From assembly GCA_037952775.1 (NCBI GenBank), contig JBANAY010000004.1:9548001-9612000 (forward strand): 64,000 nucleotides of DNA. The letters are read 5' to 3'. Positions within the stretch are counted from its first letter, which is position 1. Each line of letters opens with the position of its first letter. This stretch comes from Clonostachys chloroleuca (lineage: Eukaryota; Ascomycota; Sordariomycetes; Hypocreales; Bionectriaceae). Position numbers and translations under genes: made by a program. This document shows, in pieces, positions 1 through 64,000 of the stretch. The notes under the pieces are model-generated. The model was not told the origin of the DNA. It saw nothing but the letters and a program-made list of their open reading frames with translations, and did not search any database.

Positions 1-1930
1 CCACGGACCCTTGGAGTGCACGCTTCCAAGCCCAGAAAAGTCGCCGCCGGAGGCGTAGCCCAGCTGATTCCGAGGCGACAGGGCGAATGCCATGGTGTTG
101 CGCCACGCTTTGATCTCGGCTTCGGACGTGAGGAACCCCCATTGCACAGCGAAGATGGTGGGAATGTCATTTGCGTCGTGGTAGAATGTCTTGGTTCCAA
201 GACCGTCCACCAGATAGGCTATCATTTGGGCTCCTTCTGACCCCTCGTCCTCGGTGCGTTGGATGAAATGCTTCAGGGTTGCACGACGGGTCGATGCGGC
301 CAAGTCCAATACACCCTGGTGTGAGAACCCCATTGGAGCTCCGTACTCTAGGAACAACTTCGCAATCCGGTAGATGGTGTACCATAGTAGAACGTGACTT
401 GAGAAGTGAAAAGGGTGGTCGACGGCGTCGTCTCCGGGTGTCTCGTCCGTGGGGAAGAGACCACTGGATGCATCCCGCCTCGACACAATGGAAGACAGTA
501 CTTCACGCACAGCCGCGCCGCGTACTAGGTCTCTCACAAATGTTTTATCATCAGGGAATGCGTCAGAATAATCGCACAGCTCGAGGAGGGGGTAGCATTG
601 CTGATCCAGCTGGAACGTCGGGCCGTCTTTGGGCTTGCCGGCAATCACGTATGACCGGTGCCAGAAGGTGTGCGGTCTCTCCGCCACCTCGTGAGCCCAT
701 TTGAGATGACCTTTTAGTGCTTGCTCGATTCTGCTTTTATATACGTCCCGTTGGGTAGGCTCTACAAGCTTGTCAAGGTGTTGACGCACATTAAGCAACA
801 GCCGCCATTGCCAACTGGGTCATCTGGTAAGCAAAGGAGGAGCATCTGTGTAGCTTCGGCATTTACTCACTAGTTATCTCTGTTCCAACCCAATGGCAAT
901 GCAACGTGGTCTGTGATGAGACCGACGACATCGTTGGGCATGGGCACGACGCAATTACCTAGTATGTAGTCGACATTGCGTCTGACTATATAAGTGCTAC
1001 TACGACTGTCGTCTCTCCATCTCGAGGACAAGCACTGATTTTCCCTGAAACAAGTACTCGGTGGGACAACAGGGTCCTTGTCTGGAATGCTCGCGAATAA
1101 GGTGAATTGTGCCTTTAGAGTGACCTGGGACTTCGGATCGATTGTTTTCGTCTGCAATGGACTGATAGCGTCAGATAGAACGCCTGGAGAAACCGACTCT
1201 TGAATTCCTGATAAGACGTGGGGTTTATCATCCAATGCCAGACTACCCAGAAGGCAACCCCCGAGCAGAGGGTTAGTCACACTGAAAGTGGTATTGTCCT
1301 CCAGGTGAAGGTGATTTTCGCAGTCAGGGGGGATCAAAGGCCCTCCTTCTGTCAGTTGACCGTAAGAAGCCCGGTGCACGCTGAGCCGAAGATTGATTAG
1401 ATAGTCGACAGATATGGAGGCCGTCGTTGGATTCTGAAGCACAACCGTCTGGGAAAAGTTTCCTCCATCATCGACATGCACGGTGGTTGTAACACAGATG
1501 CCCCTTTTGGTGGTGCAACTTGATCTCGCCGCACTCATAGATAGGTGTTGCAGTCCGAATGTGGGGCTCAAGTCTTGAACGACGATTCCGAATCCTTCCT
1601 CGTCATTTCCTAGCATTTGAAGCATCTTGGTTCGGTACTGGCGAACATATTGAGGGTCGTGATACCGGGACTTGTCGAATTGAGAGTACGGCGCAGCGAC
1701 GATGATACCGTGTATCGGGTGGTAAGTACTGAGCTGAAGAACCTGCGAAGCCATCATTAACAGTGACTCCATCGCCGTCCTTGAAGGCGACATACCCGTC
1801 CAAACTGGTCAGTCGACGCGGATACGCCGTTATTTCCGATATCCACTGTCTTGTTGAGCTTTGCCTTGCCAAGGTCGAACGAGAGAGGACTGGCGTAGTC
1901 CTGCCCAGAGAGATGTAATGGTTTGCTCAT
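1..1930 (-). CDS. Six-hairpin glycosidase-like protein, 3' end outside window
   Basis: Partial gene that runs off the left edge. It probably starts at ATG 1930 (MSKPLHL...); an in-frame ATG at 1990 would add 20 residues. Two introns are supported: 1743-1795 (GTATGT...TTCGCAG) and about 815-865 (GTGAGT...acceptor CAG). After the second splice the frame continues as GWNRDNYWQWR and stays open to base 1. The region coded by 240-480 contains HFSSHVLLWYTIYRIAKLF, and further on FYHDANDIPTIFAVQWGF. These Trp/Asp-rich blocks look like an (alpha/alpha)6-barrel glycosidase. No signal peptide is obvious, so the site of action is unclear. It is divergent from the MFS transporter at 2462 and shares a 0.5-kb promoter with it, which suggests a joint uptake and degradation role. 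The exact GH family and substrate are not recognised. The fold assignment is moderate and the exon structure is good. Confidence 0.6.
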
Positions 1931-2075
1931 GGCTGTCCCTGGATCCGCTTGTCGAGAGCGTAAAATGCCAAGACCATCTATTGGTTGCATGAGCTGATCT
2001 TGCTATTGGGAAGATGCATGGCCCGGGCTCATATTTAACATTGGATTTGGTGCCAGGACATCATTCTCCTCCTGC

Positions 2076-2091
2076 ACGGGTCCTTACCCGT
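2076..2091. promoter_or_regulatory. Palindrome ACGGGT-N4-ACCCGT in divergent promoter
   Basis: ACGGGTCCTTACCCGT is an exact inverted repeat with a 4-bp spacer. It lies between the divergent glycosidase-like and MFS genes. Each arm contains CGG/CCG triplets of the kind bound by Zn2Cys6 dimers. Operator function is inferred. Confidence 0.45.
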
Positions 2092-2258
2092 ACTGATTCT
2101 CGGCTCTTAGAAGGTCAGTCACCGGGGCCCCGTGGGGATGAGTTCAAAAGCGTCGTCTTCTTGTCCAATCAGTTGCCTCAAGTGCAGTTCTTCTAGTGCT
2201 GAGCTCCTCTCTAAATATTGGATCTCCTCTCCATCATTGGCGGGTCACGCACCCACTT

Positions 2259-2275
2259 ACGGGTCATTGACCCGT
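2259..2275. promoter_or_regulatory. Palindrome ACGGGTCA-T-TGACCCGT in divergent promoter
   Basis: A perfect 8-bp inverted repeat around one base, about 190 bp upstream of the MFS start. It shares the ACGGGT...ACCCGT arms of the site at 2076-2091 but with different spacing. A related half-site (CGGGTCACGCACCCA) lies just before it. A candidate operator for the neighbouring Zn2Cys6 regulator at 4862 (inference). Confidence 0.5.
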
Positions 2276-2461
2276 GTTCGAATTCTACCCTCGGATAAAC
2301 ACGAATCAGGGACATTGTTAGGCCTTGTCCTTGTCACTTCGTTACGTTACTCACCAGTCCTTGGATTTATATAAAGGGATCTACAGTCACCGCAGCATTC
2401 TCGATGTTGCACTCTTCATCTTTAATCCCTCTGACCGACATTTCGAGACTCGGCAAAAGTC

Positions 2462-4450
2462 ATGGCTCAATCCGTCGCTCTTTCCACGCAGCATCGCGAT
2501 GTTGATGATGCCAAGATCCACAATGAAGAGGTTGAACAGCAGCTCGCGACCAAGGAAAATGTTCCTGCCGGCCTCGTGGATGACATGACTCCAGAAGAGG
2601 CACTTCTCAGCCGTCGCATCAACCGCAAGATGGATGTTGCGATGCTGCCCATGCTGTCTCTGCTTTACCTCTTCAACGGACTCGACAAAGGCAACATTGG
2701 CAATGCAGAGACCCAAGGTCAGTATATCTCTGCCTGATTCTAATAGCCCTGGTTGACTCGGAATTGCACATAGGCTTCACCAAAGACATTGGAGCTGCAC
2801 CATCCGACCTCAACCTCTCCGTCTCTCTTTTCTTCATCACCTTTGTGTTATTCCAGCCTCCCTCTGCTGCACTTGGTCGCATTGTGGGGCCAAAACATTG
2901 GATTCCCTTTATGACGGTATGCCCATACATTTCCTGCAATACCTTTACACATCTTGACAAAATGCTGAGGGAGCCTTGTAGTTTGCCTGGGGCGCCGTTA
3001 CTATCGGACAAGCCTTCATCAAGGGTCGTGGTGAGTGTCTGCCCTTGGCTTGAGCTGATCCTGTGAGGTTTGACTTTAACACCGGCCATTTCCCATTGCT
3101 AGGCGCACTCATTGCGATGCGGCTTGTAATCGGAGTCTTCGAGGCTGGTTTCTACCCAACATGCGTGTCATACCTCTCCTTCTTCTATACCAGATTTGAC
3201 CTTGCTATCCGGATAGCGATCTTCTATGGACAATATGCGATCGCAGGTGCATTTGCCGGTGCTATTTGTAAGTGGACGCACCGAGTCTCATGTAGCGCAA
3301 ACAGTCGACTGATCATCTTTGTAGCCTTTGGCATCTTCCACCTCAAGTCTGGGTCCCTCCGCAACTGGCAGTACCTATTCATCATCGAAGGCGTCTTAAC
3401 CTGCGCCGTCGCAATCATAGCCTGGTTCATGCTCCCCGCTGGTCCAGGATCCGCGTGGTTTCTTACTGCCGAGGAACGCAAGTTTGCTACTGAACGCATG
3501 CAGCGAGACACTGCCCTGTACATCCGCCACGAATACGGCGACGACGGCTTGGAGCAGGACCGGCTCACCAGGCGAGACATCATTGAGGCGCTCAAGGACT
3601 GGAAGCTGTGGTTCGTCCTCGTCTTTAATATTTGCGCTAGTGTGCCGACACAAGCCTTCAGCGTGTTTATGCCTTTGGTCGTGCAAGGCTTGGGGTACTC
3701 GAGCATCGAGGCCAACTTGGTAGGCAGACCCCAGACTTTGACGCCTTTTCAGACAATTTTGTTGACTTGTTGGTGTAGATGACAATTCCTCCATACGTTT
3801 GCGGCGCTATCGGGCTGTTCCTTTTTGCCTGGAGTTCTGACAAGAGGTTGGTTGCTCATGATAGTCACTCCCTAACATTGACAAATTACTCACTCAGACC
3901 CATAGGATGGAGCGAGGCTTCCACATCATCGCCGGTATTGGGATTGGAGTTGTCGGCCTCATCATTGCGGCAACGGTCAACGCAAATGGGGCCAAATATG
4001 CAGGCTTATGCATCTTGCTTTTCGGCTGCTACGTCTCTGCGCCTCTGACGGTTGCCTGGCTGAGCGGGAACACACCAGGTAAGCCCCCTCGATTCGAAGT
4101 TCTTGCTGCACTGTAATGCATCGTTTTCTAATATGCCATGAAAACCAATAGAGCCTGGAAAGAGGACCATTATTCTGGGCATCAACGGATTTGGTAACCT
4201 TGCCGGTGTTATAGGCTCCCAGGTGTACGATGCAAAGTACGGGCCTTCGTACCGTGTCTCGTTCTTCATCACTCTCGGGATCGCCATCGTCTCGCTTCTG
4301 GGATACATCAGCTACCGCTTTACGCTTGCGGCCGTCAACCGCCGCAAGAGGAGAATCTTGTCGCAAATGACGCCGCAAGAGATTGCCAGCGAGGGGATTG
4401 ATAGCGCGAGGTACGCTGACCGCAAGAGGACATTTATTTACGGACTATAG
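2462..4450 (+). CDS. MFS transporter, allantoate/anion permease (DAL5-like) type
   Basis: Eight exons: 2462-2717, 2774-2916, 2982-3030, 3103-3267, 3325-3719, 3779-3846, 3906-4078 and 4152-4450. They sum to 1548 nt, giving 515 residues, with GT-AG junctions throughout. The N-terminus is a ~60-residue cytosolic tail. TM1 is followed by YLFNGLDKGNIGNA, and later come RNWQYLFIIEG and the loop after TM6. These are hallmarks of the fungal anion:cation symporter branch of the major facilitator superfamily (DAL5, TNA1, VHT1 relatives). The short C-terminal tail is basic. It is a plasma-membrane proton symporter for small organic solutes; the substrate cannot be told from sequence. It is divergent from the glycosidase-like gene and 0.4 kb upstream of a co-oriented Zn2Cys6 regulator, consistent with a small catabolic cluster. 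Confidence 0.88.
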
Positions 4451-4495
4451 AGAATACCCTGGGGGCTGTGGCGCAACTATCGTGGCCGTAGTATA

Positions 4496-4635
4496 TAATG
4501 CTTCTTATTGTTTCATATTGTATAACAGTAAGCAGATAATATTGTCTAGTAGTTGCTCAATAATCTACCATTGCTGTTATCATTGACTATTGTCTATTAA
4601 TCCCGTGGCTTGTATTGGAACGTTGGCCTCGGCTT
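4496..4635 (+). repeat. Left arm of ~130-bp inverted repeat flanking Zn2Cys6 gene A
   Basis: The stretch from about CTTCTTATTG to TTGTATTGGAACGTTG recurs in reverse complement at 7308-7445. Shared cores include ATAACAGTAAGCAGATAATA and CTTGTATTGGAACGTTG. Many of the differences are C/T or A/G. This arm lies just downstream of the MFS stop codon. Confidence 0.8.
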
Positions 4636-4861
4636 ACGGCTCACTAGCCGGACACGATTATCAAAGAAATAGTATTTAAAAGTAACCCAGCTGTCCCATG
4701 CAGGTATTTACGCAGGAGCCATAGTTGCGGGGTCGAACAATTTGGACTTAATCCTAAAATGTGGAACTATCTGGGGATCTGGATATACATAAGGAGTGAC
4801 CTTGCCCACTTAAAGCCAACTTTTCCAACCTATCTTGATCAACACATCTCAATTCCAAATC

Positions 4862-7136
4862 ATGGATGAAGACAGAGATCCAGCTCCAGAACGGCGAGTC
4901 GTCACCAGGCATCGTCGGCGTAGAGTCGCGCCCGAGAGGCGCAAACGTGTTGCCGTTGCGTGAGTGTGCCCTACATCATCAACACCCGCCAAAAGTTCAT
5001 GACTTACACTTGCGTTTCCAGATGCAACAGCTGCAATTCGAGGCGCACCAAATGCTCCGGCGAGCGGCCATGCGCGCAGTGTGTGCGCAGCGGGCGGACC
5101 TGCCTCTATCCAGATGCCGTTGAGATGGTGTCCATTCCCCGGGCCGAGCTGGATGATCTACTACGGGCCAGATCTTCTGATCAGGAGGCAGGAAGCCAAC
5201 CTCAGCCGCACGACGCAAGGCAAACTGTGGACCTTGTGTACACAGCACGACGGTTTCGACCGCTGACTGCTGCATCCGACGACCCCTCCCCGCTTGAGGT
5301 CCTAGCGCCGGATGAAGGCCGTCTGCTTCACGACCCGGACGGGACGGCGCGGTACTTTGGAGAGTCGTCAGGAGCAAACTTTCTCAATCACGTCAAAGAA
5401 TTCATGGCGACTCTACAGCCCCTTGTCACAGGCGTGGCAGTGCATGAGGATGCTTCAAATGGAGGCACAACGTTCTTAGGGAGCGTTGGGTCGTATCAGA
5501 CGCACGACTCACGACCTCTGGACTTGCTTCCCGTAGACTCATCGTGGCTACCTACCCGCACCGAGATGAAACTGCTCGTCACCGAGTTTCGGTACTTTTT
5601 GCAGGACGGGAATAGCGACTTTCCTAGCGGCGGAATCTTCTACTGGGGCCATGTGCCTGTGATTCCGCGAGACCCTAACCGGGCCAACCCCAGGTCGAAC
5701 GGGCAGCTCGCCCTTCTCCATATGCTCTTTGCCATCTCCGTGAGACTTGGCAGTGGTGCTGGATGGGAGGAGCAGGGGCATCGAACCAGCCGTGCTTTCT
5801 ACTCCAGGGCCCGGTCACTGTTGGGCAACCCGCTCGACATGGTGGCCTCCTTGGAAAGCGAAGTCCCCGTTTTGCTGCTCATTGCTCTGTACTTCCTCGA
5901 AATGAACCGCCGTGACGCTGCATACATGGCTTTAAGCACGACACTACATCTAGCGGTCATGTACGGGGCGCATACTACTTGGGATTGTGACGAGGAGAAG
6001 AAGAGAATGTTCTGGACGGCTTTTATCTTGGACACGTGGCTCTCATCTTGGCTAGGTCGACCTCCTTCCATGACTGAGACAGCAATCCGTATCCAGCTAC
6101 CACAGCACGTAGTGTAAGTTTATCTTTTCCTGATGTCTACTCTCTTTTATCCAATGTCATTTTAACTAACTTACGCCAACTAAAGCGGACTGCCCGACCC
6201 AGCGGGACTTACCGCTCATATCAAACTGGCACGAATCTCTCGTTACGTGACTTTTGAGATTTACCGTATTGCCCCGTCAGACCAGTCTGCAGCAACTACT
6301 CTACAGCATGTCGAGAATGCCCTTGAGATGTTACACGATTGGAATGCCTCTCTCCCGCGGAAGTTGCATCTCGACTATGAGAACTTGCCCCAAGACAGAG
6401 CCTGCTGCGTCTTACATCTGGCGTTTAATCAGGTATGCTCAAATGATGTTACATCGTAAAGGATGCTAATTGATTTATGCAGGAAATTATCCTCACCACG
6501 CGGCCAATTTTCTTCATCGCAGTCAAGAAAGCCGTCGCAGATCGCTACATCTCGTCTCAGCCGTCCCAGGTGTCCCAGGTGTCCCAGTTGTCCCAGTTGT
6601 CCCAGCGGGGCACAGGCGATCATCCACACGCAAATATCATCCAGCAGATCGTCACAACTGCCCGTAACAATCTGCGCCTCGGCCGCTGGGTGCGTGATCT
6701 CAGCCCCAGGCAACGACTCCTGCACCACGAAGCCCACGCCGTCTTCAACGCCGCCGTCATCGTCCTGCTGCAACAGCTAGCCTTCGCGAACCCATCAATG
6801 GGCGAGCAGGAAGGAAAGGGCGAGCAGGAGGAAAAGGCCGAGATACAAATGGCCATTGAGATATTCGAGAGAGAGGCAGCCTCGGGGAACAACTTTGGCC
6901 GGGACTGTGCGAGGGTTCTGCAGGACTTGACCTTCCTGGTCCGTCGGGTTCATGACCAGACGGAGACGCCTACCACTCGAGCGCATGCACAGTCCTTTTA
7001 TGACAATCTGGAGTCCGATAGTGATGTGCCAGCAATGCCTACACTGGCGGAGAACGAGATTGATTTTCTTCATAGCGAGCTTCAGGGGTGGCTTGACTAT
7101 GATTTTTTGCAGCTGTATAACGACCATATGTTGTAG
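4862..7136 (+). CDS. Zn2Cys6 transcription factor A (fungal_trans domain)
   Basis: Four exons: 4862-4959, 5022-6113, 6186-6432 and 6483-7136, summing to 2091 nt (696 residues). After a short Arg-rich leader, the first intron falls inside the zinc cluster. The joined cluster has C-x2-C-x6-C-x5-C-x2-C-x6-C spacing (CNSC...RTKC...PCAQC...TCLYP, residues about 33-62). The middle homology region contains AYMALSTTLHLAVMYGAH and KRMFWTAFILDTWLSSWLGRP, typical of the fungal_trans domain. Residues coded at 6561-6606 are a Ser-Gln-Val/Leu tandem from a 9-bp minisatellite. It is a nuclear DNA-binding regulator, probably controlling the adjacent transporter and glycosidase-like gene (inferred from position). 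The whole gene sits between the arms of an inverted repeat. Confidence 0.88.
6561..6606 (+). repeat. 9-bp coding minisatellite (SQV/SQL)
   Basis: Tandem copies of GTCCCAGGT / GTCCCAGTT, about five units, in frame within Zn2Cys6 gene A. Copy number could vary between strains without shifting the frame. Confidence 0.85.
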
Positions 7137-7307
7137 TAATAGTACAACAGTGAGCCAGGGCCACTCAGGGATTCACCTTTTGAAAGAAAAGAGAAAGAAA
7201 ACAAACAACGCCCATAAATTGTCCAAGTCACGCAAGGATTATCGGGGACAATCCGATGTAGCACCCAACTGGCATGTGGGCGTCAGAATAACTGAGATTG
7301 CAAAGGT

Positions 7308-7445
7308 GTCTTGATCCGGGCAACGTTCCAATACAAGTCACAATACTAATAGGCAATAATCAATGAAAACAGCAATAATAGATTATCGAGCAAATACCAG
7401 ACAATATTATCTGCTTACTGTTATGTTATACAATAAGAATCAATA
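7308..7445 (-). repeat. Right arm of ~130-bp inverted repeat flanking Zn2Cys6 gene A
   Basis: Reverse complement of 4496-4635 with about 80-85% identity by eye. It lies 170 bp downstream of the Zn2Cys6 A stop and also downstream of the convergent gene ending at 7621. Confidence 0.8.
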
Positions 7446-7620
7446 AGGATTATGATCTGGCTGACTGCCACAAGAATTCTATCGTCACTTTGCAGCCCTT
7501 GTTTTTCTGACAGCCACTTGCTGGGTAATCAATCTGGTAGGTAGAACCCCTTCCACTAATCTTCTCGCTCAACCTTGAGGATTCAGTTATCTTATCCCGA
7601 AGTTTTCACTTGGTTCTTCT

Positions 7621-9121
7621 TTAGACTCCCGTCGCTTTTCTCCGTTTGCTTGTGCCTTGCTGGGATTCAGCGGCTCTCTTCTTCGATCTTGTCTGTCTCG
7701 GCTCAGGCACTACCTGCGTACCTGCGTTGGAACGAACAAGGGAACCATCGAGCATTTCCTGGTCTATTTTGCTGCTGTCGGGGTCTTCGTTTTCCTCGTT
7801 ACCAGATATTGTGGGTGAAGCTGGGATACCACCACGAACACCGGACTCCCGGAGGGCTTGGAGGGCGGAAATGATCGCTGGCAGACGCGTGTTCGTGCCC
7901 CAGTCAATGATATGGTGTATGTAGGCGTCGAGGGTCGCTCTGCTTGACTCGTCGTACAGCAGAAAGCCTTTGATGAAGTGCATTGTGAAGTTGCCTTCCC
8001 CGTCAGAATATGTCGCGAACAGTCTGGCTTCGGTACCATTGCTAGCGACGCTGAAAATCACTGGTTCCAAGGCCTCCGCCTCTTTAATAAGACTATTTTC
8101 GTGTAGAGTAGACTGCAGCCTATTCTGAATATTGAGAAACGTCGCTGCTCCCCCCATGCATTGGTTGGTTGCTGCCCAAAGGCCACCTAGAGTTGATTCG
8201 GCATCGCCTTTGAGCTCCACGTCCAGGAATGCAAACTTGGCGAGATTTCTGTCGTGGTCTCCAAGTAAGCCCTGAAGCTCGTTGTCAAACCGTTCGTGCC
8301 TGTATCCCAGATAAACATCCGGTTTAGGGGTCGAAATTCTATCCTGACCGGGGATATTGGGCACGCGTAAAGAGTCGAGCAACTTGTTACCCACGAATTT
8401 CAGACGTGATCTATCAATTCGATCCCTGATCAGTGACTGGAACAGGTACTTCACTATTCCTTCGTCAACCCCACTGATTGCCATAGCTCTGGTTTCGGCG
8501 GTGTCAATATCTCCAGTAATTTTAATAGGCTTAGCCGGCAGCACGTCTTTAAGGAGATCCAGGATACGCTGGGGGGCTCATCATAAGCGTCGAGCATCGT
8601 GATACCATTGCTCTGTAATCGTTGACGGTACGCCTTATCGCGCACTCCGTCCTTGGCGGCCCGAGCAACGTTTGGCAAGCGGGTAGAAACCATGGCTGAT
8701 GTTTCTGTGGTGCTGAGGTAGCGCGGAATGAGGGGAATTCGGCAAGCTCGGCGGACTGGCAGGTCATCAAGCCACTGAAATAGACGGGCGTATGTCTTTG
8801 CAGAAAGATACCGGGACGAGGGGAGAGCTTCGATGTTTTGTGTCCTTGTTGTTTGGTCTGAAGGGCCCGCAGCCATCTGTTCACGCTGCATCTTAGTCAC
8901 AACTTGACCAAGGATAATTCGAAAGAATATGTACCAGTTGGCGGCTCAGAGTGCTTCTTCTCTTGGTAGTTGCAGACTGCCGCACCCCACTGTCTGAGCC
9001 TTTTGTTGCAATTTGTTAGTTGTGAACTGGGATTGCTGACGATCGTATGCTCACCGTAGGTGGGTGCGCGGTTAGCTTGTTCAACAGCCACCGCTCCCGG
9101 TCTAGATCTTGAACGTTTCAT
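7621..9121 (-). CDS. DUF7924-like fungal protein with a one-base frameshift
   Basis: Proposed exons are 9121-9055, 8999-8935 and 8891-7621 (the last acceptor could be 6 nt further on). Exons 1 and 2 total 132 nt, in frame. Exon 3 is one base short of a multiple of three. The frame breaks at a G6 run at 8571-8576: upstream it reads ...QRLQSNGITM..., downstream ...ILDLLKDVLPAKPIKITG. The C-terminal half contains KPDVYLGYRHERFD, FAFLDVELKGDAEST and LWAATNQCMGGAATFLN. These resemble the nuclease-like fungal DUF7924 proteins (tentative family name). The C-terminus is basic (RSKKRAAESQQGTSKRRK) and probably a nuclear localisation signal. Function is unknown. The break is either an assembly indel or a true mutation. 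Confidence 0.6.
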
Positions 9122-10538
9122 GAGGGGAGAGTAAAAGAGAGGAAGAAATATGACGGGAAGAGGGCGCAGAGAGGAGAAATTATTTATGCTGTTTGCGCAA
9201 AAATTTTCTTGTGTAATGTGATATGTCAGCGAGAGCAGTCGTTAGACAATGGGAGGTGACAACCACGTTCCCATCATGAATTATTTTCACAAAGATTTCA
9301 GTTTCAGTTTGTTCAATGAAGATTTGACAATGCCACTTGCCATCACCCGCCTTTTGTAGAATGGAAAAAGAACAAAGTGCCTTCGATTTGTAAAAAGGCC
9401 AGGAGGAGTTGGTGCGCAGGGGTCGGAGGATAATCCAAGCCGCGACCGATGCCTCCATTGATAAAGAATTAGAGCACTGGAAATATTCACGATTAAACAG
9501 AGATGATAAGACGACAAAGACATTTGGCAAAGTCTAGATTTGCGTATGATAGACATGTAGATGTGAGAGGAGGTGTGGGCTGTAGGCATGGAGCCAGATG
9601 GTTGACCGCATTTTACCTCGTAGCAATTTGGCGAGTTTGCTATCCCAGTACCAATCAGATCCAATAAGTGATAACTTTCTAACAGCAGCAAAACCGCAAC
9701 GACAGCTAAGTTACGTGAGAGCGAGTGGGCCACCCGTTAGCGGTGCCAGAGCATCATCGATCTATCTTGACTGCCAAGCATCTCATATATTACCAACTTA
9801 TTCACTACAACGAAAGCCGACTAAACTAAAGTATACTTCGAAGGCTGAAAAATTCCATTTATAAGATATCTATTGCGGTTAGTTGTTAGGATACAAGAAA
9901 GCGACAACAAGGTTCAAGTACTGGTGCTATTGACACCTGCTAGTCGATCGCCCTCCATTTCGTGCACTTTGCACTTGGTGCTTTCCGCTAGCGAATGAGA
10001 CAGAGAGTAGGAAAAGGGAGGCCCTCAGGTTGAGACTAACGGCTGGACCTGCACAGTCTGTCTCCCTTGCCAACACAAAGAGGCTGCACAAGTGGGGGCA
10101 CAATTTGGCTATCTACCCTTTCTTTGCTCCAAACCCACTCGTCCCATGATCCAGTCTTCTTCTCCGCCCCCTCACGCCGATGTTCCGGCAGGTTGAGCAG
10201 TTTTCCACCCAGTTCAGAGCGTCTTTTGTGAACCGAGGAGGCCAGTTGGCACTGCAAGAGACGTAACAGGTGTTCCAACTCGGGAAGGTGATTGTTCATC
10301 ATGACTAACATGTCCATACCGAAAAGTTCTCAAGTATCGTTTCTCCACACATGAAGCATTTGGTTTAGGAGATCTCCTATAATATAGGGCGTACAATGGG
10401 AGAAATCAAAGCGGGGCCATCGGATCTCGAACCTTGGTCCCCCCGGAGCCCTACTCTCCCACTATTCATGAGTATTGAATTCTGCAGCATATAAATCTAC
10501 AAGAAGTTTGATTCCAACTACCTCTCTTATCTGAGTCA
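9122..10538. other. Intergenic region, no supported gene
   Basis: Short overlapping minus-strand frames exist (9180-9733 and 10036-10317). They lack an ATG or any recognisable motif. The 93-residue frame at 10036-10317 does begin with ATG but resembles nothing I know. I see no RNA gene or clear repeat. Confidence 0.4.
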
Positions 10539-11201
10539 TCATGAGGTTGGAGGATCCCGGTAAGAATGGTCAAACCTCGCCTCCTGCTCCTCTATCACGT
10601 CAAACTTGGCCTCCATCTCGACGCCATTCAAGACCAGCCCATCATACGGGTCGATGAAGATCAAATTCTCCGGGCTGCAAGGCCAGTAGTGATCCCTGGT
10701 GGCACAGTGCCATGCCCTCATCCCGTCCTTGCAGACAATTTGCACCTCCTCCAGGTTGACGAAATGGCGGAACTCGCTCACGCCTTCCTGGTAAAACCAC
10801 TCCTCCGATATCTCACGCACTAGCTTCAGCCGCTTCACGCTGGGCGCGACCTGGTTGAATTTAGCTAGGCCGCCGCCCCCGAAGTAGATGAGGTCGATGT
10901 CCAGGTTTAGCCAGACATACTGCTTCTCGCCGCCGGTGAGGTCGGATAGCTCGGACATGGATCTTTGGTATAGTCCCAGGTTCCGGGCTTCTCGGCATGT
11001 CTGCAGAGGACCCGGCACGGGTGTCGTGGTGACGAGGTACTGCACGTATTGTCTGTCGACGGGTCTGTCTTCGATTTGTGGACCGAGGTCTTTGTAGAAG
11101 CCGCCTACCCGGATTTCGACGGTGCGAGGTTCGACCGTCAGTTTCCATACCTGCATGCGGAGTTCATACGGAAGGCGGGGAAATGCGTGGAAGGTGGACA
11201 T
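10539..11201 (-). CDS. 2EXR domain protein
   Basis: Single-exon gene of 220 residues. ATG 11201 is chosen because the longer frame above it opens with TTG, and because the domain begins right after this Met. The N-terminus FHAFPRLPYELRMQVWKLTV is the characteristic 2EXR motif (F-x-x-LP-x-E-[IL]R-x-x-[IV]W), followed by PRTVEI. An RxCREAR-like helix (LQTCREARNLGLYQ) sits near residue 85. 2EXR proteins are a large, expanded and mostly uncharacterised fungal family related in layout to F-box proteins. The partner and role are unknown. No neighbour is obviously linked. Confidence 0.85.
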   Translation of the reverse strand: MSTFHAFPRLPYELRMQVWKLTVEPRTVEIRVGGFYKDLGPQIEDRPVDRQYVQYLVTTTPVPGPLQTCREARNLGLYQRSMSELSDLTGGEKQYVWLNLDIDLIYFGGGGLAKFNQVAPSVKRLKLVREISEEWFYQEGVSEFRHFVNLEEVQIVCKDGMRAWHCATRDHYWPCSPENLIFIDPYDGLVLNGVEMEAKFDVIEEQEARFDHSYRDPPTS

Positions 11202-11816
11202 GGTTGCTCGAGAGTCGGGTGTATATGCGCAGATCAAGGTCAGGTCAACGACCCTCTTGCTCTAATGCTGATGAGAAGTAGAGCGCGATAACAATCTGGA
11301 AAGCTCAGGCACGGATATATAAAGGATGGGAATGTGCTTTATCTAGGATCACTCTGCTGACGGGGGAGCAACGCCATTGGTGTTTGTAAGCCCTTGAAAC
11401 AGTCTAGTGGATCATCATTCCACGCCCAGGCAGATAAATTGCTGCCTGAACGGATATTTAACTTCTTAATGCAACCATAAGAGCTTCCAGTAATATCATT
11501 CATCCTATACGTCCGGAAATTACATCAGCAACCTGGTGTGCCAACCCCCTACGGTCGCACGTATCCGAATAAAAGCTGAACCGGCCGAAACCACATCAGC
11601 ACAGTACCAATTACACAGTGTATCCCATAAAATATACCGTATTTCTTATAGCGCTCTTAAGGCCTAGCCCATAGCGTCCTCAGTGCCGAACTTGTACCGC
11701 TCTTAGCTGTAGCTTCCGACAGCCTCGTTCATGTATATCATATATGCGACCTACTCCACCCAACATCAATCTCGAGCTCCGTGGACCATGTAATCACCAT
11801 TGTGGCCACCAGCCCC
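11202..11816. other. Intergenic region, nothing recognised
   Basis: A promoter-type region upstream of the 2EXR gene, plus the tail beyond the LOG-like gene. No open frame of note, repeat or RNA is visible. Confidence 0.4.
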
Positions 11817-12442
11817 TCAAATCGAGAGCAAGCGACGAGCAACGCGATCTAGGGCCTCCTCTACGGTCCCAAGGGAGACCGCACCTTCAACCTCCGGGGC
11901 CCCGTCCAGTCTCAGCACGAGCCGCTTGAACTGCATACCCATCGCCATCTCGGTAAGCGTACCCATGCCGCCTCCCACGGCAATCAGAGCAACACTCGCC
12001 CTCGCGATGACAGCGTTCCGCGCCACGCCGAGACCAGTCGCGCGATGGGGATGACACAGAAGGGGTTCGCGGCATCCCACTCTCCGTCGGGCAGTATCCC
12101 CACTGGCAGCCCGCCGTGGGCAGCGTGACCCTCGCAGGCCGCCTCCATCACCCCGCCCTTGCCGCCGCAGATGAGCTGCATCCCGTGGTCCGCCATGGCC
12201 GCGCCCAGCTGGCGGGAGACTTCCATCTGCTTCTTCGTTGCTGTCCGGGTGCCGATGACGCCCACGGGGACTCTCCGCAGGCTCTCTTCTTTAGCCAGGT
12301 GCCGCAGGGCCTCGAGCGGTGTGACTTCTGAGCCGCTCAGCTTGGTCGTTTGGGCGGTTGACGACCATTCCAGACGGGAGGGGTTGAAGACTTTGCCGCC
12401 GCGGTGCAAGAGGTTATTCTTTTTGTCCCAGCGGAGCGTCAT
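11817..12442 (-). pseudogene. LOG/TIGR00725-like (lysine-decarboxylase-type) protein, frameshifted
   Basis: Intronless. ATG 12442 opens a frame with VPVGVIGTRTATKKQMEVSR, then LICGGKGGVMEAACEGHAAHGG and GEWDAANPFCVIPIA. After 12038-12044 (a CGCGCG-like tract) the homology continues in another frame with TGLGVARNAVIARAS and ALIAVGGGMGTLTEMAMGM to the stop at 11817. The total of 626 nt is two more (or one fewer) than a multiple of three. The GGG-GTL-E signature and Rossmann order match the TIGR00725/LOG nucleotide-binding superfamily, often misnamed lysine decarboxylases; LOG enzymes release cytokinin bases from nucleotides. No intron and bacterial-type similarity suggest transfer from bacteria (inference). 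It is either decayed or a sequencing indel. Confidence 0.65.
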
Positions 12443-13313
12443 GGTGATTGCTCCCTTTTTCTTTTAGCAGTATTGAAGAGTGTCGACTGATGCTTATAAG
12501 GTATGTCTGTAGTTTTCGTTGGAAGGCTTGGCTGGAGATATCTGTAGGCTGTCGATTCCATCATTGCACTTTATACAATTTTCGTCCTCCCCTCCTTGCA
12601 TCGATATTGGCCACCTTTCTCGAGCGCGCCTTCGTCTGGTAAGGCGTCAAGGCGTGTGGCTGTGTTTGGGGCAGTGATATTTCGGCCCGGGTGGAGTGCT
12701 ACGGTGTGCGTGATAGTATCTGGTAAACCCTGAGCTGATGTCGCATCGGAATCTTATGTTGGGCTGATAGAGGGCACTGCGGCAGGCAGACTGCGTAGGC
12801 AACGAACTTGCCTCTATGAGATGATTGACCGGTGCTCGAATTCGAGTTCCTAAACAGCTAGGCGCTACCCGTCCTGCGAAATAATCTCACCAAGTCTATC
12901 TGGAGCTAATTGATAATAATAAATTCTGAGTGAGACTTGAGTTCATATTGAGCTCAACGAGTTCCAGGCACTCTCTTCTCTCTTTCCTTCGCTTAAAGTT
13001 TTATTATCGGAGTGCTTTCTCTTAACATGTATTTCGGTTCCAGTTTGGAGTCCTACCTAGGCGCTGTGGCCGGGTTAGTGATCAAGCTAGTTAGCGAAGC
13101 ATTCTGTCAACTAAAAACCCGTCTGCACTCAATGAACCTAACCCCCTTTAAAATCATGTTTTCTTGCATTCTGGCCCTCACGCAGCCCGGAATTACTGAT
13201 GTTATTTTTGGTGTAGCTCTACCACAGAACGTCCCCCTTAACAAGATGGTACCCATTTCCTAATTCGTCCTAGCGTGTATCCCTCGAAGTCGGTGGGCAC
13301 TTCAGATTGAGAC
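12443..13313. other. Intergenic region, no gene seen
   Basis: Short frames only. It contains the probable promoters of the LOG-like gene (minus) and the APH-like gene (plus). Confidence 0.4.
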
Positions 13314-14324
13314 ATGGCATCAGTGATGTTTTTGACTCGACATGGGAATAACCTCTCTTCATCTTGTAACAGAAACGCGAGTCCAACCCTCTTTCATTCT
13401 CTTCATTCAACAACGATGGCTGCTAACCCTGTCAATCAATCGGTTCGTGAAATTGATCAAGATTCCTGGCTTCTTGGGGACCGTTTTACCTTATCAAAAA
13501 CCGATTCACCTGTTTCTGACATCTCATGGGGTGCTGGGAATGGCTCATTCTACAACCTTACGATAGCTACAGAGCGGTTGCCACAGTCCCGTGCTTTAGC
13601 GGAGACAAGCCACATCCCTAAAGTCCATGACGCCGGCGGTGCGTCGGCAGTATGGCTCTTTGGAGAGGCTGTTGTCAAGGTCAAGGTTATTGACCCAAGG
13701 GCAACCCAAGAGCACGTCACGTTGGACTACGTTCGCAGCAAAAGCCCGAGCTTCGTAATACCTGATGTTCTCTTTCGGACGGACTACAATGGCCGGTACT
13801 ACATCATTCAACAAAAGCTGCCTGGCAGCACTCTTGCTTCACTTTGGCCAACCTTGAACAACGACTTGAAGCAGGGGTATGTTTCTCGGATTGAAGGTGT
13901 CTGTGAAGAGCTCGGAGCCTATTTGGGAGATGGGATTTATGGCGTGGACGGCAACCACTTGGCCGACCTTTATCTTTCGCCGCGGGGTTCAAAGGATTCC
14001 AGCCCCTCTACGCTCCTACGCAATTGCAAGGCCCTCAATATGGATTGCTCCAAATTTCACTTCTATCACTGCGACCTTGGACCTGGAAGTATCATTATTG
14101 GTCCTGCCTTCGGCTCTTTCGGAATTATCGACTGGGAGACAGCTGGATTTGTCCCTTTGGAGCGGATACGCACCAAGTTCCGCGTCTCCAGCGGCATTGA
14201 TCTGCCATGTGACGACCCTGAGATGCATCCGGAGTGGAGAAGGCTTGTTCAGAAGTATCTGGGGACCCAAGGATACCCCGAAATAGCAGATCAGTGGATG
14301 GCCTGGTGGATGGGCGAGAGCTAA
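13314..14324 (+). CDS. APH-fold (aminoglycoside phosphotransferase-like) kinase
   Basis: Single exon of 336 residues from ATG 13314. An in-frame ATG at 13416 (MAANPVNQS...) is an equally good start that removes a low-complexity leader. Seen: VWLFGEAVVKVKVIDP (beta3 Lys region), YYIIQQKLPGSTLASLWP (hinge), FYHCDLGPGSIIIG (catalytic loop with Asp) and FGIIDWETAGFVP (metal-binding Asp of the DxD/DFG-equivalent). This is the layout of fungal phosphotransferase-family (APH, PF01636) small-molecule kinases. The catalytic-loop Asn that normally coordinates Mg is Ser here. Substrate unknown; such genes are common near fungal accessory clusters. A cytosolic location is inferred from the lack of a signal peptide. 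Confidence 0.85.
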   Translation: MASVMFLTRHGNNLSSSCNRNASPTLFHSLHSTTMAANPVNQSVREIDQDSWLLGDRFTLSKTDSPVSDISWGAGNGSFYNLTIATERLPQSRALAETSHIPKVHDAGGASAVWLFGEAVVKVKVIDPRATQEHVTLDYVRSKSPSFVIPDVLFRTDYNGRYYIIQQKLPGSTLASLWPTLNNDLKQGYVSRIEGVCEELGAYLGDGIYGVDGNHLADLYLSPRGSKDSSPSTLLRNCKALNMDCSKFHFYHCDLGPGSIIIGPAFGSFGIIDWETAGFVPLERIRTKFRVSSGIDLPCDDPEMHPEWRRLVQKYLGTQGYPEIADQWMAWWMGES

Positions 14325-14707
14325 GCTTGGATGTGTCTCTAGCTACTGGGAGTCTAGCTAGATTCTGACTGGGACTTCTTCCCTGTTGAATTAAACTCTT
14401 GGGATGTGGAAAGTTCATAGCTTTGAGATAATTCTATTGCTGACTTCATACTACATCAGTTGATGCGCATGTATCACCGCTCACTCAGTCTGCCCAACGG
14501 GATTGGAGATGATCCATCCCAACAATGTGAGGAACCCAAGCCAGTTGCTCCTGATCCCTTCCCTGAAGTTCATGATGGGTGTCATGCGGATCTCGATGTG
14601 AGACTTGCCAACGTCGACAATGCCCTGAACTACGCGGCACATTCGCCAAGAGCATGAAATAAGGGCAACCTAATAAGAGGCATTAGTAAAGGCTGCTGCA
14701 GGATATC

Positions 14708-15522
14708 TTATAATCTAGATTGTGGGTTTACAGGAACGGGTCGATGGGGTAGATGCCGATAATGCGAAGCATAGATCATTGGAAGCGAGACGATCGTAGT
14801 CATCTCGCCTATCGAAACCTCGCCTTCAACGAGGCGGGGCTCACTCGCAACAAAACAGAACATGTGAGGGACTGATGGATCCCCAACGACTTCATTTTTC
14901 TCGTTCTTCATAGTGTAGCGCCAGATGTCCTGAGCTTCCCAGCCGCGCTTGGACTGACGGAGTGGTCGATAATTGTTCCTAGGAGAATGGTGCGTGTTAG
15001 TGACTTCGTATTAGCTGGACAAAGTTTTGAAGGTGCTTACATGAATGGCTTCCACGGGGTCATACTCAGAAGACCAGGCTGCTTCCCGTCTTCAAGTCCC
15101 ATCGTGGTAAGGTAGCGTCTGATGATTTGGTATAAATGCTGAGCCTCGCCAATGTTGGAGTTCCATGAGCAGTTCTTGAAGTCAGCAAGGTCCTCACCCC
15201 CATCCCACGGCCGTGTCAAGCGGAGGCACTTCTCTATCTTGCACAACGGGGTTGGGTTCAGGACCTGCTTCCCGCCATGGGAAGGCCTTCCGGTGACGAA
15301 GTCAAGATCATGAACCTCTATTCCGTATTTGCGGAGCAGGCCCCGGCTGATGAAGGGCCCGGTAGACTTGGTCAGAGGAGTGGACTTGCCCTTTGAAAAC
15401 TCGCACAGCTCCTCATGGCGTCTCTCCTCTTCGGACGGGCGAGCGAGAATCGGTATGTCAAGCTGCTCCCAGTCTACGGGAGCCACCGAGGCCAGGAGCT
15501 GGGCTGGAGCTGGTAGCTGCAT
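14708..15522 (-). CDS. Uncharacterised fungal protein
   Basis: Two exons, 15522-15041 and 14978-14708, total 753 nt (250 residues). The junction is a clean GTAAGC...CTCCTAG intron that splits the codon after PWKPF. ATG 15522 is chosen because the reading frame upstream is ordinary leader sequence. Visible features: an N-terminal acidic/basic stretch (ARPSEEERRHEELCEF), PFISRGLLRKYGIEVHDLDF, DLADFKNCSWNSNIGEAQHL and a C-terminal Pro/Arg-rich end. There is no signal peptide, TM segment or known catalytic motif. I do not recognise the family. The exon structure is well supported. Confidence 0.6.
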
Positions 15523-16129
15523 TTTGGTGACCGACTTGTTCTTTGTTAAACGGATGCTTGATATTGTATAGGTCGGTGACGGAACTTGAAAGAAGATGAT
15601 GATTGCACAGCTCTCTAGTGAAGTCATCATAGAATTTAGAAAAGAAAAGTGAGAGTGGTCTGACAACATAGGGCACAGAGCGGCTTGAGGAGCGTACCTA
15701 TGCATCAATGCCGCCCACCCTAACCCTTCGTCACAGACGGCCACGACTGTTAATCACAACATGAGTGACATCATCGCATCAGGAACATGGGCCAACAATG
15801 ATTCCCTTGGTGATTTTAAATGAGATAAGTATAAGTTTAGATCAGAGAAAACCAAAACGTCTTGTTGCTTGGTTAAGTTGTCTTAGCCTTGAATTCCAAT
15901 CCAGTTCACGTTGTTTAGCCTAGAACTCGTCAAAGAATCACAAAGGGCATGCGTCCAAGGTCAAATAGTTGCTTTGGTAAACCAAGTTATCGTATAAAGA
16001 TCGTATACGTAGTGCTATCTTTGCATCTTAAAAATCAAATCTGAAGTTGTACCCATATAATCATTATCTGAGAACGGGATCGGTGGCCACTAGCAATGGA
16101 TTCGAAAGTGGTTTCGGGGACATGCTCCC

Positions 16130-16264
16130 TCTTTAGGCGATCCAGGGCCTTTTCACTATGCGTCTTCCGATTCTTGGAGAAGCCAATTCCTTCTGAGATT
16201 GCTTGTCCGCCGCAAGAGCGCGGAAAACTCACAAAGTGGGCCAGGCGAGAGCCGCTCCTTCTCT
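16130..16264 (+). repeat. Direct repeat, copy 1 (~135 bp)
   Basis: Shares AGGCGATCCA, GATTCTTGG, CCTTCTGAGATT and CGCGGAAAAC with copy 2 at a constant offset of 226 bp, so there are no net indels between copies. Most differences are transitions. Confidence 0.85.
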
Positions 16265-16355
16265 CTACTCTGCAAACAAAGTATTGTTCTGGTTTGCACG
16301 AGAATATGCCGTCAGGCCATTGGATCCTCGGGGAGCCGTTGGGCCATTGGATGCT

Positions 16356-16490
16356 TCTTAAGGCGATCCAAGGCCTTCTCAGCATCCGTCTTCTGATTCT
16401 TGGCTAAGCCAGTTCCTTCTGAGATTTCTTATCCGCCGCAACAGCGCGGAAAACTTATAAAGCGGGCCAGGCGAGAACCGCTCCTGCTCT
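16356..16490 (+). repeat. Direct repeat, copy 2 (~135 bp)
   Basis: Second copy of the 16130-16264 unit, roughly 85% identical by eye. Confidence 0.85.
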
Positions 16491-17808
16491 CAAGTTCTCG
16501 CCCGCCCGCCTCCCAAGCCAAACTCCACCCCTTTCATGCGAGAGTTCAGATACAGAGCCCGCCATTGTTCCGGTGGCTCGCTGCGCACTCGGAATGCATG
16601 GCCGGAACGAGGTTGTTTACCCGCGCTAGAGAAGAAAGAATCTGTTCAACGATTTTGTCGCCCATCGACGATCGTCCTTGCGCTCGTAGGTAGAATTATA
16701 AAATAACAGCCTTGCGAACAAGTCAAGTTCCATGTGGGAGCACCCTATGGTACACTGATTAACGGAGTGTGCGTCAAGCCTTGATAGAAAGCTAATGTCA
16801 CAGGTCGGCCGTGGCGAGTGCGATGACAAGGCGACAAATGGTACTGAGGAGCTTTTACTTCCAGACCAGATCCTCTTTCTAGGTGATAAGAGATCATGGC
16901 TTCCTTCCCCGTGAGCATGCAGATATCCAGGAGCTAGGGTAGAGCATTCTCGGCGCGGCCAACCACAAACGACAAGGATCTCGGCTCGATACCCATAGAG
17001 CCTCCACGCGGCAACGTTCTCGGGCAGAGTTTTCATCGTCCGTTCGATCAACCGGAACAAATTCGATGTCATCGGTGTCGAAGACAACGAGTGCGTACGA
17101 CGGGGACACCTCCTTGCGAATGTTGGTAACGATTGCATTGACTATTTACACCAAGCCTTGAGGAACAACTGTTAGCTTGGTTCATATAATCTGTGAGCGA
17201 AATCGATATGAGCTGTACCGGTGGAACTAAGGGATGCCTTCACTGTTTAGTCTGTTTATGATACTGTAGTCGACAAAGAGGGGGGAAGCTTTGAGAAGCT
17301 TGGAATATGAGTTCAGTATATGAATACTGCAATGATAGTCCGTAGTTGGACTGGAGTCAGTAGCATTGATGCGACCAGGAACGAAGTATGCCTGTGAATG
17401 GAGGTGATTGGAGATTTTAAGTGAGTTTCCAAGATTAATAAGTCTAGTAGCGCCTTCAGTGGCCGATTCCCGCCCTCAGTTATCTTCGATAGAGAACAAG
17501 CCCAAGCGGGCTTTAAGGCGCCAATGTTGACAACGACCTCCAGAATGAGAAAAGCGAGCTCGCTGCCTGAAGTCTATTGGCCACCGTTGGCGGTTAGCCA
17601 GCGCGAGTCGGTAATAGGATCAGCGAGAGGATGTTGAGTGGTATCCTCATGGGGTAAGCATACGCCACAGATGTTGCACCCATCCCCAGCAATCGCAGGC
17701 ACTGTCAGTCAGCAGAAGGTGCCAATGGTTTCCGTTCACAGCTAGTGATTACGATTATTGGAAAGAGCAAAATTCGGCGTCTCTCAGTTGTACCCCGTCC
17801 AGGAACGC

Positions 17809-19525
17809 CTACTTTTGCGAAGCGGCGGCCTCGGGGAGAAAAGGTAGCCGGCCGGTCATTGCCATGGCCCGCAACAGCATGGCGGCTTCGAGCTCACGCC
17901 TATCTGTGGGTAGTCTGGATGGGTGCCCGTTTTCCTTCAGGAACAAGTCGTTCATATACTCCCTCTCCCGGCCTTGGGTGCACTCGTACGGGATAGTCAT
18001 CATCGAAACGGCCCTGAACCCGAACGTCTTAAAGATCTGGATCCGGAACGGAATGAACTTCCACATTACGACGCACTCCTTGCGGTAGGTTGCGTATATT
18101 TCGTCCGCGAAAGGCAGGCCATACAGCACGCTCAGGTCATACCGTATCCGCGCCATGCCCACCAGCAGCACCGAAATAAGATTGAGGCATTCTCCAAAGC
18201 GACCGGGTTTGAGCTTGTAGTGCGTAGGAAGGAAGAAATCGGGTTCCGTAGCGTCCACTTCACTAATCTCGCCCATTTCAAACGCCTTCTCGAGGAGCGG
18301 GTCCAGAGCGTTGCGCGCCCGCTCAGTGTCTCCGGCTAAGGCGTTGACGATTTTGATTGCCAGATCCCGCATTCCGGGCGAGGATGAGTCTCGGTTGATT
18401 CGCAGGACCTTTGATAGAAGTTTGGGGACTTTGGTGAAATACTCCATGAATACTTGGATCAATGGTGCTCCATATGGTCGTAGGGCGGGAGCGAAGAAGC
18501 GCAACGAGGCTTCCGCGATCGCTTCCCTATGGGGAGAGTTATCCCATATCGGTGCCACTCCATTACTGAAAGAATGAAACATCTACGGCGAGAAGGCCTG
18601 ATTAGCTGTGTTCTTGGTTAAGACTTATAGAGAGCGTACCATGTCCTCGAGCGCTTGAAACAATATCTCCGAGTGGAAATCGCAATCGGCCTTGGGCAGA
18701 CCCCATTTGGCAACGAAGGCGACAATGGCTTCGGCATGACTGCGTTTGAACGGGTTCCATGCAGGATTGAAAACAGACTCTGACCGACTGATGAGTGCGA
18801 CAGCCGCGAACGTCTCCAGGTCTCCAGCTTGCTTCTCTTCTAATGTTCGCCGTAGCGTCCGTAGAGACTTGCCATAATCTTTTAGAATCGTCAGGTCCAT
18901 AGATGTAGGGTCGCCCCTCTGAAGGCATGCATAGGTAGAACAGAACAGACTGATGGCATCTCTAAGACACGGGCTATGGGAGACACGAGCAGGCATGTGC
19001 TGCAGCAGAGTGAAAATTCCGGCAAGGTATCTATCGGCTTGCAGCGAGTTGACCAGCCGTGACCCGACGCGGTCTTCAAGGGTGGACGCCACCCGCGCGG
19101 GGACTGGGAGGAGCTTGAATTTTCGGTAGCTAGAGGGTGCGTCTGAGGCTGGAAGGTAGATGCCACGGTTATTGACGGGCCTAGACTCGAGGATCGTTGT
19201 GTGTGCCAGACGTGCAGCGGCGTTTGATGATGCGGATAACGACTCTGCCTGCGTGTTTGGGATGGTTGCCAGGGCCTTGTCCCCCTTGTCGTTACCTGGA
19301 TTATTGCTCCCATCAACGAACCTGATCAAACTCGATGGGCCAGGGCACTTGAGTCCTCTTTTCAAACATTTTCCGCATGTTGGCCACGTTTGGTCGCACT
19401 GTCCTGTGTCAATACAATGCAACGGTGCGCCAGATCCCTGCGTGGGGTGATTTCAGGGGGTCAGCTACCTTGGTTCTTCGGTTCTTACAATTCTGACATG
19501 CGAGAGACCTGACGACACCAACCAT
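17809..19525 (-). CDS. Zn2Cys6 transcription factor B
   Basis: Three exons, 19525-19469, 19398-18640 and 18582-17809, total 1590 nt (529 residues). Exon 1 (57 nt) encodes MVGVVRSLACQNCKNRRTK. The 70-nt intron interrupts the zinc cluster, which resumes at CDQTWPTCGKCLKRGLKCPG, giving C-x2-C-x6-C-x6-C-x2-C-x6-C. It is followed by PSSLIRFVDG. The rest is the fungal-specific DUF3468/fungal_trans_2-like helical region: SPCLRDAISLFCSTYACLQRG, KDYGKSLRTLRRTLEEK and the C-terminal MAMTGRLPF. It is a paralogue of gene D at 55500-57128, with both intron positions conserved. Nuclear regulator; target unknown. No biosynthetic neighbours are visible. Confidence 0.87.
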
Positions 19526-20837
19526 CGTGGGGATGGGCTCTCGACCAGGAGTCGAGAGCAAAACAAGAGCGAGCGCGGGGATGTGCAGCGAGCCGCGTTG
19601 TTGTTATTGGGTTAGCTCAAAAACATCGGTTACGAGTTACGTAGATGGGAAGTTTTTGGAGGTAGTAAATAAATTTGCTGGTGCTTTTTAGCGCGTTTTG
19701 GTCGTGACTGCTGGGGCCAGGCGGTTTCTGTTTGCAGCAGCATGGATGATTATATCCATCAATAGCTGGGTAGGTAGGCGACAAGTGGACTACTTTGACA
19801 TGGCTTTATATTACTCAGCATTTGACAGTTTATTATCACAGATCCTTCTGGCAGGGTATCTCTTCTTTCCCCTGGACGCTTAACGCGGGGAACAAACTGC
19901 ACAGGTAAACCATCACTGTCTCCCGATTTGCGAGGCATGCGACGGCCAGAATATCATTTGCAGCGAGGTACTCGCGTATTAATGATCCTAGCGCTGTCTT
20001 AATTTAGATGTGTCGCTTGTCAGCATGCTTACGGCGGGGTCAGAGTCAGTATGCCCAGTCATAACCATTGTTGCGCCGAGAAACGCTTCCAATTTCACAA
20101 TCTGTTGGACTTCTTCCATCACATTACGTATATTTTATTTGAGAGCTCATTGATCATCCCCTTGCAGCCAAGGCTCTATAATGAAAAACTCAATTCTCTT
20201 CATACCGACGGATGAGAGAAAGCTGCACAAATGTACAGGACCAACAGTGGACAGGCAATCCTGAATGCAATCAAACGCTGCCGCCATTGATGGGTACCTA
20301 ACGTACACAGTATGAAGTATTCATCTTGGCTTCGGGAGGACTGTACTCAATGTCTCATACCTCGAAGACTGATTGATGCCTATGAATAAAAGCAATTCAG
20401 AAGCATTATGAAGGTCTCGGCGTACAAGGCAGGCATGGTATAATAGCTCGTTTGAATTTTACTCTCCTTTGTTTACACACGGTGCATCCGCTTCGAACTT
20501 TACGATGAGTCTGCTTCATATCACCTCCCTCTTGATGATTGAGATGATTCGGTAGTCAAAAGAAATGACAAACAACGCCATTGAGAATGCTAGAGCAAGC
20601 AAATTCCAAGCCTCTTAGAGTGCATTTGATATATATCTACTACCTCTCGGCCGAAGGAATATCTGGAAACTAGTAGATAGAGGAAGGGCTCCAAGCCGGC
20701 ATCACCGTGGCCCCGATTTAGTTGGTGACGAGCGTAATCCTGAGATTCCAGACGACAAGACTTCCGATGCACGAGCTAGTCTCCTACGCACGTGTCGTGA
20801 TGTAATTGCTATTCAACTTCATCATGAACGCCAGTAA

Positions 20838-20900
20838 TATTTTTTTTGGTATACCTCCCGCATATGCGATCCACAAAAAGTTATGGAGACTGCCTCGCCT
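20838..20900 (-). repeat. MITE end (TTTTTGGTATACCTCCCGCAT family)
   Basis: CCTCCCGCATATGCGATCCAC followed by TATGGAGACTGCCT matches the right end of the complete element at 61845-62191 (reverse-complement reading). It looks like a truncated copy. Confidence 0.65.
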
Positions 20901-21609
20901 GATTGCCCGTTCATATGCACTCCGCATTCTAATATCCATGAGAGCTAGGTATCTGGCGCCTTAGTATTTTTTTTTTCATTTGGCGGGTCGGTACTTGATT
21001 GATAACGGCCTTCAACTTATCAGTTTCTGACTAGACCGACGTTAAACGGATGGAGCAATACAAGTGGACCCTTTGACTTCACACCCTCTGGATTCTACAC
21101 ACACTCAAACCATCACCTATGCTCAGATATACTCCTACCAAAGAGTTTGCCGTCTGGAAGAGTTTACCTTTTGAAAGCACTCTTACCTGGACGAGCTTGA
21201 AAGATTGGTACTCTTTGCGTTCGACATTTCTCGGACTTGACCCCGGATTGTTGGATGTACGAAGTGGTTGGCTGGGGGAGAGAAGGTTTTCCTATAAATA
21301 CAAAATTCAAATAGAGTTTTCTTTCCGACTAGTAGGTTCTATATGAGCTCGAGCTTCGTCAAGTTCGTAGTAGGTGTTCAATGAGCATTTCTCACTCGTC
21401 ACCTGAATGCAGGGTAGCTAGATGAGGAGGACGAACTAAAGAGCACTGCTCCGCATGTTATAGCTTATTTCGCTAATCTATCCTCATTGATCAGGGGAAT
21501 GGAGACGGTTTGGAGCCCGTTTCACTTTTTGATAGCTTAGGTATCGCTATTTTATGGTGTTTGTTGTTACTGCCGCTCGCGCGACGCTGGTTAAAAGATG
21601 TCGGACGCC

Positions 21610-21655
21610 GGTTTTTTTTTGGTGTACCTCCCGCATATGGCGACCCACAAATTCA
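21610..21655 (+). repeat. MITE end (TTTTTGGTGTACCTCCCGCAT family)
   Basis: GGTGTACCTCCCGCAT then CGACCCACAAATT, matching the left end of the element at 61845. The rest of the element is not recognisable here. Confidence 0.65.
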
Positions 21656-23548
21656 AAAACAGGCCCCATCTAGACTCTTTGTACCAAAGTGCACGAGCAG
21701 GAAATTTGTTAAATGCAAAAATAAAAACATGATATAATAGAGAAGTCAAAATGGTATAAATGCATGTAGTTTTACACCTTGATTTACCTTGGTAAGTTGG
21801 TGTAAATCACGTTTGAAGATGAGTACCGCAAACTGCTGCTACTTTTGGTAGCGTTCCTTGAGTTTTGTGTGGGCATATGGCTTGATAGTGCTCAGCCACA
21901 TGCGATATTCGAATTCCGAGTGTTCGTATTAGCCAGCGCTCGTTATGCCAGACGTGATTTGGTGTAATGGCAGATTCAGGTTGCATTAACCGGATGCCGC
22001 ATTAATTATTGGAATTGGCAGGACTGTGTGCAGTGCTAGATCAGCAAGTCTAGATTCTCACCAAACTGGCCCGCGGATGCTCTCCAATGAACTGGAAGAG
22101 TGCTATCATCTGTCGGTACAAAACCGTAGTATCTTATTTGATTGGTCGTCTTGGTGCTCCAATTTTTCACTTCATCTGCAAGTGCAGAAAATTGCTACTC
22201 CTCGGCTCTTTGTTCCGCTGGTATGTAGTGCTTACCAAAGTGGTGAAGTGTTGAGCTGTCACGTGATCAAACCCATTCAGCACTGCGGTTGCTCAAGATG
22301 AGGGCGGTGCAGGGCGACAAAACCCGATCACGCCCGAAAATAGCTGGGTTTAAATTCCAGAATTCGTAGCGAAATCCTCAGAAAATGAGGATCTGGGAGT
22401 TCCTGAGAATATTCAAAGGCTTAAATTAACCCTTGCGTCATTCTTTCTTTCAATTGGTCATGTATCGCTGGGACAGTTGGTCGAGCTAGACGGGGCGATT
22501 TCTTCCATGTTGGCCTCATTCCGCTGGTTACACGTATTTGGCTTGGCGCAGAACAGGGGGATCGGGAAAGGTACATATTGCAAGTGGATAGGCAAGCCAG
22601 AGGAATGGCCCCCAAAAGGGCATCAATTGCGGGCGCAGTCGCATAGCTTCTTAGCGATTACCTAAGTGGATCTGTTCACGTGATGTGTAATCATTGATCA
22701 TCACGTGATTGCATCAGCTTAGTATCCTTGGCGCCTGAGGTTCAGGGTGATAAATTTCAGTTATCTGATATTGGCAACAGGCTCTTGAATCCTCTAGTGA
22801 AACATGCTACTGATATACAGACTCTGAGAAACGTTCGAGGACTAATCGACGCTTATTTTAAGACTGCCAGCACTGCGAACTTCAACTTGGAGTGACTGAA
22901 AAATCACCTAAGCAAGCCATGGTCAGTAATGCCGTGCATCACGTGATCAAATCCGTCAACCATCTCAGTTGCAGGAGGTGAGGGCTGTGCGCGATGACAA
23001 AAGTTTGGTCAAGACTAGGCTTGAGTGAATTTCAAAAGCCTCTCGACGTGGAACTGAAGAAGTATTGGCATTAAATCGTTCTAATTTAGATGCAAAGAGG
23101 GATCGGTTTTGCTTGTTCTAATTTGATCACAGAAACAACCTACTAACAGCACCATTGCGCGCATAATAATTCTTGTATATCAGGGCCTGATCGCGTGTTT
23201 TTGTCTGGCATTCGTTGAAACTGATGGAACTTGCCGCGGGTGGCCTGCTTTGGCAAAAGTACCAACAACATGACGGCAGCAGAGCAGGGCGCACTCAGCC
23301 CTAAAACGCTTAGTCATTGAAAAATAGCCGATGCTGACCCGAAGGGGCGCCCTTTGTGGGGCTTGCACGATCTTGCCAATTGGGAGGAAATGGCACATCT
23401 GAGCACTCCCTCGGTCACCCTTGAACAAATATTGTTTGGTCTGTTAGCTTTCATAGCTAGCCATGAAATTAGTAAGCAAGGATGAAGTAAGTAAAATCAA
23501 AATGTGAATATGAATGGTCCCGAATCTCTGCTTCGATTCGCTATATAT

Positions 23549-26500
23549 TTAGGCACTTAGGTATTGATCTGGGTGTGACCTTCTTGTGTCACTCACTTGC
23601 TTCATCTCCTCATCCTCTAGCAGTTCGCAGATACGAAGAAACTCCTTGAACCTGGGCAGCACCACCCTACCCTCACAAAAGAGCTCGTCAGGCCCTTCAG
23701 TGTCTGCTAGCCCGGCGTCTCTGTTCTTCCTTAGACGTTCTTTCAATAGCGGCAGAATGCACTTCTTCCCTGCTTTACGGAAATGTGCTTCCCGCGTGTC
23801 TTGGCGACTGTATTCAGCCTTGCAACCCCATTCTGTGCCATCATCCAGTACCCCGAAGCAGATGTGCTTCTCTCCCTTATGCTGGTCCTCGTGACGTTTG
23901 CAATCTGCCTGCCGTTTAAAATGTTTATCACATTTCCCGCATTTGAATTTCTTCTTCCCAGTATGACTTCTCTCATGGTTCTTAAGGTTGTGGCCTCTGG
24001 TGAATCCTTTTCCGCATATGCGACAAGTTAAGCTTGGAGGATGGTTGTTGATGCTTGTGGCCTGTGGTGCCTGAGGAAGAGGAGGAAATTCTGTCTCTTC
24101 TAACATGTCTATGGCGTGAAATTCGAAGAGGTGCTTTTTGAGCTTGGCTTGAGTGTCATAGCCGAATGTAGCGTGGGGGCAATTCAAGACTATACATAAA
24201 AAGGGTAATTCATGTTTAGAGGTATGCCGCCGGCGCTCCTCAAAAGTACGGAACCCTTCATGGTAGTAATAACAACTCACACGGGTACACTTGAACAATT
24301 TATCCCCATAGTACTGGGAAAGTGATTTCCCACGGTCACTGCCTGGAGTTACTGACGATGAGCTTGAAGCTTCAAGAACTTTCCTTATGGAAGCGATGGT
24401 TTCCCAGAGATCAAGGACTTCGTCTGTGCATGGTGATTGACTTCCCATACCAATCTGCTTTAGCGACCAAGCAACTGCTTGCACACCCTGAGAGGAATCG
24501 ACCTCGATGGGTAGCTTGGCAAGGGACTGTTGAAGAGGCTTTGGTACTGCAATCGCTTTTGAATTTGGAGATTCATGAATGTCCGCGAAAGTTTCTAGCG
24601 TCTCCGCAAGCTCCCTGAGTTCTTGATTTTCAGCTTCTTGACTCTTCTTCGGAATCCCTGCTTGGAGATGAAAAGCCCAACAAGCAGAAGAATAATCAAG
24701 GAATGCATAAACGCCATTCAGGAGCTCTGCACTGATTTCATCGTGACTCATACTCGCGCTGACTTGGGGCATACTTAGATAGCCCATACTCAGTATGGCC
24801 AGAGAGCGATGGACATGTAGAAGCTGGACATATTCTGATTGAATGAGATATCTGAAAGGGAAATTAGCTATCTGTATCCTACTTATCTAGGTGCGTGTGA
24901 ACCTACTCGCGTGCTGTGCCGTGTACCAAATCCACCATACCGTTCGGTTGCATCTCGATGAAAGCCGCAAACAGACTCTTTGGAGCTTCCAGTAATTTCT
25001 GCTCTATGACGGCCATTTCTGCATCTAGATTGATGCATATGGCACCTTGTATCTCACGCCATCGAAGGGGCCTGGGTGAACACACAATCCACCCAAGTAC
25101 TTTCCGAATCTCATTCTGCATAGGTCTCGATCGAGATTCTAGCATACGCTGCATGATTCTGTCGTATCTACATGGAATAATAAGCAAAATTGTAAGTGCG
25201 CGTTTCCTTCCAAGAGGCTACTTACGCTTCATTTAATTGAACTGGAAGTTTGGAAGGATCAAGTTCCTTTACTAAGCTTTCCCGAGAGGGTTGATCTTCA
25301 AGATATTGAAGCATTAGCTTAGCAAACAAAAACATACCTGTGAAAGAATCAATTAGTAACTCGGTGGCCAATTAGCAGAGATGTGACCTGCCTTGTGACC
25401 TTGCGCTGACGATATTCGCAATGTGTAGGCTTGGGGTCCTGAGCACCCCAAACTTGTCTTCAATTCTTTTGTGCCACACAGTGGCAAAGTCTTCAATATC
25501 TCCCTTGCTGTCGGCACGAGATATAGTTATTTTGGGAAGCTGATTGAACCATTTGCGTGAAACGCCGTCGTCTTGGCTGACGAAGAGACATCTGAAGTTT
25601 TGTTGCTCATGTGTGGGAAGGGCATCACTCTTGGCTTGGAACCAGCATGCGATTTCTTTCCGCTGTTGATTTTCGCACTCGTCAATGCCATCCAATACAA
25701 GGAACATTGTATGATTCTTAGCACAATTGTTAATTAAAATCTCCAAGAGGTCTTTGGCCAATTCCGGCGATGAGAGAACACTGTCGCTACTCATGGCTGC
25801 TTTTTCATAGACATACGACAGTAAATCTGGCGTGTTTGGTAGCAGTTGAACTAGAATGGACCGTGCTATAGCGAGGAATGAGTTCCTGGACTTGTCGCCG
25901 TATTTGCAGAAAAAGTATGCGATCGCTATGTCTTTGCTTTTGGCCTTCGATATCAATTCGTCGATTACGACCGACGCCAGGATAGTTTTGCCTAAAGCTC
26001 ATGTTTTAGTCTTTTGTATCGCCAGTCCTCCAGTGATACGACCTACCGGCCCCAGGAATACCTGTCAACCATATCAAGGGTGTATCGCAGTAGTTGACGT
26101 CAAGCCAGCGTTGAAAACAAGGATTGCCGAACAACCAGCGACCAGAACCCGGGCAACGGCTCCGTTCCTGGCGGTGAAAGTCTTGCTGTCCCTCGTTACT
26201 AAACCCAGAAAGCCAGCTCTTCACACTTGCTCGATGGGCTTCCTCCTGAGCCTTCTCTGTTAAGGCCAGGTGATCGTTGGCCTTTTGCTGAACAGCACGA
26301 ATTGTTTGGAATTCCATGATGCTTGCCCGGCTTTCAATCAACTGTCTATGCCTGAGCATGTTCCCTGCAAAGTGCTTTACTTTCTTTTCGAAGCCTCTCC
26401 ACGTAGCTGCGAAGACTTTCATCCAAACTTTAGAGATCAGTTAGCATGTGCTTGGCTGAAGGACCCTAGCGGAGTACATACATGATTTTCTGAAAAAGCG

Positions 26501-27048
26501 CAAGGCTTCGCGATGAAATTCGAGTATGTCGGTGTAAATTAGACCAAGAACCTCCATCATATGGGTGTTTGAGGCGAAGATTTCAAAGTCCGTGAGAAGA
26601 GGAATCTGTTCACCAATATCTTGGTAGGCATCCAGCACGGCGTTGAAGGCATCGGCATACATATTGGCCGTCTATTGTCATATCATTAGCAAAGACCTTG
26701 AGCAAACTATGGATTCCCTTACTAGAAGAATGAATTTCATTGGACCCTAAATTCTGTGAGCAAATGCACGTTCGTATGGTAGAAGGTGTGGCTCACCCAG
26801 ATGAATGCGACCATGTTGGAGATATTGAGAAAGGTATCAACGACCAGGCCATACTTCGCCATGCTCTTCAGGAACGGGTCGAGTCGGTTCATGTATTTCA
26901 TGGCTCGCTTCTCCTGTTGCTCTTTTTGGAGCTTCAGGATGACCTGGTGCAAGGTCCCCAGGTCGGTTGACTTGAAGTCATTTTCCTCTTCCTGACTCAG
27001 ATGCTTGATAAATTCATCCTGTGCCCTGCGGAAAATTGATGCTGCCAT
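23549..27048 (-). CDS. NLR-like STAND protein: DUF7708-type N-term, NACHT, C2H2 zinc fingers
   Basis: Eight exons: 27048-26797, 26746-26723 (24 nt), 26671-26482, 26427-26047, 25991-25392, 25337-25226, 25167-24907 and 24851-23549, summing to 3123 nt (1040 residues). The N-terminal ~200 residues (FLKSMAKYGLVVDTFLNISN, ...IWGPMKFILLTANMYADAF) look like the DUF7708 domain found before NACHT modules. The P-loop GIPGAGKT (about residue 280) is completed only by splicing. Walker B is TMFLVLDGIDECE (about 388). RWREIQGAICI and the segment after it fit the winged-helix arm. The C-terminal third has classical C2H2 fingers (CRICGKGF...H, CGKCDKHF...H, about residues 880-930) plus two degenerate ones. 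A STAND NTPase of this kind acts as an intracellular non-self sensor in fungi. Intron 25338-25391 uses a GC donor. It shares a 354-bp promoter with the helicase. Confidence 0.85.
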
Positions 27049-27402
27049 CTTTGCCGAGTACTAATTATGGTTCGGGACCGATGTATTTCCCTGAAGAATA
27101 TTTTCCAACATATCAAGCTGTGGTTCGCATGTGGGGTGTTGAGGCATGGCTAAATCTGCCTTGTGAGGCAGTGCTCAATGCAGGCGGCCAAGTGGCGGCC
27201 AATGGAACCAACACAACGTAAGACATGCAACTTCTGATACAACATAGGCTCAAAAGTAGGGGGAAATCAATGGATAGACCTGGCTGGCACCGCGGCGCAT
27301 CCGAAGGGAACAATTTGACAGACAACATAACAATTGTACCCCAATCCACCATCAGTCGCAGGCTTGCCGCAGTGCTGTTCAGACAGAGGATATTTCGGAA
27401 TT
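27049..27402. promoter_or_regulatory. Shared promoter of NLR-like and SNF2 genes
   Basis: 354 bp separate the two divergent ATGs (27048 minus, 27403 plus). The spacing suggests a bidirectional promoter; no specific operator is evident. Confidence 0.45.
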
Positions 27403-30400
27403 ATGCTCGGACATACTGTGCCTAAGAGACACAGTGGTGGGAACGGCGATGGACATATTCTGCTCAAAAGGTCAAAAGGTGATGCTCTTCTTCACTCAAA
27501 CACGGGGAGCAACACGCTAGAAGGTGTGTTTGGTTACGCCGACTTGAACAAAATAAATCAGTTACAGATTGGCCATACCCCGGAGGCTAAGCTGCGAGAC
27601 TTATCGCCTTCCGGGGTTGATGAGAACATATGCTATGGAATGGTAAGTTCTGGAACCGATTGTGAAAATGATATGGCCTTCTAACGTTGTAGATCTGTGA
27701 CATCACTACTCAAGTTTGCAGTGTACCAGATCACCAAGAGTTGACAATGCGACAAACTGGCACATCCGAATCCAACTTGGTCTCATTCTCTCTCAACCTC
27801 TTAGAAGACTATGGAGAAATCGTCTCTGAAGGAGGGAAACCAATCGCTCAATTGAACACCAAGACACACTCGATTCTCCAACAGGCATCGGCCGGGGTGA
27901 AGATTGCCTTCACTGCGCTTTTCATGGCGGAAACAATTACGATGAAATTATCTGAAGCCGCGACTCATGCTCGTATGAAGCCAGGTGATGTTAAATGCGC
28001 CGTTGATGTCCTGATATGTGGTACTCGAGGCGTCGCAAAACATGTCGCAAGCCGGCTCGGAAAGTACAGGCTCTTTCTCCAACACCCATATCCACACGTA
28101 ACGGACCTCGCCTACGAAAACCCTCAGTATCTCCACATTGACGGGGCATCTCTTCTCATGGGGTCTATTTTGCCTCCCCTATCTGCTGAGGTGATGGAAG
28201 CTGAAGACGACAACTCGGATCTGGGCGGGATAGGGGTAGCTAAGAACAGCCAACCAGACCCGTGGTCTGTTCTAGATGAACTGCCCGCACCTAAAAACCT
28301 GCCGCAAGTCGAGGCAGATGAAAGAATACTAACTGAACTATTGAGGTGCGTCCGAAGATCGATTTTTCTGCCCATTGCATCCTTCTTAACAGGAGTTGAT
28401 AGGCATCAAAAAGAGGGAGTCGCGTTCATCACAAGCCGAGAGAATCCGGAATCGTTCAATATGAACACCCTTTGGAAGCTGGATTTTGGAAACTCTGCTG
28501 CAGAGAAAATCAGGTACCTCCTGGCTGACTTTTGACTTGTGAATAATCTTTAACCGAATTCTAGATACCGCCACCGCATTACTGGGGCGATTCGCTCGTC
28601 TCCCGAGAATTTCTGCGGTGGCCTCCTTGCCGACGATATGGGTCTTGGAAAGACGTTGATGATGATAGCTTCAATCGTTGCGAAGTCAGGGGCTGCAGGC
28701 ACGCACGCATTTCCTCAAGGTTCACAAAGAAGCCCAGATCTGCCATTAGGAGGGCCAATACCAGTCAAATCCACGCTGGTACTGGTGCCTTCTTTATGTA
28801 AGTGGGGGCCTTTCGAATCGACTTGTGCAGAGAGCTGACAGTACAGTGCTCATGGACACTTGGATGAAACAGCTTGAACAGTGAGGCTTGATTTCCTGAG
28901 AACGTTCTTTCAGACTAATACTGGTATAGGCATGTAAGACCAGGCACGCTTTGTGCCTATAAGTATCATGGGCAGCAAAGACGGCTTGACGCATGCTCGC
29001 CCTTGCCATATGACGTGGTGGTATCGACATACGCGACTGTAGCATCTGACCATAACCGCGGTGGTGGGGCGCTTAGCCGATTCAGGTGGTATAGGCTTAT
29101 TCTTGACGAAGGTTCATATACACACCAATATTCCTAGATGATTCAGCTAACTCTTCTCTAGCTCACGTCATCCGAAACTGGTCAACGAAGCAGTTCAACG
29201 CGGTCAATAGCTTGTCCACCAATATTCGTTGGTGCATGACAGGAACGCCAATCCAAAACACAATCGACGACCTGGGATCCTTGATAAAATTTCTTCGAGT
29301 GCCTCAGTTTTCTGACACTCTCGTTTTTCGAAAGCACATATCCGGAATCAAGAAAATCGGTCAAAGCCACGCGAAGCTAAACGTAGCCAATCTCAGACTT
29401 CTCCTGCTGTCAATGTGTCTCCGCCGCAAAAAGTCCGTCATATCCTTGCCGGGAGTCACGGAAGTGAAGCACAAGGTACAGTTTTCGGAAAGAGAAAAAT
29501 TCGCTCACACGGCTATTTTGACAGCCTGTAAAAAGTCGGCCATGGCCTCTGCAAATCAGCCAAACGAAAAGAAGTCAGCCAAGGCTACATTGCAAGGAAT
29601 TCTTCGAATGAGAATGTTCTGCAACGAAGGCTTTGAGATAGCAGGCGGTCGCGTAGGTGAGATGTCAGAACCTGATCAAGTGTTGAGCCTGCTACAGCAA
29701 TCTGGCGATGCAAAGTGCTATTCATGCGCGGCAGATATCCACGACCTTTCTGAGAATGCGACAATTAGCCACTGCTACTCCGCTATTTGCGGCGAATGCG
29801 CCCCTAAACTCCTAAGCGAGGTTGCACAGGGAGGCGTTGATAGAAATTGCCCTATGTGTAAGAAGAACTGCGATGGGCCCATTTTCTTAGACGCGTCTAC
29901 CACGCCGGAGAGCTGCATAGAGGGGAAATTGCCATTGCCTGGTCTCGGAAGATCATGGCCATCGAAGCTTCTCGTGGTGCTTCAAGATCTGAAGGAGAAT
30001 TTGGAGAAAGAAAAGAGGTAAAACCCAATCTCGACACACGATATATAATACTTGTCTGACTTAGCGACCAGCATCGTCTTTTCTTTCTGGCGCCAGAGTC
30101 TTGACGTGGTTGGTCGCCTCCTGGCCGAACATAACATTAAATATTGTCGGGTAGATGGATTTCTCAAACCAGCTCACCGAAAGAGGGTCTTGGAGGAGTT
30201 CTGCTTTGACAATTCCCCTAGAGTCCTCTTAATGACTCTTGGAACAGGCGCAGTTGGGTCAGTACTCGACAAGTTCGATCTTTAGATGTCTTTTCTTACC
30301 AGGTGTAGCTTGAATGACCTATCAATTGCTAGCCGGGTCCATTTCCTTGAGCCACAATGGAATCCATCTATTGAGAGCCAAGCGATAGGCCGTGTCTTAC

Positions 30401-30650
30401 GGCTTGGGCAAGAGAAGGAAGTGTGTATTGTCCGATATATTGTGAAGGGCTCCATTGAACAGGTGAGTGATTCTAACCAAGACTGAGTAGAATATCTTTA
30501 GAAGCCTAACAACAGAGCCAGAGCGTCGAGGATCGCCAGATTACCAAGATTCGACTTGCACAAGTTGGAGAGGTGCATTCTTCGGGGACTGTTTCTGAGG
30601 CAGGGCTGGCTCTCATTCGCGAGCAGCTTGAACAGATTGGTGAGAAATAA
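27403..30650 (+). CDS. SNF2-family helicase with embedded RING finger (HLTF/RAD5-like)
   Basis: Ten exons: 27403-27642, 27693-28345, 28403-28513, 28565-28797, 28847-28880, 28930-29111, 29162-30017, 30072-30257, 30303-30462 and 30522-30650. They total 2784 nt (927 residues). ATG 27403 is the first in frame; a longer frame would need TTG. Residues 1-300 carry no known domain. Then come LLRHQKEGVAFI (Q-motif region), GLLADDMGLGKT (motif I, about 365), LILDEAHVIRNW (motif II), RWCMTGTPIQN (motif III) and, after the insertion, GTGAVG and QAIGRVLRLGQ (motifs V and VI). Between the lobes is CYSC...HC...CGEC...CPMC, a C3HC4-like RING, so it is probably an E3 ligase/translocase as in RAD5/HLTF. It acts on chromatin or stalled forks in that family. 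Its head-to-head pairing with the NLR is unexplained. Confidence 0.88.
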
Positions 30651-31213
30651 GAGCCTTGTAGAGCTTTTCCTGATAAGATTTTGTAACAGACTCTCAATGT
30701 TTGTCAAACCAGAGATAGATTGAGCCGTCTTCCGGACCCCTTTTTCGGGGGCTGCACATGCCAATCAGACTTCAAAGACTCATGCCGCCTCTTCCAGCCC
30801 TATAGGGTCTCACTGGCAAAATCTCACCCATGGCTTCGCTAGCGTATGACTCTCTGTTCAATTGAATTTAAGCTTCCGTAGTAATCATGATCTGGTGCCT
30901 GGACGCTAAGTAGAATGGCGTTTCAGCCCCAGCCGGGGCTGCTCTATTCGAACAATTCGGACAACAGTGATTGGCTCAATGACCGGAAGCCACTCTCAAC
31001 GGCTGAACGGGAGAGTGCCTCTGAGAGAGTTGATTGGACTTCATCTTGGTGATGGCTTCTGTAATGGGAGTCTGGATCCCGGGGGGGGAATAATGAGAGT
31101 AAGCCGGTCGGAGGAGGGGACTATTTTAACGAAGAGATTGGCAGCTAAAATTGCTTGGAAATTCGTTGCACCCTCAAGCTTCTCTCTGCTTTAACACTCC
31201 CACTTTAACCACC
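30651..31213. other. Intergenic region, promoter of protease gene
   Basis: No gene recognised. A G8 run (31081-31088) and the probable promoter of the protease at 31214 are present. Confidence 0.4.
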
Positions 31214-33217
31214 ATGGGTTTGCTTCATAGGTTCACCTGCTATGCAGCAGTGCTGTTGTTCTATGTCTCAGTTTCTGAAGCGGCAAGCCTCGCTCTCCCG
31301 CGAAATGACACAGACGAACAACTCCCCTACCCCGGCACAGGAAGTCAGGTCACTCCGGGAGACCTGAATGCATTCCCTGTAATTTCCGACAAGGAACTGG
31401 ATGACATATTCTCCGAGCGTATTGCATACCAGTACCAGGATTTAGATCTGACCAGCGTGAACAAGTCCTCCCAAGGCCTTGCCACCCGCCAGGCCAACAC
31501 TCGTCCCCGTATGGTCGACTGGAGACTAAGATGGGGTGTATCCTGGCTCACAACCATCCAAGACCAGAACCCCTGCAACAACTGCTGGATCTTTGTTGCT
31601 ACCGCGCTCGTGGAGTCAATGACTCGGATCGAGCATGGCATCTGGGCCAAGCGGTCCGAGGGCGACCTTCGCGACGGCCACCTGACCGATCTGCCCCTCG
31701 CAAGCAGGCCGAACGACTACTGCGCGCAGTCGGGAGACTACGTCAAAGCGCTGAATTGGGTTCAGCAGAAGGGCCTTGCCGATCCTAGCTGCTGGGCCTG
31801 GAGTCCCACCAACACCCGGCCAACTGGATACCGGCCCTGCGTGGACCGTTCTGGACGCACTGTCAAGATACCTCAAGGCGTCGTCAGCCTTGGGACTGAC
31901 CTGGAGAAGCAAAAGAACTGGATTGACAAGGTTGGCCCACTAGCTGTCGTATATGACCTTGTTCAAGACTTCGAAGGCCTCAAGGGAGATACTGTATTCG
32001 TTGCTCCCGCCAACCCACAGGGCGGCTCGAAGCCAAGTGGCCAGCACGTACCGCTCATCGTAGGCTATGATGATGACCGAGGTGCCTGGCTAGTGAGGAA
32101 CAGCTGGGGATCTTGGTGGGGAAATGGCGGGTACGGATGGATCAAGTATGGCCAAATGAATGAGAACAGCTACACCAAGTTCGGTGTTCGGTATACCGAC
32201 CCTGACCCGTGGAGTCTCCGGCGGCTTCATAATGGAAACATGATTGTAACCGGCCGCTCGGGCGTCAACCACAAGAACTTCGAGCTGGCCGTGTGCAGAG
32301 GGAGCGGTCACGGTGTTCACTGGATGCGAGCCGGCGGGGAGAACAATGACTTCTCGTGGAAGACTATTGCCAATATTTGGCAGCCGGGCGATGCTTCCTT
32401 AAAGTGTGTGGGGCAGCCTGCCATCACCTCCTCTTTCAATCGCAATATTGATCTTCTCTACTGGTCTGCCGGCAATAACATTGTACGCAAGTACTATGAT
32501 CAGAATACCAAGACCTGGACTCAAAAGGAGGTCTTTGGAAATGGAAGGATCGGTGGGTATCCCTCGCTAGTTACGTATCATGGCGCATTCGTGTGCGTTG
32601 TGCGTCATCAAGATGGATCTCTCTGGCACTATGAGACAAACGGTGGATTCTGGAGAGCGAATAATGTTATCGTGACGAAGGGAGTCCGTATGTCGGGTCC
32701 GGCACTTGTCCATGCCAACGTCGGCAAATTTGGGCATTACTACACCGTGGCTGTTATGGACGATTCAACTCTCAAGCTCTTCTGGCTTGATAATGATACT
32801 CCCTCAGCTCAATGGCAACCTGGCGAGTCTTTCGGTCTGCTGATAGGGTGGCCTCCTCCTGTCATGATCCAAACTAACTACGCCACCTCCACTGAGCATG
32901 GCATCGGTGACTTCGAAGTGTTCACTGTTCTTGGCGGACGTGTGATTCGGTACCGCCGTGATAACTCGGACCTGAGAGTAGGCCAAGTACCTAAGAACCG
33001 GGTGGATAGAGAAGAGAGATGGAAGTTGGTGGAAAGCTTCAACAGCCCTGACGGCAAGGTCAAGCATGTCTGGAGCGCTATGCAGGGTCCGTTCGGACAA
33101 CAGTTGGAGGTGGTTGTGGAGCTCGAGGACGGTAGGATGCAAACATTATTCAGGGAGTGGGCGTGCAACTGCTGGAAGTTGGCCATGGCTCCTGGCGCGT
33201 CGATTCCGATCTCTTAG
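31214..33217 (+). CDS. Secreted papain-family (C1A) cysteine protease with C-terminal PLL-like lectin propeller
   Basis: Single exon, 667 residues. ATG 31214 is in a good Kozak context (ACCATGG) and is followed by a signal peptide (RFTCYAAVLLFYVSVSEA). A propeptide of ~95 residues precedes PRMVDWRLRWGVSWLTTIQD. Catalytic elements: Q-N-P-C-N-N-C-W (oxyanion Gln and nucleophile Cys), GQHVPLIVGYDDDRGAW (His) and LVRNSWGSWWGNGGYGWIKYG (Asn). The ~300-residue C-terminal half has repeating W-x-x...GG blades (DLLYWSAGNN, GSLWHYETNGGFWRANN, LKLFWLDND), like the PLL/fucose-lectin propellers attached to bacterial hydrolases. It is exported, probably processed, and may bind glycans. C1A enzymes are rare in ascomycetes, and the intronless two-domain form suggests acquisition from bacteria (inference). 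Confidence 0.85.
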   Translation: MGLLHRFTCYAAVLLFYVSVSEAASLALPRNDTDEQLPYPGTGSQVTPGDLNAFPVISDKELDDIFSERIAYQYQDLDLTSVNKSSQGLATRQANTRPRMVDWRLRWGVSWLTTIQDQNPCNNCWIFVATALVESMTRIEHGIWAKRSEGDLRDGHLTDLPLASRPNDYCAQSGDYVKALNWVQQKGLADPSCWAWSPTNTRPTGYRPCVDRSGRTVKIPQGVVSLGTDLEKQKNWIDKVGPLAVVYDLVQDFEGLKGDTVFVAPANPQGGSKPSGQHVPLIVGYDDDRGAWLVRNSWGSWWGNGGYGWIKYGQMNENSYTKFGVRYTDPDPWSLRRLHNGNMIVTGRSGVNHKNFELAVCRGSGHGVHWMRAGGENNDFSWKTIANIWQPGDASLKCVGQPAITSSFNRNIDLLYWSAGNNIVRKYYDQNTKTWTQKEVFGNGRIGGYPSLVTYHGAFVCVVRHQDGSLWHYETNGGFWRANNVIVTKGVRMSGPALVHANVGKFGHYYTVAVMDDSTLKLFWLDNDTPSAQWQPGESFGLLIGWPPPVMIQTNYATSTEHGIGDFEVFTVLGGRVIRYRRDNSDLRVGQVPKNRVDREERWKLVESFNSPDGKVKHVWSAMQGPFGQQLEVVVELEDGRMQTLFREWACNCWKLAMAPGASIPIS

Positions 33218-34312
33218 ACGATAACCGGGCCGAAAAAGGAATTTATAAATAGGTTGTTGCCGCCAAGGACTCAACTCGCAGGCGAAATGTTGGGTCTCGC
33301 ATTTATCTTTCGAAACAGTGTGCTTTTCACAATTTTGTTTTGATTTCTTTGTTGTCAGTTGTTTGAATTTCTCATTAGGACCTTGTTTTCTTACCACATT
33401 GATGAGTGAGGATGATGACCTTGTCAAATTGATTAAATCTTCCGACGTATTATTGATCTGTGTGGACATGTGATGACTGAGCAGAGAAAGTTGGGGATTG
33501 ATGTCCAGGGTAGTCACGTGGCTGGGCCGTGCAGTAGATTGGCCTTCAGGTGGCTCAGCCGCTAAACAAGACGCCCTCGACTCCCAGAAATCATCCCCGC
33601 CGGCCTCACTTCGTATCCTGCCCAATCCCATCTTGCCTGTCTGCCTCGCTATTGCCCGATGCGTTTCTCATCCCACCATCCACCCGCAACTTGACCTCGA
33701 CAATCAGGCGACCCCAGCTCCCAATAAGCATTGATTTTGTTGCCCGTTTATTTGCTTGGCGAGACCAAACCCAAGCGGGAAGGTCGTCCGTGATTTTTCG
33801 CCCGTGCAATTAGTCTAGCGGAAACGCCCAGACTCGAGCCCTGCCGCTTCCTCCGACCTCTCAAATGACCGATTGACTCTGTAGAGTAATTTGAGGGCAT
33901 AGGCGAGCCTGCACAGCCCTGCAAGGCTGAATTGCTAGGTAAGGCCAAGACCTGCAGCGCCTCTTGGGCCTCTTGGCATAGGCCTTCGAGAAGAGGTGGA
34001 CAGGCACCTGATGCTATTCTCACTCTGGACCCTAGCCATGCCAATACCATCCAGGATTTTGCCAAGATCAATGCATCCCAGGTTTGATTTCGCCCCAGAG
34101 TCTTCTCCCCATGGCGCCTCAAGCGACTTATTAACATTGCCATCTCGCCGGGAATAAATAAGCTGGGCGTTCCTCCTCTAAAGTAGAATGATATGACCTT
34201 ACGCTCTTATTTGCGATCAATCCTCGAGTGACTAGACTTTCTCTGTCAAGACGACCACAACTCGTCGATACCCAACTACAACCTTGATTGTTTCGATACC
34301 TACAAGATCATC
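33218..34312. other. Intergenic region, no supported gene
   Basis: Overlapping frames on both strands (33498-34143) are short and mutually shadowing, with no recognisable motif. Confidence 0.4.
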
Positions 34313-34864
34313 ATGCGTGCCTTCCTCCTCCTTCTGTCCGCCAGCCTTTCTGCGACTATGGAAATTAACGCACTTATCGGCGTTTCCCCCGTATCGCCCC
34401 TGTTCGAGTCAGAACTTCTCCCCCGTGCCAACATCGACCTGGAGTGTGTGGCCTCTGTTGTGGAAAAGACCTTCCCCACCGAAATTCCTGACGCCCAGTT
34501 CGCCAGCTGGGTTCTCACTCAGTCGCCTGAGATGCCTGCCTGCACTGTCACCGTCCCCGCCAGCTTCTCTTCCGAGTATCTGAGCTACGACAAGGTCATA
34601 TCCACCTTTGCCAGCACGATCACCTCTGCAGTCCAGAACGTCAAGTATACCTGTGGCGACCCTTTCACTGTCAGCTTCACCGACCACTACTGCGCCACTT
34701 CGCGCACTGTCCTCTTCACCAGCCGGAACAAGACCGACACCACCGTCCTGCCTGTGATGACTGACACTGGCCCAATCGTCCTCGGTGCTGCCCAACGCGA
34801 CGCCGTGCCCCGAGCGTTGAGTGTTTTGGCGATTGGCACTGTAATAGTCGCGCTGGCTCTTTGA
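34313..34864 (+). CDS. Small secreted, probably GPI-anchored protein
   Basis: Single exon, 183 residues. An N-terminal hydrophobic signal (MRAFLLLLSASLSATMEINA) is followed by a compact domain with four Cys (ECVAS, PACTV, YTCGD, HYCAT). One N-glycosylation sequon (NKT) is present. The C-terminus is a hydrophobic tail (ALSVLAIGTVIVALAL) with no basic end, as in GPI-attachment signals. It is likely a cell-wall or surface protein, effector-like in size. Family not recognised. Confidence 0.7.
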   Translation: MRAFLLLLSASLSATMEINALIGVSPVSPLFESELLPRANIDLECVASVVEKTFPTEIPDAQFASWVLTQSPEMPACTVTVPASFSSEYLSYDKVISTFASTITSAVQNVKYTCGDPFTVSFTDHYCATSRTVLFTSRNKTDTTVLPVMTDTGPIVLGAAQRDAVPRALSVLAIGTVIVALAL

Positions 34865-35787
34865 AATTGTGACCGATATTTCCTCTACGACGTGTATTTG
34901 AGTGCTACTGAGCGTTTTGGGTCAATCTGTTAATATGATATCCATTGTATATGATTAATGTATATTCAGCATAGATTTGGAGTACGGAAGCAAATATATT
35001 TTCTGCTCATTAATCGAATATGATTTACATAGCATCGCTCCGTGTGTGTTCAACTGACAGCGCTGAGTTCAGCTCTTTTCACGATTGTTTCAAAACGATC
35101 ATGATTTCATTTAGCCATTTTCATCTTGAAGCCATAACCACTCAAGAGGGGCTATACATAAATGTGCATAGGCAAAAGCTTTATATTAGGTGGTTGTTCT
35201 TTGTTGATTTGGTTCTGGTTTTCGCCCTCCATCGATCGATACTCATTTCAAAATATCGGATCCCACCGCCACTATATTCAGCATCATCCTCCTGGGGAAT
35301 AGTAGTTGTATAACGGGATGTCGTACAAGGTTCTGTACTAGTTGGAAGGGGGTTGACATTCAACATAGCTATCAAATTCTGGATAGAAGTAGCCCAGTAC
35401 AATAAGCCCGAGAATGTATCCTCCTGCAACAGATTTCTGGAAAATTTAACCCATGAATGGTTCCCTATGAGTCAAATTTAGTTTCGTTCTCGTCCTGGCT
35501 ACTGAAATGGTACATAGGTAGGTCTTTGTATATCACTATCTGTTAGAAATTACCATTCACCCCGTTTAATTGATATTTTTATTTATATAAAAGGAAATAT
35601 TATTTGGTTCTGGTTGCAACTGTAACAGCTGGATACGGCCGTTGAGGCCAATACACAATTGGAAGTACCGCATAGCAAATGGGCGGTTGCTTGTAAACAA
35701 AACACACGACTCCTTTCCTTCGCGTAGTCCATCATCCTCTCATATCTGAAGCATACAAGTTCCATTCTTTAAATACGGAATTCCGGC
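34865..35787. other. Intergenic region, A/T-rich
   Basis: No gene supported. It contains the probable terminator region of the secreted protein and sequence upstream of the F-box-like gene. Confidence 0.4.
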
Positions 35788-37534
35788 ATAGCGATCGGGC
35801 TCCTAGACCTTCCGTTGGAACTGCTTCAGCAGATTTCCAGTAAGCTCCCCAACCGTGACATCAAACGCTTGCGTCTGGTATCACGATTAGCACGGGGCAT
35901 GTTCCCACTCCGTCTGAGTCGAGTGTTTTTGTCACCGAGCTAGGAGGACATCCGTGTTCTGCCGGGTAGCACAGCACCCAAAATTTCGGCACCAGATCGT
36001 CGAACTGATCTGGGATCACAGTCAATTTGCTTGCGGAGAATTCTACCGCGAAGGAAGCAAGGACCACTCTCTCGAAGCCCATAGGATCTTCCAAATTCTG
36101 GCCCAGAGAGAGATCGAGAGGACTCAGGTTCGCCATAAACGCTTCGCCCAAGCCAACTACTCAGCGGGGTTATCGGATGCCGCTCTGGAAGAGCGGGCCA
36201 TGACGCCCGGCTCTTTTGAAAACTACAAGGAGCTTTCGAAGAACAGAAAGAGAATCGAAGAGAGAAGCTGGGATATCAGGGCCCTCAGACAGTTTGCTAA
36301 CTGCTTCTCCTCATTGAAACGAATAACTATCAGCCATGCTGCGCACGGTTGGGCATACGAGCCCCTTTATGAAACTCCCCTGATCAGAAGCCTCCGCGGT
36401 AAATTAGATTACGGCATTCTACGGTCTGATCGCCCGTATGACCTCAACCCGATGGGGAATGAAATCCTCGTCTCTTGGGGTGAGAATAGAGCCTACCACG
36501 AAAGAGTTTCACGTGGATATAAAGCCATTTTCGAAATGATGGCGAACCTTCATCTGCCGGCTCAAGAACTTGTGATTGAGACAAATGGGCTTCTTGCCGG
36601 GATTCCTCTCGAAATGTTTGCAGACCGAACACAAGATTATCGGAACTTCTATGCCCTACTCTGTCGTCCAGATTTTCATCGTCTTGACCTTGCTCTGCTC
36701 ACTGGCGACTGTCCTACGGAAGGGCACAATGCGACGCAGTGGGGTATCCTTGGTCGGCCTCATTTGCGATCTGCATTAGAGCGAGGTACATCTCTGACAC
36801 ACTTCAGCTTCAGTGCGGATGTCCGCCCCCGTGACCTTTTAGGTTACGAGGACCTGATTGCCAACGACGAGTCATGGGTCCCTATTCAGCAAATACTACC
36901 CGTTGGTAGCTGGCCTGAGATGCAGCATTTCGGACTGTCTCGCTTCCCTGTGAAGCAGGCTGAACTGGTTGACCTGTTGAGCAATTTACCTGAGAGTGTC
37001 CGCTCGATTGAACTTGGTTTCTTAGCATTCGTCCTCGCAGATGAAACCTATGCCGGACTTATTGACGCGGTACGCTATCACATCCGCTGGCGCAACCGCC
37101 CCGCAGCCCTCAGGCCTCGGCTGGTGATTCTCCTACCGATTAGCTTCTCGGCGCCCATGGGCATGGCGAACCGGGTAGATTCCGAAATACAGGAATTCTT
37201 ATACCATGGGGGCGCGAACCCGTTCCGCGGATCTCGGGGGCCGAACGACGTTGATTTTGGTGTGGCAACCGAGTTAGACGTTTTCAACCCAGGCTTCAAG
37301 GCAGCTCACACGCCGGATTTCGACTGGAAGGAAGAGGTCCAAGGAATGGTTTCTCGCGAGGATGAGTTCAGCCGGGCTGCCTGGAACGCAATGCGAGATT
37401 TGCGGCACGCCTCGGCAAGGCTCCTGAGCGAAGTGTCGGATGAAGAAGGGGCTTCTGGCGAAGAGATAACTGACGAAGATATATTCGTCCGTGAACTCCC
37501 GCGGCATTATCGACGACGCGATCTTGAATTCTGA
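35788..37534 (+). pseudogene. F-box-like protein, start codon absent and one frameshift
   Basis: A frame from about 35788 reads LLDLPLELLQQISSKLPNRD and IKRLRLVSRLARGMFPLRL, a typical fungal F-box with DLPLEL. It hits TAG at 35941. From about 35944 the protein continues in the +1-shifted frame (VFCRVAQHPKFRHQIVELIW) for ~520 residues to the stop at 37534, matching the layout of large fungal F-box proteins. The span is one base over a multiple of three. No ATG precedes the F-box: the expected start position reads ATA. The C-terminal body is intact, with an acidic tail (SDEEGASGEEITDED). F-box proteins are SCF ubiquitin-ligase adaptors. It could be real decay, an assembly indel, or have an upstream exon I cannot see. 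Confidence 0.6.
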
Positions 37535-38071
37535 TTTTTTGGAAATTTCTTAAGATTAGTACTGGAGATTTCTGTTTAGAAATGTATGAATTGTTTTTCA
37601 TTTTTTTGTCCTCCTTTTTTCAAGCTGATGAGGTACAAGGCACATTTTACTGAAGGGAGACTGGGAAGTGGTTACTGTGGGGCTGGAAGGAAGTACCTTA
37701 GGAAGTTCACAACCGTTGAAAGTTCTACGAGTAAAAAAAAAAAAAAAAGGGGCTTTGCGGTCATTTAGAGAAAGCATCAGAAAATTGATCATCCATCGTT
37801 ATTGAAGATCCATGCGATCATGTATTAGATTTTACTCTTATCCGCTATGATTGAGGGAGACCGTAATCATCCAACCGCAGTGGGACGTCTTAGTCAGCTG
37901 GTTGGACTGGGCTACCCTGCACCTTCCGATTTTCCCAGCTGTTTCTGCGACTTGCACCCGCACTTGCACTTAACACGTTTGCCGAATGCTTGCCTGTTCT
38001 CCATCCTGACCTTGACCCTAATTCTTTGTCAGGGCTGCGCTCCAGTATTACAGCAGCTTGCTTTGCTCAAG
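37535..38071. other. Intergenic region with poly-A tract
   Basis: Contains an A15 tract at about 37734-37748 and the promoter of the Zn2Cys6 C gene. No gene seen. Confidence 0.4.
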
Positions 38072-40381
38072 ATGAACCCTTCCCGGGCTCCCCGGCTGAC
38101 CTCATGCGTTTTGTGCAAGCAGCGCAAGATCAAATGCGATCCGACAATGCGGCCTTGCGCGCACTGCATCAAGGTATGGTATGCCCTGCCAATTTGAGAC
38201 AACAAGCCCTGTCTCACATGCAGCTCTGGGGTCTGGTGTCTATTCATCGGGGCGTCTCCCCTTGCTTGATGCGCGGCTTTCGCCATATGCGCGGCTGACC
38301 ATTTCGAAACAGGCGCAAGTCGAGTGTATCGAGGGGACGCGAATAACACCCCGCACCCGCCGGCGCCCCCAGCAAGAGCTCCTGGAGCGCCTTGCCCGGT
38401 GCGAGGAGCTCCTCAAGCAGCAGCAGCAAGGGACAAGCTCGACAAACTCTCCAATGACTCAATCTCCCCAGCCGAGAGGGACGGACGAAAGCGCACCGGA
38501 GCCTGTCTCGGTCGAAGAGCCGCAGGCGCGCATCAAGCCAAAGTCAACAGGCGGCAAAATGGTCAATGACAAGGGCAAGGTCCAGTTCATGGATAACCAG
38601 GCCTGGGTTAACATTCATGAGGAAGTGAGAGGCCCGCCTGACTCCTAAGGTTTTGTCTCAAACCCAATTGACGGTTTGCTATCTAGATTCACGCCATTAA
38701 AGAGCTTGTCGAGACCGATGAGCCCGACAGTAGCAGCGCTTTCGGGTCCGAGCCATCGGTCAATAATGATGTACTCTTCTCTGATCCGTTCCCCAACCTT
38801 AGCATCGAGGATCTCCGGCCAGAGCCAATCCACATCTTCAAGCTCTGGCAGATATTCGTCGCCCGGGTAAATCCCATTGTCAAGGTCGTTCACGTTCCCA
38901 CGGTGCAGTCGCAGGTCATGGCGGCGTCAACAGATTTCAACAGCATCCCTTTGCGCTCCCAAGCACTTTTATCTGCTATTTTTGCCATGGCCGTACTTTC
39001 GTTGAGCAAGGACGAAGTGTTGGAGATTCTGGGAAGTTCCCGACATGATTACCTCAGAAGACTTCACGTTGGCACAAAAACTGCGCTTGCTAAGCTTGAT
39101 TTCCTCAACAACTACGACATGGTGGTGCTTCAAACCTTGTTACTATATTTTGTAAGAGGGCCTTCTTTTTCGGACTAGACTGATTCCCCTCGCTAACTAA
39201 TTTTCATATTTAGTTCTCACTCGAAAACACCTACAACAGCCACGCAACTTGGATTCTCGGCGGACTGATAGTCCGTCTCGCACAAAAGATGGGCTACCAC
39301 CGCGACGGAGAGACGCTAGGCCTGACCCCGTACGAGACAGAGATGCGCCGGCGGATATGGTGGCAGATAGTGCTGCAGGACAACAAGAACGCTCTCGTCT
39401 CCGGTCTGAGCCACTCGATGCTCCTCAAGAACTGGGACACCAAGATGCCGCAGAACGTCAACGACGCCGACCTTTTCCCCGGCTCCTCGGAGCCCATCTA
39501 CCCCAGAGAGGGACCTACCGAGATGGGGTTCTGCCTCTTCAGCTACCACCTCGCCAAGTTTCTGATGGACGCCGAGTCCCTCTACGAATCCGAGTCCACC
39601 AATCCGTGGGACGATGACGACCTCTTGCTTCTTCGGAATAAACATCTCGTCGAAAGGCTCGAGAATTCCCTCAACGAGTTAGAGGAGCGGTATATTGATG
39701 CGTACGCCGGCAACATACACGTTTTCTCCTTGGCCTTACGCCCAATCTTGGTAGCAAAGATGCGGGAGATGACGATTCCCATGAGGCAGCAGCCAGAATG
39801 GGGCACGGAGATCTTCAACAAGAAGGACAACCTATTCAAGACGGCGATGATAGCCGGTGACGACTTGCGGAACATATACGAAGTCTCAATCCAGACGGGG
39901 TTCGTCTGGTTCGTCAAGCACCACTTCCGCCTCGACGTCCTGGCATTCCTCGTTGCGCAGCTGTGCCAGCGCCCCATCGGCATTCACGGACCGTGGCTGG
40001 GGGTTCGTGGAGACCGTGTATAGCTATGAAGATCAGCTCTTCGATCTCACCCAGCGGCCCTTTGCTCAGCAAGCAAAACTCGTGGTCAGGGCGTGGGACG
40101 TTCGCCAGCGGGTTCACGCCCAGGCCGGCACGGTGTTGGAGACGCCCGAGTTCGTCCGACGCTTGCAGGAGGCTCTTGGCACAGCCGGCAGCCGAGCGAT
40201 CAAATCGGCCGGGTCATCACACCAGGCAGAGGAGACGGAGGTGGAGGCGGAGGCGGATCAGAGTCTGGAGAGTGCTTTTGGTGTCTTGGGGTCTGACTGG
40301 CAGGCTTTGCCGGACATTACTTACTCTCAGGGGCAGATGGGCCCGGACTTCTATGGGAATCAATTTGGACCCTTTTACTGA
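38072..40381 (+). CDS. Zn2Cys6 transcription factor C, one-base frameshift near 3' end
   Basis: Exons 38072-38173, 38313-38624, 38687-39151 and 39214-40381. The first three sum to 293 codons; the last is one base over. The zinc cluster is split by intron 1: CVLCKQRKIKCDPTMRPCAHC in exon 1, and the sixth Cys (AQVEC) in exon 2, six residues on. A short Gln-rich coiled coil follows (LLERLARCEELLKQQQQ). The fungal_trans region has IVRLAQKMGYHRDGETLGL and EMRRRIWWQIVLQD. At a C4 run (39972-39975) the frame shifts. Upstream it ends in a premature TAG at about 40020; the other frame continues with GWGFVETVYSYEDQLFDL and an acidic C-terminus to 40381. It is a nuclear regulator; target unknown. Confidence 0.78.
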
Positions 40382-40884
40382 AGGGTTGGTCTTTCTGTAC
40401 TTAGCTAGTTTTAATCTGTAGATGTGCCCCTTTTTCTAGCAAATTCTAAAATCTCATCTCACTGATTAAATGAATTGGTATTCAAGACGAGGTGGTATGT
40501 CACACTCCAATGACTGTCCGAGGACTTGTGTCTACAAAGAGGATCTTACTGGGCAAGTAGAGAATACTCTCTCGGGAAGTGAGCTAACACAAACAAGAAA
40601 GTTCATCAATTTTAATCGAAGCATCCTAAAATCCTAACCCTAACTCGACACCTCTCCTATAGCAAAGGAGGTAGGAGTTGCTATAACCGGCGCAAAACAA
40701 TAGCAATCAATCAATCAAATAATGACAGAGATAGAGAAATGAGAAAAAAAAAAACTGCGTCATGAAGTAACAGAAAAGAGAGAGTCTAGACCTAGCATGA
40801 CATCTCACACACGTGTCGGAGAGGAGGGAAGAATCTTGGTGCCGGCTTCGGTTACGGATCCCCTTCTAACCTTCAAGCGCCAGG
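40382..40884. other. Convergent 3' intergenic region
   Basis: Between the convergent Zn2Cys6 C and HeLo-like genes. No open frame or repeat of note. Confidence 0.4.
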
Positions 40885-42831
40885 CTATGGTATGAATACG
40901 ATACTTGAATCGTCGATGACAACATTGCGGAGCACAGTCCGGAATTGATGATTCCCACTGAGGACGATCGGGTCGTTGGCTGCAGTGATGTTACTAGCTA
41001 TTACCTTGCTAGAGAGAAAGGTGCGAGACTTACTGGCTGAGCTAGATGTAGGTGTGATAGGCCCCTGAGGCCCAATGGGGCCCCTACGACCTACAGGTCT
41101 CCTCGGCACTCTGGGTGCGCTTGGTGCTCTGGGTGCGTCAGGTGCTCTGGGAGGGCTCCAAGGGACGGTGGATGAACTGGTTGTGCTCGGTGTACCTGGT
41201 GTATCGGCCGTACTGGCTCTGCTGGGTGTGGCAGCCGCGGCAGCCTTTCTGGCCTTCATATCTGCGATCGAGGTATAGATGGGGATGGAAGTTGGATTAT
41301 TGAAAGCCTTGGCTCGATTCTCCATCTCTCGCCTCGTCTCTGGCGGCATCTGCTCGTGAATTTGTCGCAGTTGATCCTCCAGCTCCTCCTGCTCTCGCTG
41401 CTTGACGGTATGCCACTGGGCATGATCTAGGTCTCGTTTGGCCACCTCTTGCTCCAGCTCGTACTGCTGCAGAGCAAGCTTCTTCTGCCAATCGGCTAGC
41501 TGCCTACAATGTTCCTGCTGCCGCAAGATATCCTGTCTCTTCAACTGCTCGTCCTCCCGCTCGGTGTGCTGGCCCCGCAACTCGAGGAGCTCCCCGAAAT
41601 ACTCCTGTGTCCTCAAGTCATGCTGTTCTTGCAGCCCTTGCGTTTCCTGATGATACTGAGCTCGCAGATCTATACTCTTCTCAGTATAGAGCCGATCTGC
41701 ATCCAGCAGCATGCTGTACAGCTCAGATTCTCGCTGGTAAGGCTCTTTCTGTAGTTCTGACTTTCGTTGGACGAGCCTGCTCTGCAGGTTGGCCTCTTGG
41801 TGTTTATACGCATCCTGCAACGCGGTCATCTGTAGAATATGATCCTGATCTCTTCGTGCCTGCTCCCTCTGTAGTCTCTCCTCCTGTTGACGATGGGCAC
41901 TATCTCTCGTGACTTGATCTCTTTGTAGGCAGGTCTGCTGCAGACGGTACTCTCGATCGCACGCAGCTTGGTCTCTTTGTAGCCCGACCATCAACTGATG
42001 ATAATCTCGATTGTTCGCCCCCAAATTTCTCGTCAGCTCGGCCCGGGCAAAAGAATGGTCTAGATTCCTGACAGACTGCTCGGACCGTATTCCGGCCAGC
42101 TTTCTCTGCAGTTTCTCCTCCTCTCGCTTTAGCTGTTCCTGGTGCTGCTCCGGATCATGCCGCACCTCGTGGTTACCGACCTCCTGCTTCTGCTGCTGCT
42201 TCATCTGCTCCTCCCGCAAAAAGTCGAACAGCATGAAATCTGTGCCTTTGGCAGCCTCCATCAAACTAGGTTGGGACGGTGCTCTCGCGAGCTCAATGGC
42301 GTCCTCCCTGGTGAGAGACAAAACGTCATTTCCAATGAGCTTTTCAAGAGCAACGATTGCATCGTTGAAACTGTTGCACATTGCCTGAATGTTGTCAGGG
42401 TCTTTTGGTACCCACTTCAATACCGGATTCGAATGCTCCGCGTTGAACTTCTGTCGATAGCTGCGCTGGAAGTCGACCAGCCAGCTTCTGAGAGATTCGG
42501 AGTCGGGGTCGGGGTCGGGGTCGGGGTCGGCCTGGGCTGCCCTGCTGTCCGCAGGCACAAAGGTGCCGCTCTGATCCAGGGCCGTCTTCAACTCGGACAT
42601 TGGTTGAGAGACCGCGACCAGGTCAAGACCGCTCAGCGACCCCTGGAGGTATGGCACTTCTTGACGGGCAAGCCCCAGAAGACGGCTGCACCGCATGAAA
42701 CGGATTCTCATTAGGTCGAGCTGGTTTTTCTTGAAGGTATCTTCATAGACTGCATCGGCAGACAATGCATCCATGACCGTGAGGAAGAGAAACTCAGCCT
42801 CGAAGATATTGGCACCTGTTGTTTTGGTCAT
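40885..42831 (-). CDS. HeLo-like / long coiled-coil protein with HET-s-type amyloid-like C-terminal pseudo-repeats
   Basis: Single exon, 648 residues, ATG 42831. Residues ~10-170 (FLTVMDALSADAVYEDTFK, LDLMRIRFMRCSRLLGL, ...NSFNDAIVALEKLIG) resemble the alpha-helical HeLo/SesA-type N-terminal domain of fungal prion-inhibition proteins. It is interrupted by a DPDPDPDPD loop (102-110). Residues ~205-510 are an almost continuous Q/E/R/L-rich coiled coil. A Pro/Ala/Arg-rich linker (~540-600) follows. The last 40 residues contain two pseudo-repeats 22 residues apart: SNITAANDPIVLSGN (613-627) and RNVVIDDSSIVFIP (635-648), with N614/N636, I615/V637, I622/I644 and V623/V645 aligned. This resembles the two-rung HET-s amyloid motif. 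The inferred role is a membrane-targeting cell-death effector triggered by amyloid templating. No cognate NLR with a matching N-terminal motif lies in this window. Confidence 0.7.
   Translation of the reverse strand: MTKTTGANIFEAEFLFLTVMDALSADAVYEDTFKKNQLDLMRIRFMRCSRLLGLARQEVPYLQGSLSGLDLVAVSQPMSELKTALDQSGTFVPADSRAAQADPDPDPDPDSESLRSWLVDFQRSYRQKFNAEHSNPVLKWVPKDPDNIQAMCNSFNDAIVALEKLIGNDVLSLTREDAIELARAPSQPSLMEAAKGTDFMLFDFLREEQMKQQQKQEVGNHEVRHDPEQHQEQLKREEEKLQRKLAGIRSEQSVRNLDHSFARAELTRNLGANNRDYHQLMVGLQRDQAACDREYRLQQTCLQRDQVTRDSAHRQQEERLQREQARRDQDHILQMTALQDAYKHQEANLQSRLVQRKSELQKEPYQRESELYSMLLDADRLYTEKSIDLRAQYHQETQGLQEQHDLRTQEYFGELLELRGQHTEREDEQLKRQDILRQQEHCRQLADWQKKLALQQYELEQEVAKRDLDHAQWHTVKQREQEELEDQLRQIHEQMPPETRREMENRAKAFNNPTSIPIYTSIADMKARKAAAAATPSRASTADTPGTPSTTSSSTVPWSPPRAPDAPRAPSAPRVPRRPVGRRGPIGPQGPITPTSSSASKSRTFLSSKVIASNITAANDPIVLSGNHQFRTVLRNVVIDDSSIVFIP
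42501..42530. repeat. 6-bp coding microsatellite (GGTCGG)n
   Basis: About four to five tandem GGGGTC units in frame within the HeLo-like gene, encoding alternating Asp-Pro. Expansion or contraction stays in frame. Confidence 0.85.
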
Positions 42832-44766
42832 GATGGCAATGAGACAGGAAGGAGTAGTGCTCTGGGTTGGATAGATAGGTAAATTCGAGTACTGCGACCG
42901 GGAAAATAGATTAGAGAATGAAGAAGAGGCTGCGATGGGATCGCGGAGGGGTCGCTCAAATAGAAGAAGTCAATGTGACACGGGCCTTGGTTAGGCACAA
43001 GGGCAGGACTATCAGGCACGGTTGTCTAGCAATGGTAGGGTAGGAATTATCGGCTTTTGGCGGTGGGATGGTCGTTGAGAGGGATAAAAGATGGAAAGCC
43101 TTGCGAGGTGCGGGGGTTGCATGTTTGATGACGAGCTGAAGAGCAGTCAGACCAACCAACATGCAGCTTCGGTGAGTTGGTTGATGCGGCCCATTATCTC
43201 AGGCAGCTGAAGACTGAGACACGCATAACTCCTTCTGCCTGTGCTGAATGGAGTGGAGACCAGTCTCAGCCATTGGGAATGGCACACGTTACTGTACAGT
43301 GGTGGGTAGATGTAGCAATACGAGAAGCAAACAGCTATCAAACTCGAGTTGTTTCTGATTAGGCAGGCCGCCCTATTTGACCCGGGATAGGTTTATGTGT
43401 TCGGTAGGTATCCTTCGGTTAAAGCCCTGCAGGTGTCGGATGGAGAGGAACCGGTATCTCGCTGCCCAGCTAGAGTATGCTCTGGAGCCGCCAATGAGCC
43501 TGTGCGTTGGCGTCAAGCATGGTCTGCCCCTAATTTATATGAGGGAATTACCTTTAGGTAGGTAGCTTATATTGTGACGTTATCCTAAAAATGAGTTGAC
43601 TAGTCAATATCATTTCCGTCTCACATTTCATGACAAGAATCGACTCGTCATCAAGGGCCATTCGACGCATAGATAGAGGTAAAGTACGGTGAGCAGTGCG
43701 CCGGTCCGCGTATTCATAGACAATGGCTTCTCAATGATCCAAAGATACCCTCCAAACTCCGTCATATTGAATTCGGTGTAGCGGGCGTTTCACGATGGTT
43801 GAAAACTGGCAGAGAAGCGGCGTCACTCCAACACCATACTAGGCAGCTATCGTATAAACCTAGACTATACGTGGAGAAACGTGTGGCTCATGGTTATGTA
43901 TGTCGCTGTCATCATATTAGCCAAATGTACGTCTTCCTAGCTTAGAGGGGCGTAGATTTATTTTAAGAGTACTTACACGCGACACGGAAGAAATATTGCC
44001 TTCCTACCTTGACATGGGACAATTAGGAACGGATAGTCGACGCTCCAGCCCTGGAGGTGAGTGCTTAGACAGACGACTTACACTCTCAACCATCGCTAAT
44101 AGCATAATAACATAGGTCGAATTGCTTCTTCTTCGTTGCAAATTAAAATACAGCTGCTGAACCTGAAGAAGGTAGCGTTGATAATGCGCATCGCGTTCAA
44201 CCGACTCGCGAGTCTCGACTCTAGTGCGTTTAAGAGGATAAAGAATTGGTTAGCTAGCAAGTTGAATGGTATGACCTTCCTGCTATCGACCGTTAGAGCC
44301 TTGATCCCCTCAAAAGCGGGCCTGTTCTTTCCGATGGCCTAGACAGAGATGCTTTAGTATAATACTTCCTAGTAGGTTCTTATATCTAGTCTGGAATAAG
44401 ACTTTAGCTAGGGGATTGATGGGTCTAGTGGCAGTCAGCGAGCCGTTCTCAAGATATAGCCTTGACTGAGATACTAGCGCGGCCGTAAAGCGATGGGCTT
44501 GAGGTTTGGAGCAGTGTCCACATTCTTGAGTCTTGGCTCTCCTGACTCTGAGACGCTGTAGACCAAGTCTGGGCTGGCCATGGGAGGAATCTTACCCTTA
44601 ATCATTTGTACGCGGAGGATAATCGAGCTGTATTCCTGGACACTTCATCACTCAGACTGAGGAAGTTGCCTCATGTAAAGGGGGGAGAGGGTGTGGTGTG
44701 AGTGTATTGAAATTGATGCACCTAGTTACGGCCGCTTCCTCTTCGATCGATCTAGTCTGAGCCATA
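42832..44766. other. Gene-poor flank of the transposon nest
   Basis: 5' region of the HeLo-like gene, then sequence with only short frames. A 68-residue plus frame at 44136-44342 has no recognisable motif. The region becomes progressively A/T-richer toward 44.7 kb. Confidence 0.4.
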
Positions 44767-44809
44767 AGTCGAGTAGGGGGAAGTGGCCCGGGGGTAGAAG
44801 TAGCCCACC
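44767..44809 (+). repeat. Left TIR of pogo-like element
   Basis: 43 bp, G/C-rich, inverted copy at 54163-54205. Preceded by the TA target duplication. Confidence 0.9.
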
Positions 44810-45389
44810 TAATTTTTAGCCTGCGCGTCTACCCTAAGTTACATACATTATAATAAAAATAATAATAAAAGCTTCAATTCGTATTTTACAAGTAAAATAG
44901 CTATATATTCGGAATCAGAAATTAATTCTGCGATTAATAATATACTTACTAGCTTATCTACACGTATTACTGTAAAGAAATAGGTAATTCCTTATATAAT
45001 ACTTAGATAACAATTAGAAGATAGCTTAATATACGTACAAGCGTATAAATACTAATAATACCTCTCGAAGGCGGAAGAAGAGAGAGTCAGGAGATAGATT
45101 ATATCTTAAGAATTACTAGGATATATACCTATATATCAACAGCTTCAATATATCACTTCCTAGATCCTTTAAGGTCGGAAGGATCTTGAGCCTCTCAGCA
45201 GGTCCTAGGTTAATTAGTTTCTCAGCTATCAGGAGGGCCTAGGAGTTAAGATTAGAAAGTAAATAGTATCAGCTAGGCTTAATAGAGCTAATCCTGAGAA
45301 TATTAATAGGTTCTTTAATAACTATAACTCAGTCTCTTAGATTAAACCAGAGAATATATAGAATACTAATGAGGCTAGTATTATAGAGG

Positions 45390-45560
45390 GATATAGTTTT
45401 AATAGCCTTATTATTAGCTCTGATAAAGGAAGCTATAAGTATATAGTTCTTAAAGGGAACTAAGAGAGGGCTTAGGTTATACTTATTAAAGCTATTTCTA
45501 CTATTAGAGAGACTCTAACTCCTTATATTATATTTAAAGGTAAAGCAGTATAGTAATAAT
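45390..45560 (+). pseudogene. pogo transposase remnant, DDE-domain part
   Basis: Read through A/T-type mutations, the segment gives SSDKGSYKYIV...KAISTIRETLTPYIIFKGKAV. This matches the DDE_1 domain of pogo transposases (…LPPFIIFKGK-type). Many stops in all frames. It lies left of the LTR insertion point at 45849. Confidence 0.7.
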
Positions 45561-45848
45561 AGTTTAAAGATAACTTTAATAAGAAGTAGCTATTTATAAT
45601 ATTATAAAATAGATAGATTAGTAATACCCTTACGCTTAAATAGCTTTAATAAGTATTTATTCCGGAAACTACTCCTACTAATCCCTCTGAGGCTCGGCTG
45701 CTGATAGTTAATAGCTACAGCTTATATATAATACCGGAATTTATATAGGAATACTTCTAAAATAATATCTTCCTTCTCTTCTTACCTGTATATACCTTAT
45801 ATATCTTACAGCTGCTTAACTTAGGTATATTTTCTATACTAAAAGCAG

Positions 45849-46211
45849 TATTATAAATTTAACCAGTGTATACTATTATATATAGACCTTACTTTTTCTC
45901 TCTAATTATACCTGAATTATCCAGATCTTATAATAATCCTTATAATTCTTAACTTAGAATTATTACTAAGCCTTAATAATCCCCTAGTATATATATATAT
46001 TTATTTCCCTAGATAAAATACTCTTTTAGATAGTTATTAATAATATTATCTATATATCTATTATTACTAGTTCTATAATACTTATATATAGATAGTAACT
46101 TATATTATATAGCCTAAGATAACCTAATTATATTACTTAGAATAATACTCTAATTAGTTTAATCCTAATCTACTCTAGACCCTATTCAGTATAAATTAAC
46201 TAACTATTATA
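45849..46211 (+). repeat. 5' LTR of chromovirus
   Basis: 363 bp, same length as the 3' LTR. Differences are almost all transitions. Confidence 0.9.
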
Positions 46212-46599
46212 TATTAATAACTCTTATTTAGCTAATTATCTTATCTTAATTACTATATAATAATAAAGAAGATATTATAGCTGCTATAGTACTCTAAGTC
46301 TAGTAATAGTATACTCCTACTACTAATAATAATCTACCTGCTCTAACTATTAAAGATAATACTATAGATAAGGATAGTAATAATAGTAGTAAGAATAATA
46401 ATAACTATACTAAGGAAATATAGCTCTTATAAAACTAAATTAATTAACTTTATATATATCTTACAGATACTTACTAGGAGTTAGCTAATATAATAGTTAT
46501 TATAATATAATAAGCTGCTATATATACTAATCTCTAGGCTCAGGCTATAACTACTATTTAAGGAAGAGAACTAGAATAACTACTTAAGCTACTACTACT

Positions 46600-49500
46600 T
46601 AAAATATTTAATAGAATCTAAAATAAACTCTAGGAGTTTATAACTTAACTCTAAATATACTTTAATTACTTTCCTATTATACTTAATACTAGTAAAAGAA
46701 AGGTTATATATATCTACTTATAACTTAAGGGAGTTATACTTAACTAGTTTAAACCTATTATAAAAGAATACCTTAGTAGATAGGAAAGCTAATAAACTAT
46801 TAATATTATAATAAGTTTTAATTATTTTATAGAAGTTCTTAAATAAACCTTTAGTATTTAAGATAAAAAGTATAAAATAGAATATAAGATTAATATATTT
46901 ATCTAAAAAGGATTATATTTAACCTTTAGTACTTACTATCTCTAGCTACTAGCTAAGACTAGATAGAATAAGAAATATATTATATCTTACTACTTTAATT
47001 AACTTAAAAAGGAAGTTTAAGAAGAACTATATAAGGAAAATAGGCTAAAAAGTATTTATAAATATATAACTATAGCTATAAGGATTAATAACTAGTAATA
47101 TTATTAGTAAATCTATAATAGAAAAGTAACTTATTTTACTAATACTAGAAAACTATAATAGTAGTATACTATAGCCTCTAGAATATATATAGAACCTATA
47201 GAGCTAGAAGCTATAGAGAAATATAAATATTATAACTATAATAAGGTTAGATATATTTTATTCTAATATCCAGAACCTAAGAAAGATAAGAAGAAAGATT
47301 AGAAACCTGCTAAAATAGTAAGAAGTAATTAGAAGTAATAGGGAAAACTAATACTAAAGTCTTAGAAATAATATATAAAATCAAGGAAACTCCTATAACT
47401 ATTATAATTTCTAAGTACCCCCTAAAAGATATATCTATTTTTAAGAAGTATTAGAACCTAAGGAATATATAAAACTTAGTATAACTAGAAAATAATAAGA
47501 AGAAATCTAATAGATTTTCTAAGAGCTTAAAGAAAAGCTTAAATAAGAAAAACCAGTTCTAGGATTTAGACTACTTACTAAATATAAATATATATTCTAT
47601 TATACTAATAGAGTTATTCTATAAAATTCTACTAAAAAGAAATAATACTAGTATATAAGAATAGAAATTAAAGCTAAATATAATAAACTCTATATATACT
47701 ATTAAAAGAAAATATAGGAATAATATCTAGATATATTAGAAGAACTAGTTATTTTTAGAAATAATACTATTAGTACTATATAGCTCAGTAATAGTATATA
47801 TAAGATATTAATCTATATAGAGATAATATAGATATATAATTATCCTCTGGAATTATAGATAACCTACTATAATAATTAGTACTAAGTATATTAAATAGAA
47901 AAAACTAAAAATAATTTTTTTCTATATCTTAATAGAAGAATATCTAATAAATATACTATAGAATAAATATAATAGTTTATATACTAATAATATAGTATAA
48001 AATAATATACTATCTTTAAGAAAGATTTAAAAGAATACTCTAAAGAATATACTTATAGTAAACTACTAGCTAAATTATACCCTAAGCTAAGATATAAGGT
48101 TTATAAAAAAGCTAAGATTAAACTATAGTATAAGAATAAGAACCTTAAAGATTAAGTAATAGCTAAATATAGTAGTTAAATTAAATAATATTATAACTAG
48201 AAGTATAAAAACTACTTAGAAGCTAAAATAATAGTATTAGAACTAGCTAAATATAGTAATAATAATATAAACTCTACTAAGATATACTTTTAATAGTACT
48301 AACTATAGGAAGAGAAAATAAGATAATACTATAAATAAGATATACTATCTTTAATAGATAGTAAAAGAAGTAGTAATATAGAGAAATAAGAAATTACCTC
48401 TACTAATAAAAAAGAATAGAATAAAACTTACTCTAATAATAGAATACTTATAATAATTAGTAAATTAAATAATTAGAAAAAGAAATATAAATAATTTATC
48501 TCTAGTTCTATAGATAAACTAAAAACCTTTATAGATATTTTAAAATAAATATTTAAAAATAAAAAAGAGTAAAAATAGCTTAAATAATAAATTAACTAGA
48601 TAAAAAATAATATAAACTATTTATAATAAGACTATAGTATAGTAAAATAATATTAAATTAGAAGACCTTAGGAGCTATTAAGAGAGGAAATTTAATTAAT
48701 ATTATTATAGATATTAAGATTAAGGGATACTAGCTTATAGTATAGATAGACTATAGAGTATTATATAATTATATCTTACTAGTAGTAATTAATTAACTCT
48801 TCTTACTATAGAGAATAAAGAAGAAGTTCTATAATATTATAACTCTAGATAGAATATTATTTAAATATAATAATAGAATTATTAACTCTAAAACTAATTA
48901 CTTTATAATTAAAATCTAAAGGAAAAAATTTAATATTATATATAATCTAGTACTATTAAATTCCTATAATATTATATTAGGATTACTATAGCTATAAAAT
49001 ATAAACCTACTAATAAACTAGTTTACTAGCTATATAGAGTAGAGGGATATTCTTATAAATCTATATTAGGATTAATAAAAATTAAAATTTTATTAGATAT
49101 TAGAAGAATATAATAATTCCTTAATAACTAAAAGTACTATTATAAAAAACTAAAATAATAATTTATAATAATAAGTAAATATAGTAGTTATAGTCTTAAT
49201 AGTACTATAACCTAGTATACTAAAGAATCTATCTTACTAAGAATTATAATAAATAAAATAAATCTTAGAATAGATATAAAAATTAGAATAATCCCTAGAA
49301 ATAAATTTTATTAATTAGATATATATAATAAATTAATAAAAATATAATTATAATATTAAGTTTAATCTATAGTATAAATAAGCTAGAAAGAAATAATTAT
49401 AAAAAGATAAGGAAGAATATCTTAAAAAGGGAAGATTAGATTATATCCTAAAGGAATACTAGAAATATAATAAGCTATTTAAGGAAACCCTAGAAACTAA

Positions 49501-52420
49501 ATTACTATAGTATAGTTAATAGGATTATAAAATCTCTATTATTAAAGGAGGAGAACTAGCTTTCTATAAACTCTATAACCTTATAGAACCTTAGTTATAA
49601 ATACTCTATAAATATATTAATAATATATTAGTAAAAGACTATATATAGTTATTAACTTTATCTATAGGATACCCTATAATATTTATACTTAAAAAGAATA
49701 ATAAACTCTATTTAGTAATTAATTATTATTAACTAAATAAAATTATATATAAAGACAGAATACCCTTACTACTAATTATAGAACTCAGAGACTAGTTATA
49801 GGATAAATAGTAGTTTACTATACTAGATCTAAAAGGAGCTTATAACTTAATATAAATTAAAGAAGGAGATAAATAGAAAATAGTATTTAAAATAAAGTTT
49901 AGTTTATATAAGTACTTTATTATACCCTTTAAACTAATAAATATATCTATAATATTCTAATAAATAATTAATTAAATACTCTAGGAGTATCTTAATATCT
50001 TTATAGTTATATATCTTAATAATATTTTAATATTCTTAGATAATTTAGATATATATAAAGAATATATATATAAGGTTCTAAAGAAACTAGAAGATATAAA
50101 TCTCCTAGTAGAACCTAAGAAAAGTTAGTTTTATATTAAGAAAGTTAACTTCCTAGGATATACTATTTAACCTAATAAAATATAAATAGAAAAAAGTAAA
50201 ATTACTATAGTTTCTAAATAGAAAGAACTAATAAATATTAAAAAAGTATAAGCTTTCCTTAGATTTACTAATTACTATTAATAATTTATTAAAGATTATA
50301 AGAAGATTACTATACTACTATATAATCTAATAAAGAAAGAAAAAGAGTTTTAATAGAATTTAAAATATTAAGATATATTTAATAATATTAAGAACTATAT
50401 AATCTATAAACCTATACTATAGATATTTAATCTAAATAAAGAAGTAGAACTTAAAACTAATACTTTAGATTTTATAATTAGTATATAAGTTAGCTAAAGG
50501 GATAATAAAGAGAGATTATACCCTATAGTATTCTACTTAAAGAAACTATATAGTATAGAACTTAATTACCCTATCTATAATAAAGAATTTATAGCTATTA
50601 TATATATATTTAAAGAATTTAAATACTACTATCTGGGAATATAATATAAGGTTAAGATATATATAGACTATAAAAATATTCAGTATTTTACTATAACCTA
50701 ATAACTTAATAGATAATAAATATACTATACTAAATACTTATCTAAGTTTAATTATAAAATTATATATTAAAAAGAATTAGAAAATAGATAAGCTAATACT
50801 CTTAGCTAGAAACCTAAGTATAAATAAATAATTCTAAAAACTAATAGATAACTATTTTTAATAAATAATAAAGGATATTTAGTATAATAAACTCTAGATA
50901 CTATACTAAAGGAAATAGTATATATTAAGATACAGATAGAAGCTATGCTAAATATAAAAATACTATAATAAGATATAAGAATAGTACTTATTAAGGAAAT
51001 CTATAAGTATCTGCTTTTAGAATACTAAGAAGTTAAGAAAATATTTAATAGGATAAAATAATATTATAATTACTCTGGTCTATAGAAGGATATATAAACT
51101 ATAGTTTTAGAATATAATACTTTGTCGGGATAGCTAGTCAGTCAGGGCTCTTGCGATCACGTGGCCTAACCACGTGACCGCTCCAGCCTCTATTTAACCC
51201 CGGGCCACGAGCCCGTAGGTCAGCTAGCTAGAGAAGAATATATACAGAATACAACAGAACCTATCCAACAGCATATGCTAAGGAAGTCCTTCCAATATAC
51301 TTATATATAAATTAAATCTATAAGATATAAACTATATAGAGAACTTAAACTAGTCTTAGTACTAAAATAACTATAGTAATTAATATCCTTTAACTATATT
51401 ATTAAGCTATTATTATTAATAGAATCTATAATAGGAGTATAGTATAATAGTATCCTAATTATTATTAATAGACTTATAAAGTATAGATATTTTATTCTAT
51501 ATAAAGAAGTAAGTTCTACAGAAGACCTTATATATTAATTCCTATAATATATAGTTAGTTACTATAGATTATTTAAAGAAATAATTTTAAATAGAGAAAT
51601 AACTTTTACTTCTAAATTTTAATAATCCCTTATAGTATAAATAGGTACTAAGTATAAGCTTTTAATAGCTTACTACCTCTAGAGTAATAGATAAATAGAA
51701 TATTTAAACTAAATATTAGAATAATACTTATAAGTATATATTAATTATAAATAAAATAATTAGATATAATTATTATCTATAGTATAGATTATATATAATA
51801 GTTTAGTATAAAAATCTATTTAGCTTATATCTATATATATAAACTATAGTTATAAACTAGAATTTTAGAACTAATAAATACTTAATAGATTAAATATATC
51901 TATTACTATACTTATAAAAGAAATATTATATTTATTATATATAGAAATAAAAATAGAATTAGAATTTATTTAGAAAAGAATAAAAAAATATTATAATAAA
52001 ATAAGATTAAAGGAACTAATCTTAAAGGAGAGAGATAAAGTCTATTTACTCTATAAAAATATTATAATATTATAACTAAGTAATAAATTAAACTATAAAA
52101 AACTTAGACTATTTAAAATTAAAAATAAAAAATTAAATACTAACTATAAACTTTTACTACTAGATATAATATATATTTACCTAGTTTTTTATATCTTATT
52201 ACTTAAAAAAGTACTAGAGAATACTCTAGATTAAGACTATCTAATTAAGATCTATAAAGAAGAATATAAATTAGAAAAAATACTAAAAAAAGAAATTAGA
52301 AATAAATAAATATTTTACTTTATTAAATAGAAAGAATATACTAATAATAATAATATCTAGGAACTTACTAAATATCTAAAGAATTACTAGAAGCTTATCT
52401 AATAGTATTATTAGGCTTAG
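46600..52420 (+). pseudogene. gag-pol of the chromovirus, destroyed by A/T-type mutation
   Basis: Domains are readable in order through numerous stops. A CCHC-like knuckle trace lies near 47,230. The reverse transcriptase block LDLKGAYN is at 49,824-49,848, and the YLDD box has become YLNN (about 50,007-50,036). An RNase H trace (NKEFIAIIYIFKEFKYYYLG) is at about 50,580-50,640. An integrase zinc-region trace (YYNYSGL.KDI) begins at about 51,060, and a C-terminal chromodomain trace (EYKLEKILKKEIRNK) at about 52,260-52,410. The order RT-RH-INT-chromodomain identifies a Ty3/gypsy chromovirus. No functional product. Confidence 0.8.
51123..51297 (+). mobile_element. Solo-LTR-like insertion, not A/T-converted
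   Basis: 175 bp starting TGTCGGGATAGC and ending CTTCCAATA, flanked by TACTT on both sides (51118-51122 and 51298-51302). Unlike its surroundings it is G/C-balanced, with intact CACGTG sites (GATCACGTGG...CCACGTGACC), a TATTTAA box and GGCCACGAGCCC. It therefore arrived after the host element was mutated. It splits the integrase zinc-binding region. Confidence 0.8.
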
Positions 52421-53082
52421 AAATACCTATTCTAATAAACTAAGAAGGAGAAAGCTCTATACCCTTTTAAAGAAATACCAGATTAATCTTAATCTTTAAA
52501 AAAATAAGCTTAGATAAAGGAGTAACCTCTGAAGAAGAAGCTACCTTATAAGCTGCCTCTTCTACTTCCTTCTTCTTAATATACTTAAGCTTTTTAATAC
52601 TATTAATACTATAAGATACTACTTATATTATTTTATTAAATTATAATTTCTTTTATTAATAAAGATATTAAATTTTTATATCTATAAGCTAATACTATTC
52701 CTCTACTATCTTAAGCTTAGACTTAAGCTTTCTATACTAATTAGTAATCTAATATAGCTAGCTAGGAGTTAGACCCTAAGTATTATAATAGGCTTAATTA
52801 TTTTTAATATAATAAAAATACCTTAATAAAGAGCCTTCAGATCTAAAATACTTATAGCTATATACTTTATAATAGCTATACTCTATCTTTATTATAAAAG
52901 GATTAAGTAAGATAGTATTAATTAAAGAATTATACTAAATAGTCTTTTTATAAAGAGATTTCTATATATAGTTAGATATTATTCCAGAAAGTATAAAGGA
53001 ATAATAGAAAGAAGTTAATATATCTACTAACTAAATTACTAAATCTAGTCTTAAGAATATAACTAATAGAGAGAGGATATTA

Positions 53083-53445
53083 TATTATAAATTTAACTAG
53101 TATATACTATTATATATAGACCCTACTTTTTCTCTCTAATTATACCTAGATTATCTAGATCTTATAATAATCCTTATAATCTTTAACTTAGGATTATTAT
53201 TAAGCCTTAATAATCCCCTAGTATATATATATATTTATTTCCCTAGATAGAATACTCTTTTAGATAGTTATTAATAATATTATTTATATATCTATTATTA
53301 CTAGTTCTATAATACTTATATATAGATAGTAACTTATATTATATAGCCTAAGATAACCTAATTATATTACTCAGAATAATACTCTAATTAGTTTAACCCT
53401 GATCTACCCTAGACCCCGTCTAGTATAAGTTAACTAACCATTATA
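53083..53445 (+). repeat. 3' LTR of chromovirus
   Basis: 363-bp copy of 45849-46211. It retains a few more C/G positions (for example CTAGACCCCGTC against CTAGACCCTATTC). Confidence 0.9.
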
Positions 53446-53450
53446 AGCAG

Positions 53451-54160
53451 CCTATTAAAAATATCTAAAGTAGCTTAATAAAATACTTAATTTAACTATA
53501 ATTAGAAAGGCTAACTTCCTCGAATATTATACTAAAGCTTATAAGGAGGCTCTAATAGCGAAGAATATTAAGTTAGGATTTCAGGCTATAGGAATTTATC
53601 CTCTAAACTGCTGGAAGGTACTCCTAAGCAGCTAAGTTATAGCTATAGCTAAAGCACCCTTAATACTATAAAAGCTAGCCCAGAAGGATAAATATAATCT
53701 TTAAATACCTCGAAATAGCCTTTAAGTTATTAATACTATAAGGTATCTATACCCTGCTAGCCCTTATACGAGAAGGCTGCTTATATAATATAGCTATAAA
53801 GCAGTACAAACAATCAATTTATTAAGTATTTAACTGATCTTAAAAGATTAGGAATTAGAGGCCTAAAAGGCCCTGAATAAATACCTAAGTCATAAGAAGT
53901 ATAGAGCTATTAAACCAGATAAGAATAAGATTTTCTGCTTACTTATACAGATAAAAGATGTACAAGGTAGGCTTAATGAATTGAGGAGGAAGAGGTAGTG
54001 TGTACGGAAGCTATGAACCTCTAATGATGATAATACTGATACCGCCATAATCATCACGATAAGCTGATCATAATGGTATAATTTTTATAGCTATTGGAGT
54101 TGAATTTATATAGTAATTATTAAGTTGTATTATTAAGACTGTCAAAAATGTATAGCATTT
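53451..54160 (+). pseudogene. pogo transposase remnant, C-terminal part
   Basis: At 53,540-53,620 it reads EALIAKNIKLGFQAIGIYPLN, the conserved C-terminal block of Fot/pogo transposases (AFRATGIYPLNP type). Less A/T-converted than the retroelement. Several stops. Confidence 0.7.
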
Positions 54161-54162
54161 GG

Positions 54163-54205
54163 GGTAGGCCACTTCTACCCCCGGGCCACTTCCCCCCACT
54201 CGACT
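54163..54205 (-). repeat. Right TIR of pogo-like element
   Basis: Inverted copy of 44767-44809, followed by the TA target duplication. Confidence 0.9.
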
Positions 54206-55499
54206 TATGTGGCGCTGAGCAAAGCATAGATATATTTAGCATCCGTTTCACAGTGCTTAGTGGCGTTGGTAAGATCCGGCCTTAAGTCTTTAACCTGGGG
54301 GATCCAGTAGTATGGCATCAACGACCAGAGGCGAGCTGAAATTTCGAAGGTTGGCGGGGACATTTCCCATCCCATTCAAGAGGTGGCCACGCGGTCCTTT
54401 CATAGCTTCAAGGCTCGTGGAATACGTAAACAGTTAGACGAACTGACAGCGGAGACATAAGCTCTCGATACCACTGTAAAACTCATTGAACATTGGATAG
54501 CTTACGTCCACGCAGTTGATCAGGCCAGAAGATAGCACGGAGTTTACTTATCAAGGTTAGGTCTTACAAAGTCTTGTTCTCGTCGTTAGTAAATCAAAAG
54601 TACCAAGAATACGCCCGCGAGGGCTAACGAATACACACAGATATGGGCACCAGCAGCCAGACTCAGGGCATAGAGGAGACAGGTTGTCATTCATAACCCT
54701 TGTGGCTGATGTTGATTTGTAACAACTTGGCACGCGTCTAGACCTCTGACGATCGTAGGGGTGGGAAGGGTGTAAAGGGGCCGAGCTAGGTGAACACTTC
54801 CCGTGAGCTGTCCTCTACACGCCCGGCGCGCCTTCGCTCGTTCTTTCCTGCTCACCATGAATTAGAACTTCGGTTTCTGAGACAGAGTAGGTGGCTGACA
54901 GGCTGCCGTTGGGCAGATTACTGTGCCCATAATTATACTTGAATAGGTACCATGAGAGGGTATCCCCACTGAGACCAGGGTTGGATGCGATTGGGGGACA
55001 GGGATCAGCGTTCCAAGCTGGCTCCCGGCCGAATGGCTTATAGCTATATGAACCACATGTGTCTGGACTTTGGATTGGAGGCTGCTAGAACGATGGTGAG
55101 GTCTACGTGGGCAGGTAGAGACGGAAGCCTTTGACCCCCATGCCGTCAACGAGGACCTTGCTTGACGAGCAAACCTGTACCCAGGTGAGGATCTTTGGTA
55201 TTCCAGCCCTACTTCGAGTTGTGAAAAGGCGGGCAGCCTGATCCCTGCTAGCCCGGCGCTGCCGTTTGAGTCCCACCCTACTCGAGCATGGGCATGGGAG
55301 CGCAGAGGGCCAGGTACCAAGTTTTTAGGAAGTGATATTGATCCGAAATTTAACTAGTGATATATGATTGGCGACCAATTATTACTCCGTTGGGGCTTCC
55401 TGATACAAACACCTGTCCAGACGGTCATTTCTATATAGGACAATGGGGCGTGCTTTGATGAGAAGACAGATACAAGACTCTCAAAGACTTCAATTTAAG
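54206..55499. other. Intergenic region, no supported gene
   Basis: A minus frame at 54862-55320 is probably non-coding (no motif, Ser/His-rich). Promoter of Zn2Cys6 D at the right end. Confidence 0.4.
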
Positions 55500-57128
55500 A
55501 TGCCTGGCGTTCCCACATCTAGAGCATGCCAACGGTGCAAAGCTAGAAAAATAAAGGTATAAAACCTCGCTCGTCCCCCTCGATTTACTTTGTATTGATT
55601 GACATAGTGTGACCAGAACTGGCCCACCTGTACGCCTTGCGAGCTCAAGAATTTTGAATGCCCGGGAGCTTCATCCCTGATAAAATTCGTTGACGGTGGT
55701 CCACAGAGTCGCCGTGGAGCTTCGTCCCGCATGCCTTCTCCAACTCACAGCAGCTCATCTAGTGCCGAGAGTCCTCCCGGGAAAGAAGAAGAAACCATGT
55801 CCTCTGAGCGCGGGAGTTGCACCGTCATGCCTCCGTCCTCCCCTTCTGTTCCTCGAACCAAACCGACAATTGTTGCAGACCGCGTTGCAGGCCGGTTAGT
55901 CGCCCAATTAGAGTCATGCCCAGAATTGATCAAGGTGTTTCAGATGGGGTACCTCAAGTATCTCCCTCCTTTGTTGTCACGCAGCCCAAGTCTTCGCGAC
56001 ACAGTGTCACTGTTCTGCACCGCTTGGGCGGGATATCGCCGGCGACAGCCGGTGGGAGACTTCATGTCCATGGAGGCATATGGAAAGGCATTGCGAAGTT
56101 TGCGCCGGTGCCTAGATGGCGACAAAACATGTAGCATGGAGACACTGGCAGCCATTACGCTTCTTGAACGATCAGAAGCTCTTTTTGATCGCGAGAGAAA
56201 GCCGTTCCAGATATCCCACACTGAAGGGATCCTGGGGTTGATTCAACGCCAAAGCCCACCGAACCGGGAGGATAAGCTATATTCTGGTCTCATATTCGAT
56301 AATATGGCAGGCTTGGTACGTTAGGAGACGAAGAACAACAAACCCCAAGCAGGATCACTAAATAGCTAACAAATGACATAGATTACATATTGGTTTGCGA
56401 AAGACGGACACAATTTCCTGGTTGACTCGCCGTGGAGAGAAGCAATAGAGGATACAGCAGCGGAGTATCTGGAACCAGAAATCAAGCAATCCGCCATGGC
56501 GGCAGTCAGTTTCACAAGCACACTGTACGCGCGTTGGCCTCGGTATATCAGGGGGGCACAATCTATCTTTACCGATCCCATCCCCAGTCAAGAGCTTCAA
56601 CTATTTACCATGGCATTCATCGATGAACTGAACGAATCCGAGGTCGAAGCCCGCTTCATATTCGAGGACGTCATGTCCAAGGCCTTTGAACTAGGAGAGA
56701 TTCGAGAACTACCAGACTCGGCGGCTATTTCAGGCCGTAGTTATCATTTAACAGCCGTCTTCTTCGGGCAGTCCCTCTTGGAATTACTCTGGCTACGGCT
56801 GGCTCTGCTCCGGATGCTCTATGAGCTGACAGTCCTCAGAAACCTAGCTCAGGCGCAGGTATATGGGGCGGAGTACAGGGCATTGTGCCTCGAAACGTGG
56901 AAGTTTGTCCCATTTGTGTATGGGCTGGATCCCTTGATTGCGACATGGTCACTTACACCGTTCACACTGGCGTTTGGTGGGGCCGAAGGGTTTGAGAGAG
57001 AGTACCTCCTGAACATGGTCATCGAGGTGGACAGCTACAGGCAGAGCTTCCCTCGCGATCATGAGCTTCTGGCATCGACCTTGGTACATCACGCGATGAT
57101 TCTGACAGGCAGGTTGCCGTGGCCCTGA
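55500..57128 (+). CDS. Zn2Cys6 transcription factor D, paralogue of B
   Basis: Three exons, 55500-55556, 55608-56315 and 56382-57128, total 1512 nt (503 residues). Exon 1 is 57 nt, exactly as in gene B, and the intron again sits between the third and fourth zinc-cluster segments (RACQRCKARKIK | CDQNWPTCTPCELKNFECPG). ASSLIKFVDGG follows, as PSSLIRFVDG does in B. Other shared blocks: SPSLRDTVSLFCTAWAGYRRR, EAYGKALRSLRRCLDGDK, ETLAAITLLERSEALFD and the C-terminal MILTGRLPWP. The second intron position is also conserved. Nuclear regulator of the fungal_trans_2/DUF3468 type. Target unknown. Confidence 0.88.
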
Positions 57129-59198
57129 TTTGGTGGGCTGCAGGGGTCGTGCACCGGTGGTGGTGGTGGTGGCGATATCCTCACACGCGGAGGAGGGTGT
57201 GTGCAATATGTTTCTTGCTGGCATGGAGACAACGAAAATATCTAGACACAGAAATCTACTCATGTATGGGGCAATCGGAAATTAGCGTTCGTTTTTCTTC
57301 TCTACCAACTACTTGTGAAGCTCTGAGGAGTCAGCATAAACTACCTAGTACAACCAACACAGCCCATGAGAGCCCTGGCTGTGATATCGTAGGATGTACC
57401 GAAGGGACTTCGGGGATAGGTGGATAGGGGAAGAGGACTTTGGTAACCCAGCAAAATGCAGGCAGGACATTATCTGGAATGGGCGAGATAGCCCTCGAGA
57501 CACTGCAACAGAACCAAAGTTCCTGCGTGGCTTCAGCTCAGCACAGGGGCAGACAGGCACATCAGGCTTGAGTTTGAGTTGGCTGGAAGTGAGGACCTGA
57601 GCCACCATCAGCATATATGATGTGATGTGGGCGGCAGAAACGGACCGCTAGGGACCCCAGCGGGTTTTGTGGCTGATTTTAGGGACTTCGGCCGCTCGAA
57701 TGTAGTGGAGGCACCCGCTGTAGTAGGTGCCTCAGCAGCGACTTGGTGCTGTAGCTTAGCGCCTACCCTTCTAAAGCCACGCAAGCCATCAGGTCTCTGC
57801 GAGTCCGCAGTCCGCAGGTCAAACCCACCCCCTTGCATCAACCACCAACCCACGGCACAGCGAATTCGACCAACAAACAAGAGCGAATCGAACCGCAAAC
57901 ACCGATTCATGTAATCTCACACATGTACAAACGCCGTCAGGGCATCGGCCGATCCGCCAAGCATTCAACGGGAGGGGAGTGGAGTGGAGTGTTCGCATCA
58001 ATAAGAGTCAGGGCAACTGACACGTAGATGCATGCCGTCATCACCACGGTAGTTCTGGTGAAATTAATTGCATCACGCTAGTCAAGGAGTAACATTGGCG
58101 ACGGACCATACAAACCCCTTTGGAACCCGAGATTCAAAGAGGAAGCCATTTCCCCGCGCCGTAGACCGACCGAGACCTCGTCCGATCACGATGCCACCAT
58201 GTATTTCAAAGCTTCAGAAAGCGGCCGCCGCTGCCCCATCTGTTTTTTTTCCGCCCAAGACCTCACCAAACACCCCGTCATGGAACGTTGATATGCCTCC
58301 GAAGAATCGCAGTCGTCACTTAGGTTGGAAATCTAGTTCCGGGTCCATTACAAAGTGCTCTGTGGCGAACAGCGCCGAGCCTTCAACCTACGCCTCGATA
58401 TAGGGTTTTGTCCACCAGCCCTGCGAAGCGCGATCACCCTGCAGCCGGAACCTGTCTTATCACCCACACCACTGTTGATCATCTGCATTAAGGCCAACGT
58501 CACCTTGCACAATTACGGCCTCAATGAGGCGGCCGTCTCTGCATTCTTGCACCCCATGCGGCTTACTCTGGAGCTGAGTCCCTGTTCCCCCACATGCCTT
58601 GCACCTCGACTACAGGCTAGAGAGACAAACTAGGAAGCTGCTCCCTAATCTCCGTTCTACACCAGTCCTACAGCGGCCGCCACGCTCATGCGAGCAGCTG
58701 AAATCACATGAGAATCCGAGTACCAAATATCTCTAGCTGGGCAAGAGTACCTCCATGACTGCTGTGTTTTTGTAGACACGTGTGACTCAATCAATCGCCT
58801 CTTAACATAGCGGGCTACTGGATGAGGCCAACTGCTGAGTGTCCTCTCAACAATCTGACATTGTATAAAAGTGGAGAGCTAAGGGTTGGACCATCGAGAT
58901 TATCCGTCCTCATAGATGAATACTACCTAGGTACTCTCCCATCTCGCTCTACTTTGCACCGATCCGTAGCTCATCCTCATTGGTTGGTGTCTGTCGGCAG
59001 AAATCACTCGGAGCAGCGAGCACGGCCTCGGTCGATCTAATTATTTGCAACAGGGGTTAAACTACATCGGATGTGATCCTAAAGGTTTGTTAGGTAGGAT
59101 GAGGAAGCCTAAAAGCTTCTTGAACAGTCCAACTCGAAAATGGATAGAATATCGCCCAGTGGGCAAGACTTGAGAAGACAACATTCCGAACCATAACG
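57129..59198. other. 2-kb intergenic stretch, no gene seen
   Basis: Short low-complexity frames on both strands (57608-57914, 58068-58633) without ATG context or motifs. A GGT run (57158-57170) is present. Confidence 0.4.
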
Positions 59199-61326
59199 AT
59201 GAAGGCTTCGAGACTTTTGAACCTTACAGGCCTCCTACTTGTCAAAGGATATTCTTTGCAGAACACACAGTTCACAATCGACATTGACGACACCACTGGC
59301 GCGGTGACGAGTCTACGAGATGCTCAGGGCAATTCATCTATGGACTGGGTCAGCTCGCACAGCAATGCACCCTGGCAGCCGCTTGGAAGTCGCTGGGGCT
59401 TGGGCTTTGCCGATCTGGGCGCCGCATATCTGCATAGATGTTACTGGACAAAGCCCAATGTCAAGACGGGCCAGGATGGTTCATACGAGGCCATCTACAA
59501 CGCGGGACCCTTGGATATTACGGTTCAGCGAACACTAGACTCAACTACGTCGAGTTTCATCGAGCGCTACACTTTTCTGAACAATGGTGATGAGAATCTC
59601 GACCTCGCTGCTCGCAGCAAAGCCGCCCTTGCCATTTACACCCCATTCAACGACCACTACACAAACACGTCCGACTCGCTGAACCATCGGAGTTTCGCCC
59701 ACGTCTGGGCGAATGGAGGTTCGAATGCTTGGGTGAAGTTGGAGCAAATGGGCGGGCACGGTCGCAACTTGGGCCTCGTCCTTACGGAGGGCTCTCTCGT
59801 CGGATACAGCATCGAGTCTCGTGATATCATCACCCTGTCCAACACCCGCGGCGTGTTTCAGCTGCACCCAGCTCTTCCGGTCCTCCAACCTGGCGAGTCT
59901 TCAAGTGTTGAGTGGGCCCTCTTTTGGCATAGCGACTGGGATGACTTTTTCAAACAGAGTCAGCAACGCTCAAAGCAATTTGTTCGATTTGACATTTCTC
60001 CACATACGCTGGTAGTGGGAGTAAAGGCAGAAATTCACATGACGGGCGGTGTGAACTCGGCATCGCTCACCAACGGTAGTCCCATCTCGTGCGATTCGTC
60101 AAACGAGTGTACATACAATTATACAGAGGCCCAAGGCCCTCGGACGTCAATCTTTGCAAGTCACGACCCAGCTTATGGATGGGACAACAGCGAACTCAGC
60201 CGCATACGTGAACGTAATCCCCCCTGTGGATGAGCTTATACGCTCTCGAGTCAATTTCATCGTCCAGAAGCAGCAGGTCACCGATGGCGCAGACAATCCC
60301 AACACGGGCGCGTATGCCGTATACGACAACCAGGCTCAATCCATTGCCTTCTGGGACAAGGGAACGGACAGGACCACGGGGCGGGAGCGTCTGGGGATGG
60401 GCATCACGATTGCACGCTTTCTGCTCTTACAACCCAACAACACCGAGGTCCGCTCATCGTTTGAGAAGTACTATGAGTTTGTCACCCTCAAGCTGCAGTC
60501 CGAGAATGGCGACGTGTACGACCGCCCGGTAGGTTCAGGAACCAGCCGCAAGCGCCTCTACAACTGGCCGTGGGTGCTTCAGTTTCACATCGTCGCTGCC
60601 CGGCTCCCCTTCAAAATTACATCGGCCGGCAAGACGCCTGTAGAGTGGTTCATGTTGACTCTGGAGAGTTTCTACCGGGAAGGGGGCAGAAACTTGTATG
60701 CTATTGGGCTTCCCATACTAGAGTCGCTCCGCTTCTTCAAACAGAGAAATGACACCGCTCGCTACGATCGTGCGCGGAAGCTGTTTGTCCACCATGGCGA
60801 GGTAATTCTGGGGCGCGGGCTCGACTACCCGCCTTTTGAGGTCAACTTTGAACAGTCTATTGTTGCGCCTGCCGCGATATTCATGCTCGAGCTGAATCGT
60901 GTGACGGAGAATGGGACATGGCTTGAGGCTGGTGAGCTGCAGTTAGCCACTTTGCTCCGATTCCAAGGACGTCAACCAGACCACCTCATGCATCAAGTCG
61001 GCATCCGACATTGGGACGGTTACTGGTTTGGCAAGGACCGCCACTGGGGAGATACGTTTCCTCATCATTGGAGTACGCTCGACGCCGTGGCTCTGCATCA
61101 TTACGGTCGGATCACCAGCGATGATCAACATTTGGACCATGCGCAAGAGATTCTGCGCAACAACCTCGCTCTGTTCTCCCCAGATGGTACTGCCGGGTGC
61201 GCGTGGATCTATCCCCTCACCGTTAACGGCAGGGAAACACATTATCGCGATCCGTATGCCAATGATCAAGACTGGGCCCTTAATCATATCCTCTACATCG
61301 ATGACGATAGCCAACAAAGCTCTTAA
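59199..61326 (+). CDS. Secreted six-hairpin-type glycosidase-like protein (DUF5695-like), one-base frameshift
   Basis: Intronless, ATG 59199, span one base over a multiple of three (about 708 residues). N-terminal signal-like segment (MKASRLLNLTGLLLVKGYSL), then a beta-rich domain (QFTIDIDDTTGAVTSLRDA, RWGLGFADLG, many NxT/NxS sequons). The frame breaks near a TTT at 60153-60155. Upstream it ends shortly after at about 60233; the other frame continues with AAYVNVIPPVDELIRSRVNF and the helical-barrel part: YNWPWVLQFHIVAARLP, HWDGYWFGKDRHWGDTFPHHW and ANDQDWALNHILYIDDD. The beta-sandwich plus alpha-barrel layout fits fungal DUF5695-type secreted proteins (tentative). Probable extracellular carbohydrate-active enzyme. 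The break may be a homopolymer assembly error. Confidence 0.7.
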
Positions 61327-61634
61327 AAATTAAAGATGCCATTGTAACCTTTTGATGTATTCTAAGCCTCCTCTTTGTTTTCAGATTCGGGATAGCAGCA
61401 GAACTCGGTCGCAGATGAGTACTACATCAAATTTTATCAAAAATTTGTCAGGCATCTGTTGGTTTCAAGAACATGCAAATACTAATGGACAATATACTAC
61501 GATGGATATGAAGAGATACCGAACCTTGGGCTTACACCCATCCCCGTTATCAATCAAATATCTCCCACCAGAGTAAATATATGCGCGCTAGACACATACC
61601 TGCATATACCTACCTTTTTAACCCTCACGGGCTG

Positions 61635-61795
61635 GTTACATGGGAGGGTTGGGCTGTGCCGTTCCTATGTTTGACGAAGCGGAACGGCTCCAAGATGGGA
61701 AACCCAATTCCAATGTCGGATGTCGACTTGGTGCACAAGGCGGGTTGTTTGACGCCCTTGGACCGGAGCAAGCTGGTTAATCGCAACTGAATTGA
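61635..61795 (-). pseudogene. Shuffled, inverted fragment of the neighbouring glycosidase-like gene
   Basis: On the minus strand, TTGCTCCGGTCCAAGGGCGT...CATCCGACATTGG matches 60,950-61,015 of the gene. It is joined directly to ATTGGGTTTCCCATCTTGGA..., matching 60,703-60,760. The two blocks are in swapped order and diverged by about 15-20%. Non-functional. Confidence 0.75.
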
Positions 61796-61844
61796 ATATA
61801 GGTTTAGCAGCTTCCAAGGCTTCATATGTTCATTATTCTTTGAT

Positions 61845-62191
61845 CACGAACGCTCGTTTTTTTTTTTGTTTTTGGTGTACCTCCCGCATGAGACCCACAG
61901 AAATTTGTGGCCCGCTCGTAGTGAGCAGAGATGCTGAGCGGCGCGATTCAGGCGGCGAGAAGCGTGCAGATTTACCGCATCTACGACCACAACACCGCGT
62001 GACTTCGGGATTGCGTGCACCCAAGGATGGGATATCGCATACATGTTCTCTATGACTTGACCTCTTTTTCTTGCAAATTACTGGTCTTGAAGGTGCTCAT
62101 TAATAAGTAGAGTGATGAGCAAGGCAGTCTCCATATATTTCTGTGGATATTCATGCGGGAGGTACACCGAACAAAAAAACGAGCGTTCGTG
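61845..62191. mobile_element. MITE with long terminal inverted repeats
   Basis: 347 bp. Both ends read inward CACGAACGCTCG-T(n)-GGTGTACCTCCCGCATG, then a CCACAGAAAT block; total TIR is about 55 bp. There is no coding capacity. No convincing target-site duplication was found (flanks TTTGAT / CAAAAT). Partial copies lie at 20838 and 21610. Confidence 0.8.
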
Positions 62192-62555
62192 CAAAATGTT
62201 GAAGTTCGATGGTATAGGGTAGGTCAAGATTCTACGTTCCTCTATCGCTATATAATGAAACTAGCTGAAGTAGAGTTCCCTAGGTAGCTATAGCCTTAAG
62301 ATATACTCTTCTTCCTGAATTAAGTCGATCGTTGGTCTATGGACTTGCAAGAGAGTTGAGCGTGGGTAAATTGCGGGTTACATGGCTTTTTCTCGGGATC
62401 ATGGTGGCAACTTTAATTCGGGAATCATTATGGATTCGTGCATGGTTTTTTTAATTCTCTGTGCTGATTTGCTGTGCCTACTTTCTCACTGATTATGCTC
62501 TATCTCGCCTCTTTAACACTTTAACACCATGATCTACTCTTGAACTCTTTCAAAC
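62192..62555. other. Intergenic region, nothing recognised
   Basis: A/T-leaning sequence downstream of the P450 pseudogene. No gene seen. Confidence 0.4.
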
Positions 62556-63909
62556 TTAATCTCGAGCCCATGTCCCCTTAGGACCGGCCAGATAAGAATC
62601 GATCAGAGTCATATTTCCTCCATGGTCGTGTATCGTCGTGGTGAGATTGCTGTAAACATTTCTGACATTATCCTTCATCGCTGCGAGGATAAGTCAGTCA
62701 TCAGCCATAGAAGGGTGAGAAGCTTTGATGCAAACTTACAAAACCATGCGAAGTTGCTCCCTATGCACATACACCCGCCGCTGCCAAAGGCCCAGAAGTA
62801 GCGGCACATCTCGCCCAGCTGCTCCTTGCCTGCATTGATCCACCGGTCGGGATCCCATCTCTCTGGTTAAGAAAAATCTCAGTGGTTCGGTGAAGAACGT
62901 AGGCGTGGCGCTAAACAATCGTGCCGGCGGGGATGTTGTAGTGACTTCCTAGTCTTCACTGTCTAGGCGGGACAAGTCGGGAGTGAACGCCGGGGACAGA
63001 TGGGTATAGACCATGGGTCTCAATGATGACGGCCTCGGGTAGGTACATGGCTTCACGTCCTTGGTGGCCGGAAAGGTAAACTCGGCAGGCGCCTGGGGGG
63101 GCTTCAAAAGGGGTTCGAGCGTGCGAGGTTCCTCTCTGAGCTTCTTCTGGACCTTGGGTTGGCGAGAGGGATCGTCGTAGGCATACGCAAGAGTGTTCCC
63201 GCTAGTCTCATGCGCGGCAGAATTGTGCTCAAACATGTCGCTTGGGATCTTGGGGCGGTTGGCATAGCCCTCTTCGATGTTACTTGGCTTCACATCGTTG
63301 AGCGAGTACTGGGCGGTAGGGGAACTGAGGACGAACGAATTGAAAAAGGTGTTGTAGATGATGCGGTTGCGTGAGAGGTGGTCTGCGTTATCCTCGAAGG
63401 TGGAGATATTGTCGGCCCTGCAGGACTCATGATGTGAGCGAGCGCTCGGTGGAAGGGATGGGGAATCGTACATACCCGTTGATGGCAAAACCTGGAGAGT
63501 AGTACCCAGTGTTGGGGAAACCGCCCGAAATCAAAGGCCTAGGCGTTCCCTCAAGCGCGCTGACGCTTAGAAGTCCCGGAGACAAGCGCAGGACCACGCC
63601 TTGGGCCAGGTGATTCACGTGAAGAAGGCGATTTTCATGGTGGAAATACTTGGCCCACCAGAGCCAGAACGGAGCGATGTGGCATGACCAATGAGGCGCC
63701 GGGAGATTGCTAAACGGAGATAGAAAGGCGGGGTAGATGATGAACTTGTAGAGGAGTAAGATGGCGAATAGCGAGATGCCCACGACGAGGGCGGCAGGAG
63801 AGAGAAGCATGGCGAGAGAAGGCTTGCAAAGGAGCGCGCCAGTTGACGACAACAAGATGTTGGATGAGCTTTCGCGATGATAATGTAGGAGGCGGCGAGA
63901 TTGATTCAA
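62556..63909 (-). pseudogene. Cytochrome P450 pseudogene
   Basis: The N-terminus has a membrane anchor (VVGISLFAILLLYKFIIYPAF), then SNLPAPHWSCHIAPFWLWW and LHVNHLAQGVVLRLSPGLLS, typical of fungal microsomal P450s. After intron ~63421-63475 a large internal portion is missing. An I-helix relic (HETSGNTLAYAY) and KKLREEPRTLEP remain. Then frames switch: HYNIPAGTIV-stop (TAG at 62911-62913), HAYVLHRTTEIFLN, a lost base near 62865, ERWDPDRWINAG and the heme loop FGSGGCMCIGSNFAWF. In the heme loop the conserved Arg of FxxGxRxCxG is Cys (TGT, 62771-62773). After a last intron, MKDNVRNVYSNLTTTI runs to the stop at 62556. It is not functional as a P450. Confidence 0.82.
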
Positions 63910-64000
63910 GGCTTGATGAGATGTAGTTTCTGAGGGTTTCCACGCCTGAATGGTGTCCGCTTGATGGTGTCAAGGGGAGGATGGTGTCAGAGGGAGGATG
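63910..64000. other. Window edge upstream of the P450 pseudogene
   Basis: No feature resolved. Confidence 0.3.

Follow-up and report, generated by a model that had tools for sequence, protein, structure and literature searches.

A Clonostachys protein that joins a predicted divergent HeLo-type domain to an 18-residue-repeat rod and a short beta-prone tail

The window, which is the whole 64-kb stretch of Clonostachys chloroleuca DNA that was analysed, contains a gene whose product has, as computed, a conserved layout of four parts: a divergent HeLo-fold domain, a rod of 18-residue repeats, a flexible linker, and a short beta-prone tail (Table 1). Comparisons of predicted structure and of profiles support residues 1-182 as a divergent HeLo-type fold. 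Our tentative reading, which we place a little short of evenly balanced, is that this is an effector-type protein, known to date from Clonostachys alone, in which the rod would govern the clustering of the HeLo domains and the tail would be the trigger end for membrane attack and killing.

Table 1. Features of the gene and its product, in coordinates of the window.
Feature	Residues	Position	Strand	Basis
Single-exon gene	648 aa	40885..42831, including stop codon	minus	ATG-to-stop ORF; start common to four Clonostachys relatives
Predicted divergent HeLo-fold domain	1-182	42286..42831	minus	Fold and profile-profile comparison
Acidic Asp-Pro loop in the HeLo domain	96-112	42496..42546	minus	Alignment and tandem repeat 42497-42530; length differs among records
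Long helical rod	227-511	41299..42153	minus	AF2 full length
Five 18-residue repeats in the rod	248-337	41821..42090	minus	Lag-18 identities
Pro/Ala/Ser/Thr-rich linker, poorly conserved	541-603	41023..41211	minus	Composition, alignment; pLDDT about 30
Tail segment 1	610-626	40954..41004	minus	HRAM-type positions 1-17: hydrophobic 3, 6, 8, 14 (Ala counted), G626 at 17
Tail segment 2	632-648	40888..40938	minus	Hydrophobic 3, 6, 8, 14; position 17 is Pro rather than Gly, followed by the stop

The gene, its relatives, and its rod

The interval assigned to the gene in an earlier note on this DNA was correct, being one minus-strand open frame of 648 codons from ATG to stop. A search of the host genome (59.4 Mb, 4 contigs) found one copy. 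The whole protein, searched against a protein database of 5.8 billion sequences, returned four relatives with identities of 98% (C. chloroleuca), 84% (C. rhizophaga), 63% (C. byssicola), and 45% (C. solani); in the alignment, all four start identically to the window protein and end roughly where it does. No relatives outside Clonostachys were found in this database, and residues 1-205 as the query returned the identical four and no others, in searches that reach only sequences sharing short exact words. The whole protein matched no family in Pfam or NCBIfam (Pfam, 0 families at E<=10), Pfam scans found no kinase domain in it, and a PDB sequence search gave no match apart from a single row at E 1.5, taken as chance. 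Neither Rfam nor a tRNA scan gave a hit in the window. Upstream of the gene, approximately 2.7 kb from its ATG, lies an AT-rich block (window 45500-53500) with GC of 0.20, TpA/ApT of 1.45, and CpG observed/expected of 0.17, a pattern as from repeat-induced point mutation.

Of the coiled coil of about 300 residues and the Pro/Ala linker that had been proposed from the sequence, the former was borne out as a predicted long helix with 18-residue repeats and the latter as a Pro/Ala/Ser/Thr-rich stretch. In the AF2 model of the full length (pLDDT 54), the rod is a near-continuous series of helices (227-359, 365-422, 428-494, and 497-511). At a lag of 18, 52 of 282 rod positions were identical, compared to a shuffle mean of 22.0 (SD 4.6), a maximum of 37 in 1000 shuffles, and 35 for the best other lag. 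Eighteen residues, or 7+11, is a common coiled-coil period. The same period was present in C. rhizophaga (55 identities) and in C. solani (49 identities), where exactly 18 inserted alignment columns in the rod amount to one additional repeat unit. Lag 18 was not prominent in the C. byssicola rod, its 35 identities equaling the shuffle maximum and another lag giving 42. The C. solani protein (P0005) also has a Gln/His-rich stretch of approximately 27 residues, tandemly duplicated just ahead of the rod.

The N-terminal domain

The N-terminus had been described as HeLo-like. The fold comparison agreed with this, as did profile-profile comparison when the HeLo set was broad, but Pfam HMMs and NCBIfam were silent. 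By VIA-align and Foldseek, the AF2 model matched the HET-s/HET-S fold (2wvn, 2wvo, 2wvq) over residues 3/6-210; these entries alone stood out in the list of structure matches, with coverage of approximately the whole domain. The predicted fold is the same as that of the HET-s/HET-S HeLo domain (PF14479), and stretches of it align by hhalign to HeLo sequences (L-D-L...R-F-x-R-C...L-G-L and L-K-W-V...D); however, identity across the structural alignment was 12-13%, and the domain is followed here by a rod of approximately 285 residues. PF14479 gave nothing above its gathering score on the N-terminus, 0 families were found at E<=10 for the full length, the N-terminus, or all 4 aligned members, and the gene is absent from the 15 HeLo (PF14479) matches of the host genome. 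The Asp-Pro loop of the domain is coded by a hexanucleotide repeat (42497-42530), and the second C. chloroleuca record has 2 residues fewer there.

We assembled a HeLo comparison set of 16 sequences, consisting of 9 of the 15 genome matches (L001-L008 and L012) and seven database proteins (P0007-P0013). Genome matches L010, L011, and L013-L016 were left out as partial or, for L010, as having an internal stop, and P0006, which duplicates L002, and the short P0014 were also left out. The four-sequence N-terminal alignment matched this set in hhalign with a probability of 75.5% (P 2.4e-5, score 38.7, 126 columns), whereas the reversed alignment scored 12.4 and 150 column shuffles had a mean of 13.3 and a maximum of 20.1. 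The coil of the window protein, run as a further control, scored 13.3 with HeLo and 15.5 with the N-terminal alignment. When eight true HeLo sequences were each left out in turn, the two lowest scores (42.6 and 45.8) were just above that of the query, and the other six ranged from 68.7 to 136.5. The outcome is sensitive to the choice of HeLo set. Against only the 9 genome sequences the probability was 23.7% (score 29.3, shuffle maximum 20.9), and against nine classic HeLo sequences (L001, L002, and P0007-P0013) it was 3.1% (score 22.5). Two small subsets, L003 with L007 and L008 (0.4%, score 15.7) and L004-L006 (0.7%, score 17.4), were both within the shuffle range. As a profile likeness, then, the resemblance held well above the shuffles for the broad set but not for these two subsets.

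That the N-terminus is an unrelated helical bundle, folded HeLo-like by AF2 by chance in a gene for a lineage-specific coiled-coil protein, is very improbable, given that only the HET-s/HET-S entries stand out, over nearly the entire domain, and that the score against the broad HeLo set in the profile comparison, an independent test, far exceeds the shuffles. If the HeLo assignment is true, a killer-type domain is present in a family missed by the Pfam profile, and profile-based counts of fungal HeLo proteins would therefore be too low.

The first helix of the domain has a hydropathy of 1.16 (seven HeLo proteins, 0.75-1.55; L007, 1.89; L008, 2.15) and carries two invariant Glu across the relatives. 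These Glu, and the lack of the Gly-rich hydrophobic start of L007 and L008, would suit a HeLo-derived coiled-coil scaffold that does not kill, in which HeLo would serve for membrane contact or self-association, and other proteins, such as those of septa or the cell cortex, would be bound by the rod and tail. The rod being the largest part of the protein, and a partner NLR not being found in the searched part (80 regions of at least 151 matches), also point this way; however, relatives confined to Clonostachys and a divergence down to 45% identity within the genus would fit immune-type genes better than housekeeping scaffolds. We regard such a scaffold as unlikely.

The C-terminal tail and the search for a partner NLR

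Val, Ile, Ser, and Asn are abundant in the final 45 residues. The two pseudo-repeats spaced by 22 residues that had been reported there do exist, N614 and N636 being aligned, but they are identical at only 3 of 13 positions, and a blind self-match of the tail against shuffles gave a p of 0.14 with the lag free at 14-32 and 0.01 with lag 22 preset. In PMC5485727, the HRAM signature is a 21-residue motif, present twice, with hydrophobic residues at positions 3, 6, 8, and 14 and Gly at position 17; double HRAM repeats are given there for 155 of 579 HeLo/HeLo-like proteins, and a 15-residue loop separates the two repeats of HET-s. With G626 taken as position 17, segment 1 of the tail has A612, I615, A617, and V623 at the hydrophobic positions. 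The corresponding residues of segment 2, with a lag of 22, are L634, V637, I639, and V645, with P648 where Gly is expected, followed by the stop.

A strict HRAM test (two repeats, each with hydrophobic 3, 6, 8, and 14 plus G17) is failed by the tail if Ala is not counted or if both Gly are required. A relaxed pattern, with Ala counted as hydrophobic and the second Gly waived (both chosen after seeing the data), occurred in 1 of 3000 shuffles of the tail at lag 22 and in approximately 0.1% at lags 21-40; the figure for the tail of C. rhizophaga was 0.4%. Among arbitrary open-frame ends it occurred in 2 of 2271 at lag 22 and 6 of 2271 at lags 21-40. The segment 1 pattern alone was common (2.2% of shuffles; 107 of 2271 frame ends).

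The relatives kept these features unevenly. The N-x-T-A...V-x-x-G-N look ascribed to the first repeat is partly retained, in that segment 1 fits the HRAM positions with Ala counted and has the G-N pair, but the N-x-T-A half is missing in C. solani. The two segments are 22 residues apart in C. chloroleuca, C. rhizophaga, and C. byssicola; in C. solani the distance is 21. Segment 1 has 3 of the 4 hydrophobic positions plus Gly in C. byssicola (P0004) and 2 of 4 plus Gly in C. solani (P0005), and segment 2 has 4 of 4 and 3 of 4, respectively. Identity to C. byssicola was 53% over residues 619-648, compared to 70-79% for HeLo, 67% for the rod, and 55% for the linker; the corresponding values for C. 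solani were 55%, 63-66%, 45%, and 50%. The tail is therefore not consistently better conserved than the other parts.

A Pfam scan gave no match of PF11558 to the tails, and a genome-wide profile search with PF11558 was empty, as it was for control sequences. Two tail matches, each in one member only, were taken as chance: Herpes_UL42 at E 0.065 and DUF5969 at E 0.23. The AF2 monomer has no strands in the tail; the monomer model is compatible with amyloid.

An NLR with a matching N-terminal motif was found neither in the window nor in the regions upstream of 80 NLRs out of at least 151 NTPase matches. Among the matches listed, no NACHT (PF05729, 85 listed) or NB-ARC (PF00931, 16 listed) match fell in the window. 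One NPHP3_N (PF24883) NTPase match lies in the window approximately 15 kb from the gene; given that the 59.4-Mb genome has at least 151 NTPase matches, the presence of one inside a 64-kb window is unsurprising. This NLR-like match (25576-25995) is part of a minus-strand region at 23549-25995, in which the next long frame downstream (23549-24787) encodes C2H2 zinc fingers and is a candidate for the same or a separate gene. The NPHP3_N gene (25.6-26.0 kb, minus) was rejected as the partner, as the tail profile, run on the six-frame window, found only the tail from which it was built.

The wider search covered approximately 3 kb upstream of each of the 80 NTPase matches, some of which are pieces of one gene. 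These were 80 of the first 82 matches listed; the two skipped directly adjoin HeLo matches L007 and L013, and one of the 80 regions contains HeLo match L008. In six-frame translation of the 80 regions, a profile of four tails gave nothing below E 0.36, and a profile of eight half-repeats gave nothing below E 1.5. L071, the best phmmer match of the window tail (E 0.24), was rejected because its frame differs by eye from the NLR start frame; L058, with the lowest single-tail E (0.14, C. solani tail), and L043, the best tail-profile match (E 0.36), are on the strand opposite the NLR. As a positive control, the C-terminus of L001 retrieved its neighboring NLR region, L034, at E 0.001 as the first of 7771 frames. 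The control motif is well conserved and PP-like, so a more divergent partner motif could be missed.

Taken together, these data leave the HET-s-like amyloid tail not established, with a partial HRAM register in 3 of 5 proteins and an eroded one in 2 of 5. It is rather unlikely, in our estimate, that the tail forms a genuine two-rung beta-solenoid amyloid of HET-s (HRAM) type, for which a single-motif NLR would be the template and which would activate HeLo. The likeness to the HET-s prion-forming domain and HRAM (PF11558) consists of the same four hydrophobic positions, with Ala counted, in each of the two segments 22 residues apart, with G17 and N18 in the first, and gains from the rarity of the pattern at lag 22 and from the published frequency of double repeats. 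However, that likeness needs both relaxations, and the second segment lacks G17 and ends at that position. Moreover, no HET-s-like loop separates the segments, PF11558 does not match, the pattern erodes in C. byssicola and C. solani, and no NLR is adjacent or was seen in the 80 upstream stretches.

Possible mode of action and related systems

According to the effector-type reading that we tentatively prefer, the HeLo four-helix bundle would be the membrane-attacking module, as in relatives, and the rod would hold several copies together such that the HeLo domains were either pre-clustered or kept apart. The tail would be the receiving end for a trigger, and once tails were bound or stacked, HeLo would be freed onto the membrane, and the cell would be killed or a compartment sealed. 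A narrower version is decidedly improbable, namely a pre-assembled prion-type killer in which a rod of species-variable repeat number pins HeLo in an oligomer, and the tails, as a new and divergent loopless HRAM-type motif whose second rung is cut short, would be seeded by an unlinked NLR to stack into a solenoid, giving a cooperative trigger. If the HeLo assignment is true, HeLo with a repeat rod would add to amyloid tails and to fusion with an NLR or kinase a further means of controlling HeLo number, one made testable by the interspecies variation in rod length.

In known HET-S proteins, HeLo is followed directly by the prion domain. In the literature searched, by title and abstract beginning, no paper described a coiled-coil rod inside a HeLo protein. 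MLKL has brace helices; it and the window protein have the same layout of a four-helix-bundle domain with parts governing oligomer state, whereas the window protein has a rod of long helix with 18-residue repeats and showed no kinase. PMC12881547 describes MLKL as a 4HB killer under pseudokinase control and places HeLo N-terminally in NLRs or with a kinase or pseudokinase.

In the same genome, the L001 HeLo frame (C4:8853694-8857278) ends in a PP-like motif, GFQIGNNSGKI, and the NLR region beside it (L034, C4:8857400-8860500) has GLQIGNNSGSI at E 0.001; a second frame of this region (L034_+2_347) has a related motif at E 0.016. From these motifs, L001/L034 looks like a PP-type HeLo-NLR cluster. 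The window protein resembles L001 and the PP-type HeLo/HELL-NLR pairs (the HELLP system, PMC5485727) in combining a HeLo protein with a C-terminal motif; however, L001 and its neighboring NLR region share G-x-Q-I-G-N-N-S-G, whereas the window tail matches 0 of 80 NLR regions. The HeLo tails of P0008 (C. rhizophaga), P0009, and P0010 have G-G-T-F-T-Q-H-x-G-type units, several in P0008 and one or two in P0009 and P0010, along with V-G-V or V-G-I stretches, and may be another tail motif family. By eye, the L004 (244-2136) and L006 (1363-3189) HeLo frames run on into kinase-like sequence.
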